From contig NZ_CP016753.1 of assembly GCF_002240055.1 (NCBI RefSeq), positions 930,001 through 994,000 of the forward strand: a stretch of DNA of 64,000 bases, written 5' to 3'. Source of the DNA: Leptotrichia sp. oral taxon 498 (lineage in GTDB: Bacteria; Fusobacteriota; Fusobacteriia; Fusobacteriales; Leptotrichiaceae). This document shows positions 1-64,000 of the stretch, piece after piece. The position numbers were made by a program, and so were the translations under genes. The first letter of the stretch is position 1; every line of letters begins with the position of its first letter. Below the pieces are notes generated by a model. It had not been told where the DNA came from. It did no database searches and saw only the letters and a list, made by a program, of their open reading frames with translations.

Positions 1-944
1 GTATGCACTGCACCTTTTACAATGTATAATTCTTTATTTTTATTTCCTAATGCTTTATAAGCATCTTCTGAAAAGTATCTTGAGTGAGCATTTTCTCCGT
101 GAACTATTAAAGTAGGCGTTCTCATTTCAGAAGCATATTGTAAAATTGGCATATTAATTAATGGTAACATTCCAGTTGTTGTCCAACCACCATTTGGATT
201 TGAATTTACTGAACGAGGGTGGAATCCTCTTTTTGTTGTGTAATAATCTGAGTAATCAGCAACAAATTTTGGTGTATCTTTTGTTATTTGATCTTGTCTT
301 AAATTAACAGGTGGTACTACATCAGAATAATTATTTTCAACGGCTTTCCATCTAGCTTCATTCATTTCTTTTTTCAGATTATATCTTCCTTCTGCATCAA
401 CTGAATCGTTGTAACCTTTTGCAGAAACTCTTGTCATATCGTACATTGTCGAAGTTGCAACTGCTTTAATACGAGTATCTGAAATTCCTGCATTTAAAGC
501 AAATCCTCCCCATCCACAAATTCCTAAAATTCCAATTTTATCTCTGTCAATAAATGATTGTGTTCCTAAAAAATCAACTGCCGCACTAAAGTCTTCAGTA
601 TTAATTTCAGGTGATGGAACATTTCTTGGCTGTCCTCCACTTTCTCCTGTATATGAACCATCAAACGCTAATGTTACAAATCCTCTTTCTGCTAGTGTTT
701 GTGCATATAGTCCTGATGATTGCTCTTTAACTGCTCCAAATGGACCTGAAATTGCTATTGCAGATAGTTTTTGATTTCCAATATTTTTTGGAACATACAA
801 ATCCCCAACCAGAGTTATTCCATAACGATTTTTAAACATAACTTTAGTATGCTCAACTTTATTACTTCCCGGGAAAGTTTTATCCCATTTTTGTTCTAAT
901 TTTATACTCGAATCTTTCACTTGTTTAATTGCAGGTATTGCCAT
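1..944 (-). CDS. alpha/beta hydrolase (dienelactone-hydrolase-like), 3' end beyond window
   Basis: The reading frame enters from the window edge and is open for 314 codons, so the C-terminus is missing. The protein has an alpha/beta-hydrolase layout: a strand ending in DLYVPKN, a nucleophile-elbow-like GICGWGG (residues ~161-167) where Cys stands in place of the usual Ser, and an IVHGE strand near the cut end that normally precedes the acid or His region. Cys nucleophiles are typical of dienelactone hydrolases, but this longer family is mostly uncharacterised, so the substrate is unknown. The ATG at 944 is preceded by AGGAGG with 7-nt spacing. In frame upstream lies a hydrophobic stretch reachable from a GTG at about 1016, which could be a signal peptide. 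The gene lies downstream of lysR on the same strand, with a possible LysR site between them. Confidence 0.8.
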   Translation of the reverse strand, partial: MAIPAIKQVKDSSIKLEQKWDKTFPGSNKVEHTKVMFKNRYGITLVGDLYVPKNIGNQKLSAIAISGPFGAVKEQSSGLYAQTLAERGFVTLAFDGSYTGESGGQPRNVPSPEINTEDFSAAVDFLGTQSFIDRDKIGILGICGWGGFALNAGISDTRIKAVATSTMYDMTRVSAKGYNDSVDAEGRYNLKKEMNEARWKAVENNYSDVVPPVNLRQDQITKDTPKFVADYSDYYTTKRGFHPRSVNSNPNGGWTTTGMLPLINMPILQYASEMRTPTLIVHGENAHSRYFSEDAYKALGNKNKELYIVKGAVH

Positions 945-1107
945 AATATTTCCTCCTATACTTATTATTCCTAATATTGTAGTTACTAATAACCTTTTTC
1001 TTAATATTATTATCACATTCCTTTATTTTGATATTTTATTTCTTTCATTTTTCACAAGTGAATTGTACATCATTTTTTTAACTATTTCAAATACTTCTAA
1101 TTTATAT

Positions 1108-1128
1108 ATAACTATAATTTTTAGTTAT
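1108..1128. promoter_or_regulatory. inverted repeat ATAACTA-N7-TAGTTAT, candidate LysR site
   Basis: Perfect 7-bp arms at 1108-1114 and 1122-1128, overlapping the lysR stop codon and lying about 165 bp upstream of the hydrolase start. The same ATAACTA/TAGTTAT arms recur upstream of lysR at 3396-3427. LysR proteins often bind interrupted AT-rich dyads. The hydrolase as target is inferred. A weak terminator hairpin is the alternative, but no clear T-tract is seen. Confidence 0.4.
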
Positions 1129-1357
1129 AATTAGAAATATATATTTTCAAATTTTCTAAAAATTTTTTTGAAACATTTGATAAAGTTTGATTTTTTTTCC
1201 AAATAATGCTCATCTCTGTTTCAAGCTCCGGTTTTAATGGAATGAATTTCAAATTGCTTTCACCCGTATTTATTATTCCATCAAAACATAGAACACTTCC
1301 AATATTTTGATTTGCCATTAATGATGCATTATAAAGTAAGTTATAAGTACCTACAAC

Positions 1358-1472
1358 AGTGAACTACTCCCGCCTTTAGAAGCGGGAGCTTCTTGGGAAG
1401 TATCTGCTTTTGTTAGCCAAATATATTTACCAAGCTCTTCGGGTAGTTCCTACCCTGTCTTCTTTTATTTTC
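1358..1472 (-). ncRNA. putative TnpB guide RNA (reRNA/omega RNA) region, copy 1
   Basis: In IS605-type elements the RNA that guides TnpB comes from the tnpB 3' end plus the right end, and its guide is the flanking DNA. Here the region from the tnpB stop to the right end contains a GTAGGAACTACC-type hairpin and the terminal CTCCCGC/GCGGGAG hairpin. It is nearly identical to copy 2. The guide would begin at 1357 and read GTTGTAGGTACTTATA, i.e. lysR sequence. No RNA evidence is available; the assignment rests on family knowledge. Confidence 0.5.
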
Positions 1473-2570
1473 TTAATATTTCAACATCGCTTTTCCAATG
1501 TTTCTTACATTCAATGCCGCATTGTAATCTCTATCAATTTCAATCCCACAGCACTTACATTTATAACTTCTTTCTGATAATTTCAGCTCCTCTTTAATAT
1601 TTCCACATCTACTACAAGTTTTCGACGATGGAAACCACTTATCTATCTTCAAAAATTCTTTCCCTAAAAATATCAGCTTATACTCAAGCATTCTCAAAAA
1701 CATTCCCCATCCATTATCTCCTACACTTTTCCCAAAATTTAATGCCTGACTCATCCCTTTCATATTCAAATCCTCAACAACCACAGCATTATACGCTTCA
1801 GACAATTTTTTTGATAATTTATGTAGAAAATCTCTTCGACAATTTTTAATATATTCATGCAATTTTGATATTTTCGCTTTTTGCTTATACCAATTTTTAG
1901 AAAATTTTACTTTTCTCGATAATGATTTCTGTAATTTCTTCAATTTTTTCTCCAACATCCTAAAATATCTTGGATAATCAGCTCTTTGGTTTTCAGAGCT
2001 GACAAATAATTCAGACATTGAAAAATCAAGTCCAATCACTTTATCATTACTTGGATTTTTTTGAATTTCTTTTTCAAATTCTGTCAAGATGGAAACATAG
2101 TAATTTCCATTACTGTTTGTCAATGTTACTGACTTTATCTTGTAATCCTTCGGTATTTCTCTATGATATTTTAATTTAACTTTTTTCAATTTTGGCAAAA
2201 CCAAATATTTTGTTTCCTCAATTCGTATTGAATTATTCACACAATTTGTCGTGTAACTTTTAACATTATTCTTTTTAGATTTGAACCTTGGAAACTTCGC
2301 TCTTTTCTGAAAAAAATTCGTAAACGATCGTTTTACATTCAATTGAGCATTTGAAAGTGCTAGACTGTCTACTTCTTTTAGAAATTGATTTTCACTTTTT
2401 AAACTGGCAGGTGTAATTATTTTATTTTTTCCCGTTTCTTCATAAAATTTATTTGCAGCATACAAAATCGTATTGTAAACAAAACGAACACATCCAAAAG
2501 TCTTGTTTATCAATAATTCTTGCTCCTTATTTGGATAAATTCTGTATTTGAATGCTAAATTATATTTCAT
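1473..2570 (-). CDS. tnpB: TnpB RNA-guided nuclease of IS605-type element, copy 1
   Basis: A 365-residue TnpB. The N-terminal helix-turn-helix/OB-like region begins FKYRIYPNKEQ. RuvC residues are all present: Asp182 in GLDFS, Glu266 in VVVEDLNM and the Asp of DRDYNAALN (~348). The zinc ribbon uses Cys319/322 and Cys338/341. Ribosome binding site AGGAGGTG precedes the ATG. TnpB proteins act as RNA-guided DNA nucleases that cut the donor site after transposon excision and so favour retention of the element. The protein is about 95% identical by eye to copy 2 and looks functional, although the element has no tnpA. Confidence 0.93.
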   Translation of the reverse strand: MKYNLAFKYRIYPNKEQELLINKTFGCVRFVYNTILYAANKFYEETGKNKIITPASLKSENQFLKEVDSLALSNAQLNVKRSFTNFFQKRAKFPRFKSKKNNVKSYTTNCVNNSIRIEETKYLVLPKLKKVKLKYHREIPKDYKIKSVTLTNSNGNYYVSILTEFEKEIQKNPSNDKVIGLDFSMSELFVSSENQRADYPRYFRMLEKKLKKLQKSLSRKVKFSKNWYKQKAKISKLHEYIKNCRRDFLHKLSKKLSEAYNAVVVEDLNMKGMSQALNFGKSVGDNGWGMFLRMLEYKLIFLGKEFLKIDKWFPSSKTCSRCGNIKEELKLSERSYKCKCCGIEIDRDYNAALNVRNIGKAMLKY

Positions 2571-3395
2571 GAAATTACACCTCCTTTTAATTTTGAATAT
2601 TATTTTTAATGACTTCTCTTCAATATTTTACACAAAAATTGTATCATAGACATATCCTTTTTTCAATTTTTTTACAAAAAAAGCAATTCATCTCCCACTT
2701 GTAGAAAGCCTACGACTTCTTGCTGTCTTTTTGTTAAAATTTTCTATACTTTTTCCTATCCAGCCAGCTAAAAAATTATCCACATTTGTTTGTTTTGAAA
2801 TAATTAAAGGAATATTTTCTAAATCTTTGGACAAAATATAGTCTTTTTTTGCAAGAAAATTATCCTTTCTCACAAGTAACCCCCATTTATCACACCAGGG
2901 CAAACTCAAATGCTCATATTTACTTTTATCCACAAACCCAAATGTAATTGCAAAATCTAAAGTTCCATTATCCAGTTTTAAAAGCATTTCGTCTGCATTT
3001 CCACTAGTAACATTTGTTTTTATATTTGGATAATCAATCATCATATCATTAATAATCTTAAAAATATGTCCCATTTGAGCACTTTCTCCTGCACCAATAT
3101 TTATCTCTCCTCCAACAATATCTTCTTGTGTCAAGTTGGCAACTGTCGTATCAACTAATGCTAAAATTTCTTTTGCTTTTGTTAAAAAATAAACACCATC
3201 TTCTGTTAAAGTAATATTCCGATTCCCTCTTTTAAAAAGTGTAACACCCAATTCTTCTTCCAAATTTTTTAATTGCTTTGAAAGTGCTGGCTGTGAAACA
3301 TAAAGAATTTTAGCCGCATTAGAAATATTTCTTTCTGTTGCCACAACTAAAAAATATTTTAAAACTCTTAATTCCATTTTTTCTCCTTTTTTACT

Positions 3396-3427
3396 ATAAC
3401 TAAAACTAATAGATAAATATTAGTTAT
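3396..3427. promoter_or_regulatory. nested inverted repeats between lysR and SDR gene, candidate LysR operator
   Basis: The outer repeat is ATAACTAA (3396-3403) with TTAGTTAT (3420-3427). The inner repeat is AACTAAT (3404-3410) with ATTAGTT (3419-3425). It sits 19 bp upstream of the lysR start in the divergent lysR/SDR spacer, the classical place for an autoregulatory LysR site. It shares arms with the repeat at 1108-1128. Confidence 0.5.
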
Positions 3428-3587
3428 AAGTATTAGATATTTTTATTGTTTTATATTATACTAAATATGTAAAATAAAAACAATTTGTTAGAAAAAATTA
3501 ATTTGCGAAAATCTTTCAAAAAACTCTTGACTTATACCATACTCTAACTGCTATCCTTTATTTATCAAATTTATGGAGGTAATAACT

Positions 3588-4367
3588 ATGAAAACAAAAT
3601 ATACTGTTATAACAGGAGCAAGTTCGGGAATAGGAAAGGCTGTGGCTCTAAAATTTGCAGAAAGAAATAAAAATCTTGTTCTAATTGCACGAAGAAAGAA
3701 TTTACTAGAAGACTTAAAAAGCGAAATTTTGAAGAAAAATCCTAATTTGGACATTATTGTAATAGATTTTGACTTAACTGATGTCGGTAAAATCCCTGAA
3801 CTATATTCAAAATTAAAAAATTATCACATTGAAACTTTAATAAACAATGCAGGTTTTGGAATGTATGGCGATGTAAGAGAGCAGCCTTTAAATAAAATTT
3901 TAGATATGCTTCATCTCAATGTAGAGGCATTAACTTTGCTATCTTCTTTATACGTCCAAGATTACCACAACGAAGAAGGCTCTCAATTAATCAATATCTC
4001 CTCAACAGGAGGTTACACAATCGTTCCAAACGTAATTGTCTACTGTGCCACAAAATTTTACGTAAATGCCTTCACAGAAGGACTCGCACTAGAATTAAAG
4101 CAAAACAACGCACAATTAAAAGCAAAAGTCCTAGCACCCGCCGCAACCAAAACTGACTTTGGAAATGTCGCAACTGATAAGACTGATTTTGATTATGATA
4201 AATCTTATCCAAACTATCATACATCCGAAGAAATGGCAGATTTTCTCATTCAACTTTACGAAAGCGACAAAACTGTCGGCTACATCAATCGTGAAACTTT
4301 TGAATTTGACTTGTCCGATGGATTTTTTCAAAATGCATTTAGTTCTAAAAATAATATGAAATTTTAA
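3588..4367 (+). CDS. short-chain dehydrogenase/reductase
   Basis: A classical SDR of 259 residues with a Rossmann fold. It has the cofactor loop TGASSGIG near the N-terminus, NNAG at about residue 86, the catalytic Ser in NISS, and the YxxxK pair in YCATK. The ATG at 3588 is chosen over the one at 3573 because GGAGG (3575-3579) is the ribosome binding site and overlaps that earlier ATG. It is probably an NAD(P)H-dependent oxidoreductase of short-chain carbonyl or hydroxyl compounds; the substrate is unknown. The gene is divergent from lysR, whose disruption could alter its expression. Confidence 0.9.
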   Translation: MKTKYTVITGASSGIGKAVALKFAERNKNLVLIARRKNLLEDLKSEILKKNPNLDIIVIDFDLTDVGKIPELYSKLKNYHIETLINNAGFGMYGDVREQPLNKILDMLHLNVEALTLLSSLYVQDYHNEEGSQLINISSTGGYTIVPNVIVYCATKFYVNAFTEGLALELKQNNAQLKAKVLAPAATKTDFGNVATDKTDFDYDKSYPNYHTSEEMADFLIQLYESDKTVGYINRETFEFDLSDGFFQNAFSSKNNMKF

Positions 4368-4444
4368 ATATTAGTTTTTATTGTTGATTTTCCTAAAAAA
4401 ATATTATAAAATATAAAAAAAATTATTATTATGGGAGTGATTTT

Positions 4445-4858
4445 ATGAAAAAATTTATATTTTTATTTTCTTTGTTAATTTGCAGTTTAAGTTTTTCTGA
4501 CACTAATATTGACCAAATATCTTCTGAAGTTTGGAGATGCCCTTATTCTGTTGACAGAACTTTTAAGGGACTTACTTATATAAAATTCTTGAATGAAAAT
4601 GGCAAGCCGTCTATTTCAGTTAGCATATTGGATAATCGCGCAGCATTAAAAACAGGAAAAGTTTCGCTTGAACTTTCACAATTAGATTACGAAGTAAAAG
4701 AAAATGAAAATTCTATCTATTTTACAAACTTGAGTGACAAAACACAAGTTTTTTCAAATTACAAATTATCTTATTCATTTGATAAAAAAAATAGACCTAA
4801 AATGGATTTATATCGTATTTCAGATAACAAAAAACTTTGCAGTCTTATAACAAATTAA
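4445..4858 (+). CDS. small secreted protein, unknown
   Basis: 137 residues with a clear signal peptide (KKFIFLFSLLICSLSFS, probable cleavage before Asp). The mature part has two cysteines (WRCPY and KLCSL) that could form a disulfide in the periplasm. GGGAGTG precedes the ATG. No family is recognised. It stands alone between the SDR gene and a terminator at 4893-4933, so it is probably monocistronic. Confidence 0.75.
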   Translation: MKKFIFLFSLLICSLSFSDTNIDQISSEVWRCPYSVDRTFKGLTYIKFLNENGKPSISVSILDNRAALKTGKVSLELSQLDYEVKENENSIYFTNLSDKTQVFSNYKLSYSFDKKNRPKMDLYRISDNKKLCSLITN

Positions 4859-4892
4859 ATTATCAAAAATACAAAAATAATCAATAATTTTT

Positions 4893-4933
4893 AAGCAACG
4901 ATTTCTTAGTGATTTTCGTTGCTTGATTTTTTT
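4893..4933 (+). terminator. intrinsic terminator of the 4445 gene
   Basis: Perfect 9-bp stem AAGCAACGA (4893-4901) with TCGTTGCTT (4916-4924), followed by GATTTTTTT. It overlaps the 3' end of the fragment on the opposite strand. Confidence 0.85.
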
Positions 4934-5268
4934 CCGACGGTTTTTATATATCTGATATTTCTAGTTGCTCCTATTTTTTGTAATATATCATTTTTCACCA
5001 AATATCTTAACAAATCTCTAGCACGGCTTTCTTTTACATTCAAAAGTTTTTCTAATTTCAATCGTGTAAGTTCATCATTAGTTTCAAAAAACTCCATTAT
5101 TTTTTGAATTTGCACCTCTAAAATCTTTCTTTTTTTGATTTCAGTTTTAATTGTGGATTCCCTATTATTTAAATTTTTTATAAAATCATAATTTAAGTTT
5201 TTCATTACCACTTTAAATCCATTAAAATCTGAAAAAAATTCAACTAATTTTGTTTTCTGTATAATCAT
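4906..5268 (-). pseudogene. winged-helix fragment, probably the C-terminal end of a larger ATP-binding/regulatory protein
   Basis: 120 codons without a visible ribosome binding site. The C-terminal half looks like a winged helix (QKIMEFFETNDELTRLKLEKLL, then RARDLLRYLVKNDILQKIG). The N-terminal FSDFNGFKVVMK resembles the segment that precedes the C-terminal winged helix in AlbA_2/Schlafen-type ATP-binding regulators. I therefore read it as a remnant of a longer gene. Its last codons are formed by the terminator of the convergent gene, which also argues against an intact gene. A free-standing small regulator is possible. Confidence 0.5.
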
Positions 5269-5285
5269 AGATTTATAATATAATT

Positions 5286-5654
5286 CTATATACTTTTATT
5301 TTTTATGTATTCCTCAACATAAAAGTTACCAAATTCTTCCATTGTATCGAGGACAGGAATCAATTTTTTTCCTTTCTCTGTCAAAAAATATTCAACTCTA
5401 GGAGGAACTTCAGGATAAACTTTTCTTCCCACGATACCGTCTTCTTCAAGTTCCCTTAACTGTTTAGTAAGTGAACCTTGAGAAATATTCGATAAAAACT
5501 TTTTGATTTCACTATATCTTCTGGCTTCATTTTTTAAAAACCAGATAATTGTTATTTTCCATTTTCCTGCAAAAATTTTTTGAGTATAATTTATTCCACA
5601 TATTCTATTATTCTTTTCAATATTCTTTATTTTGTATTTTTTTAAATCTTTCAT
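5286..5654 (-). CDS. HxlR-family transcriptional regulator
   Basis: 122 residues with the HxlR winged-helix pattern: AGKWKITIIWFL, then RRYSEIKKFL, the recognition helix region SQGSLTKQLRELEEDGIV, and the wing YPEVPPRVEYFLTEKG. The early Cys of ICGINYTQ resembles redox-sensing HxlR members such as HypR and YodB; a redox role is only suggested. AGGAGG precedes the ATG. It is divergent from the nitronate-monooxygenase-like gene, which it probably regulates. Confidence 0.9.
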   Translation of the reverse strand: MKDLKKYKIKNIEKNNRICGINYTQKIFAGKWKITIIWFLKNEARRYSEIKKFLSNISQGSLTKQLRELEEDGIVGRKVYPEVPPRVEYFLTEKGKKLIPVLDTMEEFGNFYVEEYIKNKSI

Positions 5655-5717
5655 TATAAAACCTCCTCATATCACAAAAGTACATTTTTTAATACTATGT
5701 CATTTTTTATTGCCTAC

Positions 5718-5746
5718 TTCAATATTTAGTGTAAATGTATTATAAT
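5718..5746 (+). promoter_or_regulatory. promoter of the nitronate-monooxygenase-like gene
   Basis: -35 TTCAAT (5718-5723), 17-bp spacer, -10 TATAAT (5741-5746), in the divergent spacer with hxlR. AAGTACATTT and AAATGTATT form a loose inverted pair around it and may be HxlR sites. Confidence 0.5.
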
Positions 5747-5790
5747 ATTTTAAAACAAAAAAATCAATAAAAATTGAGAGGAGAATAATA

Positions 5791-6762
5791 ATGAAAAAAA
5801 ATAGAATAACAGAAATTTTAGGAATCAAATATCCGATAATACAAGGACCAATGGCATGGCTAACAGATGCAAAACTAGTAGCAGCCGTTAGTAATGCCGG
5901 TGGACTAGGAATTTTAGGACCTAGTGCAGGTCAAACAACAATGACGCCTTCTCCACAGGAAACAATGGAAAGAATGAGGGAAGAAATTAGAAAAACAAGA
6001 GAATTAACTGACAAACCTTTTGGTGTTGTAATAATAGTAGATGTAGATATGAAATTTACAAATCCTCTTTTAGATATGATAATTGAAGAAAAAGTTCCAG
6101 TTGCACTTGTAAACGGAGTCGCAGGAATGGATTTTGAAAGTACATTTAAAAGATTAAAAAATGCTGGGATTAAAATAGTCTTTAGAGGGGAACCAACTGT
6201 TGAAAATGCTAGAACTATAGAAAAATTAGGAGCAGATGTATTTGTTGCAACAGGATTTGATGAAGGAGGAATGCTTCCAGGAGGGCAGATAGGAACTTTT
6301 TCAATAGTACCTTTAATAGTAGATTCTGTAAAAAATATTCCTGTTATGGCTGCTGGAGGAATTTCTGATATACGTGGTGTCAGAGCTGCATTTGCACTTG
6401 GAGCTGAAGGAGTATTTCTTGGAACAAGATTTTTAGCTACAGAAGAAGCAAGAACAGCGCAGAATGTAAAAGAACTGATGCTAAAAACAACCGCTGAAGA
6501 TTTACATATTTTTAGAACATTGCCCCACTTTTACAGATCTATTCCTACAAAACTATCGGCAGAATTAGTTGAAATGGATAAAAACGGTGCTACAAGAGAA
6601 GAACTGTTCTTAAAACAGGGTGGAGGAAAAAATATGAAACTCGGAATGCTTGATGGGGATGAAAATGGATACATTTCGGTTGGTTTAGGAGTAAGTTTTA
6701 TTAAGGAAATTAAATCTGTTAAAGAAGTTGTAAACGAGTTAATGGCTGATTTTATTGATTAA
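5791..6762 (+). CDS. NAD(P)H-dependent flavin oxidoreductase, nitronate monooxygenase/FabK-like
   Basis: 323 residues forming an FMN-dependent TIM barrel of the nitronate monooxygenase/FabK superfamily. It opens with the family signature YPIIQGPMAWL, followed by AVSNAGGLGILG. FMN-phosphate-binding loops appear as PVMAAGGISDIRG and GAEGVFLGTRFLA. Nitronate oxidation or 2-enoyl-ACP reduction are both possible; without fatty-acid-synthesis neighbours I keep the general name. GAGAGGAG precedes the ATG. Likely controlled by the divergent HxlR regulator. Confidence 0.88.
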   Translation: MKKNRITEILGIKYPIIQGPMAWLTDAKLVAAVSNAGGLGILGPSAGQTTMTPSPQETMERMREEIRKTRELTDKPFGVVIIVDVDMKFTNPLLDMIIEEKVPVALVNGVAGMDFESTFKRLKNAGIKIVFRGEPTVENARTIEKLGADVFVATGFDEGGMLPGGQIGTFSIVPLIVDSVKNIPVMAAGGISDIRGVRAAFALGAEGVFLGTRFLATEEARTAQNVKELMLKTTAEDLHIFRTLPHFYRSIPTKLSAELVEMDKNGATREELFLKQGGGKNMKLGMLDGDENGYISVGLGVSFIKEIKSVKEVVNELMADFID

Positions 6763-6771
6763 TTAGAGAGG

Positions 6772-6911
6772 TGTCTCATAAGTTAGAAATAATCCAAAAA
6801 ACATATATATTATATATTCTTATAAATTAAAGATTTTTGTTTTTATTAATTTTATAAAAATAATCATATATAAAATTTATGATTTTGTATTTTTATTCCT
6901 CTTATGAGACA
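6772..6911. repeat. 140-bp gene-free segment bounded by 11-bp inverted repeats
   Basis: TGTCTCATAAG (6772-6782) and CTTATGAGACA (6901-6911) are perfect inverted repeats around a very AT-rich interior. The layout suggests a small MITE or IS remnant. No convincing target duplication is visible. The segment also separates two convergent genes, so a terminator role is possible, but the 118-bp loop makes that unlikely. Confidence 0.4.
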
Positions 6912-6918
6912 TTCTTTT

Positions 6919-8265
6919 TTATTTCATTTTTCTAATATACCCATTCCCATAAAATGCCCAAGCCAACTGTCCCGTCATCACAATCCAAATCAGCGGCTCA
7001 CAAATCATCACACCAAAATAACCCAACTTTGGCACAATAAAAATTACGAAAATTATTTTCCCAAAAAATTCGATTATACTGGAAACTAGAGGGATTACTT
7101 TTTCTCCTAGAGCTTGTAGAGCGTATCTTAAGTTGAATAAAACGCCTAATATTGTGAAAAATGGTGAGGCTATTTTTAGGTAGGTTGAACCGTTGTAAAG
7201 GACTACTTCAGAGTTTGAGCCAGACATTAGGTGAATCATATTTTTGGAAAATAAATATACAAAAATTGTGATTCCAATTGCAAAAATTATATCTATCATA
7301 TTAGCGTAAAATACGCCTTTTCGGATTCTGTCTACTTTGTTTGCACCTTTATTTTGGGAAACGAAAGTTGCAAGTGCGAGTGCTATTGTAGTTAGCGGAA
7401 TGTTGCAAAATCCCATAAGTTTTCTTGCCGAAGTATGTCCAGCGATAATCAAGTATCCAAACCCATTTATCGCATACTGTAAAATAAGCGTTCCCATAAG
7501 TACAATTGCAATCATAAATCCCATAGAAAGTCCCTGTCCAAGCAGTTCCTTGTACAATTTTTTATCAAATCTGAAATGTTTTTTTCTAGGTATTAAAATT
7601 GGCTCTTTTACGTAAATGTAGATAATACTTAAGATAACTGAAATTGCCTGTGCAATAACTGTTGCAACCGCAGCTCCTCCAATTCCCATTTTAAGGGAAG
7701 TTATAAAATAAATATCAAGAAAAATATTTAAAATTGAGGCAATTACCAAAAATACGAGCGACATAAAGCTATTTCCGATTGCACGTAAAAGTCCTGACGA
7801 CAGGTTGTAGGAAAAAGTTACGCCAATAAACATTGTTATTATGTTTATATATTCAAATGCTTCTTTTATAATATTTTCAGGCGTATGCAAAATTTTTAGC
7901 AGTGGCATAAGAATAAACCGTGATAAAATCATTACTCCCACAGTAATCCAAATTCCAATAACAATTGAACCAGCTACAGACTTTTTCAAAAGATTCTTAT
8001 TATTCGCCCCATAATTTCTAGCTGTAACCATACTAAGCCCATTTCCAATTCCTAACGCAAATCCAAAGATTAGTTCAAAAATAGCAGCCGAAGCCCCAAT
8101 AGCCGCAAGCGAGTTATCTCCCAAAGTATGCCCCACAATAGCAATATCCGCCATATTGTAAAGCTGCTGAAAAATATTCGACACAAGTATCGGTATCGAA
8201 AAAATCAGAAGCGACTTCAAAATATTATCATTTATCAAATCAACCGAAAAATTAAATTTTTTCAT
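6919..8265 (-). CDS. MATE-family multidrug/sodium antiporter
   Basis: 448 residues with twelve predicted membrane segments in two similar halves. It has the MATE start (SIPILVSNIFQQLYNMADIAIVG) and the second-half counterpart around GFCNIPLTTIALALATFVSQNKGA. The family exports cationic drugs or metabolites in exchange for Na+ or H+. The ATG follows AAAGGAC. It stands alone, with no adjacent regulator. Confidence 0.93.
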   Translation of the reverse strand: MKKFNFSVDLINDNILKSLLIFSIPILVSNIFQQLYNMADIAIVGHTLGDNSLAAIGASAAIFELIFGFALGIGNGLSMVTARNYGANNKNLLKKSVAGSIVIGIWITVGVMILSRFILMPLLKILHTPENIIKEAFEYINIITMFIGVTFSYNLSSGLLRAIGNSFMSLVFLVIASILNIFLDIYFITSLKMGIGGAAVATVIAQAISVILSIIYIYVKEPILIPRKKHFRFDKKLYKELLGQGLSMGFMIAIVLMGTLILQYAINGFGYLIIAGHTSARKLMGFCNIPLTTIALALATFVSQNKGANKVDRIRKGVFYANMIDIIFAIGITIFVYLFSKNMIHLMSGSNSEVVLYNGSTYLKIASPFFTILGVLFNLRYALQALGEKVIPLVSSIIEFFGKIIFVIFIVPKLGYFGVMICEPLIWIVMTGQLAWAFYGNGYIRKMK

Positions 8266-8348
8266 TTTTTGTCCTTTCTTTTTGTTTTTAAATCATAAAT
8301 TTTTTATTTTTATTTTAAAAATAGTTTTTTGTAAAAAATATAATTTTT

Positions 8349-9383
8349 CTATTTTTCTAAAAACTCTTTCATATCTGTAAACATTGGTATTTCCAGTTCA
8401 ACTTCCTTTTTGCTTGCAGGATGTGTAAATTTTACCTTGTAGGCGTGCAAAAATTGTCTATTTATTCCAAGTTCTTTATTTAAGCCATTTCCATAAAGTT
8501 CGTCTCCTATAATTGTGTGTCCGATGGATTTCAAATGCACACGAATTTGGTGCGTTCTTCCTGTAAAAAGCTCACATTCCACAAGCGTCACATTTTTTTC
8601 ATGATAAGTTTTCAACACTTTTACAGCCGTTTTCGCATACTGACCTTTCTCGTCAATAATTCTCTCCAAATTATCACCATCTCGAAAAATCCGTCTTTCG
8701 ATAATTATTTTATTTTTTTCATCTTTTTCAAAATTTTGCTTCTCCTCAAATTCTTCATTCTCAATTTTTCCAACTTTTCTAACTTTTTCAACTTCAGCTT
8801 TCAAATTTTCTTTCTCAAAATCCTGAATTTTATGATTTTCCTCATCTTTTGCCAATTCATCTTTAATTCTAGAAATTTCCTCATCATCAATAATTCCATC
8901 CACAATCGCCAAATATTTTTTCTCAAAAATCGAAAAATTTTGTAAAAATGCCTGTGCAAAACTGTTTTTGGCAATAATAATCAGTCCAGATGTATTCATA
9001 TCGAGCCTGTTGTAAAATCGTGGCACTCGAACTTCACCATATTTTTCCAAAAAATGATTTACGATTCCGTTCGCAAGTGTAAAATCAGCTTTTTTCTGTG
9101 TCGGATGTGTCAATAAAAATGGCTCTTTATTCACAACCAAAATATCTTCATCTTCAAAAATAATATCAAGTGGCAATTTAATAGGCTTAATGTCCGTCCC
9201 CTTTTTCTTCTCCACAACTCTCAAATTTCCGTGTGACGGCAATTTCTTAGTTAATCTTACCTGCTTTCCATTCAAAAAAACTTCCACATTTCTCAAACTT
9301 CTTCCCGAATAATTCTGTACTTCCCGCAAATACTGCGAGATTTTCATCCTCTGATGTTCCTTTTCTATCCTAAATTTTTTCAT
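8349..9383 (-). CDS. RluA-family rRNA pseudouridine synthase
   Basis: 344 residues. An S4-like N-terminus (ISQYLREVQNYSGRSLRNVEVFLNGKQV) is followed by the RluA catalytic motif RLDMNTSGL with the catalytic Asp, and the C-terminal GRTHQIRVHLKSIGH and GDELYG signatures. It converts uridine to pseudouridine in RNA, probably large-subunit rRNA. About 80 Glu/Lys-rich residues (~165-245) interrupt the catalytic domain, an insertion not normal in the family. It is transcribed alone, codirectional with the upstream repeat region. Confidence 0.9.
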   Translation of the reverse strand: MKKFRIEKEHQRMKISQYLREVQNYSGRSLRNVEVFLNGKQVRLTKKLPSHGNLRVVEKKKGTDIKPIKLPLDIIFEDEDILVVNKEPFLLTHPTQKKADFTLANGIVNHFLEKYGEVRVPRFYNRLDMNTSGLIIIAKNSFAQAFLQNFSIFEKKYLAIVDGIIDDEEISRIKDELAKDEENHKIQDFEKENLKAEVEKVRKVGKIENEEFEEKQNFEKDEKNKIIIERRIFRDGDNLERIIDEKGQYAKTAVKVLKTYHEKNVTLVECELFTGRTHQIRVHLKSIGHTIIGDELYGNGLNKELGINRQFLHAYKVKFTHPASKKEVELEIPMFTDMKEFLEK

Positions 9384-9586
9384 TATTTATACACATCCTT
9401 TTTACAAATTTATTTTTTAATAAGCTTTTAGTTTTAAAAATAAGTTGCTAAACAAATCTATTATTATACCATCTTCCCATTTAAATAATAAAAATCAGAA
9501 AATTCATTTAATTAAAGCTTTTTTTACAAGATTGTACTATTTATAATCTATGTACTTATAGAATATTTTTTAATTAAAGTTAATTA

Positions 9587-10307
9587 TTAAGTATCCATAT
9601 AAGGGATTTTATTTAGAGTTATGAAAAACTACTTATTGTTAATAAATGTTTTTTCATAATTCTATGTTTTCTCTTTTTATAAAGCAAGGGAAATCAATCG
9701 CCATTTCCCTTCATTTCGCAATAATAGTTATTCTAACATATTTAAATAATGATATATTAAAGAGAATGGCGAATGTGCTACGCACTAACCCTGACTCGTC
9801 TAAGTATTTTTTTGAAATATTCACAAATTTTATTTGGGAAAGTAGTCTAAACATTTATTATTTGGATAAAACCTTGATTACTACGAAAACGAAACTCGCT
9901 GACGCTCACTTTCGCAAACGAAGATTAGAACAACTTTACAAAATTTATTTGCTATGAAGGTTCTAGCGAAAGAAACACATTTATGTGTTTAGTCGTTTTC
10001 ATTCCAAAAAAATCACGACATTCTATATTAAATTATAAAAATTATTATATTTAAATTTTAGGTTTTACATTTGGAAAATATTAAATAAGCAAAATTTCGT
10101 TAAAGGAAAAATAACTGTCTGAGCGTAGTTTTTACGAAGCGAGTTTTATTTTTTCTTTATAAGAAAGTTTTGCGTAAAGCGGGGTTGTAAGGGCATGGCA
10201 TCTGATGCCCTTACGTTAAAAAAACATATAAATGAAATAAGAAAAAGCATTTATTAATCATAATATTTATAAATAAAAGTACAAAAGTCTTTAAGATGGA
10301 TACTTAA
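9587..10307. repeat. 721-bp segment bounded by 12-bp inverted repeats
   Basis: TTAAGTATCCAT (9587-9598) and ATGGATACTTAA (10296-10307) are perfect inverted repeats; matching extends outward for 5 of 6 more bases (TAATTA versus AAATTA). The interior has no transposase. It could be a non-autonomous element or two copies of a regulatory site. Confidence 0.4.
10187..10214. repeat. perfect 10-bp stem-loop
   Basis: GTAAGGGCAT, an 8-nt loop, then ATGCCCTTAC. No T-tract follows on either strand, so it is not a clean intrinsic terminator. It is unusually GC-rich for this spacer and may be a dispersed repeat. Confidence 0.45.
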
Positions 10308-10337
10308 AAATTAGATTTAATTTTTTAAATGAGGGTG

Positions 10338-11003
10338 TTAGTATAAAAGATTTTTATTATTATTTTTCAAAATAATTATCAGTTTCCCATTTTTAAATTC
10401 CACGCTAGCCTCATTTTCAAGAATAACATTGCTCACAAGTCTGGAGCTTTCCCTTTTCACATCAATTTTATCTGTTTCAAATTTAAAGCCCTTCAAGGTT
10501 AATTTTTCAACTTTTTCACTAATTGGAATGATTGAAAATTCACATTCCTTTTTATTTTTTAGGACAAAAGATTTTTCTGCATAAAAAATTTCTTCATTTT
10601 CCTGCAAAAAAACAAGATTTTTATACTTTTCCATTATGAATAAATTGCTCAAAGTCATATCAATTCGTTTCCCAAGCCCACCAACAACAAATATTTTCTC
10701 AACAAAATTCTTATTTTCCGAAATTTTATTAATTTCTTTCAAAATCAGCTCAAAATCTGTAAAATCCTTGTCTTTTGGGAATTTTTTTATCAAAATATTT
10801 TTACTTTTATAATATTCCAAAACTTTTTTCTCAATCGAATCCAGATCTCCAATAATCATTTCTGGCATTTTTCCATATTTAAAGGCAAAATTCGCTCCGC
10901 CATCTGCACAAAAGCAAACTGCATTTTCCGAAACTAATTTATCCATAAATTCCTGCGAATACTTATATTCACCATTTAAAAAAATTACATATTTTTTCTC
11001 CAT
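10338..11003 (-). CDS. thiN: thiamine pyrophosphokinase
   Basis: 221 residues with the full thiamine pyrophosphokinase set: DGGAN at 34-38, GDLDSI at 52-57, FPKDKDFTDFE at about 75-85, and GGLGKRIDMTLSN at about 108-120. It transfers pyrophosphate from ATP to thiamine, making TPP, the last salvage step, in the cytoplasm. No other thiamine gene is adjacent and no TPP riboswitch is visible. The Shine-Dalgarno is GGGAGAAAA. Confidence 0.93.
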   Translation of the reverse strand: MEKKYVIFLNGEYKYSQEFMDKLVSENAVCFCADGGANFAFKYGKMPEMIIGDLDSIEKKVLEYYKSKNILIKKFPKDKDFTDFELILKEINKISENKNFVEKIFVVGGLGKRIDMTLSNLFIMEKYKNLVFLQENEEIFYAEKSFVLKNKKECEFSIIPISEKVEKLTLKGFKFETDKIDVKRESSRLVSNVILENEASVEFKNGKLIIILKNNNKNLLY

Positions 11004-11041
11004 TTTTCTCCCTTCAAATCAAGAAATATACTCAAATCCAT

Positions 11042-11106
11042 TTTAAATTAAACTGCTAATTTAAGGTTTGAGTAAAATAGTCATAGCTTTTGAGTTTAGT
11101 TTTAAA
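11042..11106 (-). repeat. MITE-like short repeat, copy A
   Basis: Starts and ends in related inverted repeats (TTTAAATTAAACTGCT and AGTTTAGTTTTAAA). Read on the minus strand it matches 15566-15641, including AAACTAAACTCAAAAG. It lies in the spacer between thiN and the histidine kinase gene. Confidence 0.45.
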
Positions 11107-11177
11107 TAAGTTTTACCATACAATATATTTATTATACTGTTTTATCTGATTATTTACAAGATTGTAAAAAAATTCCT

Positions 11178-12566
11178 TTAAATTTCAGGAATCTCCAAAA
11201 CAACCTTAAATCCTCCATATTCACTATGTTTCATCATAATTTTACCATTATGGACATCAATAATTTGCTTTACGATAAGAAGTCCCAAACCGTGCCGCTG
11301 TTCTGTCATATTTTTATCACAAACCATATAATGTGGGGCATTATTGAGTTTTTCCAGCTCTTTGTCAGAAACTCCTGTTCCATTATCTTCAACACAAATT
11401 ATGCAATTTTTTTCATCTTCTTTTACCGAGATATAAATTATACATCCATTTTCGTTGTGATTGATGCTATTTTGAATTAAGTTCGCTAGAGCTCGTTTTA
11501 TCAAATTACTGTCGATATTGGCAAAGCAAGATACAAGTTCATTTTTCGTCTTCCACTCTATCGGAAATTTTTCATCGATATCCATATTCAAAAAATCAAC
11601 GACAACTTGCCTAACTACTGCTACTAGATTTTCTTTTTTCTGCTCAAAAGGCTGCATATTATATTCTAACTTTGAAGCAAGGTTCAAATCATTTATTAAA
11701 TTTTTTATACGCTCACTTTGTTTCAAAATGACGGAAAGCTTTTTATCCGTTTCATCTGATAAATTCAAAGATGTTTTCAATTGACTTGTGTAACCCATTA
11801 TCATTGATAGTGGAGTACGAATATCGTGAGAAACTCCTGCAATCCAGTTGGCTCGTGCCGTGTCTTTATTTCGCAATTGTTCCCTTTGATTTTGCAAAAT
11901 TTCAGAAGTTTTATTTATACTTTTTGCAAGTTCTGACAAAACGCCTTTTTCTTTCACATGTACAGGCGTATCTTTAGGCAAATTTTGTATGCCTTTTATT
12001 ATTGGATTTACAGAACCTAAAAGTTTAGAGTTGGAAATAATGTATATTAAAAATACAAAAATTATGTTTAGACAAAAAAGTATAAGTAAAAATTTTGGAA
12101 TATTTTTGACAAGTCCGTATTTCCAGTTGGCTACTGGGTATTTCCAATAACTATTTTTAGGATAGCCTAGCACGAGTAAATTATTTTCAACTTTGGAAGT
12201 GAAAACAGGATAGTTTTTTATATAGGCATGTGAAAATATGGCAATATCAGATATTGAGTATTCTTTTGGAATATCATCAGGTAAATTGTCTGTTTGCCAT
12301 ATAACTTTCTTTGAATCGTTGTCAATCAAGATTGCCCATATATTTTGTTTTTTTAAGTCAGCAGTCATTTCGTCAGGCAAAGTGTATTTACCATTTTCAA
12401 ATTTTAACATATCTGCTACTTTAAAAGTATAGTTCATGGGAGGATTCTTTGACACATATTTAAGAATCCATAATCCGTATAAAAAAATATTTAAGAATAG
12501 AAGTAGGACAAAACTTAATATTAAGGTTATTATAAAACGACGTATTAGTTTTAGTATGCTTTTCAT
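11178..12566 (-). CDS. two-component sensor histidine kinase
   Basis: 462 residues. Two membrane segments (~5-30 and ~155-178) flank an extracytoplasmic sensor of about 120 residues. A linker follows, then the HisKA box VSHDIRTPLSMI with phospho-acceptor His247, and HATPase boxes N (NLIQNSINHN), G1 (VEDNGTGV) and G2 (RHGLGLLIV). The ATG at 12566 is used because GGAGGG sits at the right distance; it overlaps the regulator's stop region, so the two are translationally coupled. The signal is unknown. Confidence 0.92.
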   Translation of the reverse strand: MKSILKLIRRFIITLILSFVLLLFLNIFLYGLWILKYVSKNPPMNYTFKVADMLKFENGKYTLPDEMTADLKKQNIWAILIDNDSKKVIWQTDNLPDDIPKEYSISDIAIFSHAYIKNYPVFTSKVENNLLVLGYPKNSYWKYPVANWKYGLVKNIPKFLLILFCLNIIFVFLIYIISNSKLLGSVNPIIKGIQNLPKDTPVHVKEKGVLSELAKSINKTSEILQNQREQLRNKDTARANWIAGVSHDIRTPLSMIMGYTSQLKTSLNLSDETDKKLSVILKQSERIKNLINDLNLASKLEYNMQPFEQKKENLVAVVRQVVVDFLNMDIDEKFPIEWKTKNELVSCFANIDSNLIKRALANLIQNSINHNENGCIIYISVKEDEKNCIICVEDNGTGVSDKELEKLNNAPHYMVCDKNMTEQRHGLGLLIVKQIIDVHNGKIMMKHSEYGGFKVVLEIPEI

Positions 12567-12567
12567 A

Positions 12568-13272
12568 TCATTTTCCCTCCACAATTAGTTTGTAGCCTAA
12601 TCCTTTCATTGTTATTAATGACACAGGATGGGAAGGGTTAATTTCAATTTTTTCTCTAATGCGTCTTATATGTGTCATCAGTGAATTTGTATAAACATAG
12701 GCATTTTCGCCCCATACAGCTTCACACAATGTATCAATGGTTACAATATGTCCTGCGTTTCGGTAAAGAGTCTGTAATAATTCATATTCCTTTGCGGTTA
12801 ACGGTATATTTTTATTATCTTTTATAATTTCTCCACGAGAAAAATCAATTTGACAGCCATTTAAATTTACAATTGGACTTTCTTTTTTGTAAGTTCGCCG
12901 CAAAATAGCAGTAATTCTGAATAAAAGCTCTTTTGGCAAAAAAGGTTTCACAATATAGTCGTCCGCTCCTAATCCAAAGCCCTTGAATTTATCCTCATCT
13001 TCTCCACGTGCTGTAAGAAATAATATTGGATAATTACTGGTTTTTCTCAACTTTTCCAGTAATTCAAAACCGTTCCCATCTGGAAGCATAACATCCAGTA
13101 TCGCTAAATCAGGCTGTTTTTCTTCAACGCATTTCATAGTTTCTTTCACACTTTTTGCAGTCTGTATATTTTTATACCCGTAATCAGCTAAAATTGATGT
13201 AGTCATATCTAAAATTTCCTGCTCATCATCAACAATTAAAATACATTTATTTGTCAAATATTTTTCAATCAT
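12568..13272 (-). CDS. OmpR-family response regulator
   Basis: 234 residues. Receiver domain with DDE (15-17), phospho-acceptor Asp60 in LAILDVMLP and the conserved Lys in IVKPF. A C-terminal OmpR/PhoB winged helix follows (LTAKEYELLQTLYRNAG, GLGYKL). Partner of the kinase encoded immediately downstream. Possible targets are its own operon and the divergent membrane-protein gene at 13481. Confidence 0.93.
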   Translation of the reverse strand: MIEKYLTNKCILIVDDEQEILDMTTSILADYGYKNIQTAKSVKETMKCVEEKQPDLAILDVMLPDGNGFELLEKLRKTSNYPILFLTARGEDEDKFKGFGLGADDYIVKPFLPKELLFRITAILRRTYKKESPIVNLNGCQIDFSRGEIIKDNKNIPLTAKEYELLQTLYRNAGHIVTIDTLCEAVWGENAYVYTNSLMTHIRRIREKIEINPSHPVSLITMKGLGYKLIVEGK

Positions 13273-13480
13273 TTCAAAATCTCCTTTTATTGCTATTTAA
13301 AATTTTATCAATTAATTATAGCATATAAATTAATTTCAGTTTTTTATTTTTCAAAAAAGTAAGGTAAATGTAAAGTAGAGAGAATGTTATCGTAAGGTTG
13401 ATATGGTAATATATGAGTGTAGGAAAGGAAGGAAGTATAAAATAAATATAAAAAATTTAATAGATGAGAGGAAGATTATT

Positions 13481-13825
13481 ATGAAAATGGAACTAATAAA
13501 AAAATTAAGCGATGATGTTTTTGCAGATAAAAAACAACATTTAATGGCTAGCAGAATAGCATTAATTATGAGCGTAGTACCTATTTTAAGTCAAGTTATG
13601 TCAATATTTAAGGTAAATTATGTAATAGCGCATATGTTTGGTGCAGTAAATGCCTTGTGTATTCTAGGTTCTTTCGTGTTGTCTGTTTTATGCATAAAAA
13701 ATCAAAAAAATCGTAATTTTATGAATGTTTGCTCAATAATAATAAGTGGATTTTTTATGCTTGTTGCTGCAGTGTTGATGGCTATAGGTTTAATTTATAC
13801 TATTGCTTATGTAGTAAAACACTAG
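13481..13825 (+). CDS. small membrane protein, unknown
   Basis: 114 residues from the ATG at 13481, which has GAGAGGAAG upstream; an earlier in-frame start at 13403 lacks support. It has a short charged N-terminus, then three predicted membrane helices. No family is recognised. It is divergent from the two-component operon, which suggests but does not prove that it is a target. Confidence 0.7.
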   Translation: MKMELIKKLSDDVFADKKQHLMASRIALIMSVVPILSQVMSIFKVNYVIAHMFGAVNALCILGSFVLSVLCIKNQKNRNFMNVCSIIISGFFMLVAAVLMAIGLIYTIAYVVKH

Positions 13826-13979
13826 AAGAATTAGGAATTTTTGTATAATATTATTTCAGATATTTGAATTTCATATTATGAAAAATAAAAATTTATATAT
13901 TGATTTGGAATAACAAAATTAATTGTGAAATATCAAAATAAATAGAAATAAATTTATTAGATTTGTTTAAATAAAGGAA

Positions 13980-14022
13980 CTGTCTCAAAAATGATTAAAA
14001 TTTTGAGACAGCTTTTTTTTTG
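13980..14022 (+). terminator. intrinsic terminator
   Basis: Stem CTGTCTCAAAA (13980-13990) with TTTTGAGACAG (14001-14011) followed by a run of T. It serves the 13481 gene, about 155 bp away. Confidence 0.85.
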
Positions 14023-14049
14023 TCATAAAACAGCAATATTTATATATTT

Positions 14050-14991
14050 TTAAATCATATTATTATTTTCAAAAATTTCTTCTAAATTCTTACTATTTTT
14101 CTCAAACTCAGTTCCTTCCAAATATTTCTCCAAATAATCTTCATCTTTTGCAGTTTCCAATTTTATTTTTTTTGCAATAAATGTATTTTCTAATTTTTTT
14201 AAATTTTCCTTTTTTAGAGCAGGATTTTTGATTTCTTCGTTTATCATCAGAATATTTAGAAATAGCAAAGTTTCTTTTCGTTCATTATATTTTCTGATAT
14301 TATCAGGAACATCACTGTTTCCAATGTTTTTTATATATTCCAAAACTGCTTTTTCAATTTTTCCAGTATTATAATATTTTCTTGCTTCTACAAGCGTGTA
14401 GGTCAAATTCATTGAATGAATGTCCTCATCAGACAGGCCCAGCTCTTTTTTCACATTTTCATCTTTTAATAAATTTAACACTTTTTTTATTTGTGCTTGC
14501 CTTTGTATTTTGTCTTTTGTTGTATAAATTTTTATCATTTCCAAAATCGGCGTATTTTTATATTTTTCTTTTAACTGAGAATAATATTCGTCATATTTTT
14601 TTTGACTTCCATAACTTCGCTCGTAAACCATTTTAGCAAAAGTTTTCTCAAAGTCATAAGGTGTGTATTTTACAAATAAATCCAAGTAATTTTTATAATC
14701 TTTTCCAATTTTTGATTCATAGATTGTAATAATATTCTCAGCAGCAACATAATTTCTTTCATCCTTTTTCAAAATATCTGAAAATCGTTGTAATATTTTC
14801 CCAATGACAACTTCATCAGTTTGAAAAGCCACAATGTCTCTCGCATCATAATCAGCTTTTACCGTTTCGTTAATAATTTCTTGATTAATTCCCAATTTTT
14901 GCAAACTATTTTGTATTTTTTCTTCTCTTGTAAAAGAAAAAGTTAAAATACTTAAAATCAAAAATTTTATCAAAATTATTTTTTTCATCAA
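14050..14991 (-). CDS. secreted helical protein, unknown
   Basis: 313 residues with a signal peptide (KKIILIKFLILSILTFSF). The mature part is Lys/Glu-rich and mostly helical. Spaced pairs of Tyr/Ala helices (e.g. YTLVEARKYYNTGKIEKAVLEY) are reminiscent of tetratricopeptide repeats. No enzyme motif is visible. Probably periplasmic. AAGGAGAA precedes the ATG. It is followed upstream by ogt in the same direction, 38 bp apart, so the two may be cotranscribed. Confidence 0.75.
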   Translation of the reverse strand: MMKKIILIKFLILSILTFSFTREEKIQNSLQKLGINQEIINETVKADYDARDIVAFQTDEVVIGKILQRFSDILKKDERNYVAAENIITIYESKIGKDYKNYLDLFVKYTPYDFEKTFAKMVYERSYGSQKKYDEYYSQLKEKYKNTPILEMIKIYTTKDKIQRQAQIKKVLNLLKDENVKKELGLSDEDIHSMNLTYTLVEARKYYNTGKIEKAVLEYIKNIGNSDVPDNIRKYNERKETLLFLNILMINEEIKNPALKKENLKKLENTFIAKKIKLETAKDEDYLEKYLEGTEFEKNSKNLEEIFENNNMI

Positions 14992-15029
14992 ATTCTCCTT
15001 TTTTATTATTTAGATTTTTATTTATCAAA

Positions 15030-15527
15030 TTATTTTATTTGAACTCCTTCCAATTCTAACAAAAACTGCTTTATATGAAGTCCCCCGCCATAACCAACCA
15101 ATTTCCCATCGGCACCAATCACACGATGACATGGAATAAAAATTGAAATTTTATTTCGATTATTCGCCATTCCAACTGCACGGACAGCTTTTGGATTATT
15201 GATTGCGATTGCGATGTCTTTGTAAGAACGAGTTTTGCCATAAGGAATTTTTTCAAGAGCACTCCAAACAGAAATTTGAAATGGCGTTCCTTCTTTCAAA
15301 AATGGCAAATCAAAATTTTTTCGTTTTCTTTCAAAATATTCAAAAAGTTGTTTTTTCGCTTGTTTAATCAGTTCAGTTTCACAAATTTTAAAATCATTAT
15401 GTTTTTTAAAATCTTCAAAATCTGATTCCCAAATTAAATCTGTGATATGAGAGTCATTTTCCGTCGTAGCAATTCCAATTTTTCCAATTGGAGTGTTTGT
15501 TTCATAAAAATAAATGTTTTTTTTCAT
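15030..15527 (-). CDS. ogt: methylated-DNA-[protein]-cysteine S-methyltransferase
   Basis: 165 residues. An N-terminal RNase H-like ribonuclease-fold domain is followed by the DNA-binding winged helix with the active-site motif IPCHRVIG (Cys133), then GKLVGYGGGL. The protein removes methyl groups from O6-methylguanine by irreversible transfer to Cys133. The full length and motif are intact. Probably the first gene of a two-gene unit with the secreted protein downstream. Confidence 0.94.
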   Translation of the reverse strand: MKKNIYFYETNTPIGKIGIATTENDSHITDLIWESDFEDFKKHNDFKICETELIKQAKKQLFEYFERKRKNFDLPFLKEGTPFQISVWSALEKIPYGKTRSYKDIAIAINNPKAVRAVGMANNRNKISIFIPCHRVIGADGKLVGYGGGLHIKQFLLELEGVQIK

Positions 15528-15565
15528 TGCGTTTACTCCTTAATTTTCATTTATAGTAAAACTAC

Positions 15566-15641
15566 TTTAAAACTAAACTCAAAAGTTATGGCTACTTACT
15601 TAAAATCCAAATTTATACAATTTTAGTAGTTTGGTTTTAAA
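15566..15641 (+). repeat. MITE-like short repeat, copy B
   Basis: TTTAAAACTAAACT at the left (15566-15579) and AGTAGTTTGGTTTTAAA at the right (15625-15641) form imperfect inverted ends. The left half matches copy A at 11042-11106 closely. It lies between ogt and the AAA ATPase gene. Confidence 0.45.
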
Positions 15642-15704
15642 TAGGTCCGAGTGTACAATTGATTTAAAAAAATTAACTTCAAATTACAAAAAATTTTTCA
15701 TAAA

Positions 15705-17414
15705 TTATTCTCTCTCAAATTTTACTTCAAACTCTTTTCCAAAAAACGCAATTCCAATTTTTAAAATATTGTCAATTCCAGCATTTTTCAAAATTGAAGT
15801 ATACTCTTTTTCTTCAATTTGATGTAGTGCAACTTCACATTCGTTTAACAATTTTTTGTGAACCTTTTCTGAATTTAATTTCAAATTATCTATATTTATT
15901 GCTTTTAATTCAATGATAATTCCTTCTTTTCTTCCAAAAATATTTTTAGGTTTCAAAAGTAAATCATATCGACCTTTTCCTGAAAAATTATTTGATGAAA
16001 TTTCATATTCATTTTTTAACATTAAGATTAGTCCTAACATTAATCCATGATAAAACTGCTCTTTATAAATTCCAATTACATCAAAAATACCAATATTTTC
16101 TAATAAGATTTTATTCAATTCAAATTTAAATTTTTCAATATTTCCAGTTACAAGTGCATCAGTCATATCTAGAAAGGTTTCAGAATCTTTGAAATAAATT
16201 TCGATAAACATTTCTGAAAACATTTCTAGAATTTCTTTGTTTGGAATTTTAATACTAGCATTTTTTTTCATCACATCATACTTATCAGCCAAAGTCAAAT
16301 ATCCACTATGAAAAAATAGATTCCAAATATTTTTTCCAAAATTAGTTTTCAAATTTTCAAAAGTCATATTGTTGTTTATTCTTTTAAGAATACTTTCTTT
16401 ATTTAATAATTTTGAAAAATCGTCAAAAACATCATTTTTTAATTTTTGGAGATATAATTTGATTAATCCATTTCCACTTGTATTTACCCAGTAAGATTTT
16501 AAATTTCCACGATTTAAAAAATTAATAATCGACCAAGGATTATAAACTTTTTTTTCGCCGAATAAATACCCATTGTACCATTTTTGAACATCATTTAATT
16601 CATATTCTAAGTCAAAATCTTCAAGAGATTTTTCAACTTCATTTTCCATAATTCCAAAGTATTCTGTAAATTCATCATCTAAAATTGTGTGAACTTCCAA
16701 ATTATTCAATCCCGAAAAGACATTTTCCTTTGCAACCCGTAATATTCCAGTTAAAATTCCCATTTCCAAATAATTATTATCTTTCAAAACTTTTCCATAA
16801 AATGCTTTAAAAAACGCAATACATTTCTCATAATTTCCTTTTATATAGGAATCAATTATTGGCTGGTCATATTCATCTATCAAAATAACAACTTTTTTTC
16901 CAGAAAGTTCGTACAAATATCTAGTCAAATTAAACAAGGAATTAATCCAGTCAGCATTATCTTTTTTTAGCCAAATAGCGTCAAAATCTGCCAAGTCACT
17001 TTGATTTAAATTATCTCTTATCAAATAAAATTCATTATACAGTAATTTTATTTCGTTTTTAATTGTGTTAAATCCACTTTCCCAGTTTTCTGCATCATAA
17101 TTTTTAAAAGAAATAGAGATTACAAAGAAATTCCCCTGTTTTTCAAAATATTCACTTTTAGAAATTTCTAAATTTTCAAATAATTTTTTGTTTTCGTCTT
17201 TATTTTTAATGTCAAAAAAGTACTTTAACATCGAAATATTTAAAGTTTTACCAAATCTTCTCGGACGAGTAAATAATTTAACTTTAGAGCCATCTTCTAA
17301 AATATTTTCTATAAATTTTGTTTTATCGAAATAGTAGTAGTTATTTTCAATAATTTCTTTAAAATCAGATATTCCAATTGGTAATTTCTTTTTTTTGCGA
17401 TTTTTCATCTTCAT
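15705..17414 (-). CDS. AAA-ATPase-like protein with C-terminal PD-(D/E)XK domain (DUF1703 type)
   Basis: 569 residues. The N-terminal AAA-ATPase_like domain opens with PIGISDFKEIIENNYYYFDKT, followed by an arginine-rich Walker-A-like stretch RPRRFGKTLNIS. The Walker B segment is VVILIDEYDQPI. The C-terminus carries the PDDEXK_9 core (GKGRYDLLLKP ... GIIIELKAI). Such proteins are multicopy in Fusobacteriota and Bacteroidota; the function is unknown, with possible roles in mobile-element or defence biology. GGAGGGG precedes the ATG. It is divergent from rarA. Confidence 0.9.
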   Translation of the reverse strand: MKMKNRKKKKLPIGISDFKEIIENNYYYFDKTKFIENILEDGSKVKLFTRPRRFGKTLNISMLKYFFDIKNKDENKKLFENLEISKSEYFEKQGNFFVISISFKNYDAENWESGFNTIKNEIKLLYNEFYLIRDNLNQSDLADFDAIWLKKDNADWINSLFNLTRYLYELSGKKVVILIDEYDQPIIDSYIKGNYEKCIAFFKAFYGKVLKDNNYLEMGILTGILRVAKENVFSGLNNLEVHTILDDEFTEYFGIMENEVEKSLEDFDLEYELNDVQKWYNGYLFGEKKVYNPWSIINFLNRGNLKSYWVNTSGNGLIKLYLQKLKNDVFDDFSKLLNKESILKRINNNMTFENLKTNFGKNIWNLFFHSGYLTLADKYDVMKKNASIKIPNKEILEMFSEMFIEIYFKDSETFLDMTDALVTGNIEKFKFELNKILLENIGIFDVIGIYKEQFYHGLMLGLILMLKNEYEISSNNFSGKGRYDLLLKPKNIFGRKEGIIIELKAINIDNLKLNSEKVHKKLLNECEVALHQIEEKEYTSILKNAGIDNILKIGIAFFGKEFEVKFERE

Positions 17415-17588
17415 TACCCCTCCTTTTTATTTATAAATAATTTTATTGTTTTAACTAAGTGAATATATTATAATATGAATTATAAAAAAGTAAATTATTT
17501 GATTATTACAAAATAGATTGTATAGTGAAATACAATAAATTTAGAATAAAAATATTGTATTAATTAAAAAGTAAAAGGGAGTAAAAAA

Positions 17589-18818
17589 ATGAATTTATTT
17601 GACAAAGCATATGAAAATAAAAAGCCACTTGCGTTTAGATACCGTCCGAAAAGTTTGGATGATTTTTATGGTCAGGAAAAATTGGTTGGAGAAAATGGAA
17701 TTTTGAGGAAGATTATTGAGCGCGGAAATTTTATGAATGCGATTTTTTGGGGAGCACCGGGAACGGGGAAGACGACTCTTGCGGAAATTGTTGCTGAAAA
17801 AATGAATTATCATTATGAATATTTGAATGCGATAAAGGCATCTGTGACTGATATAAAGGAGATTTCTGATAAAGCACACAACAGATTTCATACGAACGGA
17901 CAGCAGACACTTTTGTTTTTAGATGAGATTCATAGATTTAATAAGTTGCAGCAGGATTCGCTTTTACAGGATTTAGAAAATGGAAATATTATTTTGATTG
18001 GTGCGACGACTGAAAATCCTTATTATAACTTGAATAATGCGTTGTTGTCACGATGTATGGCATTTGAATTTAAAAAATTGAGTGAAAAAGATTTACTTGA
18101 AATATTAAAAAATATTAATGAAAAAGAAAAAATTGGAATTTCAGATGAGATTTTGAAGTATATTTCAGAGATTATTGAAGGGGATGCGAGACAGGCTATA
18201 AATATTTTGGAATTAATTGCGAATGTTGGGGTGGATTTTACACTTGATGAAGTGAAGGAAGTGCTGAATACGAAAAAATCTTATCACAAGACGGAAGACA
18301 AGTATAACACGGTTTCTGCAATGATAAAAAGTATTCGTGGAAGTGATCCTGATGCAGCTGTTTACTGGATGGCAAAAATGCTCTCTGGTGGTGAAGATAT
18401 TTTGTATATTGCAAGAAGACTTATAATTTTGGCATCTGAAGACATTGGGCTTGCAAATCCACAGGCGTTACCAATTGCCGTGGCAGGGCTTAATGCGATA
18501 AAGGAAATTGGAATGCCCGAAGCTAGAATCATCTTGTCTGAAGTGGCAATCTATCTTGCAATTTCTCCCAAGAGCAATTCAGCTTACAATGCTATAAATT
18601 CAGCACTCAAACACATTGAAAATGAAAAAATTCAGGAAGTTCCAGTTCATCTTACAAAAGTTGGTAAAAAAGATTATAAATATCCTCACAACTATGAAAA
18701 TCACTATATTGATCAAGTCTATATGAATGAAAAAATAAAATTTTATGAATTTGGCAACAATAAATTTGAGAGGGCGGCTGCGGAATATTTTAAGAAAATA
18801 AAAAATAAAATAAAATAA
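17589..18818 (+). CDS. rarA: replication-associated recombination protein A (AAA ATPase)
   Basis: 409 residues. Walker A GAPGTGKT at 55-62, Walker B FLDEIHRFN at about 110-118, sensor-1 region IGATTENP, and the RarA/MgsA C-terminal tetramerisation part (LASEDIGLANPQAL, PKSNSAYNAI). It acts at stalled replication forks with SSB and RecA. AAAGGGAG precedes the ATG. Typical full length. Confidence 0.95.
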   Translation: MNLFDKAYENKKPLAFRYRPKSLDDFYGQEKLVGENGILRKIIERGNFMNAIFWGAPGTGKTTLAEIVAEKMNYHYEYLNAIKASVTDIKEISDKAHNRFHTNGQQTLLFLDEIHRFNKLQQDSLLQDLENGNIILIGATTENPYYNLNNALLSRCMAFEFKKLSEKDLLEILKNINEKEKIGISDEILKYISEIIEGDARQAINILELIANVGVDFTLDEVKEVLNTKKSYHKTEDKYNTVSAMIKSIRGSDPDAAVYWMAKMLSGGEDILYIARRLIILASEDIGLANPQALPIAVAGLNAIKEIGMPEARIILSEVAIYLAISPKSNSAYNAINSALKHIENEKIQEVPVHLTKVGKKDYKYPHNYENHYIDQVYMNEKIKFYEFGNNKFERAAAEYFKKIKNKIK

Positions 18819-18819
18819 T

Positions 18820-18848
18820 TTGACTATCAAAATAATTTATGATAAAAT
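18820..18848 (+). promoter_or_regulatory. promoter upstream of nikA
   Basis: -35 TTGACT (18820-18825), 17-bp spacer, -10 TAAAAT (18843-18848). The leader to nikA is about 160 nt and contains the small dyad AAATCC/GGATTT near 18938-18953, which could be a regulatory site. Confidence 0.5.
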
Positions 18849-19016
18849 TAAACATATGTAAAAATTTTTAATATTTAATAAATTAGTAAGATCTCTAAAA
18901 GTAATCAAATAGGAGTTTTTTGCTATTAAATCCAATAGGATTTATGTCAATTTTATATTAAATTATAAATTTGAGGATTAATTTTAGAAGAAATTATTTT
19001 GTAGGAGGAATTTTTG

Positions 19017-20627
19017 ATGGAAAAGATGAGAAAAAGCAGAATGAAGAAAAACAGGAGTTTCAAATTTCTTGTGATGATGATTGGAATTTTGATGTTTGTG
19101 ATGTCGTGTGGAGGAAATGTTAGAAAAAATGCTAGTAAAGACGAAATTGTAGCCGCTAATTTTCGTGATATTAGAGATTTGAATCCGCATAACTATGCAG
19201 GTGAGCTTTATGCACAGAATATTTTGTATGAGGGACTTGTTTCGATTAATAAAGATGGGAGTATCGCTCCGCAGTTGGCTGAAAAATGGGAAATTTCAAA
19301 AGATGGGAAGGAGTATACATTTCATCTTAGAAAAAATGTTGTGTTTTCAGATGGGGAAAAGTTTGATGCAAAGGCTGTAAAAGCGAATTTTGATGCAATT
19401 ATGGAAAATAAAGATAGACATGGGTGGCTTGAAAGTGTGCGTTTATTTAATGGATTTGAAACACCAGATGATTATACATTTAAAATTAAATTAAAAGAGC
19501 CTTATTATCCAATGTTGATTGAGCTTGGTTCGATTCGTCCATTTAGATTTATTTCGCCAAAAGCTATGAAAAATGGTAAAAGTACAAAAAATGGAGTTGA
19601 CAAGTATATTGGAACTGGACCATATGTTTTAAAATCAAATAAAACTGATGAAGAAGCAATTTTTGAAGTAAATGAGAAATATTGGGGAAAAAAACCAGCA
19701 ATTAAGACAATTCGTGTAAAAGTTATTCCTGAAGAACAGACAAGGGCATTGGCACTTGAAAAAGGGGATATTGATATTGTGTTCGGGCGTGATATGATTG
19801 ATAGTGAATCGTTTAAGAAATTTAAAGATAAAAAAGGATTTTCAGCTATAATGTCTGAGCCAGTTGCGACTAGAATGATGCTTGTGAATACTACAAAGGG
19901 TGCGTTGAAAGATAAAAATGTGAGAAAAGCGTTGCAACATGTTTTAAATAAGAAAGAAATTTCAGAAGGAATTTTTGAAGGTACAGAAACTCCAGCTGAT
20001 TCAATTCTTGCGAAAACAGTTCCGTATGCGAATATTGATGTGCCAGTTTACGATTATTCATTAGATGAAGCAAAAAAATTGTTGGATGCTGCAGGCTGGG
20101 TTCAAGGTGCTGACGGTAAAAGACAAAAAGATGGAAAACCATTGGTAATTACATTGAATTATAATGCTGATAGTGTTAGTGAAAAAGCAATTTCTGAGTA
20201 TTTTGGACAGCAGTTGGCTAAAATTGGAGTGGAATTGAAAACAGTTGGGGAAGAAGAGCAATCATATAGAGATAGAATGAAAAAAGGTGATTTTGGTATA
20301 GTATTTAATATATCTTGGGGAATTCCGTATGATCCGCAATCATTCCTTGGTGGTATGAGAAAACCTGTTTATGGAGATTTTGCAGCACAGCAAGGATTGC
20401 CAGAAAAATCGAAAATTGATGAATCAATTTTAAAAGGATTGAAAACTACAAGTGAGTCTGAGAGAGCGGAATTATTCAAATATGTGTTAACAACTTTACA
20501 AGATGAAGCCGTTTACATTCCAGTAACTTACGAGACAAATAGAGCAATTTTCAATGATAGAGTAAAAAATGTTAAATTCGGAACATCATTATACGAAGTT
20601 CCTTATTACTCAATGAATTTAAAATAA
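19017..20627 (+). CDS. nikA: nickel-type ABC transporter substrate-binding lipoprotein
   Basis: 536 residues. The N-terminus is a lipoprotein signal with lipobox VMSC. The body follows NikA rather than general OppA: HGWLE, RPFRFI, IGTGPYVL, the FGIVFNISWGIPYDPQSFL segment and AAQQGLPEKSKID all line up with the E. coli NikA pattern as I recall it. It captures nickel, probably as a chelate, in the periplasm and delivers it to the permease. ATG 19017 follows TAGGAGGAA. First gene of a five-gene importer. Another metal chelate or peptide cannot be excluded. Confidence 0.85.
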   Translation: MEKMRKSRMKKNRSFKFLVMMIGILMFVMSCGGNVRKNASKDEIVAANFRDIRDLNPHNYAGELYAQNILYEGLVSINKDGSIAPQLAEKWEISKDGKEYTFHLRKNVVFSDGEKFDAKAVKANFDAIMENKDRHGWLESVRLFNGFETPDDYTFKIKLKEPYYPMLIELGSIRPFRFISPKAMKNGKSTKNGVDKYIGTGPYVLKSNKTDEEAIFEVNEKYWGKKPAIKTIRVKVIPEEQTRALALEKGDIDIVFGRDMIDSESFKKFKDKKGFSAIMSEPVATRMMLVNTTKGALKDKNVRKALQHVLNKKEISEGIFEGTETPADSILAKTVPYANIDVPVYDYSLDEAKKLLDAAGWVQGADGKRQKDGKPLVITLNYNADSVSEKAISEYFGQQLAKIGVELKTVGEEEQSYRDRMKKGDFGIVFNISWGIPYDPQSFLGGMRKPVYGDFAAQQGLPEKSKIDESILKGLKTTSESERAELFKYVLTTLQDEAVYIPVTYETNRAIFNDRVKNVKFGTSLYEVPYYSMNLK

Positions 20628-20662
20628 AATAGAATAAAATAAATTTATATCTAAATATATAT

Positions 20663-20691
20663 TTGACAAGTTTGAATATAAAAATTAATAT
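20663..20691 (+). promoter_or_regulatory. secondary promoter upstream of nikB
   Basis: -35 TTGACA (20663-20668), 17-bp spacer, -10 TAATAT-like (20686-20691), inside the 179-bp nikA-nikB spacer. It would allow permease genes to be transcribed separately from nikA. Confidence 0.5.
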
Positions 20692-20696
20692 TAATA

Positions 20697-20742
20697 TTGT
20701 TCGGTAATTTCAAAAAATTAAAAAGTTTTGGTTATCGAACAA
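20697..20742. promoter_or_regulatory. inverted repeat downstream of the nikB promoter
   Basis: TTGTTCGGTAA (20697-20707) pairs with TTATCGAACAA (20732-20742), with one G:T-type mismatch. It overlaps the expected transcription start. It may be a repressor site or an mRNA stem-loop that sets the nikA to nikBCDE ratio. Confidence 0.45.
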
Positions 20743-20806
20743 GTTTGTTTAAAGTAAAATTTTTTAAAGAGAATTTTTAAGAAATTTAGAAAGGAAAATT
20801 TATTAG

Positions 20807-21745
20807 ATGAAAAAATATATAATAAAACGAATCTTAATATCAATTCCTTTAATTATTGGAATTACATTTATTACATTTTGCTTGATAAATTTGATTCCAT
20901 CAGATCCAGCTGAAGTGGCTTTGCGTGTGAATGACATCACTCCGACAGAGGCTGATATTCATAAGATGCGTGAATTGCTTGGGTTAAATAGACCATTTTT
21001 CTTGCGGTATTTTGACTGGCTTTGGAAGAGTCTGCATTTTGATTTTGGGATTTCATATGTAAATACAAATAGGAAGGTTACTGATGAAATTGCTAGAAGT
21101 TTGCCTGTAACGTTAAAATTGGCGGGAGTTTCGCTTGTTATGATATTTGGGATGAGTATTCCGATTGGAATATTTTGTGCTATTAAGAAAAATAGCTTTT
21201 TTGATAAAATGACGAGAGTAATCGTATTTTTAGGAACTGCAATTCCAGATTACTGGCTATCGCTAATACTTTTATCAATTTTTGCGTTAAAACTTAACAT
21301 ATTCCCAATTAGTGGAGTTAATTCGGTTTCAGGGTATATTTTACCTGCATTTGCACTTAGTATGAATTACATTTCGATATATGTTCGATTAATTCGTGCA
21401 AATATGATTGAAACATTGGAGCAGGATCATATCTATTATGCGAAAGTTAGAGGACTTTCAAAAAAGTCAATAATTTTTAGACATGCATTAAAAAATTCCA
21501 TTCATTCGTCATTAAATGCGCTTGGAATGAGCGTTGTAAAATTAGTTGCAGGAACATTTATAATTGAGAATATTTTTGTGTTGCCGGGAATTGGACGACT
21601 TTGTGTACAAGCGGTATTTGGAAGGGATTATCCAATAATACAGGCTTATGTGCTAATTATGGGAGTTTTGTTTATTGTGTGCAATTTAATTGTAGATATT
21701 GCAAGTTGCTATATTGACCCAAGAATGGTGGAGAAAGAGGTATAA
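20807..21745 (+). CDS. nikB: nickel-type ABC transporter permease
   Basis: 312 residues of the DppB/NikB permease family. First membrane helix is IIKRILISIPLIIGITF, with the N-terminal domain (LLGLNRPFFLRYFDWL). Five further membrane segments follow, with the cytoplasmic EAA loop near YYAKVRGLSKKSIIFRHALKN. AAGGAA precedes the ATG. It ends one base before nikC starts. Confidence 0.88.
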   Translation: MKKYIIKRILISIPLIIGITFITFCLINLIPSDPAEVALRVNDITPTEADIHKMRELLGLNRPFFLRYFDWLWKSLHFDFGISYVNTNRKVTDEIARSLPVTLKLAGVSLVMIFGMSIPIGIFCAIKKNSFFDKMTRVIVFLGTAIPDYWLSLILLSIFALKLNIFPISGVNSVSGYILPAFALSMNYISIYVRLIRANMIETLEQDHIYYAKVRGLSKKSIIFRHALKNSIHSSLNALGMSVVKLVAGTFIIENIFVLPGIGRLCVQAVFGRDYPIIQAYVLIMGVLFIVCNLIVDIASCYIDPRMVEKEV

Positions 21746-21746
21746 A

Positions 21747-22547
21747 ATGAAAAAAATATTAAAAGACAGGGTGGCGTTGGCGTGTTTGATTATACTTGCA
21801 ATAATTGTACTTTTAGGTATTTTTGCACCAGTTATTTCGAGTTATAATCCGCTTGAAGGAAGTCTTACTCAAAAATTTAAAAGTCCGTCGCTAAAACATC
21901 TTTTAGGGACAGACTATTTGGGAAGAGATACCTTTACAAGATTAATTTATGGAGTAAGATCGACTTTGTTTTTATCAGTTGCAACAATGGTTCCAACAAT
22001 TTTGATTGGACTAATTGTGGGGCTTATTTCAGGATATTTTCGAGGAATTATAGACGAAATTCTTATGAGATTTTGCGATGTAATGATGTCGTTTCCAAGT
22101 CAAGTAATGATTTTAGCTATAATTGGGGCCTTGGGAATAGGAATAAAAAATGTGATTATTGCGAATATTGTTGTGAAATGGATGTGGTATGCAAGAATGA
22201 TACGTGGAAATGTAATCCGTCAAAATAATAAAAATTTCATTCTTTTTTCAAGAGCAATTGGAGCCAAAACATCATATATTTTTAAAAAGCACATTATTCC
22301 ATTTATAATGCCAGAATTAATCGTATTAATTACACTGGATATGGGTTGGATGATTTTGAGTATATCGACCTTATCTTTTTTAGGATTGGGAGTACAACCG
22401 CCAGTTCCCGAATGGGGTGCAATGCTTAGTGAGGCCAAAAATGTAATTAGTACAAGACCAGAACAAATGCTAGTTCCAGGACTTGCTATCGTAATAACAG
22501 TTGCAGCTTTTAATTTATTAGGAGATAGTTTTAAGGATAATCAATAA
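21747..22547 (+). CDS. nikC: nickel-type ABC transporter permease
   Basis: 266 residues of the DppC/NikC family from ATG 21747, which has GAGG in the 3' end of nikB; the earlier frame from 21699 overlaps nikB and lacks support. It shows the hallmark LLGTDYLGRDTFTRLIYG segment, then five membrane helices and the EAA loop (FSRAIGAKTSYIFKKHIIP). Forms the channel with NikB. Confidence 0.88.
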   Translation: MKKILKDRVALACLIILAIIVLLGIFAPVISSYNPLEGSLTQKFKSPSLKHLLGTDYLGRDTFTRLIYGVRSTLFLSVATMVPTILIGLIVGLISGYFRGIIDEILMRFCDVMMSFPSQVMILAIIGALGIGIKNVIIANIVVKWMWYARMIRGNVIRQNNKNFILFSRAIGAKTSYIFKKHIIPFIMPELIVLITLDMGWMILSISTLSFLGLGVQPPVPEWGAMLSEAKNVISTRPEQMLVPGLAIVITVAAFNLLGDSFKDNQ

Positions 22548-22562
22548 AGGAGTTTTGGCAAA

Positions 22563-23399
22563 ATGGACATATTAGAAGTAAAAAATTTGGAAGTAATTCT
22601 TAAAAAAAATAACAAAGAAATTATAAAAAATATTAGCTTTTCTATAGGAAAAAATAGCTGTGTTGGGATTCTTGGGGAAAGTGGAAGTGGAAAAAGTGTT
22701 ACATGTAAGTCGATTTTGAATATTTTAAATGATAATTTCAGGGTAAATGGAGAAATTATTTTTAATGGAAAAAATTTAATTGATTGTACAGAAAAAGAAA
22801 TGAAAAATATTCGTGGAAAACAAATTTGTATGATTTTGCAAAATCCAATGACCTCGTTTGATCCATTATTTACAATTCAAAATCAAATGGTTGAAACTTT
22901 TTTGGAACATTTGGATATTTCATCTAAAGAAGCACTGGATTTGGCGAAGGAATCATTAGAAAAAATGAGAATGAAGGAAATTGATGCTGTTTTAAAAAAA
23001 TATCCGCATGAGTTAAGTGGTGGAATGTTGCAAAGAGTAATGATAGCGATAGCAATTGCATTGAAACCAAAGTTGATAATAGCTGATGAGCCGACAACAG
23101 CGATAGATTCTCTCAATCAAAAAGATATTATTGAAGAATTTAAAATATTAAAAAATGAAATAGCTGTGTCAATTCTTTTTGTAACACATGATTTGGGAAT
23201 TTTGTCATATTTGGCGGATAAATTAATTGTTATGCAAAATGGAAAAATTGTCGAAAGTGGAACGACAGCTGAGATAATAAATAATCACAATCACGAACAT
23301 ACAAATTTTTTGATTGAAACTCGAAGGACCTTGATGAAAAAATTTAAGGAAGTGGCTGATTGGACATTAAATGAAGGTGAGAATAAAATTTATGAATAA
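22563..23399 (+). CDS. nikD: nickel-type ABC transporter ATP-binding protein
   Basis: 278 residues. Walker A GESGSGKS, Q-loop ILQNPM, signature LSGGMLQR, Walker B LIIADEPTTAID and the switch His in VTHDLGIL. It belongs to the DppD/NikD class. RBS AAAGGAG. Its 3' end overlaps nikE, so the two ATPases are translationally coupled. Confidence 0.88.
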   Translation: MDILEVKNLEVILKKNNKEIIKNISFSIGKNSCVGILGESGSGKSVTCKSILNILNDNFRVNGEIIFNGKNLIDCTEKEMKNIRGKQICMILQNPMTSFDPLFTIQNQMVETFLEHLDISSKEALDLAKESLEKMRMKEIDAVLKKYPHELSGGMLQRVMIAIAIALKPKLIIADEPTTAIDSLNQKDIIEEFKILKNEIAVSILFVTHDLGILSYLADKLIVMQNGKIVESGTTAEIINNHNHEHTNFLIETRRTLMKKFKEVADWTLNEGENKIYE

Positions 23400-24198
23400 A
23401 GAAATAAAAAATAAAAATAATATTTTACTGAAAGCTTCGAATATTACAAAAAGTTATACACAGAAAAAGTTTCTGAAAAAATTTGTGAAAACTGTATTGA
23501 ATAATGTTTCACTTTCGTTGGAGCAAGGGAAATGTCTTGGAATTATTGGTGAAAGCGGGAGTGGAAAAAGTACGCTTGGAAGGATAATTACTGGGATTGA
23601 GAAAGCAGATTCTGGCATAGTCGAATTTGAGGGGAAAAATATTCACCAAAAAGAAAATAAAGATGCAAAAAATGATATTAGCATTGTTTTTCAAAATTAT
23701 GTTTCATCGGTAAATCCTAGATTTTCAGTTGCTCAGATTATTGCTGAACCGTTAATAATTAGTTCTCAAGTGAATAAAAGTAAAATTGATAAAAAGAAGA
23801 TCGATGAAGAAGTGAAAAAATTGATAAAAATTGTGGGACTTTCGGAGGAATTTTTGGAAAGGTTTCCAAATGAATTGAGTGGCGGACAGCTTCAGAGAGT
23901 TTGTATAGCACGAGCAATTGTGACAAAACCGAAGTTTATTTTGTTGGATGAAGCTGTTAGTTCTCTTGATGTTTCTACACAAGTTGAAATTTTAGATTTA
24001 TTGCAAAAATTGAAGAAAGAGTATAATTTATCGTATATATTTATAACTCACGATTTATTGACGATAACTTATATTTGTGATAGTGTAATATTTTTTAAAG
24101 ATGGAAAAATTGAAGAAAAAATTAATGATATACGAAATTTGAAAAATATAAAAAAAGATTATTCTAAAAGATTGTTGGAGGCAGTAATAGAATTTTGA
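23392..24198 (+). CDS. nikE: nickel-type ABC transporter ATP-binding protein
   Basis: 268 residues from ATG 23392, within the last codons of nikD and after GAAGGTGAG; an upstream in-frame ATG at 23371 is part of that site. Walker A GESGSGKS, Q-loop VFQNY, signature LSGGQLQR, Walker B ILLDEAVSSLD, switch His ITHDL. Second ATPase of the importer and last gene of the operon. Confidence 0.88.
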   Translation: MNKEIKNKNNILLKASNITKSYTQKKFLKKFVKTVLNNVSLSLEQGKCLGIIGESGSGKSTLGRIITGIEKADSGIVEFEGKNIHQKENKDAKNDISIVFQNYVSSVNPRFSVAQIIAEPLIISSQVNKSKIDKKKIDEEVKKLIKIVGLSEEFLERFPNELSGGQLQRVCIARAIVTKPKFILLDEAVSSLDVSTQVEILDLLQKLKKEYNLSYIFITHDLLTITYICDSVIFFKDGKIEEKINDIRNLKNIKKDYSKRLLEAVIEF

Positions 24199-24294
24199 TA
24201 ATGAAAAAAATATAAATTTAGAAAATTATAGAAATTGGAAATAAAAAACAAGTAATTCTATGTGTTTTATATTGAATTTATTAGTTTTTTATAA

Positions 24295-24322
24295 TTGAAA
24301 TCATAGTTCTTTGTAGTATACT
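24295..24322 (+). promoter_or_regulatory. promoter of the MliC-type gene
   Basis: -35 TTGAAA (24295-24300), 16-bp spacer, -10 TATACT (24317-24322), about 40 bp before the ATG. Confidence 0.55.
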
Positions 24323-24360
24323 CCTATTGAAATAAATTATGAGGAGAAGAGATGATTAAG

Positions 24361-24762
24361 ATGAAATTATTAAAAAAATCTATGTTAGTATTATCTGTAA
24401 TGACTTTAATTGGAGGAATGAGTTTTGCTGCAACAGCTAAAGCTGGGAAAAAATCGTCTGCTAAAAAAACTGTTGCTAAAAAAGTAGTTAATAAAAAATC
24501 GTCTGCCAAAAAAACTGCTACAAAAAAAGTGCCTTCAGAATCATACACTTGCGGTACTGAAAAAATAACAGTTTCTTACCCAACAACAAAAACTGCAAAA
24601 GTAGTAACAAAAGCTGGAAAAGTTTATAACTTAAATGTAGCAGTTTCAGGTAGTGGAGCAAGATATGTATCTAAAGGTGGAGATATTGAGTTCTTTAAAG
24701 GCGGAAAAGACGTTATTTACAGAGGAGCAAATAATATCGAAAAATCTTGTAAAAGAAGATAG
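24361..24762 (+). CDS. secreted MliC-type lysozyme-inhibitor-like protein with Lys/Ala-rich linker
   Basis: A signal peptide (LLKKSMLVLSVMTLIGGMSFA) is followed by a 30-residue Lys/Ala/Ser linker in which KKSSAKKT occurs twice. The C-terminal domain is MliC-like: YTCGTEKITVSYP, AKVVTKAGKVYNL, SGSGARYVSKGGDIEFFKGG, and a final Cys near the end to pair with the first. MliC/PliC proteins bind the active site of C-type lysozymes in the periplasm or outer membrane. The start is 24352 or 24361; GAGGAGAAGAG (24341-24351) favours either, and I give the second because the two codons MIK are not needed for the signal. Confidence 0.75.
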   Translation: MKLLKKSMLVLSVMTLIGGMSFAATAKAGKKSSAKKTVAKKVVNKKSSAKKTATKKVPSESYTCGTEKITVSYPTTKTAKVVTKAGKVYNLNVAVSGSGARYVSKGGDIEFFKGGKDVIYRGANNIEKSCKRR

Positions 24763-24781
24763 TAACTTTGAAAATTAAAAG

Positions 24782-24840
24782 AAAAACATAATTGACAGAT
24801 CGAACAGAAAATCTAAGATTTGAAAATTATGTTTTTTTTA
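24782..24840 (+). terminator. terminator after the MliC-type gene
   Basis: AAAAACATAATT near 24782 pairs with AATTATGTTTTT near 24824, followed by T residues. The loop is about 30 nt. Confidence 0.65.
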
Positions 24841-24861
24841 TAAAATATTTTTGTTTAAGAT

Positions 24862-25195
24862 AGATTGTATAATAAAATGTAACAGATTTAAAATAAAATA
24901 AAACTCATGATAATTTCGTGTTAAAATGTTAGTAACTATAAAAACATTAACGAAAGGAAATTTATCATGAGTCGTAAGCATTTTACCATAAATGAAAGAA
25001 ATCAACTAGAGGTTTTGCTAAAAGAAAATTATAAAATAACAAGAATTGCTAAAATTCTTAAAAAATATAGAACTACTATATTTATCGGGAAATTAAAAGA
25101 GTTAAAGGTGAATATTGTGCTAAAAAAGCTCAGGTAAATACCAATAACAAAGGAGATAAAAAAGGCAGAAATTTAAAAATTTTCTTTATAAATTA
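24862..25195 (+). mobile_element. left-end remnant of an IS30-family element
   Basis: Starts with an end sequence GATTGTAT...AAATGTAACA, which matches the inverted end at 41203-41235. It is followed at 24967 by the IS30 transposase N-terminus (MSRKHFTINERNQLEVLLKE) with the usual helix-turn-helix. A 2-base gain after ACTACTATAT shifts the frame (55 codons remain), and the original frame (YREIKRVKGEYCAKKAQ) can be followed a little further. The catalytic part is absent. The remnant runs up to the stop of the next gene. Confidence 0.8.
24967..25134 (+). pseudogene. IS30-family transposase, N-terminal fragment
   Basis: GAAAGGAAA precedes the ATG. The frame encodes 55 residues before a premature TAA caused by a 2-bp insertion near 25080. 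The catalytic domain is missing entirely. A C-terminal fragment of the same type of transposase lies at 40860-41197. Confidence 0.8.
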
Positions 25196-25480
25196 ACGAA
25201 TATAGTCAAAAGTTTCCAAAGTTAGATTTCTATTTCCCTTTCCGTAAAAATATACTTTAAATATTGTTCCTTTTGAGAATTTGTAATAAGTCTGGTCAAC
25301 AAGTCCTGTAAAATTAAATGTTTTTCCTGACTGAAGGCTAACACAGTTTGCGAATCTTTTACCATCTTTTGTTATACCTCTTGAAGTCACACGACATTTT
25401 TCTACTGTTCGTAAAGTTCCTTGTGCTGCAAAATTGTAAGCACTTGCTAATATTAAAAATGCAAAAATAATTTTTTTCAT
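25193..25480 (-). CDS. small secreted protein, unknown
   Basis: 95 residues with a signal peptide (KKIIFAFLILASAYNFAA). The 75-residue mature part contains two cysteines (EKCRV and FANCV), probably a periplasmic disulfide-bonded beta domain. AGGAGCTG precedes the ATG. Its stop codon abuts the IS30 remnant, so the native 3' flank may have been altered. No family recognised. Confidence 0.72.
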   Translation of the reverse strand: MKKIIFAFLILASAYNFAAQGTLRTVEKCRVTSRGITKDGKRFANCVSLQSGKTFNFTGLVDQTYYKFSKGTIFKVYFYGKGNRNLTLETFDYIR

Positions 25481-25535
25481 AACAAATCAGCTCCTATTAT
25501 TATAATTTTTAGTTATTTGTGAAAATTTATAAATT

Positions 25536-26651
25536 CTACCATTTTACTCCCAATTTTTCTATAAGCTGTACATAGTTCGCAGGAGGCATCCAGTATTTTA
25601 TAATTTTTTTATTTTTATTGAATATATCCAATGCTTTTTCCTTTTCTCCTTTTTTCAAATAAATATCTATCATAATTGTGAACAGTTCATTCATTGGATG
25701 ATTTCTGCTATTTTCATAAACAAATTCTGGATATTTTTTTGTATTGACATTTTTATATGCTTCAATTCCTTTTTGTGCATAATTTAATATTTCTGAATAA
25801 TTATCAGGATAATTATGATAAAGAAAATTTGACATAATACGGTATCCTTCCGGATAATCAGGGAAATTTTCTATTAATTTTTGCGATATTCTTTTAAAGT
25901 TACTATTATCAGGATTTTTTACCGGTGAATAAAGTATTAGAAGCAGTTTATAATCATCAATTTTTGCTGTTTTATTTTTTATTTTTTCCTCTTTTTCACT
26001 AATTAAAAGTTTTCTATCCTTATCATCTGATGGTGTTCTTGTAATTTCTCCTATTGTTTTATCCATCCCCTTTATTTTATAATTGTCAAGCGAAAGAATA
26101 TTTATAAATTCCTTATTGCAGTCTTCGGGAATTACCCATCTTCCGATTGGAATATTATATTCAAATTTTACAGTCATCTCTTTTTCGATATATTTTGTGT
26201 CATTCTTCTTTAATTCACTTTTCAAAAAAGAAGAGATTTCCTGTTCTATTATTTCTAGTTGTGTAGATCTGCTTTTTCCTCTTACCAACGAATTAAAGTC
26301 TTTGTTTTTATAAAATTTAGACATTGTATAGTTTAAATCGGGATATTTTAATGACACATTTACATAAGCCAGCTTTATGTCCCTTCCGTTTCCATTTTTC
26401 TGCTTTGTTAGTTCAATTTTATTTATTTTATAAGTAAGATATTTATAACTTTCTTGTGAAGTACGCCAGATATTAAACCACATTAAATGATATTCACTAA
26501 CTTTTTTTGTATCTTCATTTTTTGCTGCATTGATATAATCGCTAAAAGCCGATGCTACTGCCTTTTTATCATCATTTTCAGAACCTTCACTAATTCCACA
26601 GCTTGTTATAAATATGATTGCCAGTAAAATAAATGATATAAATCTTTTCAT
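25536..26651 (-). CDS. lipoprotein with C-terminal TPR-like repeats
   Basis: 371 residues with lipobox FITSC (Cys18). The first third resembles a small alpha/beta fold (KAVASAFSDYINAAKNEDTKKV). The C-terminal half has TPR-like helix pairs (FPDYPEGYRIMSNFLYHNYPDNYSEIL; YLKKGEKEKALDIFNKNKK). Probably a periplasmic envelope protein. The phrase PDYPEGYRIMSN parallels PDYSYGYRVMAD in the lipoprotein at 28692, so the two are related in their TPR part. AGGAGGAA precedes the ATG. Confidence 0.78.
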   Translation of the reverse strand: MKRFISFILLAIIFITSCGISEGSENDDKKAVASAFSDYINAAKNEDTKKVSEYHLMWFNIWRTSQESYKYLTYKINKIELTKQKNGNGRDIKLAYVNVSLKYPDLNYTMSKFYKNKDFNSLVRGKSRSTQLEIIEQEISSFLKSELKKNDTKYIEKEMTVKFEYNIPIGRWVIPEDCNKEFINILSLDNYKIKGMDKTIGEITRTPSDDKDRKLLISEKEEKIKNKTAKIDDYKLLLILYSPVKNPDNSNFKRISQKLIENFPDYPEGYRIMSNFLYHNYPDNYSEILNYAQKGIEAYKNVNTKKYPEFVYENSRNHPMNELFTIMIDIYLKKGEKEKALDIFNKNKKIIKYWMPPANYVQLIEKLGVKW

Positions 26652-26680
26652 GATTCCTCCTGATTTTTCTAATAATAAAT

Positions 26681-26701
26681 TTTCTCATTTGTACTGAGAA
26701 A
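26681..26701. promoter_or_regulatory. inverted repeat TTTCTCA-N7-TGAGAAA
   Basis: Perfect 7-bp arms, 30 bp upstream of the lipoprotein gene start at 26651 and within an 86-bp spacer. It could be an operator or an intercistronic hairpin. Confidence 0.4.
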
Positions 26702-26737
26702 TACTATATTCTTTTAACTTTTTAATCAAAAAATAAA

Positions 26738-27163
26738 CTATTCTTCCATATTTTCTGGAGTAGATGCCACATCTTTGGAAAATATCATTGAAATTCCTGT
26801 ATCCTGATTATACTGCACTTTTCCATTTTTTACAATAATTTCATCTGATTCCTTGCCGTTTCCTACAAGAATGTATCTCCCGTTGTCCTTACTTTGCATG
26901 TCATAAGTTCCTGCCTTTGTTATACATTTCCCATTAACTACATTGTTAAGGCTTATATAGGCAATATTTCCTTTTATTTCAAAATATGAATCTTCAAAGC
27001 ATTTCTGCCCTGCCACCTTTACAGTCTGCCCTTTTGTAGTCAGCGTTTCCACATTATATTTTCCTGAAATGGTACCCTGAGAAGTTTTACCCTTTGATTC
27101 ACATCCCATACTTATTAAAATCATTCCTGCCATTACAACCAGATTTACTTTTTTAATTTTCAT
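26738..27163 (-). CDS. small lipoprotein, unknown
   Basis: 141 residues with lipobox ISMGC (Cys21). The mature part looks like a beta-barrel of about 110 residues (GTISGKYNVETL ... YDMQSKDNGRYILVGNG) with two more cysteines (QKCFE, GKCIT). The pattern of short strands around G-rich turns resembles small META/lipocalin-like envelope domains, but no family is certain. Same strand as its neighbours with short spacers, so probably one transcript. Confidence 0.72.
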   Translation of the reverse strand: MKIKKVNLVVMAGMILISMGCESKGKTSQGTISGKYNVETLTTKGQTVKVAGQKCFEDSYFEIKGNIAYISLNNVVNGKCITKAGTYDMQSKDNGRYILVGNGKESDEIIVKNGKVQYNQDTGISMIFSKDVASTPENMEE

Positions 27164-27211
27164 TTTTTTACCTCTGTTTATATTTAACTATTCAAAATTC
27201 CATCAGTTATT

Positions 27212-27979
27212 TTAAAATAAATACATATATGCTTTACTTTTATACAAAGAAACAAGTGTCACAATTGATATAAAAAGTAAAAAAAGAAGTATGCTCTGCA
27301 TTTTTTTCATTTTAAAAAGTCTGAATTTTACTTTTGGAATTTGTTTTTCTTTGATTACATCAATAATATCATCTATAATTTTTGAAATTCTGTCATCTTC
27401 CATTATTATGTCTATTCGAGATCTTTTTAACTGTCTTTCAGGTATAAAACAGATTTCTTTTTTGCCATCAAGAAGATAAATATGGGATTTAGAGTATATT
27501 ATTTTAGTTCCAAATAGGGGAAGTAATTCAGTACCCCAGTTGTAGCCCTTAATATTCAACAATTTTCCATTTAAGTAAAAGTCTTCATTTATTATTTCAA
27601 GTGTATTTTTTGTTTTTTCTTTTGAATAATAATATTTATATCCATATATCGTACTTATTACAGCACAGACTATTAAAAGCAGTATTCCAATTTTTATTCC
27701 CAAAAATATTAATATTAGCATTATGGCAAAGCAAATAAGATTTAGAACAACTGCTTTTTTCAAATCCTCTGGCACTTCATAAAATACTCTTCCTGTTTCT
27801 ATCTTTTTACGGTAAACCGTATCAGCGGTTAAAATTCCACGTTTTATTTTTTCTTTAATTTCATCTTCCTGTTTTTGATTAATTTTACGAAGATTTTTTC
27901 TATTTTTTATTTGTTTCACACCAAAAACAATTAATATAACAGCAACTGAAAGATACACTAATGCAATAATTGAATTCAT
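27212..27979 (-). CDS. integral membrane protein, unknown
   Basis: 255 residues. One N-terminal membrane helix (SIIALVYLSVAVILIVFGV), a charged loop, a helical pair at about 72-110, a cytoplasmic or periplasmic beta-rich region (LEIINEDFYLNGKLLNIKGYNWG), and a last helix near the C-terminus. No catalytic motif is seen. It lies between the DUF6683-like gene (17 bp away) and the lipoprotein gene. Confidence 0.72.
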   Translation of the reverse strand: MNSIIALVYLSVAVILIVFGVKQIKNRKNLRKINQKQEDEIKEKIKRGILTADTVYRKKIETGRVFYEVPEDLKKAVVLNLICFAIMLILIFLGIKIGILLLIVCAVISTIYGYKYYYSKEKTKNTLEIINEDFYLNGKLLNIKGYNWGTELLPLFGTKIIYSKSHIYLLDGKKEICFIPERQLKRSRIDIIMEDDRISKIIDDIIDVIKEKQIPKVKFRLFKMKKMQSILLFLLFISIVTLVSLYKSKAYMYLF

Positions 27980-27995
27980 TTCAGTCCCCTCCGTA

Positions 27996-28658
27996 TTAAT
28001 AAGATATTCCTTGAGCTGTTATACGGACTCTGTCAGCATCCACTTTTAAAATAGCTTCAAGTATTTGTTTTCCTGCCTCCCTTAATTGAGCTGTAGTCTG
28101 TGAGTTTGGATTACTCTGATTTAATGACTGTCCCACAGCCAAAGTCATTCCTACCATAACCATCTGGTCATACATGCTTTTTTTCTCTCTATTGCTCATT
28201 CCATCAAAGAATCTGCTATTTTCAAGATGAGCTTTGAACTGATTTGCCATAGGTTTCACATAGTCGTCATTAAGACTTATATTGTTATATGCCATGTATG
28301 CTCCTGCTATTACAGCCGCTACTGCTGAAGACAAATCATTTGTCGGTATTCCTACAGAACGTGCTACCTGTGGAAAAGCCTCATACAGCTGTTTTAATGA
28401 TGCCCTTACTTCTTTATGTTGACTTTTCGGATAACTTGCAACTAATGTTTCCAGTCCATCAGTACTTCCGTCCTGTGTGAAAGTGAGCGATGATTTTCCA
28501 TAGGAATTACCTTGTGAAGACGAAGTTATATTCAGAAGTTCCTGCATAATCCCATTTTTAAATGCATCGCTGTAATCAGCATAAGCCTGTCTTGAAATTC
28601 CAAATCCTAGTGTTAAAACACTTAAAAGAAATATTTTTTTCATAAATTTTGTTTTCAT
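27996..28658 (-). CDS. secreted DUF6683-like protein, paralogue 1
   Basis: 220 residues with a signal peptide ending ...GISRQAYA. The C-terminal domain (~85-220) is almost the same as in the protein at 30413: FPQVARSVGIPTNDLSSAVA, AYMAYNNISLNDDYVKPM, MSNREKKSMYDQMVMVGMTLAVGQS, and TAQLREAGKQILEAIL. The pattern resembles DUF6683 proteins known from other Gram-negative bacteria; the function is unknown. GGAGGAG precedes the ATG. Helical, probably periplasmic. Confidence 0.8.
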   Translation of the reverse strand: MKTKFMKKIFLLSVLTLGFGISRQAYADYSDAFKNGIMQELLNITSSSQGNSYGKSSLTFTQDGSTDGLETLVASYPKSQHKEVRASLKQLYEAFPQVARSVGIPTNDLSSAVAAVIAGAYMAYNNISLNDDYVKPMANQFKAHLENSRFFDGMSNREKKSMYDQMVMVGMTLAVGQSLNQSNPNSQTTAQLREAGKQILEAILKVDADRVRITAQGISY

Positions 28659-28691
28659 AGCTTCTCCTCCTATAATTTTTTTACTTTACTG

Positions 28692-29426
28692 TTAATTTAA
28701 ATTAGATAATATTTTCTTGTTTTCCTCATATTTTTTACTGTTGGAAGATTTTAGCGTTTCATTATCTTTTTTGGCATTATTTAATGCTATATTATACAAA
28801 AGAGGATTATAATTTTCCTTTAGAAATTTTTGATTAATTATAAAAGTTTCTACTGCTTTTTCATTATCTCCTGATAATCTGTAAGCTTGTATCAAATTTT
28901 TTTCAATTATTTCTGAAAGTACATTATTTAATACTTTAATATCCTTGTATTCCGCATAACTCTGTTTACCATGTTTTAAAATACCTATTGCTTTTTCATA
29001 ATATTCAGTACTTTCCTTATATTTTTTTTCATAAAAGAGAATATCTGCCATCACTCTGTAACCATAGGAATAATCAGGAGCATTTTTTAAAAATATTTCT
29101 GTAATTTCCTTTGTTTTTTTTAATTCACGGTTTTGATAAAATGCCACGGTTACATAATTACGGTATTTCTCAAGATTTTTGCTGTCCTTTAAAAATTCCT
29201 CTTCCGCTTTTTTTATAGCTTCTTCTGATGAAAGTTCCTTCTGCTTTTCTATTTTAGTGCTATCTTTTTCTGAATTTTCTTTATTTTCTTCAGTTTTACT
29301 TTTCTCGCTCTGGCTTATATCAATATTATTACTTTTTTTTGTTTTATTTTGTTCCTGTTTCTTATTGCAGCTAAAAACAACAAAAACTATCATAGCTATT
29401 ATTAAAATTTTTTTCAATTTTATCAC
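28692..29426 (-). CDS. lipoprotein with TPR-like repeats
   Basis: 244 residues with lipobox VVFSC (Cys20). A Lys/Glu/Ser-rich linker (~21-75) precedes TPR-like repeats (AEEEFLKDSKNLEKYRNYVTVAF; YRVMADILFYEKKYKESTEYYEKAIG; YRLSGDNEKAVETF). Such lipoproteins usually act as periplasmic scaffolds. It lies 33 bp upstream of the DUF6683-like gene on the same strand. Confidence 0.78.
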   Translation of the reverse strand: MIKLKKILIIAMIVFVVFSCNKKQEQNKTKKSNNIDISQSEKSKTEENKENSEKDSTKIEKQKELSSEEAIKKAEEEFLKDSKNLEKYRNYVTVAFYQNRELKKTKEITEIFLKNAPDYSYGYRVMADILFYEKKYKESTEYYEKAIGILKHGKQSYAEYKDIKVLNNVLSEIIEKNLIQAYRLSGDNEKAVETFIINQKFLKENYNPLLYNIALNNAKKDNETLKSSNSKKYEENKKILSNLN

Positions 29427-29510
29427 TTCCCCAATGGATATAGAATTTTTTATGTTTTTATTTTATTAACAGTTCTTCTTAAACTTTTGCTTTGTAAATA
29501 TTGGCTTGAC

Positions 29511-30323
29511 TTAATTTCCATAATTCTTACCTATCAAAGAAATCAGATATATCATAAAAGAAACATAAATCGCCACTATTAGTAAAAGGTGTAATGGATA
29601 AAAGAAATAAAACATATATTTTGTAAATTTGTTATGAATACCTTGTTTCCCATTATAAAGCCATATTATCGGCAGTGAGAATATCGTAAATATCTGTGTT
29701 TTTATAAATATCTCATTTCCAAAAAAGTTAAACGGTAATTCAAGTCCAGGCATAATAAATATGTTTAGAAACACCATTAATAAAGCCTGAAATATTATAT
29801 TCCTATAATTTTTTTCCCTGAAAAAATAAAATATCAAAATAGTTATAATTCCATATTCCAAATAATCACTTCTTGCAAAATGTGCAATTATAGCAGTGAT
29901 AATACTTATAACAGCTTTTGCAAAAAATTTTATTATTTTATTCAGATTTTCTGATTTTTCTACTTTTTCCAGCAAATTCATTCCGCATAGAGCAATTCCG
30001 AAAGTCCATAATACATTGTTGTATGGATAAAATACCATTATTTCTCCTCTTAATGCCAGACTTGCAAAAAGATTGAACGGAATTTCCGAAATAGTCGCAA
30101 AAATAAAAATACGTATTAAATATTTTTTTCTGTTTTTAGTCCTAAAAAATCCTTCCACGAGCATAAAGGCAAAAATAGGAAAAGCAAGTCTTCCAAGCAT
30201 ATTTAACCATATCTGATTAGGAAAAAATATATTCCACAGATGATCTGCCACCATAAATGTCATTGCCAGAATATGCAGTGTAAAAGAATTTATCCCTTTA
30301 GAAAATATATCTTTTTTATTCAT
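29511..30323 (-). CDS. TraX-family membrane protein
   Basis: 270 residues with about eight membrane helices. The TraX opening is clear: NSFTLHILAMTFMVADHLW, MLGRLAFPIFAFMLVEGFF and ISEIPFNLFA. TraX of F plasmids acetylates pilin; chromosomal homologues are widespread acyltransferase-like proteins of unknown substrate. No conjugation genes are present, so an envelope acylation role is more likely. AGGAG precedes the ATG. Confidence 0.85.
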   Translation of the reverse strand: MNKKDIFSKGINSFTLHILAMTFMVADHLWNIFFPNQIWLNMLGRLAFPIFAFMLVEGFFRTKNRKKYLIRIFIFATISEIPFNLFASLALRGEIMVFYPYNNVLWTFGIALCGMNLLEKVEKSENLNKIIKFFAKAVISIITAIIAHFARSDYLEYGIITILIFYFFREKNYRNIIFQALLMVFLNIFIMPGLELPFNFFGNEIFIKTQIFTIFSLPIIWLYNGKQGIHNKFTKYMFYFFYPLHLLLIVAIYVSFMIYLISLIGKNYGN

Positions 30324-30351
30324 TTTTACTCCTAATTTTTTCTTTTCTGTT

Positions 30352-30382
30352 AATAAGGGGTAAATGAACTGAACCCCTTATT
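30352..30382 (-). terminator. stem-loop between the DUF6683-like gene and the TraX gene
   Basis: Perfect AATAAGGGG (30352-30360) and CCCCTTATT (30374-30382), 30 bp after the stop of the 30413 gene. The T-tract is weak, so it may terminate partially or stabilise the upstream mRNA. Confidence 0.55.
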
Positions 30383-30412
30383 GCATTTTGTGAATATAAA
30401 ACTATTCTTTAT

Positions 30413-31189
30413 TTAATAAACAAGCCCTGATGATGTTATTTTTACTTTACTTGCGCTTACTCCAAGAAGTCCTTCAAGTACCTGCTTTCCTGCGTTTCTT
30501 AACTGGGCAGTAACTTTTGTATTTGGATTTTGTTGATTTTGAGATTGATTTACAGCCAAAGTCATTCCTATTATTACCAATTGATCGTAAATATATTTTT
30601 TATCACTGTTACTCATTTTATCAAAGTCATCTACACCTTGAAGCACTGTTTTTAACTGATTTTGCATAGGTTTCATATAATCATCATTCAGACTTACATT
30701 GTTATATGCCATATATGCTCCTGCTATTGCAGCTGCCAGTCCTGAAGACAGGTCATTTGTAGGTATTCCCACAGAACGTGCTACCTGCGGGAAAGAATCC
30801 TGCATTTTTTTCAGATATGTTCTTGCTTCCCCTCTCTGTTTTGACGGATAGTTATTAACAAAATAATCAAGTCCTCTTGTATTTCCATCCGATTTAAAAG
30901 TAATATTTGCTTTTGTTGTTTTTGGGGTTGTAGTTGAAGTTGCTGAACTTCCCATTGTTTTTGTAGTTGTTTTTTTAGAATTTGATTTTTTCTTTGAAGA
31001 ATAATCTCCTTTTTCAATGTGGCTTATTACTTCACTACTAAGTAAATAATTTCTTGTACTATTTATCACATTGTTTGTATAGTTAAAACTGTCTGACATA
31101 TCATAATAAAATGCCTGTGCAGGCTGCGATACAAATACTCCCATTCCGATAATTGCCGTAACAAATAGTTTTTTTAAATTTATTTTCAT
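30413..31189 (-). CDS. secreted DUF6683-like protein, paralogue 2
   Basis: 258 residues. The signal peptide ends VSQPAQA. A short domain (FYYDMSDSFNYTNNVINSTR) is followed by a Lys/Ser/Thr linker (~65-95) and the same C-terminal domain as the 27996 protein (FPQVARSVGIPTNDLSSGLA, AYMAYNNVSLNDDYMKPM). Its N-terminal 55 residues are nearly the same as those of the small protein at 32618. AGGAGGA precedes the ATG, and a box-type promoter lies at 31237-31275. Confidence 0.8.
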   Translation of the reverse strand: MKINLKKLFVTAIIGMGVFVSQPAQAFYYDMSDSFNYTNNVINSTRNYLLSSEVISHIEKGDYSSKKKSNSKKTTTKTMGSSATSTTTPKTTKANITFKSDGNTRGLDYFVNNYPSKQRGEARTYLKKMQDSFPQVARSVGIPTNDLSSGLAAAIAGAYMAYNNVSLNDDYMKPMQNQLKTVLQGVDDFDKMSNSDKKYIYDQLVIIGMTLAVNQSQNQQNPNTKVTAQLRNAGKQVLEGLLGVSASKVKITSSGLVY

Positions 31190-31236
31190 AATTATTCCTC
31201 CTAAAAATTTTATTTTTTTATGATTTCTATTATTTG

Positions 31237-31275
31237 ATTATACTGTATATTTTTTAGATTAAAAGAACATTAGAG
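31237..31275 (-). promoter_or_regulatory. shared-architecture promoter of the 30413 gene
   Basis: Read on the minus strand: box CTCTAATGTTCTTTTAAT (31275-31258), 15 bp, then TATAAT (31242-31237). Same layout as five other promoters in the region. The consensus -10 here fixes the register of the set. Confidence 0.65.
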
Positions 31276-31286
31276 CTTTTTACTTT

Positions 31287-32117
31287 TTATTTATTTTTTG
31301 ATGTTTTTTTGAATACAAGATTACTTTCAGGAACTCCGATATAGAGAGTCTGCTCGCTATTCATAAGTGTTATTACATCGGCATTACTTAAATCATCTAA
31401 AAAATCTTTATCACTGTTGGTCAGTTCGCTCCATTTTTCCAGCAGATTGTTCAAATTATCTATTTCAAAAGAAATCCTGTGATTTTTCAGAGAATATTTT
31501 CCCAAATATTTTTTCCCATTTTTTCCTGTTATAACAACATTTCCTTTATCAAGTTTTATTGAAATTTTACTGTTTTTAAGTTCAAGCCCTGCAATATTTA
31601 CAAGAGCCCATTCATTAGCCATTATTTTTTTCTCAAAATCTTCAATATTACTAAAAAATGAAAATCTGTCTTTATATTTTTCTTTAGAATATTTTTCCAT
31701 ATTATTTAACATAAAGCCGTCCCTTTTTTCAAAGCTATTTTTCAAAAAATTGGGAATATCCTTTCTGTATATGAGATATACAGTTTCATAATTTTTGTTA
31801 TCCACATAGACAGGATAATAGCCGTAATCAGAATTTCCTAACGACAGCATAGGCGAAAGGATTGCTTTAACTGTTCCATTTTTGAGATTCTGCACCATAA
31901 TATCACTGTCCTTATATTCAGTCGCTTTGAAAATAGTATAAGTGGGAGAATGCTCTATTTTTTCGGCAAATTCCCTGTCAATCTCATTGGATACACCTAC
32001 TTCTAATATATATCCCTTGTCTATTATGTCTTTTTTTGAAGGTTTTCCACAGGAAATAAATATTATTCCAAAAAGTAGAAAAATCATAAATCCTGTCAAT
32101 TTTTTAATTTTTATCAT
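31287..32117 (-). CDS. lipoprotein with META/HslJ-like domain
   Basis: 276 residues with lipobox IFISC (Cys23). The N-terminal half (YILEVGVSNEIDREFAEKIE, then SPMLSLGNSDYGYYPVYVD) looks like part of a periplasmic binding fold. The C-terminal third is META-like (KISIKLDKGNVVITGKNGKK, then LGKYSLKNHRISFE). AGGAG precedes the ATG, which overlaps the 3' end of the disrupted gene upstream by 14 bp. The function is unknown. Confidence 0.75.
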   Translation of the reverse strand: MIKIKKLTGFMIFLLFGIIFISCGKPSKKDIIDKGYILEVGVSNEIDREFAEKIEHSPTYTIFKATEYKDSDIMVQNLKNGTVKAILSPMLSLGNSDYGYYPVYVDNKNYETVYLIYRKDIPNFLKNSFEKRDGFMLNNMEKYSKEKYKDRFSFFSNIEDFEKKIMANEWALVNIAGLELKNSKISIKLDKGNVVITGKNGKKYLGKYSLKNHRISFEIDNLNNLLEKWSELTNSDKDFLDDLSNADVITLMNSEQTLYIGVPESNLVFKKTSKNK

Positions 32118-32533
32118 GCTGTTTTCTCCTTCCTATCAATAAATTTACACCAAGCCCCACAAGAAATATTACATCCAATAAACCTATGACAAAATAAGCA
32201 TAATAAGTTGGTAAAAATTCTTCATCTTCTGCTGATGAAACTAAATATTTATACGATATTAAAAATATTAGTATTTTTAATATTACACCAATTATTGTTA
32301 AAATTATCAAAGCCTTTTTTCCTATTCCTACTTTTGCATAAAAATATGATAAAAATAATATTAAGCAAAATTAATATAAGATTTTCCGAGTATATGGCAT
32401 ATATACCTCCAACCTCCAATCATTTTCAAATTACTTAAAACTGATACTTCTAATACAGCCAGAAAAAATAGTACTAGAATATTAAAACAGAGCAGATGAA
32501 TAAAATACAGGCTTCCAAAAAATATTTTTTTCA
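32104..32533 (-). pseudogene. frameshifted small membrane protein
   Basis: The ATG at 32533 follows AAGGAGG and begins MKKIFFGSLYFIHLLCFN. The frame ends after 57 codons at 32360. A 7-bp tandem duplication (CCTCCAA twice, 32406-32419 on the + strand) causes the shift: removing one copy continues as GGIYAIYSENLILILL. A second shift, near the T-runs at about 32345-32360, is needed to reach the frame that ends at 32104 (FYAKVGIGKKALIILTIIG). Together it would be a protein of about 140 residues with four membrane helices. Two-gene and sequencing-error readings are possible. Confidence 0.6.
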
Positions 32534-32576
32534 TTTTTCCTCCTTATTCAAATACTAATTAATTAGTCATTTTTCA

Positions 32577-32615
32577 ATTTTATGATATGTAATATAGATT
32601 AAAATAAAATGAGAA
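32577..32615 (-). promoter_or_regulatory. shared-architecture promoter of the 32533/31287 genes
   Basis: Minus strand: box TTCTCATTTTATTTTAAT (32615-32598), 15 bp, then TAAAAT (32582-32577), 43 bp before the ATG at 32533. Confidence 0.6.
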
Positions 32616-32617
32616 TT

Positions 32618-32881
32618 CTACTTTTCTTTTTTCTTTCCATAGATATAAAACCAGGCTGCGAGAAATATAATTGATGGCAGTAATGACATAGTATAATTCC
32701 CTTTTCCAGTGTGCCCTATTACTTCACTACCAAGTATATAATTTCTTGTACTGTTTATCAGATTGTTTGTATAGTTAACATTGTCTGACGTATCATAATA
32801 AAATGCTTTTGCAGGCTGTGATACAAATACTCCTGCTCCGATAATTGTTGCAATAAATAGTTTTTTCAAGTTTACTTTCAT
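32618..32881 (-). CDS. small secreted/anchored protein, chimeric
   Basis: 87 residues. The first ~55 residues match the N-terminus of the DUF6683-like protein at 30413 (signal peptide ending VSQPAKA, then FYYDTSDNVNYTNN). The last ~22 residues match the neighbour at 32956: MSLLPSIIFLAAWFYIY followed by a basic tail. It looks like a fusion made by recombination between paralogues. The tail is a hydrophobic helix with a Lys-rich end, so the protein is probably membrane-anchored with its short body in the periplasm. AAGGAG precedes the ATG. Confidence 0.7.
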   Translation of the reverse strand: MKVNLKKLFIATIIGAGVFVSQPAKAFYYDTSDNVNYTNNLINSTRNYILGSEVIGHTGKGNYTMSLLPSIIFLAAWFYIYGKKKEK

Positions 32882-32913
32882 AATTTTTACTCCTTACTTA
32901 AAGTTATTTTTTA

Positions 32914-32952
32914 ATTTTGTGATATGTAATTCTAATTAAAATAAAATGAAAG
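32914..32952 (-). promoter_or_regulatory. shared-architecture promoter of the 32618 gene
   Basis: Minus strand: box CTTTCATTTTATTTTAAT (32952-32935), 15 bp, then CAAAAT (32919-32914). It overlaps the 3' end of no gene; it starts 4 bp after the neighbour's stop. Confidence 0.55.
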
Positions 32953-32955
32953 TTT

Positions 32956-33234
32956 CTACTTCACTTTTTTCCTTTCATAGATATAAAACCAGGCTGCAAG
33001 AAATATAATTGAAGGCAGTAATGACATATTGCCGTTTGTTTTATTGCTATTATTAAAAACTTTGTTATGATTATCAAAAGTTTGCTGCAAAAGATTTTCC
33101 CGTAACGTATCGCTTGGCAAATTTGTAGGATCCATATAATAATCATATCCCATAAATGCATGTGACTGTTGTGATACAAATACTCCTGCTCCAATAATTG
33201 CTATAGCAAATAATTTTTTTAAATTTAATTTCAT
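32956..33234 (-). CDS. small secreted/anchored protein sharing the C-terminal tail
   Basis: 92 residues. Signal peptide (LKKLFAIAIIGAGVFVSQQSHA), a 45-residue Asn-rich body (YDYYMDPTNLPSDTLRENLL), then MSLLPSIIFLAAWFYIY and a basic end. DNA of the tail is about 93% identical by eye to that of the 32618 gene, while the bodies differ. TAGGAGG precedes the ATG. It follows the HrgC-like gene by 27 bp, so the two are probably cotranscribed. Confidence 0.7.
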   Translation of the reverse strand: MKLNLKKLFAIAIIGAGVFVSQQSHAFMGYDYYMDPTNLPSDTLRENLLQQTFDNHNKVFNNSNKTNGNMSLLPSIIFLAAWFYIYERKKVK

Positions 33235-33261
33235 AGTTCTTACCTCCTAAAATCTGATTTT

Positions 33262-33795
33262 TTACATTTTCCCTCTTTTAATAAAACTTATTACAAAAAA
33301 ACCTATTCCCACAGCCAAAAGAGGAGTATTTTTTATTAAAATTCCAATAGAAAGAGCATATATTCCACCCCAGGCAAATTTTTTGATAAATCCATATCCT
33401 TCTATTTTTTTATCTATTCTCGTTTTCATTTTTTTTACTGTTAAAACCATATTATCAACCTTTTCTGCCATTTCCTTTTTGTTTTCCCAAAGTATCTCAT
33501 CATCTTTTGTTGCAAATTTCCAGCCACTTTTCAAAAGCATATTAATATAAATCCTATTATATAAAAAACTAAATACCACCAATATCAAAAACATTAGTAA
33601 AGGCAATATCATATGGGATATAACCATTATTGTCAAAAGCATCCAGCCGGTATTCCAGTCTTTCCTATAAAACGGAACAAGAAAACCGAAAAAGAAAGTT
33701 ACCCAGGAAAATCCAATTTTCACTATCTTTATCTCCTCTTCTTTGCTCAATGTTATCTCTTTCTTGAAGCACCCATTTCTACTATTCATTTCCAT
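33262..33795 (-). CDS. HrgC/DUF2628-like membrane protein, paralogue 1
   Basis: 177 residues. The core is VKIGFSWVTFFFGFLVPFYRKDWNTGW, a membrane pair, then FLYNRIYINMLLKSGWKFAT, which is the DUF2628/HrgC layout. A coiled region (~105-140) and two C-terminal helices follow. Shares its core with the protein at 38305. The function of the family is unknown. First gene of a unit with the tail-bearing gene at 32956. Confidence 0.78.
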   Translation of the reverse strand: MEMNSRNGCFKKEITLSKEEEIKIVKIGFSWVTFFFGFLVPFYRKDWNTGWMLLTIMVISHMILPLLMFLILVVFSFLYNRIYINMLLKSGWKFATKDDEILWENKKEMAEKVDNMVLTVKKMKTRIDKKIEGYGFIKKFAWGGIYALSIGILIKNTPLLAVGIGFFVISFIKRGKM

Positions 33796-33849
33796 ATCTA
33801 AAATCCTCCCATCATGTTTTTTTATATAGAATTTAAAAATCTTATTTCA

Positions 33850-33888
33850 CTTTAACAATATGCTTTTTAGATTAAAGGAATATTAGAG
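33850..33888 (-). promoter_or_regulatory. shared-architecture promoter of the 33262-32956 unit
   Basis: Minus strand: box CTCTAATATTCCTTTAAT (33888-33871), 15 bp, then TTAAAG (33855-33850). The -10 is the weakest of the set. Confidence 0.5.
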
Positions 33889-34039
33889 AGAAAAATTATT
33901 TTTATTTTTTAAATAACAAGATTTGTAATTTTCTGAATGTGAAATGCAATAAAAAAATGTTTAATAAGATTATACAAAAGAAATGAGAAAATTAAATACA
34001 GGGATTTACGAAAATGAACAATCCCTGCAAAAATAAAAA

Positions 34040-34558
34040 TTAATAGACTACTTTCAATCCTTCTTCCTCCAGTTCCTGCTGTCTTATTTCCAGAAACTGA
34101 ACATTTATCATATAGAGAATTTGAAAAAGCTCATCATTTGTGCTGATTGAATTATCTATAAAATCTCCAATAAATAACATATCCTGAAAAGCGAGTGCCT
34201 TATTTGTCGGAAGTTCCAGTAAATAATAATCTCCTTCTTCTTTATTTATCGTCTGTTTTGTAAGATATTCGACTGCATAGTCTGAAGCTGTTATGTAACG
34301 GTACATATCGCCATCATATTTACACCTCATTTGAAATACAACAAGCCTTTTTTCTTTTAATGTTTTAACAATTTCAGGATTTGCTACGTCAGCCGGTACT
34401 TCCTCATCTTTATATTTTTCCGTATCTTCGTAAATTAATCTTGCTTTACTGTTTGTTTTTAACTCTTTAGGAATATAGCACATAATTTTTTCAATCTGTT
34501 CTGCAGAAAAACTTAAATTAAAAAATATAAGTGTCAGTATAATAATAATTTTTTTCAT
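34040..34558 (-). CDS. secreted protein, unknown
   Basis: 172 residues from ATG 34558, chosen because GGAAGGAAAG precedes it and a signal peptide (KKIIIILTLIFFNLSFS) follows directly; the longer frame from 34648 lacks support. The mature part has two cysteines (KIMCYI, QMRCKY) and an acidic C-terminus. No family recognised. Probably periplasmic. It is divergent from the CPBP protease gene. Confidence 0.72.
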   Translation of the reverse strand: MKKIIIILTLIFFNLSFSAEQIEKIMCYIPKELKTNSKARLIYEDTEKYKDEEVPADVANPEIVKTLKEKRLVVFQMRCKYDGDMYRYITASDYAVEYLTKQTINKEEGDYYLLELPTNKALAFQDMLFIGDFIDNSISTNDELFQILYMINVQFLEIRQQELEEEGLKVVY

Positions 34559-34719
34559 TTTCTTTCCTTCCATATATGCAATATAAAGTAAAAATTTAAT
34601 TTTAAAGTTATTTAAGTACATTATATAACAGAAAAAGATTTTTCTCAAATAAAATCTTTAAAAATAGCTGAAAGTTACTTTACTACAAAATAAAATAAAT
34701 AGAAATAGAAGTAAAATAT

Positions 34720-34758
34720 CTCTCATTTTATTTTAATATTCTAATGGTAGCTTATTTT
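34720..34758 (+). promoter_or_regulatory. shared-architecture promoter of the CPBP protease gene
   Basis: Plus strand: box CTCTCATTTTATTTTAAT (34720-34737), 15 bp, then TATTTT (34753-34758). The only member on this strand, and in the correct orientation for its gene, which supports a promoter role. Confidence 0.6.
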
Positions 34759-34792
34759 ATAAGAATAATTCATGAAAGGAGGAATAATCAGA

Positions 34793-35389
34793 ATGGAAAA
34801 AAATATTAGTAAATCTAAAATGGAAGAATTAGGACTGCTGATATTGAATACAGCCTGCTACTCAGCATTAATTATAACATCTGTAATAATTTTGCTTACC
34901 GTTTTAAGTTTTTTGTTATCAAAAAAGATAATTCTTGACGATTATTCAAAACAGTCTTTTGAAGTTAATGAACTGCTTAAATTTCTAGTATTTTATCCTG
35001 TTGGGGAAGAGCTTTTATTGAGAGGACTAATACTTCATTTTTTAAAGAAAAAAACAAAATATGCTAATTTAATTCAGGCTGTAATTTTTGGAATACTTCA
35101 CCTGAATCCAATTAAGATTATATACACAACAATATCAGGTATCTTTTTCGGAAATGTGCGACTAAGACCCAGTCCAATCTGGTGGACAATTTTACTGCAT
35201 TCGACATTCAATCTTGTTTCAATATTTCTATATAAGCGTTTTATAATTACAATTGAAAAGATATTTTATCTTCAAAATATACCGATAATAACATTAATTA
35301 TTGTATTTATTCCACCTTTATTCATATTTGATTATACTCTTAAACAGCTTAAAAATAGATTTAATTATGAAAAACTTTACAAAGCATAA
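34793..35389 (+). CDS. CPBP-family intramembrane glutamic protease
   Basis: 198 residues with about six membrane helices. The family motifs are intact: GEELLLRG (Glu72, Glu73, Arg77), FGILHLNP (His103) and LLHSTFN (His136, Asn140). Members cleave within the membrane: Rce1-like CAAX proteases, bacteriocin-immunity proteins, and proteases tied to C-terminal sorting tails. ATG 34793 follows AGGAGG; an ATG at 34772 precedes that site. It shares its promoter type with the tail-bearing small-protein genes. Confidence 0.87.
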   Translation: MEKNISKSKMEELGLLILNTACYSALIITSVIILLTVLSFLLSKKIILDDYSKQSFEVNELLKFLVFYPVGEELLLRGLILHFLKKKTKYANLIQAVIFGILHLNPIKIIYTTISGIFFGNVRLRPSPIWWTILLHSTFNLVSIFLYKRFIITIEKIFYLQNIPIITLIIVFIPPLFIFDYTLKQLKNRFNYEKLYKA

Positions 35390-35400
35390 TTTTTAACAAA

Positions 35401-35441
35401 AAAATACCCTCTTCAGTATACTAAACTTTAGAGGATATTTT
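35401..35441. terminator. bidirectional terminator between convergent genes
   Basis: AAAATACCCTCT (35401-35412) and AGAGGATATTTT (35430-35441) pair at 11 of 12 positions. It lies between the CPBP gene and the PepSY gene, with T- and A-rich flanks on both sides. Confidence 0.75.
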
Positions 35442-35447
35442 ACTCTA

Positions 35448-36059
35448 CTAATTTTCATTTACTTCCCAAGTTATTACTTCACCTGTTATAGCATCAATGT
35501 CGAACTTATACTCTGTATTTTTATATACAATTTTTCCTTCATAAATCTTTCTTCCTTTTTCACTATCCATCTGAATATTTGTAACGTTGATTTTTTTCGC
35601 ACCAGTAATCCGTGCAACTGCTATTTCTTTTGCTTTTTCTATTCCAATATATTTTGTTGTTTTTCTTATTTCTGTATCACTGCCATTTGTATTAATAATT
35701 TTTCCGTCATCTCTGATTACTGTTGAAGCTGATGACCGTTCTTTTTCACTGTAACTCAGAACTTTTCCTGTGTTTGCATCAATGTTATATTTATATTTTT
35801 TTCGTTCTGTATAGAATTCTATTTCATAAATAAATTTTCTATTTTCTTTATCCAAACGAATTTTAGTCATTTTTGCCATATTTTTTGACACTTTTGAATG
35901 ATTCAATGCAAGTTGTTTTGCCTGTTCAATTGAAATTTTTACATCGACATTTAAAACTCTTACGGTTTTGGTCTTTTTAGCTGAATTTCCGTTTGCAAAA
36001 ACTCCCGTTACTATAATACAAAACATAATAAGTAATATTTTAAAAAAATTATTTTTCAT
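35448..36059 (-). CDS. PepSY-domain periplasmic protein
   Basis: 203 residues with a signal peptide (KILLIMFCIIVTGVFA). Two PepSY repeats: SIEQAKQLALNHS ... YEIEFYTERKKYKYNIDANTGKVLSY and GIEKAKEIAVARI ... YKFDIDAITGEVITWE. PepSY proteins often sit beside sensor kinases and modulate peptidases or sensing. The ATG overlaps the kinase stop (ATGA) after AAGGAG, so it is the last gene of the operon from 39003. Confidence 0.88.
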   Translation of the reverse strand: MKNNFFKILLIMFCIIVTGVFANGNSAKKTKTVRVLNVDVKISIEQAKQLALNHSKVSKNMAKMTKIRLDKENRKFIYEIEFYTERKKYKYNIDANTGKVLSYSEKERSSASTVIRDDGKIINTNGSDTEIRKTTKYIGIEKAKEIAVARITGAKKINVTNIQMDSEKGRKIYEGKIVYKNTEYKFDIDAITGEVITWEVNEN

Positions 36060-37420
36060 TTTTTCTCCTTTTTCAGCCTAAATATAAACGAACTTCCTTT
36101 TCCAATTTCACTCTCTACAGCAATCTGTCCTTTATGTGCCTCTATAATCCATTTTACCATTGATAAACCAAGCCCTAGATTTTCTGTTGTTCTGGAACTG
36201 TCCACCTGATAAAATCGTCCCCATATTTTAGGTATATTTTCTTTTTCAATACCAATTCCGTCATCGATAATTTTACATATTGCAAAATCTTTATCCTGTG
36301 ATAACTTTATCCAGATATTACCGTTTTCATGACCATAGTTAATTGCATTTGAAATTAAATTTACAAAGACTCTCATAATCATCGTCTCATCGCCAACAAT
36401 AAAAATGTTTTCCTCTGCTTCAGAATGGATTTTTATATTTTTAGTATCTGCATTATGTTGTTGACTGTCAGCAATAAGATGCGCCATCTCGCTAATATTT
36501 ATTTTATCAAAACTAAGTTTCTGATTACCTCTGTCCATTCTTGATAAAGTTAAAAGTTGCGAGATTAATTTTGACATTTTTTTAGTTTCATCCAGTACAG
36601 AAGAAATTGTATCTTTTGCATTTTCTATTGAAGTTAGATTTTCAAGCCCGTATTCACATTCAGAAATAATAATTGCTACAGGTGTCCGCAATTCATGTGA
36701 AACATCCGATGTAAACTGCACTTCTCTTTCGAAGGAGTTTTGCAGCCTGTTAAACATTGTATCAAATGTATTTGCCAAAGTGTAAATTTCATCATTTCCT
36801 TCTCCAATGTTAATTCTTTGTGTCAAATCGTTTCCCTCATTGATTTTCTCCGCAGCTTCCCTTATTTTTTCTATCGGTTTAAATGCTTTCTTTGTTATGA
36901 AATATCCGCTTATTGCTGAAAATAACAAGAAAAATGGTAATACAATCAGAGAAATGAAAACAATTGTTTCAATAACATTTTCCACTTCTGTTGCAGGAGC
37001 AATTCCACGAATATGAATAATACCATAACCTGAAAAATTCTTTTTACTGTCAAAGATATACCATTTTTTATTTTTATGTTTTATAATTCTCACATCGTTT
37101 TTATCGGAAAAAGTTTCATCATATTTAAAATCCAGCGGAATATCCCCATAAATAAATCCTGTTTCATCGTCATAGACCGACAAATGGACATTATTGTTAA
37201 AAATAATAAAATCATTGTCAATTGTAAGTTCACCATCATAAACTTCAATTTCATCAAATGCTGAGATTACAGAGCTTTTCAAATTTTTATAAGCGTTTGC
37301 CCGTACAAGATTTTCACTGATATAAATTATTGTTGTAAGAAATATGATTGCGAGGCTTATCATAAGGCCAATATACCAGAAAGCTATTTTGGATTTTATG
37401 GAAAGTTTATTTATTTTCAT
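36056..37420 (-). CDS. two-component sensor histidine kinase with HAMP
   Basis: 454 residues. Two membrane helices (~10-35 and ~150-175) flank a periplasmic sensor. A HAMP domain follows (FKPIEKIREAAEKI), then HisKA with VSHELRTPVAII (His242) and HATPase boxes N (NLISNAINYG), G1 (IIDDGIGIEK) and G2 (GLGLSMVKWI). ATG 37420 follows GAGGG; it overlaps the regulator gene. Resembles CusS/ArlS-type kinases; the signal is unknown. Operon with HrgC-like, small membrane, regulator and PepSY genes. Confidence 0.93.
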   Translation of the reverse strand: MKINKLSIKSKIAFWYIGLMISLAIIFLTTIIYISENLVRANAYKNLKSSVISAFDEIEVYDGELTIDNDFIIFNNNVHLSVYDDETGFIYGDIPLDFKYDETFSDKNDVRIIKHKNKKWYIFDSKKNFSGYGIIHIRGIAPATEVENVIETIVFISLIVLPFFLLFSAISGYFITKKAFKPIEKIREAAEKINEGNDLTQRINIGEGNDEIYTLANTFDTMFNRLQNSFEREVQFTSDVSHELRTPVAIIISECEYGLENLTSIENAKDTISSVLDETKKMSKLISQLLTLSRMDRGNQKLSFDKINISEMAHLIADSQQHNADTKNIKIHSEAEENIFIVGDETMIMRVFVNLISNAINYGHENGNIWIKLSQDKDFAICKIIDDGIGIEKENIPKIWGRFYQVDSSRTTENLGLGLSMVKWIIEAHKGQIAVESEIGKGSSFIFRLKKEKK

Positions 37421-38093
37421 TATCAACCCTCAGGACATAGCCCAATCCACGAACTGTATGAATGAGTTTCGGAGTATAGCTGTCGTCTATCTTTTTTCTC
37501 AAATATCTGATGTAAACATCTATAACGTTGGTTCCGCCTGCGTATTCATAATTCCATATATGGTCTTCTATTCTTTCTCTTGGTAAAATTTTTCCTTTAT
37601 TCCGTATCAAGTATTCCAAAACAGAATATTCCCTAGCTGAGAGTTTTATAAGTATATCATCCCTAAAAACTGTTTTAGCATCAAGGTCAACCTTAAGATT
37701 AGCTATTGTAACTATATTATCGGCATTTCCAGAATTACGTCTTAAAAGTACACGGATACGAGCCATAAGTTCTTCAAAGATAAAAGGTTTCACAAGATAG
37801 TCGTCTGCACCGTAATCTAACCCTTTCACTTTATCATCTATATTGTCTCTTGCTGTTAGAAGCAGTATTGGAACTTTATTTTTCTTTGCTCTTATTTTTT
37901 TTATCACTCCAAATCCATTAAGTTTTGGAAGCATAATATCCAAAATTATTACATCATATTCTGTTCCTTCAACGTATCTGACTGCTTCCTCTCCGTCAAA
38001 GCAGCTGTCAACTCCGTAATACTCCTTTTCCAGCTTTTTTGTAATAAGTTCATTTAATTTCTTTTCATCTTCCACAACTAATAATCTCATCAT
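37407..38093 (-). CDS. OmpR-family response regulator
   Basis: 228 residues. Receiver with VEDE, phospho-acceptor Asp52 in VIILDIMLP and Lys in LVKPF. OmpR-type winged helix at the C-terminus (LSAREYSVLEYLIRNKGKIL, GTNVIDVYIRYLRKKI, GLGYVLRV). Start overlaps the preceding small gene by 4 bp. It is the best candidate to bind the shared box upstream of the region's promoters, including its own operon's. Confidence 0.93.
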   Translation of the reverse strand: MMRLLVVEDEKKLNELITKKLEKEYYGVDSCFDGEEAVRYVEGTEYDVIILDIMLPKLNGFGVIKKIRAKKNKVPILLLTARDNIDDKVKGLDYGADDYLVKPFIFEELMARIRVLLRRNSGNADNIVTIANLKVDLDAKTVFRDDILIKLSAREYSVLEYLIRNKGKILPRERIEDHIWNYEYAGGTNVIDVYIRYLRKKIDDSYTPKLIHTVRGLGYVLRVDNENK

Positions 38094-38314
38094 CTTTCAC
38101 TCTCTTCCATTTTCATCAGGATACACTGATTCTTTTCACAAAATAGTTTTAATTGTTCTATTTCTACTATTTTTTCATACTTTTCATCATTTTCTGTAAA
38201 CAATTCATTTCTATTATACCTTATAAATACCGTTAAAAACAGAGAAAAAAGAAAAAAATTTTTTATTAAATTTTTGTAATTTTCAGATTTAATTAAATAT
38301 TTTTTTATTTCCAT
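38090..38314 (-). CDS. small single-pass membrane protein in the two-component operon
   Basis: 74 residues: a basic start (EIKKYLIKSENYKNLIKN), one membrane helix (FFLFSLFLTVFI), then an acidic extracytoplasmic tail with two cysteines four residues apart (FCEKNQC). It overlaps the gene before it by 10 bp and the regulator by 4 bp, so translation is coupled. No homologue recognised. It may tune the kinase. Confidence 0.65.
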   Translation of the reverse strand: MEIKKYLIKSENYKNLIKNFFLFSLFLTVFIRYNRNELFTENDEKYEKIVEIEQLKLFCEKNQCILMKMEESER

Positions 38315-39003
38315 TTTATCTTATCCTTATTTTTTACTGCTAAAAATGCTCCTCCGCCTGTCAGTCCTGCTCCTAAAAGAATTAAAATACTATTTGCTGT
38401 AAAAACTCCTAAAACAAGCGAAACAAATCCTCCACCAATTGATCTTGCTACAAATTTCTGAATTGTACGGTTTTTATAATTCATTTTTGGAACATTTGGA
38501 TTACCATTATGAAAATTATCAGTATTCATATTATCCATACTGTTATTACTCGTATCAGAAAAATCATTAATACTGTCATTTTTCTTGAATTTAACAACTT
38601 CAGTTTTTTCTGACGGCTGCATATCGTAATACTCAATTTCTTTTGCTATTCTTTCCCTATTATTTTCAGAGGAATTATTTTTGTCATCAAAAAGAATTCC
38701 ATTCATTCTTAGAATTTGTGCATCTTCTTCTGTAAACGGATGCCATCCTTGTTTAATCAGCTTTTTAACATACATTTTATTGTATAGAAAACCGAATACC
38801 ATTGATAGAACAAATATCAATGGGAAAAATATCATACTTGCTATACTAATCACGACAAAAGAAATTCCAGCCACCATATAATCCTCTTTAATTAACGGAT
38901 ATATAAATCCTAGAAAAAATGCTCCCCATGAAAATCCAAATTTCACTTCTTTTCTTAAAGTTCCATTCTCTAAAATCGCTCTTTTTACATTTATCTTTTT
39001 CAT
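38305..39003 (-). CDS. HrgC/DUF2628-like membrane protein, paralogue 2
   Basis: 232 residues. Core VKFGFSWGAFFLGFIYPLIKEDY, then a helix pair and FLYNKMYVKKLIKQGWHPFT, as in the 33262 protein. A long Asn/Asp-rich linker (~110-170) leads to two C-terminal helices. First gene of the operon that also encodes the two-component system and the PepSY protein. AAAGGAGATG precedes the ATG. Confidence 0.8.
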   Translation of the reverse strand: MKKINVKRAILENGTLRKEVKFGFSWGAFFLGFIYPLIKEDYMVAGISFVVISIASMIFFPLIFVLSMVFGFLYNKMYVKKLIKQGWHPFTEEDAQILRMNGILFDDKNNSSENNRERIAKEIEYYDMQPSEKTEVVKFKKNDSINDFSDTSNNSMDNMNTDNFHNGNPNVPKMNYKNRTIQKFVARSIGGGFVSLVLGVFTANSILILLGAGLTGGGAFLAVKNKDKIKWK

Positions 39004-39055
39004 AAATAATCATCTCCTTTTATTTTTTATCATACATTCTTATTTTTTGTTTTCA

Positions 39056-39094
39056 AAAATATGATATTATCAAAACATTAAAGTAAAATGAGAG
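39056..39094 (-). promoter_or_regulatory. shared-architecture promoter of the two-component operon
   Basis: Minus strand: box CTCTCATTTTACTTTAAT (39094-39077), 15 bp, then TATTTT (39061-39056). It shares its box with five other promoters. IS605 copy 2 begins 7 bp upstream of the box. Confidence 0.6.
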
Positions 39095-39233
39095 TTTTAA
39101 CAAAAGATAGCAAGAAGTCGTAGGCTTTCTACAAGCGGGAGATGAATTGCTTTTTTTTGTAAAAAAAATTGAAAAAAGGATATATTTATGATATAATTTA
39201 TTCAGTGAAATAATATAAAAGTAGGTAATAATA

Positions 39234-39632
39234 ATGTCATATAATAGCAATTATCATTCAGTATTTGATATAAGTTATCATATGATTTTTTGTATAAAAT
39301 ATCGAAGAGAAGTAATTAATGATGAAATTTCTAATAGATTGAAAGAGATTTTTGAAAAAATATGTCCGAAGTATAACATTGTTCTTAAAGAATGGGAACA
39401 TGATGTTGATCACATTCATATGTTGATTAATGCTATGCCTAATACTGAACTTTCTAAGTTTGTAAATACTTACAAAAGTGCTTCCAGCAGGTTGATAAAA
39501 AAAGAATTTCCTGAAATAAGGGGAAGATTGTGGGAAGAATATTTTTGGAGTAGAAGTTACTTAGTTGTAAGTGTTGGAGGTGCACCGTTAGAGATAATTA
39601 AAAAATATATTCAAAATCAAAAGGAGGTGTAA
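39234..39632 (+). CDS. tnpA: IS200/IS605 single-strand transposase TnpA (Y1 HUH)
   Basis: 132 residues. The HUH motif is VDHIHMLI, and the catalytic tyrosine is in IKKYIQNQ near the C-terminus. The enzyme excises and inserts single-stranded DNA at a short target, here TTTAAC. Four bases separate it from tnpB, whose AGGAGGTG overlaps its 3' end. Length is normal, so it is probably active and could also act on copy 1. Confidence 0.95.
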   Translation: MSYNSNYHSVFDISYHMIFCIKYRREVINDEISNRLKEIFEKICPKYNIVLKEWEHDVDHIHMLINAMPNTELSKFVNTYKSASSRLIKKEFPEIRGRLWEEYFWSRSYLVVSVGGAPLEIIKKYIQNQKEV

Positions 39633-39636
39633 TTTT

Positions 39637-40734
39637 ATGAAATATAATTTAGCATTCAAATATAGAATTTATCCAAATAAGGAACAAGAATTATTGATAA
39701 ACAAGACTTTTGGATGTGTTCGTTTTGTTTACAATACAATTTTGTACACTGCGAATAAAATTTATGAAGAGACTGGAAAAAATAAAATAATTACACCTGC
39801 CAGTTTGAAGAATGAAAATCAATTTTTGAAAGAAGTAGACAGCTTGGCACTTGCAAATGCTCAATTAAATATAAAACGATCGTTTATGAATTTTTTTCAG
39901 AAAAGAGCGAAGTTTCCAAGGTTCAAATCTAAAAAGAATAGTGTTAAAAGTTACACAACAAATTGTGTGAACAATTCGATACGAATTGAAGAAAACAAAT
40001 ATTTGGTTTTGCCAAAATTGAAAAAAGTCAAATTGAAATATCATAGAGAAATGCCAAAGGATTACAGAATAAAGTCGGTAACATTGACAAACAGTAATGG
40101 AAATTACTATGTTTCTATTTTGACGAAATTTGAAAAAGAAATCAAAAAAAATCCAAGTAATGATAAAGTGATTGGACTTGATTTTTCAATGTCTGAATTA
40201 TTTGTCAGTTCTGAAAACCAAAGGGCTGATTATCCAAGATATTTTAGGATATTGGAGAAAAAATTGAAAGAATTACAAAAATCATTGTCAAGAAAAGTGA
40301 AATTTTCTAAAAATTGGTATAAGCAAAAATCAAAAATATCAAAATTGCATGAGTATATCAAAAATTGTCGAAGAGATTTTCTACATAAATTATCGAAAAA
40401 ATTATCTAAAGAGTATAATGCTGTGGTTGTTGAGGATTTGAATATGAAAGGGATAAGTCAGGCATTAAATTTTGGTAAAAGTGTAGGAGACAATGGATGG
40501 GGAATGTTTTTGAAGATGCTTGAGTATAAACTGATGTTTTTAGAAAAGCAATTTTTGAAGATAGATAAGTGGTTTCCGTCATCGAAAACTTGCAGTAAAT
40601 GTGGAAATGTTAAAGAGGAACTGAAATTATCAGAAAGAAGTTATAAATGTGAGTGCTGTGGAATTGAAATTGATAGAGATTACAATGCGGCATTGAATAT
40701 AAGAAACATTGGAAAAGCGATGTTGAAATATTAA
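39637..40734 (+). CDS. tnpB: TnpB RNA-guided nuclease of IS605-type element, copy 2
   Basis: 365 residues, the same length as copy 1, with scattered substitutions. RuvC Asp (GLDFS), Glu (VVVEDLNM) and Asp (DRDYNAALN) are kept, as are the four zinc-ribbon cysteines (CSKCG and CECCG). It likely uses an RNA from its 3' end and the right end as guide. Looks functional. Confidence 0.94.
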   Translation: MKYNLAFKYRIYPNKEQELLINKTFGCVRFVYNTILYTANKIYEETGKNKIITPASLKNENQFLKEVDSLALANAQLNIKRSFMNFFQKRAKFPRFKSKKNSVKSYTTNCVNNSIRIEENKYLVLPKLKKVKLKYHREMPKDYRIKSVTLTNSNGNYYVSILTKFEKEIKKNPSNDKVIGLDFSMSELFVSSENQRADYPRYFRILEKKLKELQKSLSRKVKFSKNWYKQKSKISKLHEYIKNCRRDFLHKLSKKLSKEYNAVVVEDLNMKGISQALNFGKSVGDNGWGMFLKMLEYKLMFLEKQFLKIDKWFPSSKTCSKCGNVKEELKLSERSYKCECCGIEIDRDYNAALNIRNIGKAMLKY

Positions 40735-40865
40735 GAAAATAAAAGAAGACAGGGTAGGAACTACCCGAAGAGCTTGGTAAATATATTTGGCTAGCAAAAG
40801 CAGATACTTCCCAAGAAGCTCCCGCTTCTAAAAGCGGGAGTAGTTCACTTTTTATATTATAAAAG
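40735..40865 (+). ncRNA. putative TnpB guide RNA (reRNA/omega RNA) region, copy 2
   Basis: Covers the tnpB 3' flank, a GTAGGAACTACC-type hairpin (~40755-40766), the terminal CTCCCGC/GCGGGAG hairpin and 16 nt of flank. The guide would be TTTTATATTATAAAAG (40850-40865). Assignment is by analogy with studied IS605-type TnpB systems. Confidence 0.5.
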
Positions 40866-41235
40866 GAAAAGAAAAAAAAGCGAGAACCAAAAGAAACAAG
40901 AGGAGAAGTTTATGTTGAAAAGTCAATTGATGTGAGAACAAAAGAAATTAAGACAAAAGAAGTTTTTAGACATTGGGAGCTAGATTCCATTTTGCAAATC
41001 TTTATTGCTCGTGGCAGAGAGGCAGCAACGAAAATAGCAATGGTTTTCTGAGAGAATTTTACCCAAAGAAGACAGATATATCAAAAGTAGAAACAGAAGA
41101 CTTGATAAGAACTTTAATGCTAATAAATTCAAGACCTAGAAAATGTTTGAACTACACAACATCATTTGAAAAATTTTTATATGAAATTAAATTTTAGGCA
41201 ATTTAAAAAATGTTACATTTAATATTGTAATTTAT
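40850..41235 (+). mobile_element. right-end remnant of an IS30-family element
   Basis: Encodes parts of the IS30 transposase catalytic domain (REPKETRGEVYVEKSIDVRT, HWELD) and the C-terminus (SWQRGSNENSNG ... RPRKCLNYTTSFEKFL). The segment between HWELD and the C-terminal piece is deleted with a frame change. An inverted end (TGTTACATTT, 41209-41220 area) follows the stop at 41197 and matches the left end at 24862. Confidence 0.82.
40860..41197 (+). pseudogene. IS30-family transposase, C-terminal fragment
   Basis: The first Asp (HWELD) and the Glu of SNENSNG remain, but the middle Asp region is gone and the frame shifts at about 40975. It cannot make an active enzyme. An N-terminal fragment of the same type is at 24967. 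Confidence 0.82.
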
Positions 41236-41287
41236 GATAAAATAAAAAATTGTTGTTAAGTTTTTCCAAAACTTTTGAATAAAAAAA

Positions 41288-41364
41288 TGGCGTACCTGTG
41301 AGGAATCGAACCCCAAGCCTTCTGATCCGAAGTCAGACGCTCTATCCAGTTGAGCTACAAGTAC
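41288..41364 (-). tRNA. tRNA-Arg (anticodon TCG)
   Basis: 77 nt including an encoded CCA end. Acceptor arms GTACTTG and CAGGTAC pair (one G:T). D arm with AGCTCAACTGGATAGAGC, anticodon stem TCTGA/TCAGA with loop CTTCGGA giving anticodon TCG, and T-arm GGGGTTCGATTCCTC. Reads CGA and probably other CGN codons. Confidence 0.95.
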
Positions 41365-41411
41365 ACAAATTTATGTTACCATATTTTTTTTAAATAGTCA
41401 ACGAAAAAAAT

Positions 41412-41439
41412 TTGGAAATTTCGTAAAATGTGGTAAAAT
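41412..41439 (+). promoter_or_regulatory. promoter upstream of the phosphoglucomutase gene
   Basis: -35 TTGGAA (41412-41417), 16-bp spacer, -10 TAAAAT (41434-41439). Confidence 0.45.
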
Positions 41440-41501
41440 TAAAATGAGTGGATAAATTATTTAATAAAAATTTGGAAAATAAATTTTAGGAGGAAAATAC
41501 T

Positions 41502-43220
41502 ATGGATTTTATGAAAAAATACGAATATTGGCTAAATTCAGATGCCATTGACGAAAAAGACAGGGAAGAATTGAAAAGCATCGCAGGGAATGAAAAAGAA
41601 ATAGAAGATAGATTTTTCAAAGATTTGAGCTTCGGAACTGGTGGAATTCGTGGAGTTCGTGGAATTGGAACTAACAGAATGAATAAATACGTAATTAGAA
41701 AGGTAACTCAAGGACTTGCAAATTATATGCTAAGTTTTGATGAAAAAGCTGCAAAAGAAAAAGGAATCATAATTGCTCATGACTGTAGAATAGGTTCGAG
41801 AGAATATGCGCTAAATACTGCAAGAGTAATGGCTGCAAATGGAATTAAAGCATATATTTATGAAAGTTTACGTTCAACTCCTGAATTGTCATTTGGTGTA
41901 AGATATAAAGGATGTATGTCAGGAATCGTTGTTACGGCTTCTCATAATCCAGCTGAATACAATGGATATAAAGTTTATTGGGATGATGGAGCACAAGTTG
42001 TTGATCCACATGCACCGGCAATTGTTGAAGAAGTAAATAAAATTTCTACATTGGAAGAAATAAAAGTTATTTCTGAAGAAGAAGGAAGAGAAAAAGGATT
42101 AATCATTCAGCTTGATCATAAAATTGATGATGACTATATAGCAGCAATTAAAAAACAAACTATACATACAGATATTCCAGGAAAAGAAGATTTCAAGATT
42201 GTTTATACTCCGCTTCATGGAACTGGTGGAAGACCAATGAAGAGAATTTTATCTGATTTTGGATACAATTTTGAAGTTGTAAAAGAACAAATTGAGCCAG
42301 ATGGAAACTTCCCAACAGTAGTTTATGCAAACCCAGAAGAAGTGGCAGCATTTAAATTGGGAACAAAATTAGGAAATGAAATTGGAGCACAATTAATTTT
42401 GGCAAATGACCCAGATGCTGATAGAATCGGTATTGCGATAAGAGATGACAAAAATGAATGGTACTATCCAAATGGAAACCAAGTAGGATTGTTGTTATTG
42501 CAATATTTATTGAATTACAAAAAAGATATTCCAGCTGATGCACAAGTTATTACAACAGTTGTTTCAACACCTATGATTGATGTTGTTGCACCTGCTAAAA
42601 ATGTTGGAGTTATGAAAACATTGACTGGATTCAAATACATTGGACAAAAAATTAGACAATTTGAACACAAAGAATTGGAAGGATCATATTTATTTGGATT
42701 TGAAGAAAGCTACGGATATTTGATTGGAACTCATGCAAGAGATAAAGATGCGTTGGTAACTTCAATGGTTATTTCTGAAATGGCAACTTATTACCACTCA
42801 AAAGGAACTTCTATTTACAAAGAATTACAAAAATTATATGAAAAATTTGGATATTATTTAGAAGGAATTAAATCAGTAATGTTAAAAGGTAAAGATGGAA
42901 TTGAACAAATGGCAGCATTAATGTCTAACTTGAGAGAAAATGTTAAAGATGAATTGCTTGGTAAGAAAATTAAAATTAAAAGAGATTTCTTCTCACACAA
43001 AGAACATAACTTGGAAACTGGTGAAGAAAAAGAAATTAAATTGCCAAAAGAAAATGTATTACAATTCGTGCTTGAAGACAATACATTCATTACAGCAAGA
43101 CCATCTGGAACAGAACCAAAAATCAAATTCTATTTCAGCGTAAATGCAGATTCTAGCGAAAATGTCAAAGCTAAACTTGATAAAACAATGGAAGAATTTT
43201 CTAAATTTATTGGATTATAA
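41502..43220 (+). CDS. alpha-phosphoglucomutase (phosphohexomutase family)
   Basis: 572 residues. Phosphoserine loop TASHNP (Ser147), metal loop DPDADRIGI (~302-310), sugar-binding loop GFEESYGY and C-terminal phosphate-binding RPSGTEPKIKFY. Interconverts glucose-1-phosphate and glucose-6-phosphate, linking glycogen or cell-surface sugar synthesis with glycolysis. Length fits the PgcA-type enzymes rather than the ~450-residue phosphomannomutases. TAGGAGGAA precedes the ATG. Confidence 0.93.
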   Translation: MDFMKKYEYWLNSDAIDEKDREELKSIAGNEKEIEDRFFKDLSFGTGGIRGVRGIGTNRMNKYVIRKVTQGLANYMLSFDEKAAKEKGIIIAHDCRIGSREYALNTARVMAANGIKAYIYESLRSTPELSFGVRYKGCMSGIVVTASHNPAEYNGYKVYWDDGAQVVDPHAPAIVEEVNKISTLEEIKVISEEEGREKGLIIQLDHKIDDDYIAAIKKQTIHTDIPGKEDFKIVYTPLHGTGGRPMKRILSDFGYNFEVVKEQIEPDGNFPTVVYANPEEVAAFKLGTKLGNEIGAQLILANDPDADRIGIAIRDDKNEWYYPNGNQVGLLLLQYLLNYKKDIPADAQVITTVVSTPMIDVVAPAKNVGVMKTLTGFKYIGQKIRQFEHKELEGSYLFGFEESYGYLIGTHARDKDALVTSMVISEMATYYHSKGTSIYKELQKLYEKFGYYLEGIKSVMLKGKDGIEQMAALMSNLRENVKDELLGKKIKIKRDFFSHKEHNLETGEEKEIKLPKENVLQFVLEDNTFITARPSGTEPKIKFYFSVNADSSENVKAKLDKTMEEFSKFIGL

Positions 43221-43612
43221 TTTTTTGAGTAAATGTTTTGAAAAATTTGATAGATTGAGAGAAAATAAAAATTTTATACAAAGTTTATAAAATTGAGTAA
43301 AAATTAAAGTAAATAAATAGATGAAAACAGGGAAATTTCTTGTGATGAGAATGATTTTCCTGTTTTTTTATTTGAAAATTGAAAATATTTTTGATTTATA
43401 TGAATTCTTATGAAAAATAGAGATTGAATTTGTTTTACTTACTTAAAAAATATAAATATTTTTAAAAAATGTATCATAAGTTACACGTCTTGAAGATAAA
43501 AATATGATAAAATAAAAGAAAGTTTTGCAATCAAATATTTTTTGAATAAAATTAACTTGTAAAAAGATTTTGAACTTTGATTAAAAAAATAAAGTATGAG
43601 GTGGTGTTTTTT
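43221..43612. other. 392-bp spacer
   Basis: Very AT-rich. Contains the terminator at 43324-43370 and then the promoter and leader region of the next gene. No small ORF with a ribosome binding site and no RNA fold that I recognise. Confidence 0.5.
43324..43370 (+). terminator. terminator of the phosphoglucomutase gene
   Basis: AAAACAGG (43324-43331) with CCTGTTTT (43359-43366), extended inward by partial pairing, then a T run. Confidence 0.75.
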
Positions 43613-45199
43613 ATGGAAAAAGCGAATATGAAGGATCATTTGAATATAAATTTTGATCTGATTGAAAAAATGACTGAAATTAAGAAAGATTATATAGAGG
43701 GAACGGCGGATGTTGAAACGACAAAAAGGCGGATAAAGGAAACTTTTAAGGATAAAAAGATAACTCCTGCTGAGTTTGCCTATTCTGAACAGAAAATAAA
43801 AGATTTGGGATTTGATGATGAGACTGTTCATGATAAAATGAATGATGTGCTTGATTTGTTTGATGAAATTATTGAAAGAGAGAAACCTTCGCTGCCTGAA
43901 GGACATCCAATAAAAACCTATTTGAGGGAAAATGAGGCGGCTAGAAAACTAATTGCTGAAATGAAGGAAGAACTGAATAAAAAATTTATAAAAAATAGAT
44001 GGCTGGAGTTTTACGATAAACTTTATACATTTAATTTGACACATTTGGCTAGAAAACAGCATCAATTATTTTCAATACTTGAAAGTAAAGGATTTGACAG
44101 ACCGTCTAGAATAATGTGGACTTTTGATAATGCAGTCAGGGATAATATAAGTGAGGCTAGAAAGCTTTTAATGGAAGATAAAATGGAAGAATTTTATGCA
44201 AAACAGGAAATTGCTTTGGAATTGACGTTGGATATAATGCACAAGGAAGAAGAGGTTTTATTTCCGACTTCACTTAAAATGATTACTGAGGAAGAATTTA
44301 GAAATATGAGAAGTGGGGATGATGAGATTGGATATTTCCTGATTGAGAAGCCTAAAGGATTTTTGCCTGAGAAAAAAGAGGAAAAAATTGAAAAAGAGGA
44401 AAATGCAAATATAAATACGTCTCAAACAGGTAACTTTATGAACGACTTAGCGGGACTTCTTTCAAAATATAATATGAATGCAGGTGGAGAAAAATCTGAC
44501 GTGTTAGATGTCAAACAAGGAAAACTTACTTTGGAGCAAATAAACTTGATTTTCCAACATATGCCAGTGGATTTATCTTTTGTGGACGAGAATGAGATTG
44601 TTAAGTTTTATACTGATACGAAACATAGAATTTTTCCTAGAAGTGCGGGAGTTATAGGGAGAGATGTTAAAAACTGTCATCCGAGAGAAAGTGTTGCTTC
44701 GGTTTTGGAAATAATTGATGCGTTTAGAAATAATGAGCAAGATGAAGTGGATTTCTGGCTTGAAATGAATGGGAAATTTATTTATATCTATTATGTAGCT
44801 GTGAGAGATGAAAATGGTATATTTAAGGGAGTCCTTGAGATGATGCAAGATGTTACGAGAATAAGAAGCCTTGAAGGAAAGAGAACGCTTGTAACTTGGG
44901 AAAAACCTAAAAAATCTGAAATTAATCGGGAAAATCAAAAAAATTCTAAAGAAGATAAAAATCCTTATGGATTAACAGAAAATACAATAATCGGAGAAAT
45001 AATAGATAAATATCCTTATATAAGAGAGTTTATGCCAACATTGTCGCCTACATACAAAAAACTGCTTGATCCAATTCAATATATGATAATGTCTAAAGTT
45101 GCAACGCTTGATATGATTGCGATGCGTGGTGGATTCCCTCTAGATGAATTAATAGATAAAATCTCAGATGAAATTAAAAGGCATGAATCTAAAAAATAG
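43613..45199 (+). CDS. DUF438 / hemerythrin-like / PAS / DUF1858 protein
   Basis: 528 residues. Order: DUF438 (~10-85: DYIEGTADVETTKRRIKETF), hemerythrin-like helices (~95-230: THLARKQHQLFSILESKGF, MHKEEEVLFP), a PAS domain (~290-415: FQHMPVDLSFVDENEIVKFY, RDVKNCHPRESV) and C-terminal DUF1858 (ENTIIGEIIDKYP). Such proteins are thought to sense oxygen, NO or redox state through iron or heme. ATG 43613 follows GAGGTGG. It ends 22 bp before exbB, so it may share its transcript. Confidence 0.87.
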   Translation: MEKANMKDHLNINFDLIEKMTEIKKDYIEGTADVETTKRRIKETFKDKKITPAEFAYSEQKIKDLGFDDETVHDKMNDVLDLFDEIIEREKPSLPEGHPIKTYLRENEAARKLIAEMKEELNKKFIKNRWLEFYDKLYTFNLTHLARKQHQLFSILESKGFDRPSRIMWTFDNAVRDNISEARKLLMEDKMEEFYAKQEIALELTLDIMHKEEEVLFPTSLKMITEEEFRNMRSGDDEIGYFLIEKPKGFLPEKKEEKIEKEENANINTSQTGNFMNDLAGLLSKYNMNAGGEKSDVLDVKQGKLTLEQINLIFQHMPVDLSFVDENEIVKFYTDTKHRIFPRSAGVIGRDVKNCHPRESVASVLEIIDAFRNNEQDEVDFWLEMNGKFIYIYYVAVRDENGIFKGVLEMMQDVTRIRSLEGKRTLVTWEKPKKSEINRENQKNSKEDKNPYGLTENTIIGEIIDKYPYIREFMPTLSPTYKKLLDPIQYMIMSKVATLDMIAMRGGFPLDELIDKISDEIKRHESKK

Positions 45200-45220
45200 T
45201 TTTATGGAAAGGAAAAATTA

Positions 45221-45847
45221 ATGTTGCTACACTATTTTATTTCAGGTGGAATATTTATGTGGGGAATACTGGCGACTTCAATTTGCGGAGTCGCAGTAAT
45301 TTTGGAAAAATTATGGATTTTTTTTACAATGGAAAAGGATTTTACAAAAGAGTATAGAAAAGAGCTGTATAAGGCATTGCAAACAAAGAGTAAAGAGGAA
45401 GTTATTAAGATTACAAATTCAAAAAGAGATTCAGTTTCTAGAATTATTACAAAAACAATGGAAAATATAGATTTGGATTTAAATAAAATTGAGGAATCAG
45501 AGAAGGAATATCTTGAGGAAATAATAAGAGAAGCTGTTTTGGCACAGACAGGAAAACTGGAAAAAGGGATGTGGCTTCTTGGGGCAGTAGTAAATACAGC
45601 ACCTCAGTTGGGGCTTCTTGGAACAGTTACTGGAATGATAACATCATTTTCGGCATTATCTGCAAGTGTGGAAAGTTCTAAAACAGTTGCAGCAGGAATA
45701 TCAGAGGCTCTGTACACTACGGCGTTTGGTCTAATTGTGGCGATACCTACTTTAATCTTTTACAATTACTTTAATAGAAGAATAGATGCGACAGCGTTGG
45801 AAATGGAGAGAGCGGCTTTGCATATTATGGGAAGAGTGAAAAAATAG
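45221..45847 (+). CDS. exbB: ExbB/TolQ-family proton channel protein
   Basis: 208 residues with three membrane helices (~10-30, ~110-135, ~155-180). MotA/TolQ/ExbB signatures: APQLGLLGTVTGMITSF and SEALYTTAFGLIVAIPTLIFYNYF. It forms the channel that uses proton motive force to energise TonB. GGAAAGG precedes the ATG. First of the exbB-exbD-receptor-tonB genes. Confidence 0.92.
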   Translation: MLLHYFISGGIFMWGILATSICGVAVILEKLWIFFTMEKDFTKEYRKELYKALQTKSKEEVIKITNSKRDSVSRIITKTMENIDLDLNKIEESEKEYLEEIIREAVLAQTGKLEKGMWLLGAVVNTAPQLGLLGTVTGMITSFSALSASVESSKTVAAGISEALYTTAFGLIVAIPTLIFYNYFNRRIDATALEMERAALHIMGRVKK

Positions 45848-45875
45848 AATTATAAAGTATTGAAGGGAATAAAAA

Positions 45876-46295
45876 ATGAAATTTTCTAATAGAAGAAATA
45901 GGCAGAATGCGGAAATATCAATGCTTAATCTTATCGATGTCATATTTATGTTATTAATATTTTTTATGATTGCCACGACATTTAATAAATATTCACAATT
46001 TCAGCTTTCTATTCCTAAATCGGATGCTAAATTTGATAAAAAAGAGGAGACGAAGGCAGAAATAATAGTTAATAGAGAGAAAAAAAATTTTTTGAAGTTA
46101 GGAAATAATATTAAAGAAATTTCGGGAGAGAATATTCATAATGAGATTTTGAGATTGCCAAAAGAGATGCTTGAAAATATGACATTGACGGCTGATGAGC
46201 ATCTTGAATATGGATATATTGTAGAAATAATGTCGAAATTACGTAATGAGAATGTAAAAAATGTTAGTCTTAATATACAAAAAAATGATAAATAA
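45876..46295 (+). CDS. exbD: ExbD/TolR-family protein
   Basis: 139 residues. One membrane helix with the essential acid in LNLIDVIFMLLIFFMI (Asp of LID), followed by a periplasmic domain. Partner of ExbB. GAAGGGAA precedes the ATG. Confidence 0.92.
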   Translation: MKFSNRRNRQNAEISMLNLIDVIFMLLIFFMIATTFNKYSQFQLSIPKSDAKFDKKEETKAEIIVNREKKNFLKLGNNIKEISGENIHNEILRLPKEMLENMTLTADEHLEYGYIVEIMSKLRNENVKNVSLNIQKNDK

Positions 46296-46362
46296 TAAAT
46301 ATTAATTTTAAGAAAAGGAGAGCGTGACAGATATATATAATTGTCATGCGGGAATGAAATTT

Positions 46363-48438
46363 ATGTTAAAAAAAATTGCAATTTTAAGTTTAATTTTAGC
46401 TAGTCTTTCTTTGTATGCAGAAGGAAAATACGAGGGAAAACTTGAAGAAACAGTCGTAACAGCGACAGGATTTAATGATAACATTGATAATCAAATAAAA
46501 AATGTTACGATTATTACGTCGGAGGATATTCAAGAAAAAGGGTATAATACTGTAGAAGATATATTAAAACAGGCACCAGGAGTTAATATCACACAAACTG
46601 GATTCGGTTCAGCGGTAGATATGAGAGGTCAAGGGAGATTTGGATTAGGAACGAGTGCAAACATTTCTAAAGCAGTTTCTTCAGTAAAAATCTTGATTGA
46701 TGGAGATATTGCTATGGATACGATTGATACTTCCCATGCTTATATTCCTTTAAATACAATATCAGTTAATGATGTGGAAAGAGTAGAGATAATAAATGGT
46801 GGGGGAACAGTTCTGTATGGGAGTGGAACTCGAGGTGGAGTTGTAAATATTATTACGAAAGATAGAACAAAAGAAGGAGCTTCAGGCAAAGCTTACTATC
46901 AAAATAGCTCTTATGGAACAAATAAATTAGGATTTGATGCTGGAATAAATTATGGTAATAAATTTATCATTGATTTGGGGTATGAAAATGTTAATGGAAA
47001 AGGATATAGAAGAGGTTCTAAAGAAGCGTATGAATATTTGAATGGGAGCTTGAAATATAATATAACAGATAATCACAGTTTGAAATTTAAGGCGGCGAGA
47101 TACAATTCAGAAGAAACATTGGCATCAGATTTAACAAAATCGCAACTTTTGAGTGACAGAAGACAGTCTGGGACTTTGAGTGATCTTGATGTTGATAGAA
47201 AAGAGTATAGCTTGGGATATGAAGGGAAAGTTACCGATAACTTGAAGTTATCATTGACAGGATATAAACAGGATACAAATAAAATTATGTACGGAATGCC
47301 TAAAACAAAATTTGAAGATAATAAAAAAGGAATCAATTTTAAGGGAAATTATGGACTTGAAAATGGGAATATAATTTTTGGATATAACTACATCGACCAT
47401 AAAGGAAGTAGAGAGCAAACTATATTTGGAACGCCAATTATGAATGTTGATTTGGCGAAAGAGACGAATTCGTTTTATTTGCTAGGGCGTCATAAAATTG
47501 TTGGCAATTTAGAAGGAACAGCAGGTTATAGATACGAAAGAGCGGAATATAAAACAAATAGGGAAGTTCCGTCTACGAGAATGCCGATACCTGGTGGAAG
47601 AGGCTTTGTGAATATTCCATCAAGAGAAATGCACGGTTTGAGAAAAGACAGTAATAGTGCTTATGAATTGGGACTTAATTACAAATATTCTGATACAGGA
47701 AATGTTTATGCCAAATATGAAAGAGGATTTAGATCACCAGCTGCAACAGAATTTGTTGATTATGCACCAGGAGCTAGAAATTATACTTTAAATAATTTAA
47801 AAACAGAAAAATTTAATACATATGAAGTAGGATTTAAAGATATGTTGTGGAATTCGTTTGTAAGTGCTACAGCGTTTCATACACGAACAGATAACGAAAT
47901 ATACTTGAATATGGATCACGGAGTATTGGGAGGACCAAGTACAGCAAGATGGACATTCCATAATTTAAAAGCTACCGAAAGAACAGGTGTAGAACTATTT
48001 GCTGAGCAATATTTAGGTAAATTGAGAGTAAATGAGTCGTTTACATACGTGAATGCTAAAATTAAAAAAGTGGGAGATGATGTACTAACTTCAACAACTT
48101 ATAATTTTAAAGATGGGCAAAAAATACCAGGAGTTCCATCTACAAAAGTTACATTAGGACTTGATTATGAAATAGCAGACGGTTTGAGAACTACTGCTAA
48201 CTTAAATTATTATTCAAGCTCAGTGGATACCTACAATGAAAAAATACCTTCATATTCTACAACAGATTTAGGTTTAAAATACAAACATCAAAGTGGATTT
48301 GGGCTTAATGCGGGAGTAAAAAATGTATTTAACAAAAAATATAATGTCGCTCAAGGAAAAGATCCACTTACAGGAAAGACAGTATATTCACCAGCTGACG
48401 AACGAACTTATTATATTGGAGCAAGCTATGAATTTTAG
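46363..48438 (+). CDS. TonB-dependent outer-membrane receptor
   Basis: About 691 residues. Signal peptide LKKIAILSLILASLSLYA, TonB box EETVVTATG, plug domain (TVEDILKQAPGVNITQ, VERVEIINGGGTVLYGSGTRGGVVNI), then a 22-strand barrel ending ADERTYYIGASYEF with terminal Phe. Takes up an iron chelate, heme, cobalamin or another scarce ligand; the substrate cannot be told. ATG 46363 is used because GGGA is 9 nt upstream and the signal peptide follows; a GTG at 46324 with AAGGAGA is an alternative. Confidence 0.9.
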   Translation: MLKKIAILSLILASLSLYAEGKYEGKLEETVVTATGFNDNIDNQIKNVTIITSEDIQEKGYNTVEDILKQAPGVNITQTGFGSAVDMRGQGRFGLGTSANISKAVSSVKILIDGDIAMDTIDTSHAYIPLNTISVNDVERVEIINGGGTVLYGSGTRGGVVNIITKDRTKEGASGKAYYQNSSYGTNKLGFDAGINYGNKFIIDLGYENVNGKGYRRGSKEAYEYLNGSLKYNITDNHSLKFKAARYNSEETLASDLTKSQLLSDRRQSGTLSDLDVDRKEYSLGYEGKVTDNLKLSLTGYKQDTNKIMYGMPKTKFEDNKKGINFKGNYGLENGNIIFGYNYIDHKGSREQTIFGTPIMNVDLAKETNSFYLLGRHKIVGNLEGTAGYRYERAEYKTNREVPSTRMPIPGGRGFVNIPSREMHGLRKDSNSAYELGLNYKYSDTGNVYAKYERGFRSPAATEFVDYAPGARNYTLNNLKTEKFNTYEVGFKDMLWNSFVSATAFHTRTDNEIYLNMDHGVLGGPSTARWTFHNLKATERTGVELFAEQYLGKLRVNESFTYVNAKIKKVGDDVLTSTTYNFKDGQKIPGVPSTKVTLGLDYEIADGLRTTANLNYYSSSVDTYNEKIPSYSTTDLGLKYKHQSGFGLNAGVKNVFNKKYNVAQGKDPLTGKTVYSPADERTYYIGASYEF

Positions 48439-48490
48439 AAAAGTGAGCTTATTTCATAAATTTGTTTAGAGCGTTAAAGAGAGGGAAAAA

Positions 48491-49681
48491 ATGAAATTTT
48501 ATATAATTTCAGTTATTTTAAATATTATGATTTTGTTTATTCCAGTAGCCTATTATACTTCAAATAGCAGTAAAAAAGAAAATAAGCAAAACGAGCCAAT
48601 AACAGTAAATTTAAGCGAAAGTGTATTCCAAAGTGTTTCACAAGGAACAACTGGAAATGAAAATATTGGAGAGAAAAATGGAGAATCTGGAAATAATGAG
48701 AGTGTAAAGAATTCTGATGACACTAAAAATACTGGAAATTCTGAAAAAATAAAAGTTTCACAAAAAAATGAAATCTCAAATTCACATTCTGAATCTAACT
48801 CAGAAAAAATTAATAACTTAAACGATCAGAAAGAAAGTCGGAAAACTGAAAATATTAAGACAATCTCACAAAATGAACAAGAAAAAGAAGAGCTAAAAGT
48901 ATTTCCATTAGAAAATAAGAAAAAGGATATTTCACAGGCTATTTCTGGTATTTCATCAACCTCACCTTTAGAATCAATATTTTCCTCAAAAAATACTGAA
49001 AAAATTTTACAAAAAAATGAGAACTTGAAAGTAATTTCAAAAGAAAATCTGACAAATGCAGTATCAACATCTACAAATATTTCAAAAAATATTTCAGAAA
49101 ACGCTGCTGGAAATCACAAAAATGATTCTCATACTTATAAAACAAGAACTAATAGTGTTGCTGGAAAAAATGAGAATCAGGGAGATGGTACTAATAAAAA
49201 CAGTAAAAGCAATTCTTTTATTCAAAAAGGAAGAAATAATGGGAATAATGGAAAAGATGGAAATAACAGGGGAAATATTAATGGAAAAGGTCAAAGTGGA
49301 GATAATTCAAAAACAGGAAATTTAGAAAAAATTAGCAAAAATTCTAGTAAAAATCATAATATTGAACGAAAAAGAAGTACTGAAAAAGGGGAAGAGGGAA
49401 ATGAGAATGTCTGCAATGAAGGGAAAGATTTTACAGTTTCATATAATCCAAATTTGAGTTATCCTATTGCAGCACGAAGACTTGGAGATAAAGGAGTTGT
49501 TACAGTTTCAGTAAAATTTCATTTCAATAGTAGTGGTTCTGTTAGTGTGATTTCAGTATCAGGCGGGAGCTCAATATTTCAGCAGGAGGCAAGGAGAGCA
49601 GCTAGAATAAGAGTGAAAATAAAAAATCCTGAAACTTTGAAATGTACGATAACAAAACCATTTAAATTTGAATATAAATAA
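48491..49681 (+). CDS. tonB: TonB-like energy transducer with Asn/Ser/Lys-rich linker
   Basis: 396 residues. N-terminal membrane anchor (FYIISVILNIMILFIPVAYY), about 270 residues of low-complexity Asn/Ser/Lys/Gly linker instead of the usual Pro-rich one, and a C-terminal TonB domain (YPIAARRLGDKGVVTVSVKF, GSVSVISVSGGSSIFQQEA, PFKFEY). It spans the periplasm and contacts the receptor encoded just upstream. GAGAGGG precedes the ATG. Confidence 0.9.
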   Translation: MKFYIISVILNIMILFIPVAYYTSNSSKKENKQNEPITVNLSESVFQSVSQGTTGNENIGEKNGESGNNESVKNSDDTKNTGNSEKIKVSQKNEISNSHSESNSEKINNLNDQKESRKTENIKTISQNEQEKEELKVFPLENKKKDISQAISGISSTSPLESIFSSKNTEKILQKNENLKVISKENLTNAVSTSTNISKNISENAAGNHKNDSHTYKTRTNSVAGKNENQGDGTNKNSKSNSFIQKGRNNGNNGKDGNNRGNINGKGQSGDNSKTGNLEKISKNSSKNHNIERKRSTEKGEEGNENVCNEGKDFTVSYNPNLSYPIAARRLGDKGVVTVSVKFHFNSSGSVSVISVSGGSSIFQQEARRAARIRVKIKNPETLKCTITKPFKFEYK

Positions 49682-49694
49682 TCTAAAAAAGGTT

Positions 49695-49726
49695 AAAAAG
49701 GGAGTTGTATTTCTCCCTTTTGTTTT
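49695..49726 (+). terminator. terminator of the exb-tonB operon
   Basis: AAAAGGGAG (49696-49704) with CTCCCTTTT (49713-49721) and a T-rich end. Confidence 0.85.
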
Positions 49727-49770
49727 ATCTGAAATTTTGTAATTTTTATTAAGATATTAATGCAAAAAGT

Positions 49771-49799
49771 TTGAAATCACATCTTACATATGGTAAAAT
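49771..49799 (+). promoter_or_regulatory. promoter upstream of hemW
   Basis: -35 TTGAAA (49771-49776), 17-bp spacer, -10 TAAAAT (49794-49799). Confidence 0.55.
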
Positions 49800-49831
49800 A
49801 TATTAAGTAATTTAAAAAAGGTAAAAAAATA

Positions 49832-51079
49832 ATGATTGAAGTAAAAAATATTAAAGCATCGAAGGAAAAAAATATTGATGCAATATACATTCATATTCCA
49901 TTTTGCAGTAAAAAATGCGAATATTGTGATTTTTGCACATTTGTGAGAATGGAAGAAGAATATAGAAAATATACGGATTATTTGATTAAAGAAATTAGAA
50001 TGTATCCAAAAATTAAATATGATACAATTTATTTTGGTGGAGGAACGCCTTCTCTGCTGCCTGTTGAAATGATAAGCGAAATATTAAATGAACTTGACTG
50101 GTCTAAAAATGCTGAAATTACGCTGGAATTGAATCCAACGGATATGACTTTTGAGAAATTGAAAAAAATTCGAGAAAGTGGAATAAATAGACTAAGTATT
50201 GGAATTCAAAGTTTTCAAGATCATGTTTTAAAATTTATTGGAAGGCAGCATAGTTCTGATGATGCAATAAATGTTTATAAAATGGCAAGAGAGGCAGGAT
50301 TTTTCAATATTACGGTGGATTTGATGTTCGGGATTCCTAATCAAAGTCTTGAGGATTTGCAAAGGGATCTTGATATTTTGCAGGGATTAAAGCCTGAAAA
50401 TGTTTCGATTTATTCGCTTATTTGGGAAGAAGGAACGGTTTTTTGGAGTAAGCTGCAAAAGGGTATTTTATCCGAAATTGATCAGGATTTGGAAGCGGAA
50501 ATGTATGAGAAAATTATTGATTTTTTTGAGAAAAATGGATATTGCCAGTATGAAATTTCTAATTTTGCGAGAATTGACGACAAAGATAAAGATGTTGAAA
50601 TTAATGAAATAAAAAAATTTGAAGATTTAAGAAAAATGCAGAAAAATGCGGGAAGACATAATTTGAAATATTGGCGAAATCAGAAATTTATTGGCGTTGG
50701 AATGAGTGCAGCTAGTTATTTTGACGATAATAGGCATAGTAATGTGCGGACTTTTAAGAAATATTATAATCTGATTGATGATGAGAAATTTCCAATTGAT
50801 GAAAATACAATTGAAAAAATTGATGATTTTGAAAAAGAAAAATTGAAAAAAATGTTGGGTTTAAGACTTATTGAAGAAGGGGTAAATTATAGTGAAAAAG
50901 ATGCCAAAAAAGTTGAAAAACTTATAAAAAATGGATTGATTGAAGAGTTTTTTATTGAAAAAAATGAAAAAATAAAATTTAAAAATAAAAAAAATTTTGT
51001 TAAAAATTATGAAAAAAGAATAAAATTGACAAAAAAAGGACTTTTTTTGGCAAATAATGTATTTGTTGAATTTATTTAA
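49832..51079 (+). CDS. hemW: radical SAM heme chaperone HemW-like
   Basis: 415 residues. YIHIPFCSKKCEYCDFCTF gives the CxxxCxxC cluster followed by the extra Cys typical of HemW; FGGGTPSLLP and IGIQSFQDHVLKFIGRQHS are family hallmarks. HemW carries heme to targets, whereas HemN is a coproporphyrinogen dehydrogenase. The C-terminal domain is long and Lys-rich. AAAGGT precedes the ATG. Directly after the TonB operon, which could fit a heme role for the receptor, but this is only suggestive. Confidence 0.9.
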   Translation: MIEVKNIKASKEKNIDAIYIHIPFCSKKCEYCDFCTFVRMEEEYRKYTDYLIKEIRMYPKIKYDTIYFGGGTPSLLPVEMISEILNELDWSKNAEITLELNPTDMTFEKLKKIRESGINRLSIGIQSFQDHVLKFIGRQHSSDDAINVYKMAREAGFFNITVDLMFGIPNQSLEDLQRDLDILQGLKPENVSIYSLIWEEGTVFWSKLQKGILSEIDQDLEAEMYEKIIDFFEKNGYCQYEISNFARIDDKDKDVEINEIKKFEDLRKMQKNAGRHNLKYWRNQKFIGVGMSAASYFDDNRHSNVRTFKKYYNLIDDEKFPIDENTIEKIDDFEKEKLKKMLGLRLIEEGVNYSEKDAKKVEKLIKNGLIEEFFIEKNEKIKFKNKKNFVKNYEKRIKLTKKGLFLANNVFVEFI

Positions 51080-51147
51080 AAAAAAGGTTATAATAAAATA
51101 ATTATAGATAACAAAAATTCTTTGATTTTTAAAATAGGAGCAAAAAA

Positions 51148-51837
51148 ATGGAAAAAAAAGAAATAAAACTTGATTGTGAAAAAATAAAAAAAAATTACAA
51201 CGAAATTTTGGAAGATATAAAAAAATACTCTTCTAATCCAGGAAAAGTGAAACTTTTGTTTGTCAGCAAATACTTTGATGTTTGTCAGCACAAAGAAATT
51301 GTCAAAATGGGATACAATTATTTCGGAGAAAATAGAGCGCAACTTTATCGGGATAAATTAAATGAAATTGGTAACAATGGTATCAAATGGGATTTTATTG
51401 GAAGATTGCAAAAAAATAAGATAAAGTATATAATTGATAGCGTAAATTTGATACATTCCATAGATTCATATGATTTACTTTTAGAAATCAATAAAAAGGC
51501 GACTGAACACGGAAAAATTGTAAATGGACTTCTGCAAATCAATGTTTCAAAAGAAGAGTCAAAAGCAGGAATTTATATCGACGATTTTGAAAAGAATTAC
51601 AAGAAATATTTTTCACAAGGTAATGTAAAAATAATAGGTTTTATGACGATGGCACCATTTTTGGCGACAGATTGTGAAATTGATAGTTATTTTAAAAAGA
51701 TGCAAGAATTGAGAGAAAAATTTTCAAAAAAATATGATTATTTGACAGAGCTTTCAATGGGAATGTCAAATGATTATAAAATTGCTCTAAAAAATGGTAC
51801 AACAATAATCAGAATTGGAAGCAAATTATTTGAATAG
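51148..51837 (+). CDS. YggS-family pyridoxal-phosphate homeostasis protein
   Basis: 229 residues. PLP-binding lysine in LLFVSKYFD, then FGENRAQ, WDFIGRLQKNK, and C-terminal MGMSNDYKIALKNGTTIIRIGSKLF. A single TIM-barrel domain like the N-domain of alanine racemase but without racemase activity; it buffers PLP. TAGGAG precedes the ATG. It lies 12 bp before sepF, an arrangement also known in Gram-positive bacteria. Confidence 0.93.
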   Translation: MEKKEIKLDCEKIKKNYNEILEDIKKYSSNPGKVKLLFVSKYFDVCQHKEIVKMGYNYFGENRAQLYRDKLNEIGNNGIKWDFIGRLQKNKIKYIIDSVNLIHSIDSYDLLLEINKKATEHGKIVNGLLQINVSKEESKAGIYIDDFEKNYKKYFSQGNVKIIGFMTMAPFLATDCEIDSYFKKMQELREKFSKKYDYLTELSMGMSNDYKIALKNGTTIIRIGSKLFE

Positions 51838-51849
51838 GAGGTTAGAATT

Positions 51850-52380
51850 TTGGGACTAAAACGAAAATTAATGGAATTTTTTGGGGATGACATTGAAGAT
51901 GACGATGAAGAATTGGAACAATCGGCAGAAGAGAATAAAGAGGTAGAAAATCCAAAAACACAGCAGCAACCAAAGCCAAAACCGATTTTTAAAGAGGATA
52001 AACCTAATGAAGAAAAAAAAGGTATAGGTAGTATTTTTGGTGTAGGAAATAAGAAGGAGGAGAGTACAAAGATGGCAGCAGAAATGGCATCAGCTACAAA
52101 AGTTAGTTATGTTTCAATAATCAGACCAAAAGTTTTTGAAGATTCAAGACTTATTGCAGATGCGATAAAAGAAAATAAAGTGGTAACATTCAGTTTGGAA
52201 TTCTTAGAATATGAAGTGGGACAAAGAGTAATAGATTTTGTAAGTGGAGCAGCATATGCTATGAATGCACACTTATCAAAAGTTACAGATAAAGTTTTGA
52301 CTTCGATTCCAGTTGGAATAGATTATGAAGATATTGATGCTTCACTAGGTGAAGACTCTAAAGATAGCAATTATTTATAG
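51850..52380 (+). CDS. sepF: cell-division protein SepF
   Basis: 176 residues from a TTG start with AGGAGG. An N-terminal amphipathic start (GLKRKLMEFFGDD), an acidic/Pro-rich linker and the SepF domain (YVSIIRPKVFEDSRLIADAI, VVTFSLEFLEYEVGQRVIDF, GAAYAMNAHLSKV). SepF tethers FtsZ to the membrane. Typical for Gram-positive bacteria, cyanobacteria and some others; noteworthy in an LPS-bearing organism. Confidence 0.92.
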   Translation: MGLKRKLMEFFGDDIEDDDEELEQSAEENKEVENPKTQQQPKPKPIFKEDKPNEEKKGIGSIFGVGNKKEESTKMAAEMASATKVSYVSIIRPKVFEDSRLIADAIKENKVVTFSLEFLEYEVGQRVIDFVSGAAYAMNAHLSKVTDKVLTSIPVGIDYEDIDASLGEDSKDSNYL

Positions 52381-52407
52381 TCATAAATTTCTTTTGATTC
52401 GTTTCAT

Positions 52408-52456
52408 AAAAAGAATTATTTCTATTTTGTAATTATTAGAAATAGTTCTTTTTAAT
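52408..52456 (+). terminator. terminator after sepF
   Basis: 17-bp arms 52408-52424 and 52437-52453 (AAAAAGAATTATTTCTA and TAGAAATAGTTCTTTTT) with one mismatch; T-rich end. Confidence 0.88.
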
Positions 52457-52544
52457 TTAAAAAAAATTTTTAAAAAATAGAAAAATTTGTTATAATGTAA
52501 AAAGAATATTTGAATATTAAATAAAAAAAATAGGAGATGTAACT

Positions 52545-53360
52545 ATGAAAAGAATAAATAAGAAAAAGATGTTATTTATTGTGGGATTCATGACCATGTC
52601 AGCCATTTCTTATGGTAAAGATGTTTTTGCAAATTATGGTATTAGTTTTGGGAAAGTAAACTTATCTAATGTTACAGGTATTGGTCCAGAAGATGCCAAA
52701 AGAATTAATGGAGCAACTTATCAGCTCGTTGGAAGCGGAGAGTACAGAATTATGGATGAAGGTGGAAGAAGACTTGTTGTCAATACGGCTAACGGTGTTC
52801 TAAATGGTAATTACACTGAATATTATGCAAATGGAAATCAATATACGACAGGAAGGTATACAAATGGAAAAAAAGAAGGAGAGTGGCTAGTTTACTACGA
52901 AAATGGAAAATTGTGGAAGAGATACCAATATGCTAACGATGAATTAAACGGAAGATATTATTCATATTATGGAAAAACTGGAAGTCAAGAAACAGTTGGA
53001 GAATATCAAAATGGAAAGATGACTGGAACTTGGATGGAATATTATGAAAATGGTTCTAAAAAATCGCAAGGAACTTATGCAGGAGGCTATAAAAACGGAT
53101 TGTTTACTGAATGGAAAGTAAATGGTACAAAAGTTTCGGAAATTAATTATCAAAATGATCAAGTTAATGGTTTGATGAAGGTTTACTACGAAAATGGAAA
53201 TTTATTTTACGAAGCAAATTTAAATAATGGAGCTGGAACTCTAAAAGGCTATTATACAAATGGGGCAGTTGGATTTACTGGAAATCTTAATGGAAGAAGA
53301 AGAGTTGGAACTTGGACTTACTATGACAAAGCTGGAAATTCGAGAACTGTAAATCATTAA
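52545..53360 (+). CDS. secreted MORN-repeat protein
   Basis: 271 residues with a signal peptide (FIVGFMTMSAISYG). From about residue 85, seven to eight repeats of the form GxYxxYYxNGxxxxxGxYxNGKKxGxW: e.g. GEWLVYYENGKLWKRYQY, GTWMEYYENGSKKSQGTY. The YwqK/MORN_2 type is common in Fusobacteriota and Bacteroidota and of unknown role in the envelope. TAGGAGATG precedes the ATG. Followed 21 bp later by whiA. Confidence 0.88.
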   Translation: MKRINKKKMLFIVGFMTMSAISYGKDVFANYGISFGKVNLSNVTGIGPEDAKRINGATYQLVGSGEYRIMDEGGRRLVVNTANGVLNGNYTEYYANGNQYTTGRYTNGKKEGEWLVYYENGKLWKRYQYANDELNGRYYSYYGKTGSQETVGEYQNGKMTGTWMEYYENGSKKSQGTYAGGYKNGLFTEWKVNGTKVSEINYQNDQVNGLMKVYYENGNLFYEANLNNGAGTLKGYYTNGAVGFTGNLNGRRRVGTWTYYDKAGNSRTVNH

Positions 53361-53381
53361 AAATTAAAAAAAGGAAAAAAA

Positions 53382-54290
53382 ATGTCATATTCAGCAAATT
53401 TAAAAAGGGAAATACTGGGTTTGGAAAATGAGAAAAATGAAGTGGTTTTTGCAGAACTATTTGGAATACTTGCTTCAAAAAATGCGATTTTGGAAAATGG
53501 GCTTTTTTTTAGCACAGAAAATGTTTCATTTGCCAAAAGGGTTTACTCAAATTTGAGAAAAGTTACAAATTTAGATATTCAGTTAAAATATATCATAAGC
53601 AAGCGTCAATTGTTCTCGAAAACATATAGGATAATATTGATTCCCACAAAGCAAAATGAAAAAGAGTATAAAAGTTTTTTTGAAAAGCTATTTTCTTGTA
53701 AAAATTGTTCAGCAAAAAATGTTGAAGATGAAGAAAAAATTGCAGGAGTGATTCGAGGCGCTTTTCTTAGTTGCGGTTATATAAAAGCTCCTGAAAAATC
53801 TTATGCATTGGACTTTTTTTTAGACAGCGAAGATTTTTCAAACTTTTTATTTAATTTATTTAGCGAGATGGGGAAAAAATTTTCAAAAACTGAAAAAAAA
53901 GAGAAAAAAATTGTTTATTTGAGAAATTCGGAAGATATCTTGGACATAATTTTTTTGACAGGAGCAGTAAATTCGTTTTTTGCATTTGAAGAAGTTACGA
54001 TAAATAAAGAGATTCGCAATAAAATTAACAGAAATATGAACTGGGAAATTGCGAATGAAACAAAAAAAATCTCGGCGTCAGAAAAACAAATAAAAATGAT
54101 AAAATACATTGACGAAAAAATAGGTTTAGCTGAACTCTCAAATGTGTTGCAGGAAACGGCAAAGGCACGGCTGGAAAATGAAGAACTCTCACTTCAGGAA
54201 CTTGCAGATTTGATGAATATTTCAAAATCTGGAATAAAAAATAGATTTCGAAGAATTGAGACGATGTATAAAGATTTATTAAATTATTAA
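53382..54290 (+). CDS. whiA: WhiA-family DNA-binding protein
   Basis: 302 residues. WhiA N-terminus (SYSANLKREILGLE), LAGLIDADG-like folds with the IAGVIRGAFLSCGYI and YALDFFLDSEDFSNFL segments, and a C-terminal helix-turn-helix (LSLQELADLMNISKSGIKNRFRRIE). Linked to cell division and chromosome organisation in Gram-positive bacteria. The AAGGAAAAAA start region is adequate. Begins a run with lpxK and serS. Confidence 0.92.
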   Translation: MSYSANLKREILGLENEKNEVVFAELFGILASKNAILENGLFFSTENVSFAKRVYSNLRKVTNLDIQLKYIISKRQLFSKTYRIILIPTKQNEKEYKSFFEKLFSCKNCSAKNVEDEEKIAGVIRGAFLSCGYIKAPEKSYALDFFLDSEDFSNFLFNLFSEMGKKFSKTEKKEKKIVYLRNSEDILDIIFLTGAVNSFFAFEEVTINKEIRNKINRNMNWEIANETKKISASEKQIKMIKYIDEKIGLAELSNVLQETAKARLENEELSLQELADLMNISKSGIKNRFRRIETMYKDLLNY

Positions 54291-54312
54291 ATTCTTAAAA
54301 TTGGAGAAAAAA

Positions 54313-55341
54313 TTGGAATTATTATCAATGATATATGGATTTATAGTATTTTTACGAAATAAACTTTTTGATTTAAATATTTTGAAATCTAAAAAAGTTG
54401 ACGGAGTAAAAGTGATTTGTATCGGAAATATTGTTGCGGGAGGAACGGGGAAAACTCCAGCTGTGCAATATTTTGTGAATGAATATTTAAAAAAAAATAT
54501 GAAAGTTGGGATTTTGAGCCGAGGTTATAAAGGCAAGAGAAAGACGGATTTGCTTTTGGTACGTGATGAGAAGAAAATTTATTGCACTTCAAAAGAATCT
54601 GGAGATGAAGCGTTTTTTCACGCTGAAAATTTTAAAGTTCCAGTAGTTGTGTCAAAAGACAGATACAAAGGTGCAAAATTTTTGAAAGAAAATTGTAGTG
54701 TTGAAGTTATTATTATGGACGACGGATTTCAGCACAGAAAACTTTTGAAGGATGAAAATATTGTTTTGATTGATGCGACGAATCCTTTTGGGAATGGGAA
54801 GTATTTGCCAAAAGGAAGGCTTCGGGAGTCGATAGATGCGCTAAATCGTGCGGATGAAATAATTATCACTAAGAGTAATTATGTTAAAAAAAATGAAATC
54901 TTAAAAATTTTGGAGAAAATAAAAAAATATAGAAAAGAAATTTTTTTTGCTTCCTTTGAAAGTGATTATTTTTACAAATTAAATTTTGAAAATGATGAAA
55001 AATTTGGTAAAATAAATAGTGAAAATAATAAAAATTTTGAAAATAAAAAAAATAAAATTTCTAAAAATATTATAAAAAATAAAAATATTTTAATTTTTTC
55101 ATCTATTGCAAATCCTGCGATTTTTTACAAGACGATAAAAAATTTGGCACCAAAAAATGTGGATGAAATTAAATTTTCAGATCATCATTTGTATAGCTCT
55201 GAAGATTTTGCAGAAATTGAGAAGAAGAGTAAAAACTATGATTTTATTGTAACGACGGAAAAAGATGCCGTTAAAATTGATAAAAATATAGAAAATTTGC
55301 TTGTTTTAAAAATGAAATTTGATTTGAAAAAAGATTTTTAA
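54313..55341 (+). CDS. lpxK: tetraacyldisaccharide 4'-kinase
   Basis: 342 residues. Early membrane-associated helix, then the P-loop IVAGGTGKTPAV, SRGYKGK, SGDEAFFHA, IIMDDGFQHRKL and LPKGRLRESIDAL. It phosphorylates the lipid A precursor at the 4' position, at the inner membrane. TTG 54313 is used because GGAG (54303-54306) fits it; TTG 54301 or ATG 54328 are alternatives. The C-terminus has a low-complexity Asn/Lys insertion (~235-265). Shows that the organism makes lipid A. Confidence 0.92.
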   Translation: MELLSMIYGFIVFLRNKLFDLNILKSKKVDGVKVICIGNIVAGGTGKTPAVQYFVNEYLKKNMKVGILSRGYKGKRKTDLLLVRDEKKIYCTSKESGDEAFFHAENFKVPVVVSKDRYKGAKFLKENCSVEVIIMDDGFQHRKLLKDENIVLIDATNPFGNGKYLPKGRLRESIDALNRADEIIITKSNYVKKNEILKILEKIKKYRKEIFFASFESDYFYKLNFENDEKFGKINSENNKNFENKKNKISKNIIKNKNILIFSSIANPAIFYKTIKNLAPKNVDEIKFSDHHLYSSEDFAEIEKKSKNYDFIVTTEKDAVKIDKNIENLLVLKMKFDLKKDF

Positions 55342-55445
55342 AATTATAAAAAATAAAAAAACAATAAATAAAATAGAGAAAAAAATTAGATAAAAAAACA
55401 AAAAAATAAAAAAACTAAAAACTAAAAAACTGGAAGGAGAAAGTT

Positions 55446-56240
55446 TTGGAGATAAAAAGTTTTTCACAATTTATTTTGGAACATAAAAATCGTTTTGAAA
55501 AAAGAAAATATTTTATTTTGGACAAAAATTTTAAGATTGTTCGTAAAGAGCCATCTTTTATACTTGAGATGGCTTATATTTATTGTGAAAATGAAAAAAA
55601 AGATGAAAAAGTTTTGGAAAATATAAAAAGTGAATTTGAGAACACATTTTTGGAAAAAGAAAAAAATGTAAAAAGACAGTCTAAAATCGAAGCTAAAAAA
55701 TTGGAAGATAGTTTTATTAGAAGTCTTTTTAACAGGGAGAGCATTCATGCACTAAAACTTGGAAACGAAATGTTTTACAAAAATAAGAAAAAATTTTTTG
55801 AAATTTTATATAATTTTTCATTTGTTTCGGCTGATGAAAATAAATTTATAAAAACTTTTTTTGCAGAAAAAATGGTTGAAAAAATTGTTCTTGAAAATGG
55901 CGAAAAATATTCAAATATAAGATTTTTTGTGGAAGAGATTTTAAAAAATATTTTAAATTATTTTACAAAGTCGCAATTCTGTTTTTTGGATTTTGAAGAT
56001 GAAAAAAATATAAAATATTTTTTGGAAAATGAAATTTCTATGCTTTATAAAAAAATTTATGTGGAAAATTTTGACAAAATTATAGAAAAATATGAGATCC
56101 GAAATGTGAAAAAAATAAATTTTGAAAAAAATTATAATTTTGAAGAATTATCAGAAAGTAAAAAATATTATATAATTTTATTTAAACATAAAAATAAAAA
56201 AATAAAAAAAACAAGTAAAAAAATAGAGAAAGGGAAAAAG
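55446..56240 (+). CDS. unknown protein running in frame into SerRS
   Basis: 265 codons from TTG 55446 (AAGGAGAAAG upstream) with no stop before the SerRS start at 56241. Lys/Glu/Phe-rich helical protein; no family recognised. The last stretch is poly-A-rich ([19 protein letters not shown]), where other frames have stops within a few codons. Either a true 688-residue fusion, a protein whose stop was lost by a homopolymer change, or a sequencing error. The 104-bp spacer before it is almost pure A/T. Confidence 0.55.
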
Positions 56241-57512
56241 ATGCTAGAAATGAGATATATCCGTGAAAATTCGGATAAAGTAAAAGAATTTTTAAAAAAT
56301 AGAAAAAGTGATTTTGATTTAGATGCACTTTTAAAATATGATGAAGTGAGAAGAAATTTATTGCAAGAAGTGGAAATGCTAAAAAAAGAGAGAAACGAAT
56401 CAAGTTCATTAATTGGAAAATACAAAAAAGAGGGAAAAGATACGGTCGAACTGCTTTCAAGAATGCAGGAAGTGAGCGCAAAAATAAAAGAATTGGACCA
56501 AAAATTGGCTGAAAATGATGAAAAACAGCTTTTATTGAATTATACAATTCCAAATAAACTAAGTCCTGATACGCCAATTGGAAACGACGAAGACGACAAT
56601 GTTGAAATTAGAAAATGGGGAACTCCAAGAGAATTTGATTTTGAAATAAAATCTCACGATGAATTGGGAGTTAATCTTGGAATTTTAGATTTTGAAAGAG
56701 GTGCGAAACTTGGTGGTTCAAGATTTACAGTTTATAAAAATGCGGCTGCTAGATTGGAAAGAGCGTTAATTGCTTTTATGATTGATGTTCACACTCAAGA
56801 AGAGGATTTTGAAGAAATTTTCACGCCACAGCTTGTAAAAAAAGAAATGATGATTGGAACTGGACAACTTCCTAAATTTGCTGAAGATGCTTATAAAATC
56901 GAAGGGGAAGAAATGTATTTAATTCCAACAGCAGAAGTAACGCTTACAAATTTACATAATGGAGAAATTTTAGATGAAGAAGAATTGCCTAAACATTACT
57001 GCGGATATACAGCTTGTTTTAGAAAAGAAGCTGGTTCAGGTGGACGTGATTTAAAAGGACTAATTCGTCAACATCAATTTAATAAAGTTGAAATGGTAAA
57101 AATTGTAAAACCTGAAACTTCTTATGACGAACTTGAATCAATGGTAAATAGTGCAGAAAAAATCTTGCAGAAATTGAATTTACCATATAGAGTGATTTCA
57201 CTTTGCAGTGGAGATATAGGATTTAGTGCTGCTAAGACTTATGATTTAGAAGTTTGGGTGCCTAGTCAAAATAAATATAGAGAAATCTCATCTTGCTCAA
57301 ATACAGAAGATTTCCAAGCAAGAAGAGCTATGATTAAATATCGTGATAAAGAGACGAAAAAAAGTCATTTTGTACATACATTAAATGGTTCAGGACTTGC
57401 AGTTGGACGAACATTACTTGCAATTATGGAAAATTATCAGCAAGCTGACGGAAGTATTGTAATCCCTGAAGTTTTAGTACCTTACATGGGTGGAATGACA
57501 GTTATTAAGTAA
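56241..57512 (+). CDS. serS: seryl-tRNA synthetase
   Basis: 423 residues, the normal length, from ATG 56241 with AAAGGGA upstream. The N-terminal coiled-coil arm (~25-100) is followed by class II motifs: motif 2 [21 protein letters not shown] and motif 3 [28 protein letters not shown] and [15 protein letters not shown] are also typical. The upstream ORF is in frame without a stop, so a longer fused form is possible, but the internal start makes a normal SerRS certain. Confidence 0.95.
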
Positions 57513-57583
57513 AAAAATATTTCTTTAAGATTGTCATAAAAAAATGATTAAAATTCGTGAATTAAGTTAAAAGGAGGAAAATC

Positions 57584-58315
57584 ATGAAACAAATTATATT
57601 CAATATTTTGAAATTTTTGGTTGTTGTGATAATCTTTGGAGGAATAGTAGTTTTTTTAGAATGGTGTGGATATTTGAATCACAATGAAGCACTTGCTCTA
57701 TTTAAGGGACATAATATTCAGGGGCTTGATATTTCCCATCATCAGGACAAAGTAAATTGGACAAGGGTTGACAAAAAATATAAATTTATCGTATTAAAAG
57801 CGACAGAGGGGCAAAATTTTTTGGATTCGGATTTTTCATATAATTGGAATAACGCAAGATTAAATGGATTTACAGTGGGAGCGTATCATTTTTTTACTAT
57901 GACAAGTGGTGGAGAAGCCCAAGCAGATTTTTATATAAGCAAAGTTCCCTATTCAAACAGGACTTTACCGCCGATTATAGATTTAGAAATCTCCACAAAA
58001 AAATATAAAAAGAGTGAAGTTTTGCCAGAATTGAAAAAAATGATACAAAAACTAGAAAATTATTATCAAAAAAAAGTGATTTTTTATGTGAATTACAAGA
58101 CATATAACAGTTACATAAAAGGAGAATTCTTGCAAAATAAGCTTTGGATAACGGATTACAAGTATTATCCGAGAATAGTGGAAGATGATAGATGGGTAAT
58201 TTGGCAAATTTCTAAAAAGGGAAGAGTCGAAGGAATACCTGGTTTTACTGACAAAAATGTTTTAAGAAAAGGGATTACGGTGGAGAGATTGATAGAAGAC
58301 AGTAAATTAAATTAA
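57584..58315 (+). CDS. glycoside hydrolase family 25 lysozyme
   Basis: 243 residues. An N-terminal membrane helix (FNILKFLVVVIIFGGIVVFL) anchors the enzyme. GH25 signatures: GLDISHHQDKVNW with catalytic Asp, FIVLKATEG, GAYHFF, and IIDLEI with the second acidic pair, then WQIS. It cuts peptidoglycan between MurNAc and GlcNAc in the periplasm. AAAGGAGG precedes the ATG. Probably involved in wall remodelling rather than phage lysis, since no phage genes are near. Confidence 0.92.
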   Translation: MKQIIFNILKFLVVVIIFGGIVVFLEWCGYLNHNEALALFKGHNIQGLDISHHQDKVNWTRVDKKYKFIVLKATEGQNFLDSDFSYNWNNARLNGFTVGAYHFFTMTSGGEAQADFYISKVPYSNRTLPPIIDLEISTKKYKKSEVLPELKKMIQKLENYYQKKVIFYVNYKTYNSYIKGEFLQNKLWITDYKYYPRIVEDDRWVIWQISKKGRVEGIPGFTDKNVLRKGITVERLIEDSKLN

Positions 58316-58342
58316 AAAATAAAAATTATTTTATTTTAATTA

Positions 58343-58371
58343 TTGATTTTTATAAAAAAATTTGGTAACAT
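58343..58371 (+). promoter_or_regulatory. promoter of the aldolase gene
   Basis: -35 TTGATT (58343-58348), 17-bp spacer, -10 TAACAT (58366-58371). Confidence 0.45.
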
Positions 58372-58420
58372 ATAAGTGGAAAATTAATTTATTAATTAAA
58401 ATATTTAGGAGGCAAAAAAA

Positions 58421-59404
58421 ATGAAATATCATTTTAAAGATTTAGGGTTAGTAAACACTAAAGAAATGTTTGCTAAAGCAAACAAAGAAGGATATGCAGT
58501 TCCAGCATTTAACTTCAATAACATGGAACAATTGCAAGGTATTATTGAAGCAGCTGTTGAAACTGGTTCTCCAGTAATTTTACAAGTTTCTACAGGAGCT
58601 AGAAAATATATCGGTAAAGAAATGTTACCTTGGATTGCTAAAGCTGCAACAGCTTATGTTAAAGCTGCAGGATCTGACATACCAGTAGCATTACACTTGG
58701 ATCATGGTCCAAACTTTGAAGAAGCTAAAGACTGTATCGAATATGGATTCTCTTCAGTAATGTATGATGGTTCTCACCACCCATATGATGAAAATGTTGC
58801 AGAAGCTAAAAAAGTTGCTGATTTTGCTCACCAACACGATGTAACAGTTGAAGCTGAATTGGGAGTTTTGGCTGGAATTGAAGACGATGTAAAAGCAGCT
58901 GAACACATTTATACTCAACCTGAAGAAGTTGAAGATTTCGTATCTAAAACTGGTGTTGATTCATTAGCAATCGCAATTGGAACTTCTCACGGAGCTCACA
59001 AATTTAAACCAGGTGAAGATCCTAAATTAAGATTAGACATCTTAGCTGAAATCGAAAAAAGAATCCCTGGATTCCCAATCGTATTACACGGTTCTTCAGC
59101 AGTACCTCAACAATTCGTAAAAATGATTAAAGAATATGGTGGAGAATTAGCTGACGCAATTGGTATACCTGATTCTGAATTGAGAAAAGCCGCTAAATCA
59201 GCAGTAGCTAAAATTAATGTAGATACTGATGGAAGATTAGCATTTACTGCAGGAGTTAGAGAAGTATTTACTAAAAACCCTAAAGAATTTGACCCAAGAA
59301 AATATTTAGGACCAGCTAAAGACTATATCAGAGATTATTACAAAGATAAAATCAAAAATGTATTTGGATCTGATGGAGCTTACAAAGCAGGTTCTGCAAG
59401 ATAA
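58421..59404 (+). CDS. fba: class II fructose-bisphosphate aldolase
   Basis: 327 residues. HLDHG (Asp94, zinc His95), YDGSHHPYDENV, EAELGVLAG, AIGTSHGAHKF and VLHGSSAVP are the class II zinc and phosphate-binding sites. It splits fructose-1,6-bisphosphate in glycolysis. A strong TAGGAGG and codon choice that favours frequent codons suggest high expression. Followed by its own terminator. Confidence 0.96.
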   Translation: MKYHFKDLGLVNTKEMFAKANKEGYAVPAFNFNNMEQLQGIIEAAVETGSPVILQVSTGARKYIGKEMLPWIAKAATAYVKAAGSDIPVALHLDHGPNFEEAKDCIEYGFSSVMYDGSHHPYDENVAEAKKVADFAHQHDVTVEAELGVLAGIEDDVKAAEHIYTQPEEVEDFVSKTGVDSLAIAIGTSHGAHKFKPGEDPKLRLDILAEIEKRIPGFPIVLHGSSAVPQQFVKMIKEYGGELADAIGIPDSELRKAAKSAVAKINVDTDGRLAFTAGVREVFTKNPKEFDPRKYLGPAKDYIRDYYKDKIKNVFGSDGAYKAGSAR

Positions 59405-59443
59405 TAATTTTAATTAAAAAAATTAAAAAATTAATTCAAAAAG

Positions 59444-59485
59444 GAAAAGTTAGTGTAATTTTTATTAATTTACTAACTTTTTCAT
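59444..59485 (+). terminator. terminator of fba
   Basis: GAAAAGTTAGT (59444-59454) and ACTAACTTTTTC (59472-59483). Confidence 0.8.
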
Positions 59486-59512
59486 ATAAATTTGCATTGA
59501 TTCTTTAAAGTG

Positions 59513-59542
59513 AGATGAAAATTTTTTTTTCATCTTTTTTTT
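59513..59542 (+). terminator. second hairpin with T-tract, upstream of pyrG
   Basis: AGATGAAAA (59513-59521) with TTTTCATCT (59527-59535), then seven T. It could be a second fba terminator or part of a pyrG leader. Confidence 0.6.
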
Positions 59543-59657
59543 GTAAAATATTTATAATTAATAAATAAAAAGACTGATAAATAAAATAAAAAATAAAATT
59601 AATATTAAGTGTAATACTAAAATAATAATAGCAATAATTATAATTTAAGGAGGAAAA

Positions 59658-61268
59658 ATGAAAGTAAAAGGAAACACAAAATATATATTTGTTACAGGTG
59701 GTGTTGTTTCTTCGCTTGGGAAAGGAATTGTTGCGTCGTCGCTTGGTAGACTTTTGAAAGAGAGAGGATACAAAGTGACAATTCAAAAATTTGATCCATA
59801 TTTAAATGTGGACCCAGGGACAATGAGTCCTTATCAGCACGGGGAAGTTTTTGTTACTGAAGATGGTGCGGAAACTGACTTGGATTTGGGACATTATGAG
59901 AGATTTATCAATGAAAATCTTACACAGTATAATAATCTTACTTCTGGAAGAGTGATGTCAAGAATTATTGAAAAAGAAAGAAGAGGAGATTTTTTAGGAG
60001 GTACGGTTCAAACAGTTCCTCATGTTACCGATGAAATTAAAAGAAATATAAAACTTGCAGGAGAAAAAACTGGTGCAGATTTTGTAATTACTGAGATTGG
60101 CGGAACAATTGGAGATATTGAAAGTGATCCGTTTATTGAAGCTATTAGACAGTGGAAAAGAGAAGCTGGAAGAGAAAATATCGCTTATATTCATGTGACT
60201 TTGCTACCTTATTTAAAAGCGGCAGGAGAGCTTAAGACAAAGCCTACTCAGCATAGTGTAAAAACATTGCAAGGACTTGGAGTTGCACCTGATGTTATAG
60301 TTGTGAGAAGTGAACATCCAGTAGATCAAAATATTAAGAAAAAAATCTCTATTTTTTGTGACATTGATGAAGAAGCCGTGATTGAGTCAGAAGATGCCAA
60401 AAGCCTTTATGAAATTCCATTGACAATGGAAAAATTAGGACTTGCTGATGTGATTTGTAAACATTTTAATTTAGAAAATAAGAAACCGTCTTTAGAAGGA
60501 TGGAGTAAAATGGTAGATAAATTTAAACATCCTAAAAAATCAATAAAAGTTGTGGTTGTCGGAAAATATGTGGAATTAAAAGATGCTTATATAAGTATTC
60601 ATGAATCAATAGAACACGCTGGATTTAATCTTGATACAAAAGTAGAAATTGACTATTTGAAAGCTGGAGATTTTGATGTAAAATCGCTTTCAAAGTATGC
60701 TGGAATCTTGGTTCCTGGAGGATTTGGAGATAGAGGGATTGGTGGAAAAATAGATGCAATTCAATATGCAAGAGAAAATAATATACCGTTTTTAGGAATT
60801 TGCCTGGGAATGCAGATGGCTTGTGTAGAATTTGCGAGAAATGTGCTTGGGTATAAAGATGCAACTTCGACAGAATTTGACAAAGACACAAAAACTCCTG
60901 TAATTAGCCTTATGGAAGAACAAGAAGGAATTGAGGATATGGGAGGGACTATGAGACTTGGGGCTTATCCATGTGTTTTAAAAAATGACAGTATTGCGGC
61001 ACAAGTTTATGGGAATACTGAAATCGCTGAAAGACATAGACATAGATATGAGTTTAATAATACTTACAGAGAAGAATTTGAAAAAGCGGGAATGGATATT
61101 GTGGGATTATCTCCAAATGGAAAATATGTGGAAGTTGTGGAAATAAAAAATCATCCTTATTTTGTGGCTTGTCAATATCACCCTGAGTTTAAAAGCAGAC
61201 CAAATAGACCTCATCCACTATTTACTGGCTGGATAAAAGCCGCTATAAAAAAAATCGAAGGAAAGTAG
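59658..61268 (+). CDS. pyrG: CTP synthase
   Basis: 536 residues. Synthetase domain with [12 protein letters not shown] (P-loop) and [22 protein letters not shown]-terminal glutamine amidotransferase domain with GGFGDRG, the Cys nucleophile in [11 protein letters not shown], and the His/Glu pair in CQYHPEF. Makes CTP from UTP, ATP and glutamine. AAGGAGGAAAA precedes the ATG. yqeK follows after 9 bp. Confidence 0.97.
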
Positions 61269-61277
61269 GAAAAAATT

Positions 61278-61844
61278 ATGAATATTCAAAAAATTAGAAA
61301 AAATGTAAAAAAATATTTGGACGAAAAAAGATATAATCATGTGGAAAGAGTGGCAAAATGTGCAGTTGAATTATCAAAAATATATGGAACGGATCCATTA
61401 AAAGCTGAAACTGCTGGGATTCTTCACGATGTGGCAAAATTTTTTGAAATACCTAGAATGCTTGATTTGGTTCGTGGAAAATATCCTGAGATTGAAAATA
61501 AGATTTTTTGGACAAATGCGATTTTACACGGATTTGCAGGAGCTGAGTTTGTCGCAAAAAATTATGATTTATTTGAAGTTGACGACGATGACATTTTTTC
61601 TGCGATAAAATATCACACAATTGGCAGCGAAAATATGACAACTTTGCCTAAAATTATTTATTTGGCTGATGCGATTGAAGAAAAAAGAGATTGGGATGGT
61701 GTAGAAACTGCAAGAAAATTGGCAAAAGAAGATTTAGATTTGGCAATAAAATTTGAAATTGACAGAAAATTAGAATATTTACTTGAGAGAGATTCGGTTA
61801 TTCATCCAAATATTATTAAATTTAGAAATTCTATTTTAAAATAA
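61278..61844 (+). CDS. yqeK: YqeK-family HD-domain hydrolase (probable Ap4A hydrolase)
   Basis: 188 residues. HD-domain metal ligands: H in YNHVERVAKCA, the HD pair in GILHDVAKF, H in ILHGFAGAEF, and H in AIKYHTIGS followed by LADAIEEKRD. YqeK members hydrolyse diadenosine tetraphosphate symmetrically. Usually linked to nadD and rsfS; here it is linked to pyrG instead. Confidence 0.9.
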   Translation: MNIQKIRKNVKKYLDEKRYNHVERVAKCAVELSKIYGTDPLKAETAGILHDVAKFFEIPRMLDLVRGKYPEIENKIFWTNAILHGFAGAEFVAKNYDLFEVDDDDIFSAIKYHTIGSENMTTLPKIIYLADAIEEKRDWDGVETARKLAKEDLDLAIKFEIDRKLEYLLERDSVIHPNIIKFRNSILK

Positions 61845-61873
61845 AAACTTTAAGAATTTAAAAAAATTAAAAT

Positions 61874-61915
61874 AAAAGTTATTTAAAAATTTTATATTTT
61901 TGAGTAACTTTTTAT
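61874..61915 (+). terminator. terminator after yqeK
   Basis: AAAAGTTA (61874-61881) with TAACTTTTT (61905-61913) and a T-rich end. Confidence 0.65.
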
Positions 61916-62091
61916 TTTTATTTATATATAACTTATTATATTTATATATTATTTAACTTAAATTACTTAAATTACTTACTTATATTTACATATAACTTAT
62001 TTTTTTATGAAAAAATTTGATTTTTTTATAAAGTTGTGATAATCTAAATAAAAAAATAAAAAATTAAAAAGGGAGATGAAAATAGATAGTT

Positions 62092-63282
62092 ATGAGCATA
62101 ATTTTAACATTGATATTACTTGGAGTTATAGTTTTAATTCATGAATCGGGACATTTTTTTATGGCAAAATTTTTTAAAATGCCTGTTTTTGAATTTGCGA
62201 TTGGAATGGGACCTAAGATTTTTTCACGGAAAAAGGGAGAGACGGTTTATTCAATTCGTGCTTTGCCGCTTGGAGGATTTGTCAATATTGGCGGAATGCA
62301 GCCAGAAGAGTTTGACTTTGAAAATTTTAAAAGAGAAAAAATTGATGAGATTGCCGAAATTTTGAAAGAAGAAGAAGATTTTAAAAATTTAGAAATGGAC
62401 GACGAAAAATTTGTGGACGAAGTGGAAAAAAGAGTGAATCTTGAAATGAGAGAAGAAGAAAAAAGACAAAATTACATTTCTAAAAATGGATTTTATACAA
62501 AATCTCCGTTCGCAAGATTTGCTGTTTTGATTGCTGGAGTTGTAATGAATTTTATTTCGGCAATAATTGCGATTTTTATAATGCTTTCTGTAACTAATAT
62601 GAAACCTATGGAATTGACAGAACCTGTTGTTGGTGTAGTTAGAAGCGACTCAAAAGTCAATGGGAAGCTGGAGAAAAATGATAAAATTTTGGAAATTAAT
62701 GGGAAAAAAATCCAAAATTGGAAAGAGATGACTAAAGAAATTTCAAAAATTGGTAAAAATTATAAAGACGAAGATATTTCGCTAAAAATCTTGAGAAATA
62801 ATAAAGAAATGACTCAAAATGTGAAATTAACTTATTACAGTGAAGCTAAATCAAATTTGCTTGGAATACAAGTTTTGCAAAAAAAATTGACTTTTGGAGA
62901 AAAGATAAATTCGACTTTTTATACATTTAAAGATTATTTTAAAATGACACTTGACGGTGTAAAAATGCTCGTCACAGGGAAAGTTGGAATGAATGATATG
63001 ACAGGACCTGTGGGACTTCCAAAAATTGTTGGAATGGCTTACAGTAACGGTGGTGCTTTGGCTCTGCTCGGTATATTTATTTTGATTTCAATAAATATAG
63101 GAATAATGAATTTGCTTCCGATTCCTGCTCTTGACGGAGGAAGAATTTTATTTGTTTTGCCAGAATTTTTCGGAATAAAAATTAATAAAAAAATTGAAGA
63201 AAAAATACATATTATCGGAATGATATTTTTGATGGCTATTATGTTAATAATAGTATTTTTTGATATAACAAAGTATTTTTAG
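62092..63282 (+). CDS. rseP: RseP-type site-2 intramembrane metalloprotease
   Basis: 396 residues. Zinc motif HESGH at 17-21 in the first membrane helix, a PDZ domain (~170-255: VVGVVRSDSKVNGKLEKNDKIL), and the second zinc site near MNLLPIPALDGGRILF. It cleaves membrane-bound anti-sigma factors or signal-peptide remnants. Between the first helix and the second there is an acidic/charged insertion (~75-130). GGGAGATG is upstream, and an ATG start at 62092 fits. Confidence 0.92.
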   Translation: MSIILTLILLGVIVLIHESGHFFMAKFFKMPVFEFAIGMGPKIFSRKKGETVYSIRALPLGGFVNIGGMQPEEFDFENFKREKIDEIAEILKEEEDFKNLEMDDEKFVDEVEKRVNLEMREEEKRQNYISKNGFYTKSPFARFAVLIAGVVMNFISAIIAIFIMLSVTNMKPMELTEPVVGVVRSDSKVNGKLEKNDKILEINGKKIQNWKEMTKEISKIGKNYKDEDISLKILRNNKEMTQNVKLTYYSEAKSNLLGIQVLQKKLTFGEKINSTFYTFKDYFKMTLDGVKMLVTGKVGMNDMTGPVGLPKIVGMAYSNGGALALLGIFILISINIGIMNLLPIPALDGGRILFVLPEFFGIKINKKIEEKIHIIGMIFLMAIMLIIVFFDITKYF

Positions 63283-63294
63283 AATAAAAAAATA

Positions 63295-63323
63295 TTGACA
63301 AAAGGGGGAAAAAATTATATTAT
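63295..63323 (+). promoter_or_regulatory. promoter of the tetR gene
   Basis: -35 TTGACA (63295-63300), 17-bp spacer, -10 TATTAT (63318-63323). The palindrome at 63331-63360 covers the expected start site. Confidence 0.7.
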
Positions 63324-63330
63324 ATTTATT

Positions 63331-63360
63331 ATATTAAGTGACTTATTAGTCATTTAATAT
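63331..63360. promoter_or_regulatory. 30-bp palindromic operator of the TetR regulator
   Basis: Arms ATATTAAGTGACTTA and TTAGTCATTTAATAT match as reverse complements at 13 of 15 positions, with a perfect core TGACT-TATT-AGTCA. It lies just downstream of the -10 element, ideal for autorepression. Confidence 0.7.
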
Positions 63361-63392
63361 AATAAAAAAATACGATTTTGGGAGAAGAAAAG

Positions 63393-63983
63393 TTGGCTAG
63401 AAGTTGTGAAAAGGAGAAAAAAAGAGAGAGAATTTTAAAAAAATCTTGGGAATTATTTAAAAAAAATGGGTATGAGGAGACAAAAATTGAGAGGATAACA
63501 AAGGAAGTGGGAATATCCAAAGGAAGTTTTTATACTTATTTTAAGACAAAAGAAGATGTTTTGTTCTCGATTTTGGAAAAAATAGAAATTGAAATTGAAA
63601 ATTCTATAAATGATATAGATACTTCTGAAGAACCGTCAAAAGTTTTGTATAATCTATTAGAAAAAAGAGTGGAGCTATTTTTGGGATATGTTCAAAATAT
63701 GAAATTGGAAAATTTGTATATTATGAAATCAGGTCAAATTGATGAATTTAAAAATAAAATAACTATCTTTTATACGACTTATATTAAAGAAAATATCATA
63801 AAAAATTATGGAAATAAAAAAATTTGGAATTTGGAAATTATTTCAAAATATATAAATTCTTCAATTGAAGGTTATTTTTTGGAAGAGATTTTTGAAAATA
63901 AAGGGGTAGATAAAGATTTTGAAAATAGAGCCAAAATAGCGATTAAAGAAATTGCAAGGTTCATAGATAGTGCATTAAAATAG
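63393..63983 (+). CDS. TetR-family transcriptional regulator
   Basis: 196 residues from TTG 63393 with GGGAGAAG upstream; another TTG at 63378 is in that site. The N-terminal helix-turn-helix is typical (RILKKSWELFKKNGYEETKI, GISKGSFYTYFKTKEDVLFSIL). The ligand-binding domain is not diagnostic. It is probably the first gene of an operon because a ribosome binding site follows directly; in relatives such regulators often precede efflux genes. Confidence 0.92.
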   Translation: MARSCEKEKKRERILKKSWELFKKNGYEETKIERITKEVGISKGSFYTYFKTKEDVLFSILEKIEIEIENSINDIDTSEEPSKVLYNLLEKRVELFLGYVQNMKLENLYIMKSGQIDEFKNKITIFYTTYIKENIIKNYGNKKIWNLEIISKYINSSIEGYFLEEIFENKGVDKDFENRAKIAIKEIARFIDSALK

Positions 63984-63990
63984 ACTTACG

Positions 63991-63996
63991 AGGAGG
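63991..63996 (+). promoter_or_regulatory. ribosome binding site of a gene beyond the window
   Basis: AGGAGG eight bases after the tetR stop, so the next gene is in the same operon and begins past the window. Confidence 0.6.
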
Positions 63997-64000
63997 AAAA

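What the first reader, a model, noticed from the sequence alone, without database searches (positions are those of the whole stretch)
55446..57512. Unknown 265-codon ORF fused in frame to seryl-tRNA synthetase
No stop separates the TTG start at 55446 from the end of serS at 57512, yet serS has its own ATG and ribosome binding site at 56241. If real, the cell could make both a 423- and a 688-residue SerRS. Poly-A runs just before 56241 mean that a one-base error would hide a normal stop.
Basis: seen in the sequence. Interest (0 to 1): 0.5.

Follow-up and report, generated by a model that had tools for sequence, protein, structure and literature searches.

The report
Lost stop codon before serS
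The apparent giant seryl-tRNA synthetase comes from one missing base in a run of A's that hides the stop codon of an ordinary neighbouring gene; no related species examined has the fusion, so it is either a sequencing slip or a chance mutation in one strain.

Summary
In detail: the frame is open from TTG 55446 to the serS stop at 57512 (688 codons), and serS (56241) keeps its own start and ribosome site. But the fusion traces to an indel. The 5' part is a real, conserved but uncharacterised gene of Leptotrichiaceae and Fusobacteriaceae, usually behind lpxK and, in Leptotrichiaceae, before serS. In close relatives it ends ...SESKKILYNFI-stop. The window has six A's at 56160-56165 where all five aligned relatives have seven. 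This moves the frame off the old stop, still present at 56183-56185, and by chance 25 codons stay open up to serS. Of 31 other family genomes with a serS match, none has an extended serS frame (423-442 codons, against 697 here, stop to stop). I cannot tell a base-calling error from a true strain-level deletion: nearby sequence of this genome has few such shifts, so a real mutation is possible. If real, a 688-residue SerRS with a Lys-rich linker could be made beside the normal 423-residue enzyme, but nothing suggests selection for it.

The parts
53382..54290 (+). whiA (operon neighbour)
   Evidence: TIGR00647 E 3.4e-47
54301..55341 (+). lpxK (operon neighbour, directly upstream)
   Evidence: PF02606 E 1.1e-84; TIGR00682 E 2.3e-61
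55434..55439 (+). ribosome-binding-like AAGGAG before the TTG start
   Evidence: read; AAGGAGAAA and the TTG are shared with G012
55446..56159 (+). conserved part of the upstream gene (ORF265), 238 codons, uncharacterised family
   Evidence: match in 34 of 40 genomes searched, own genome included; dN 0.071, dS 0.433 against G012
56160..56165 (+). A6 run; A7 in all five aligned relatives; site of the frame change
   Evidence: alignment A1; position
56166..56240 (+). 25 codons of shifted gene end plus spacer, read only because of the shift (Lys-rich, not conserved; relatives differ here by indels)
56183..56185 (+). orphaned TAA, homologous to the normal stop of the upstream gene
56227..56234 (+). 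ribosome-binding-like AGAAAGGG of serS
   Evidence: AGAAAGG also in the relatives
56241..57512 (+). serS, seryl-tRNA synthetase, 423 aa, own ATG
   Evidence: TIGR00414 E 2.6e-171; the only match over the serS cut-off in the genome

Best explanation
Two ordinary co-oriented genes stand here: a conserved gene of unknown function (ORF265) behind whiA-lpxK, and serS. In this record one A is missing, relative to relatives, from an A7 run in the last codons of ORF265. The frame therefore passes the old stop (TAA 56183-56185) and by chance runs 25 codons through the spacer into serS, in frame. SerRS of 423 residues should still be made from its own ATG and ribosome site. Shown: the one-base difference from relatives, the orphaned stop, and the absence of a fusion in the relatives examined. 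Inferred: that the event is accidental (base-calling error or strain-level slip, roughly even odds), and that the normal SerRS is the main product.
For: A6 against A7 in 5 of 5 aligned relatives, each with an in-frame TAA after it. In 23 of 23 other family genomes with serS in the fetched locus, a stop separates the two genes or the serS start lies in another frame (L031 repeats the contig of L006). serS open frame 423-442 codons in 31 of 31 other family genomes with a serS match; 1 of 33 had no match. The residues after the shift resemble no relative, and the spacer differs by gaps of 14 and 17 nt from G006 and G012. ORF265 is under purifying selection before the shift (dN/dS about 0.16 against G012). 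About 12% of off-frame upstream stretches are open anyway.
Against: The rest of this genome looks rather clean: in about 404 kb, 0 of 120 G012 queries, 0 of 113 G003 queries and 4 of 230 G006 queries with hits were split between two frames in G000. That leans away from a heavily error-laden assembly, so a real fused frame in the living strain is not excluded. No reads and no second strain were available.
Confidence: 0.92

Rival explanations
1. First sub-case of the best explanation: pure sequencing or assembly error; the strain has A7 and a normal stop.
For: One-base shortening of a homopolymer is a usual error type (general knowledge). A related assembly, G006, shows several such shortenings in long conserved genes.
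Against: G000 itself shows few such cases; the other clean T-run shortfalls in G000 (221427, 221458) lie at or upstream of a gene start, and its lactate-permease-like break (63318) is not in a long run.
Confidence: 0.5
2. Second sub-case: a real deletion in this strain; the stop is lost by chance; the fusion is made as a by-product, neutral or mildly costly, and SerRS is still made from its own start.
For: Low background of frame breaks in G000. The same gene carries other frame breaks in G002, G006 and G007, so it seems to bear damage; it is the most A-rich of the four operon genes (44.6% A, 13 A-runs of six or more).
Against: Some of those frame breaks may be errors too: the JMUB/JCM genomes were MinION assemblies polished with MiSeq reads (PMC6914741, passages seen).
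Confidence: 0.42
3. A functional two-form SerRS, or poly-A slippage that switches between fused and separate products.
For: Both starts have good ribosome sites, and transcription slippage on A runs exists in bacteria (PMC1088944, abstract and passages seen).
Against: No other family genome examined has the fusion; the run is only six A's, while selection against such runs becomes evident at nine in a large proportion of genomes (PMC1088944); no stable RNA structure follows (z -0.60); the linker is spacer DNA.
Confidence: 0.03

Closest known systems
Bacterial seryl-tRNA synthetase (TIGR00414; PF02403 + PF00587)
   Same: Residues 266-688 of the open frame are a complete ordinary SerRS, 98-99% identical to the two nearest congeners
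   Different: Only the in-frame 265-codon prefix, which arises from the shift
Uncharacterised Fusobacteriales protein encoded behind lpxK (no Pfam or NCBIfam model matches the window protein)
   Same: ORF265 shares sequence and gene order with its congeners, and the TTG start with G012
   Different: Lacks the usual last six residues and stop because of the A6 run
Frame breaks in A runs of AT-rich bacterial genomes, errors or real
   Same: One base fewer in a short A run, gene otherwise intact
   Different: Here the shifted frame happens to reach the next gene

Membership tests
Bacterial SerRS (TIGR00414) | Full-length match above the curated cut-off | tested here: met
   570.3 bits against 301.65, residues 1-416 of serS
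Bacterial SerRS (TIGR00414) | N-terminal tRNA-binding arm domain and class II core present | tested here: met
   PF02403 residues 1-105 and PF00587 residues 222-399
Genuine (selected) ORF265-SerRS fusion | Fusion kept in related species | tested here: not met
   0 of 31 other family genomes with a serS match have an extended frame
Genuine (selected) ORF265-SerRS fusion | Linker conserved as coding sequence | tested here: not met
   The linker is spacer with indels among relatives
Genuine (selected) ORF265-SerRS fusion | A large product in the cell | not testable with these tools
   needs proteomics or an immunoblot
lpxK-linked Fusobacteriales family (ORF265) | Sequence similarity and place behind lpxK | tested here: met
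   matches in 34 of 40 genomes; lpxK found in 25 of the 30 loci fetched, serS in 24 of 30
Programmed frameshift or transcription slippage | Long conserved slippery run or downstream stimulatory structure | tested here: not met
   six A's, shifted frame not conserved, no structure

The most novel reading that the evidence does not exclude
Leptotrichia sp. F0590 truly carries the deletion and makes two SerRS forms, 423 and 688 residues: a natural case of a chance gene fusion to an essential synthetase, caught before selection removes or adopts it.
Probability: 0.3. Interest if true: 0.3.

Novelty: not a real feature. Interest (0 to 1): 0.12.

Why it matters
Mostly as a caution: in AT-rich genomes one base in an A run can create a false giant protein and hide a gene's true end. 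It also draws attention to a conserved, unnamed gene family between lpxK and serS. If the deletion is real, it is a small natural experiment on how far SerRS tolerates a long N-terminal addition.

Tried and rejected
Naming ORF265: no Pfam or NCBIfam match for the window protein, only weak scattered ones among 18 family members (DegV 2 of 18, best 1.2e-4), no solved structure (profile of 18 sequences). A structure prediction from two sequences was poor (mean pLDDT 45.8), so no fold search was made. Plasmid collection by tblastn: 2 records, both Fusobacterium, 27-28% identity. One scan of genome contigs gave one locus. Programmed frameshifting: no supporting RNA structure. A paper search for SerRS with an N-terminal extension or fusion (listing and starts of abstracts only) showed nothing that bears on this case; no paper on how F0590 was sequenced was found (listings only).

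Some open_frame values (G003 702, G015 637) looked like further fusions; searches show a stop between the genes in both, so these are sums across a stop.

Full report
What is there. The frame 55446-57512 is open for 688 codons from a TTG. The last 423 codons are a complete serS with its own ATG (56241) and an AGAAAGGG 6 nt before it; it is the only match over the serS cut-off in the genome. Upstream lie whiA (53382-54290) and lpxK (54301-55341).

What the first 265 codons are. They are mostly a real gene. Homologues were found in 34 of the 40 genomes searched, own genome included, and in 32 of 33 family genomes. lpxK lies in 25 of the 30 loci fetched and serS in 24 of 30; the six loci without serS (L025-L030, other families of the order) still have lpxK. 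Against the close relative G012 the first 238 codons are 205 of 238 identical, with substitutions by codon position 25, 13, 42 and dN 0.071, dS 0.433, so the protein is under purifying selection. The TTG start and its AAGGAG are shared with G012. No Pfam or NCBIfam model matches the window protein and no solved structure matches the family profile.

What broke the boundary. In close relatives the gene ends ...SESKKILYNFI, or a near variant, and a stop. In the alignment of five relatives with the window, all five have AGT followed by seven A's; the window has six (56160-56165). From there on the window is read in a shifted frame, the homologous TAA (56183-56185) is out of frame, and the remaining spacer has no stop in that frame. 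The spacer differs from G006 and G012 by gaps of 14 and 17 nt and more from the others, so the linker is not a conserved coding sequence. An off-frame 75-nt stretch upstream of a gene start is open in 59 of 500 cases in this genome region, so reaching serS is unremarkable.

Is a fusion found elsewhere? No. In the 23 other family genomes whose locus holds serS, a stop lies before serS or the serS start sits in another frame, overlapping by 4-14 bases in L021-L023. With serS as query, 31 of 31 other family genomes with a match have an open frame of 423-442 codons, the window's 697 (stop to stop); one of 33 genomes (G041, 82% complete) had no match.

Error or mutation? The chromosome length 2,152,181 bp equals that of Leptotrichia sp. 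F0590, GCA_002240055.1, in Table 1 of PMC7029190 (whole text read); other lengths match F0260 (G012), L. wadei JCM16777 (G002), JMUB3936 (G003), L. shahii JCM16776 (G004) and L. hongkongensis JMUB5056 (G007). The naming rests on lengths alone. Comparing about 400 kb of four genomes, queries split between two frames in G000 were 0 of 120 (G012 proteins), 0 of 113 (G003) and 4 of 230 (G006) with hits. The reverse, G000 proteins against G006, gave 4 of 233, all four next to A or T runs. This count does not see shifts in the last tenth of a gene, such as the one at issue. Of the 1-base coding differences between G000 and G006 (67; 60 printed) I counted by eye about eleven clean homopolymer shortfalls in G006 and three in G000, the one at issue included; the other two lie at or before a gene start. 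So G006 looks rich in errors and G000 fairly clean; this neither proves nor excludes a real deletion. No reads and no second strain could be read here.

ORF265 elsewhere in the genus. G006 (early), G002 (about codon 117 of the G003 protein) and G007 (a shifted stretch in the middle) also show frame breaks in this gene, while serS is intact in all three and lpxK in G002 and G007. Either the gene bears damage, or its A-richness (44.6% A, 13 A-runs of six or more) makes it prone to errors; the JMUB and JCM genomes are MinION assemblies polished with MiSeq reads (PMC6914741, passages).

Mechanism if real. Ribosomes starting at 55446 would run on and make a 688-residue SerRS with a Lys-rich linker before the tRNA-binding arm; others would start at 56241 and make the normal enzyme. 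Slippage at the A run could restore the usual end in a share of products, but six A's is short for that (PMC1088944: selection becomes evident at nine in a large proportion of genomes; abstract and passages), and no stimulatory RNA fold follows. These steps are inference.

Verdict. Observation confirmed; the fusion is a consequence of one A fewer than in relatives, not a conserved feature.

Noticed in passing
L017 (G002), L003 (G006), L013 (G007): The same upstream gene is frame-broken in three other congeners (about codon 117, early, and a shifted stretch in the middle), while serS is intact.
   Followed up: partly
L075:3318 (G000:C1:853318): A lactate-permease-like gene (name recalled) in the window's own genome is split by loss of one A relative to G006, not in a long homopolymer.
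   Followed up: partly
G006, loci L092-L111: Several long conserved genes of this related assembly are split next to A or T runs; it looks rich in homopolymer errors.
   Followed up: partly
L021, L022, L023: In other genera of the family the serS start overlaps the end of the upstream gene by 4-14 nt, which suggests translational coupling.
   Followed up: no
window 55446-56159: Conserved Fusobacteriales gene family behind lpxK without a Pfam or NCBIfam match for the window protein; function open.
   Followed up: partly
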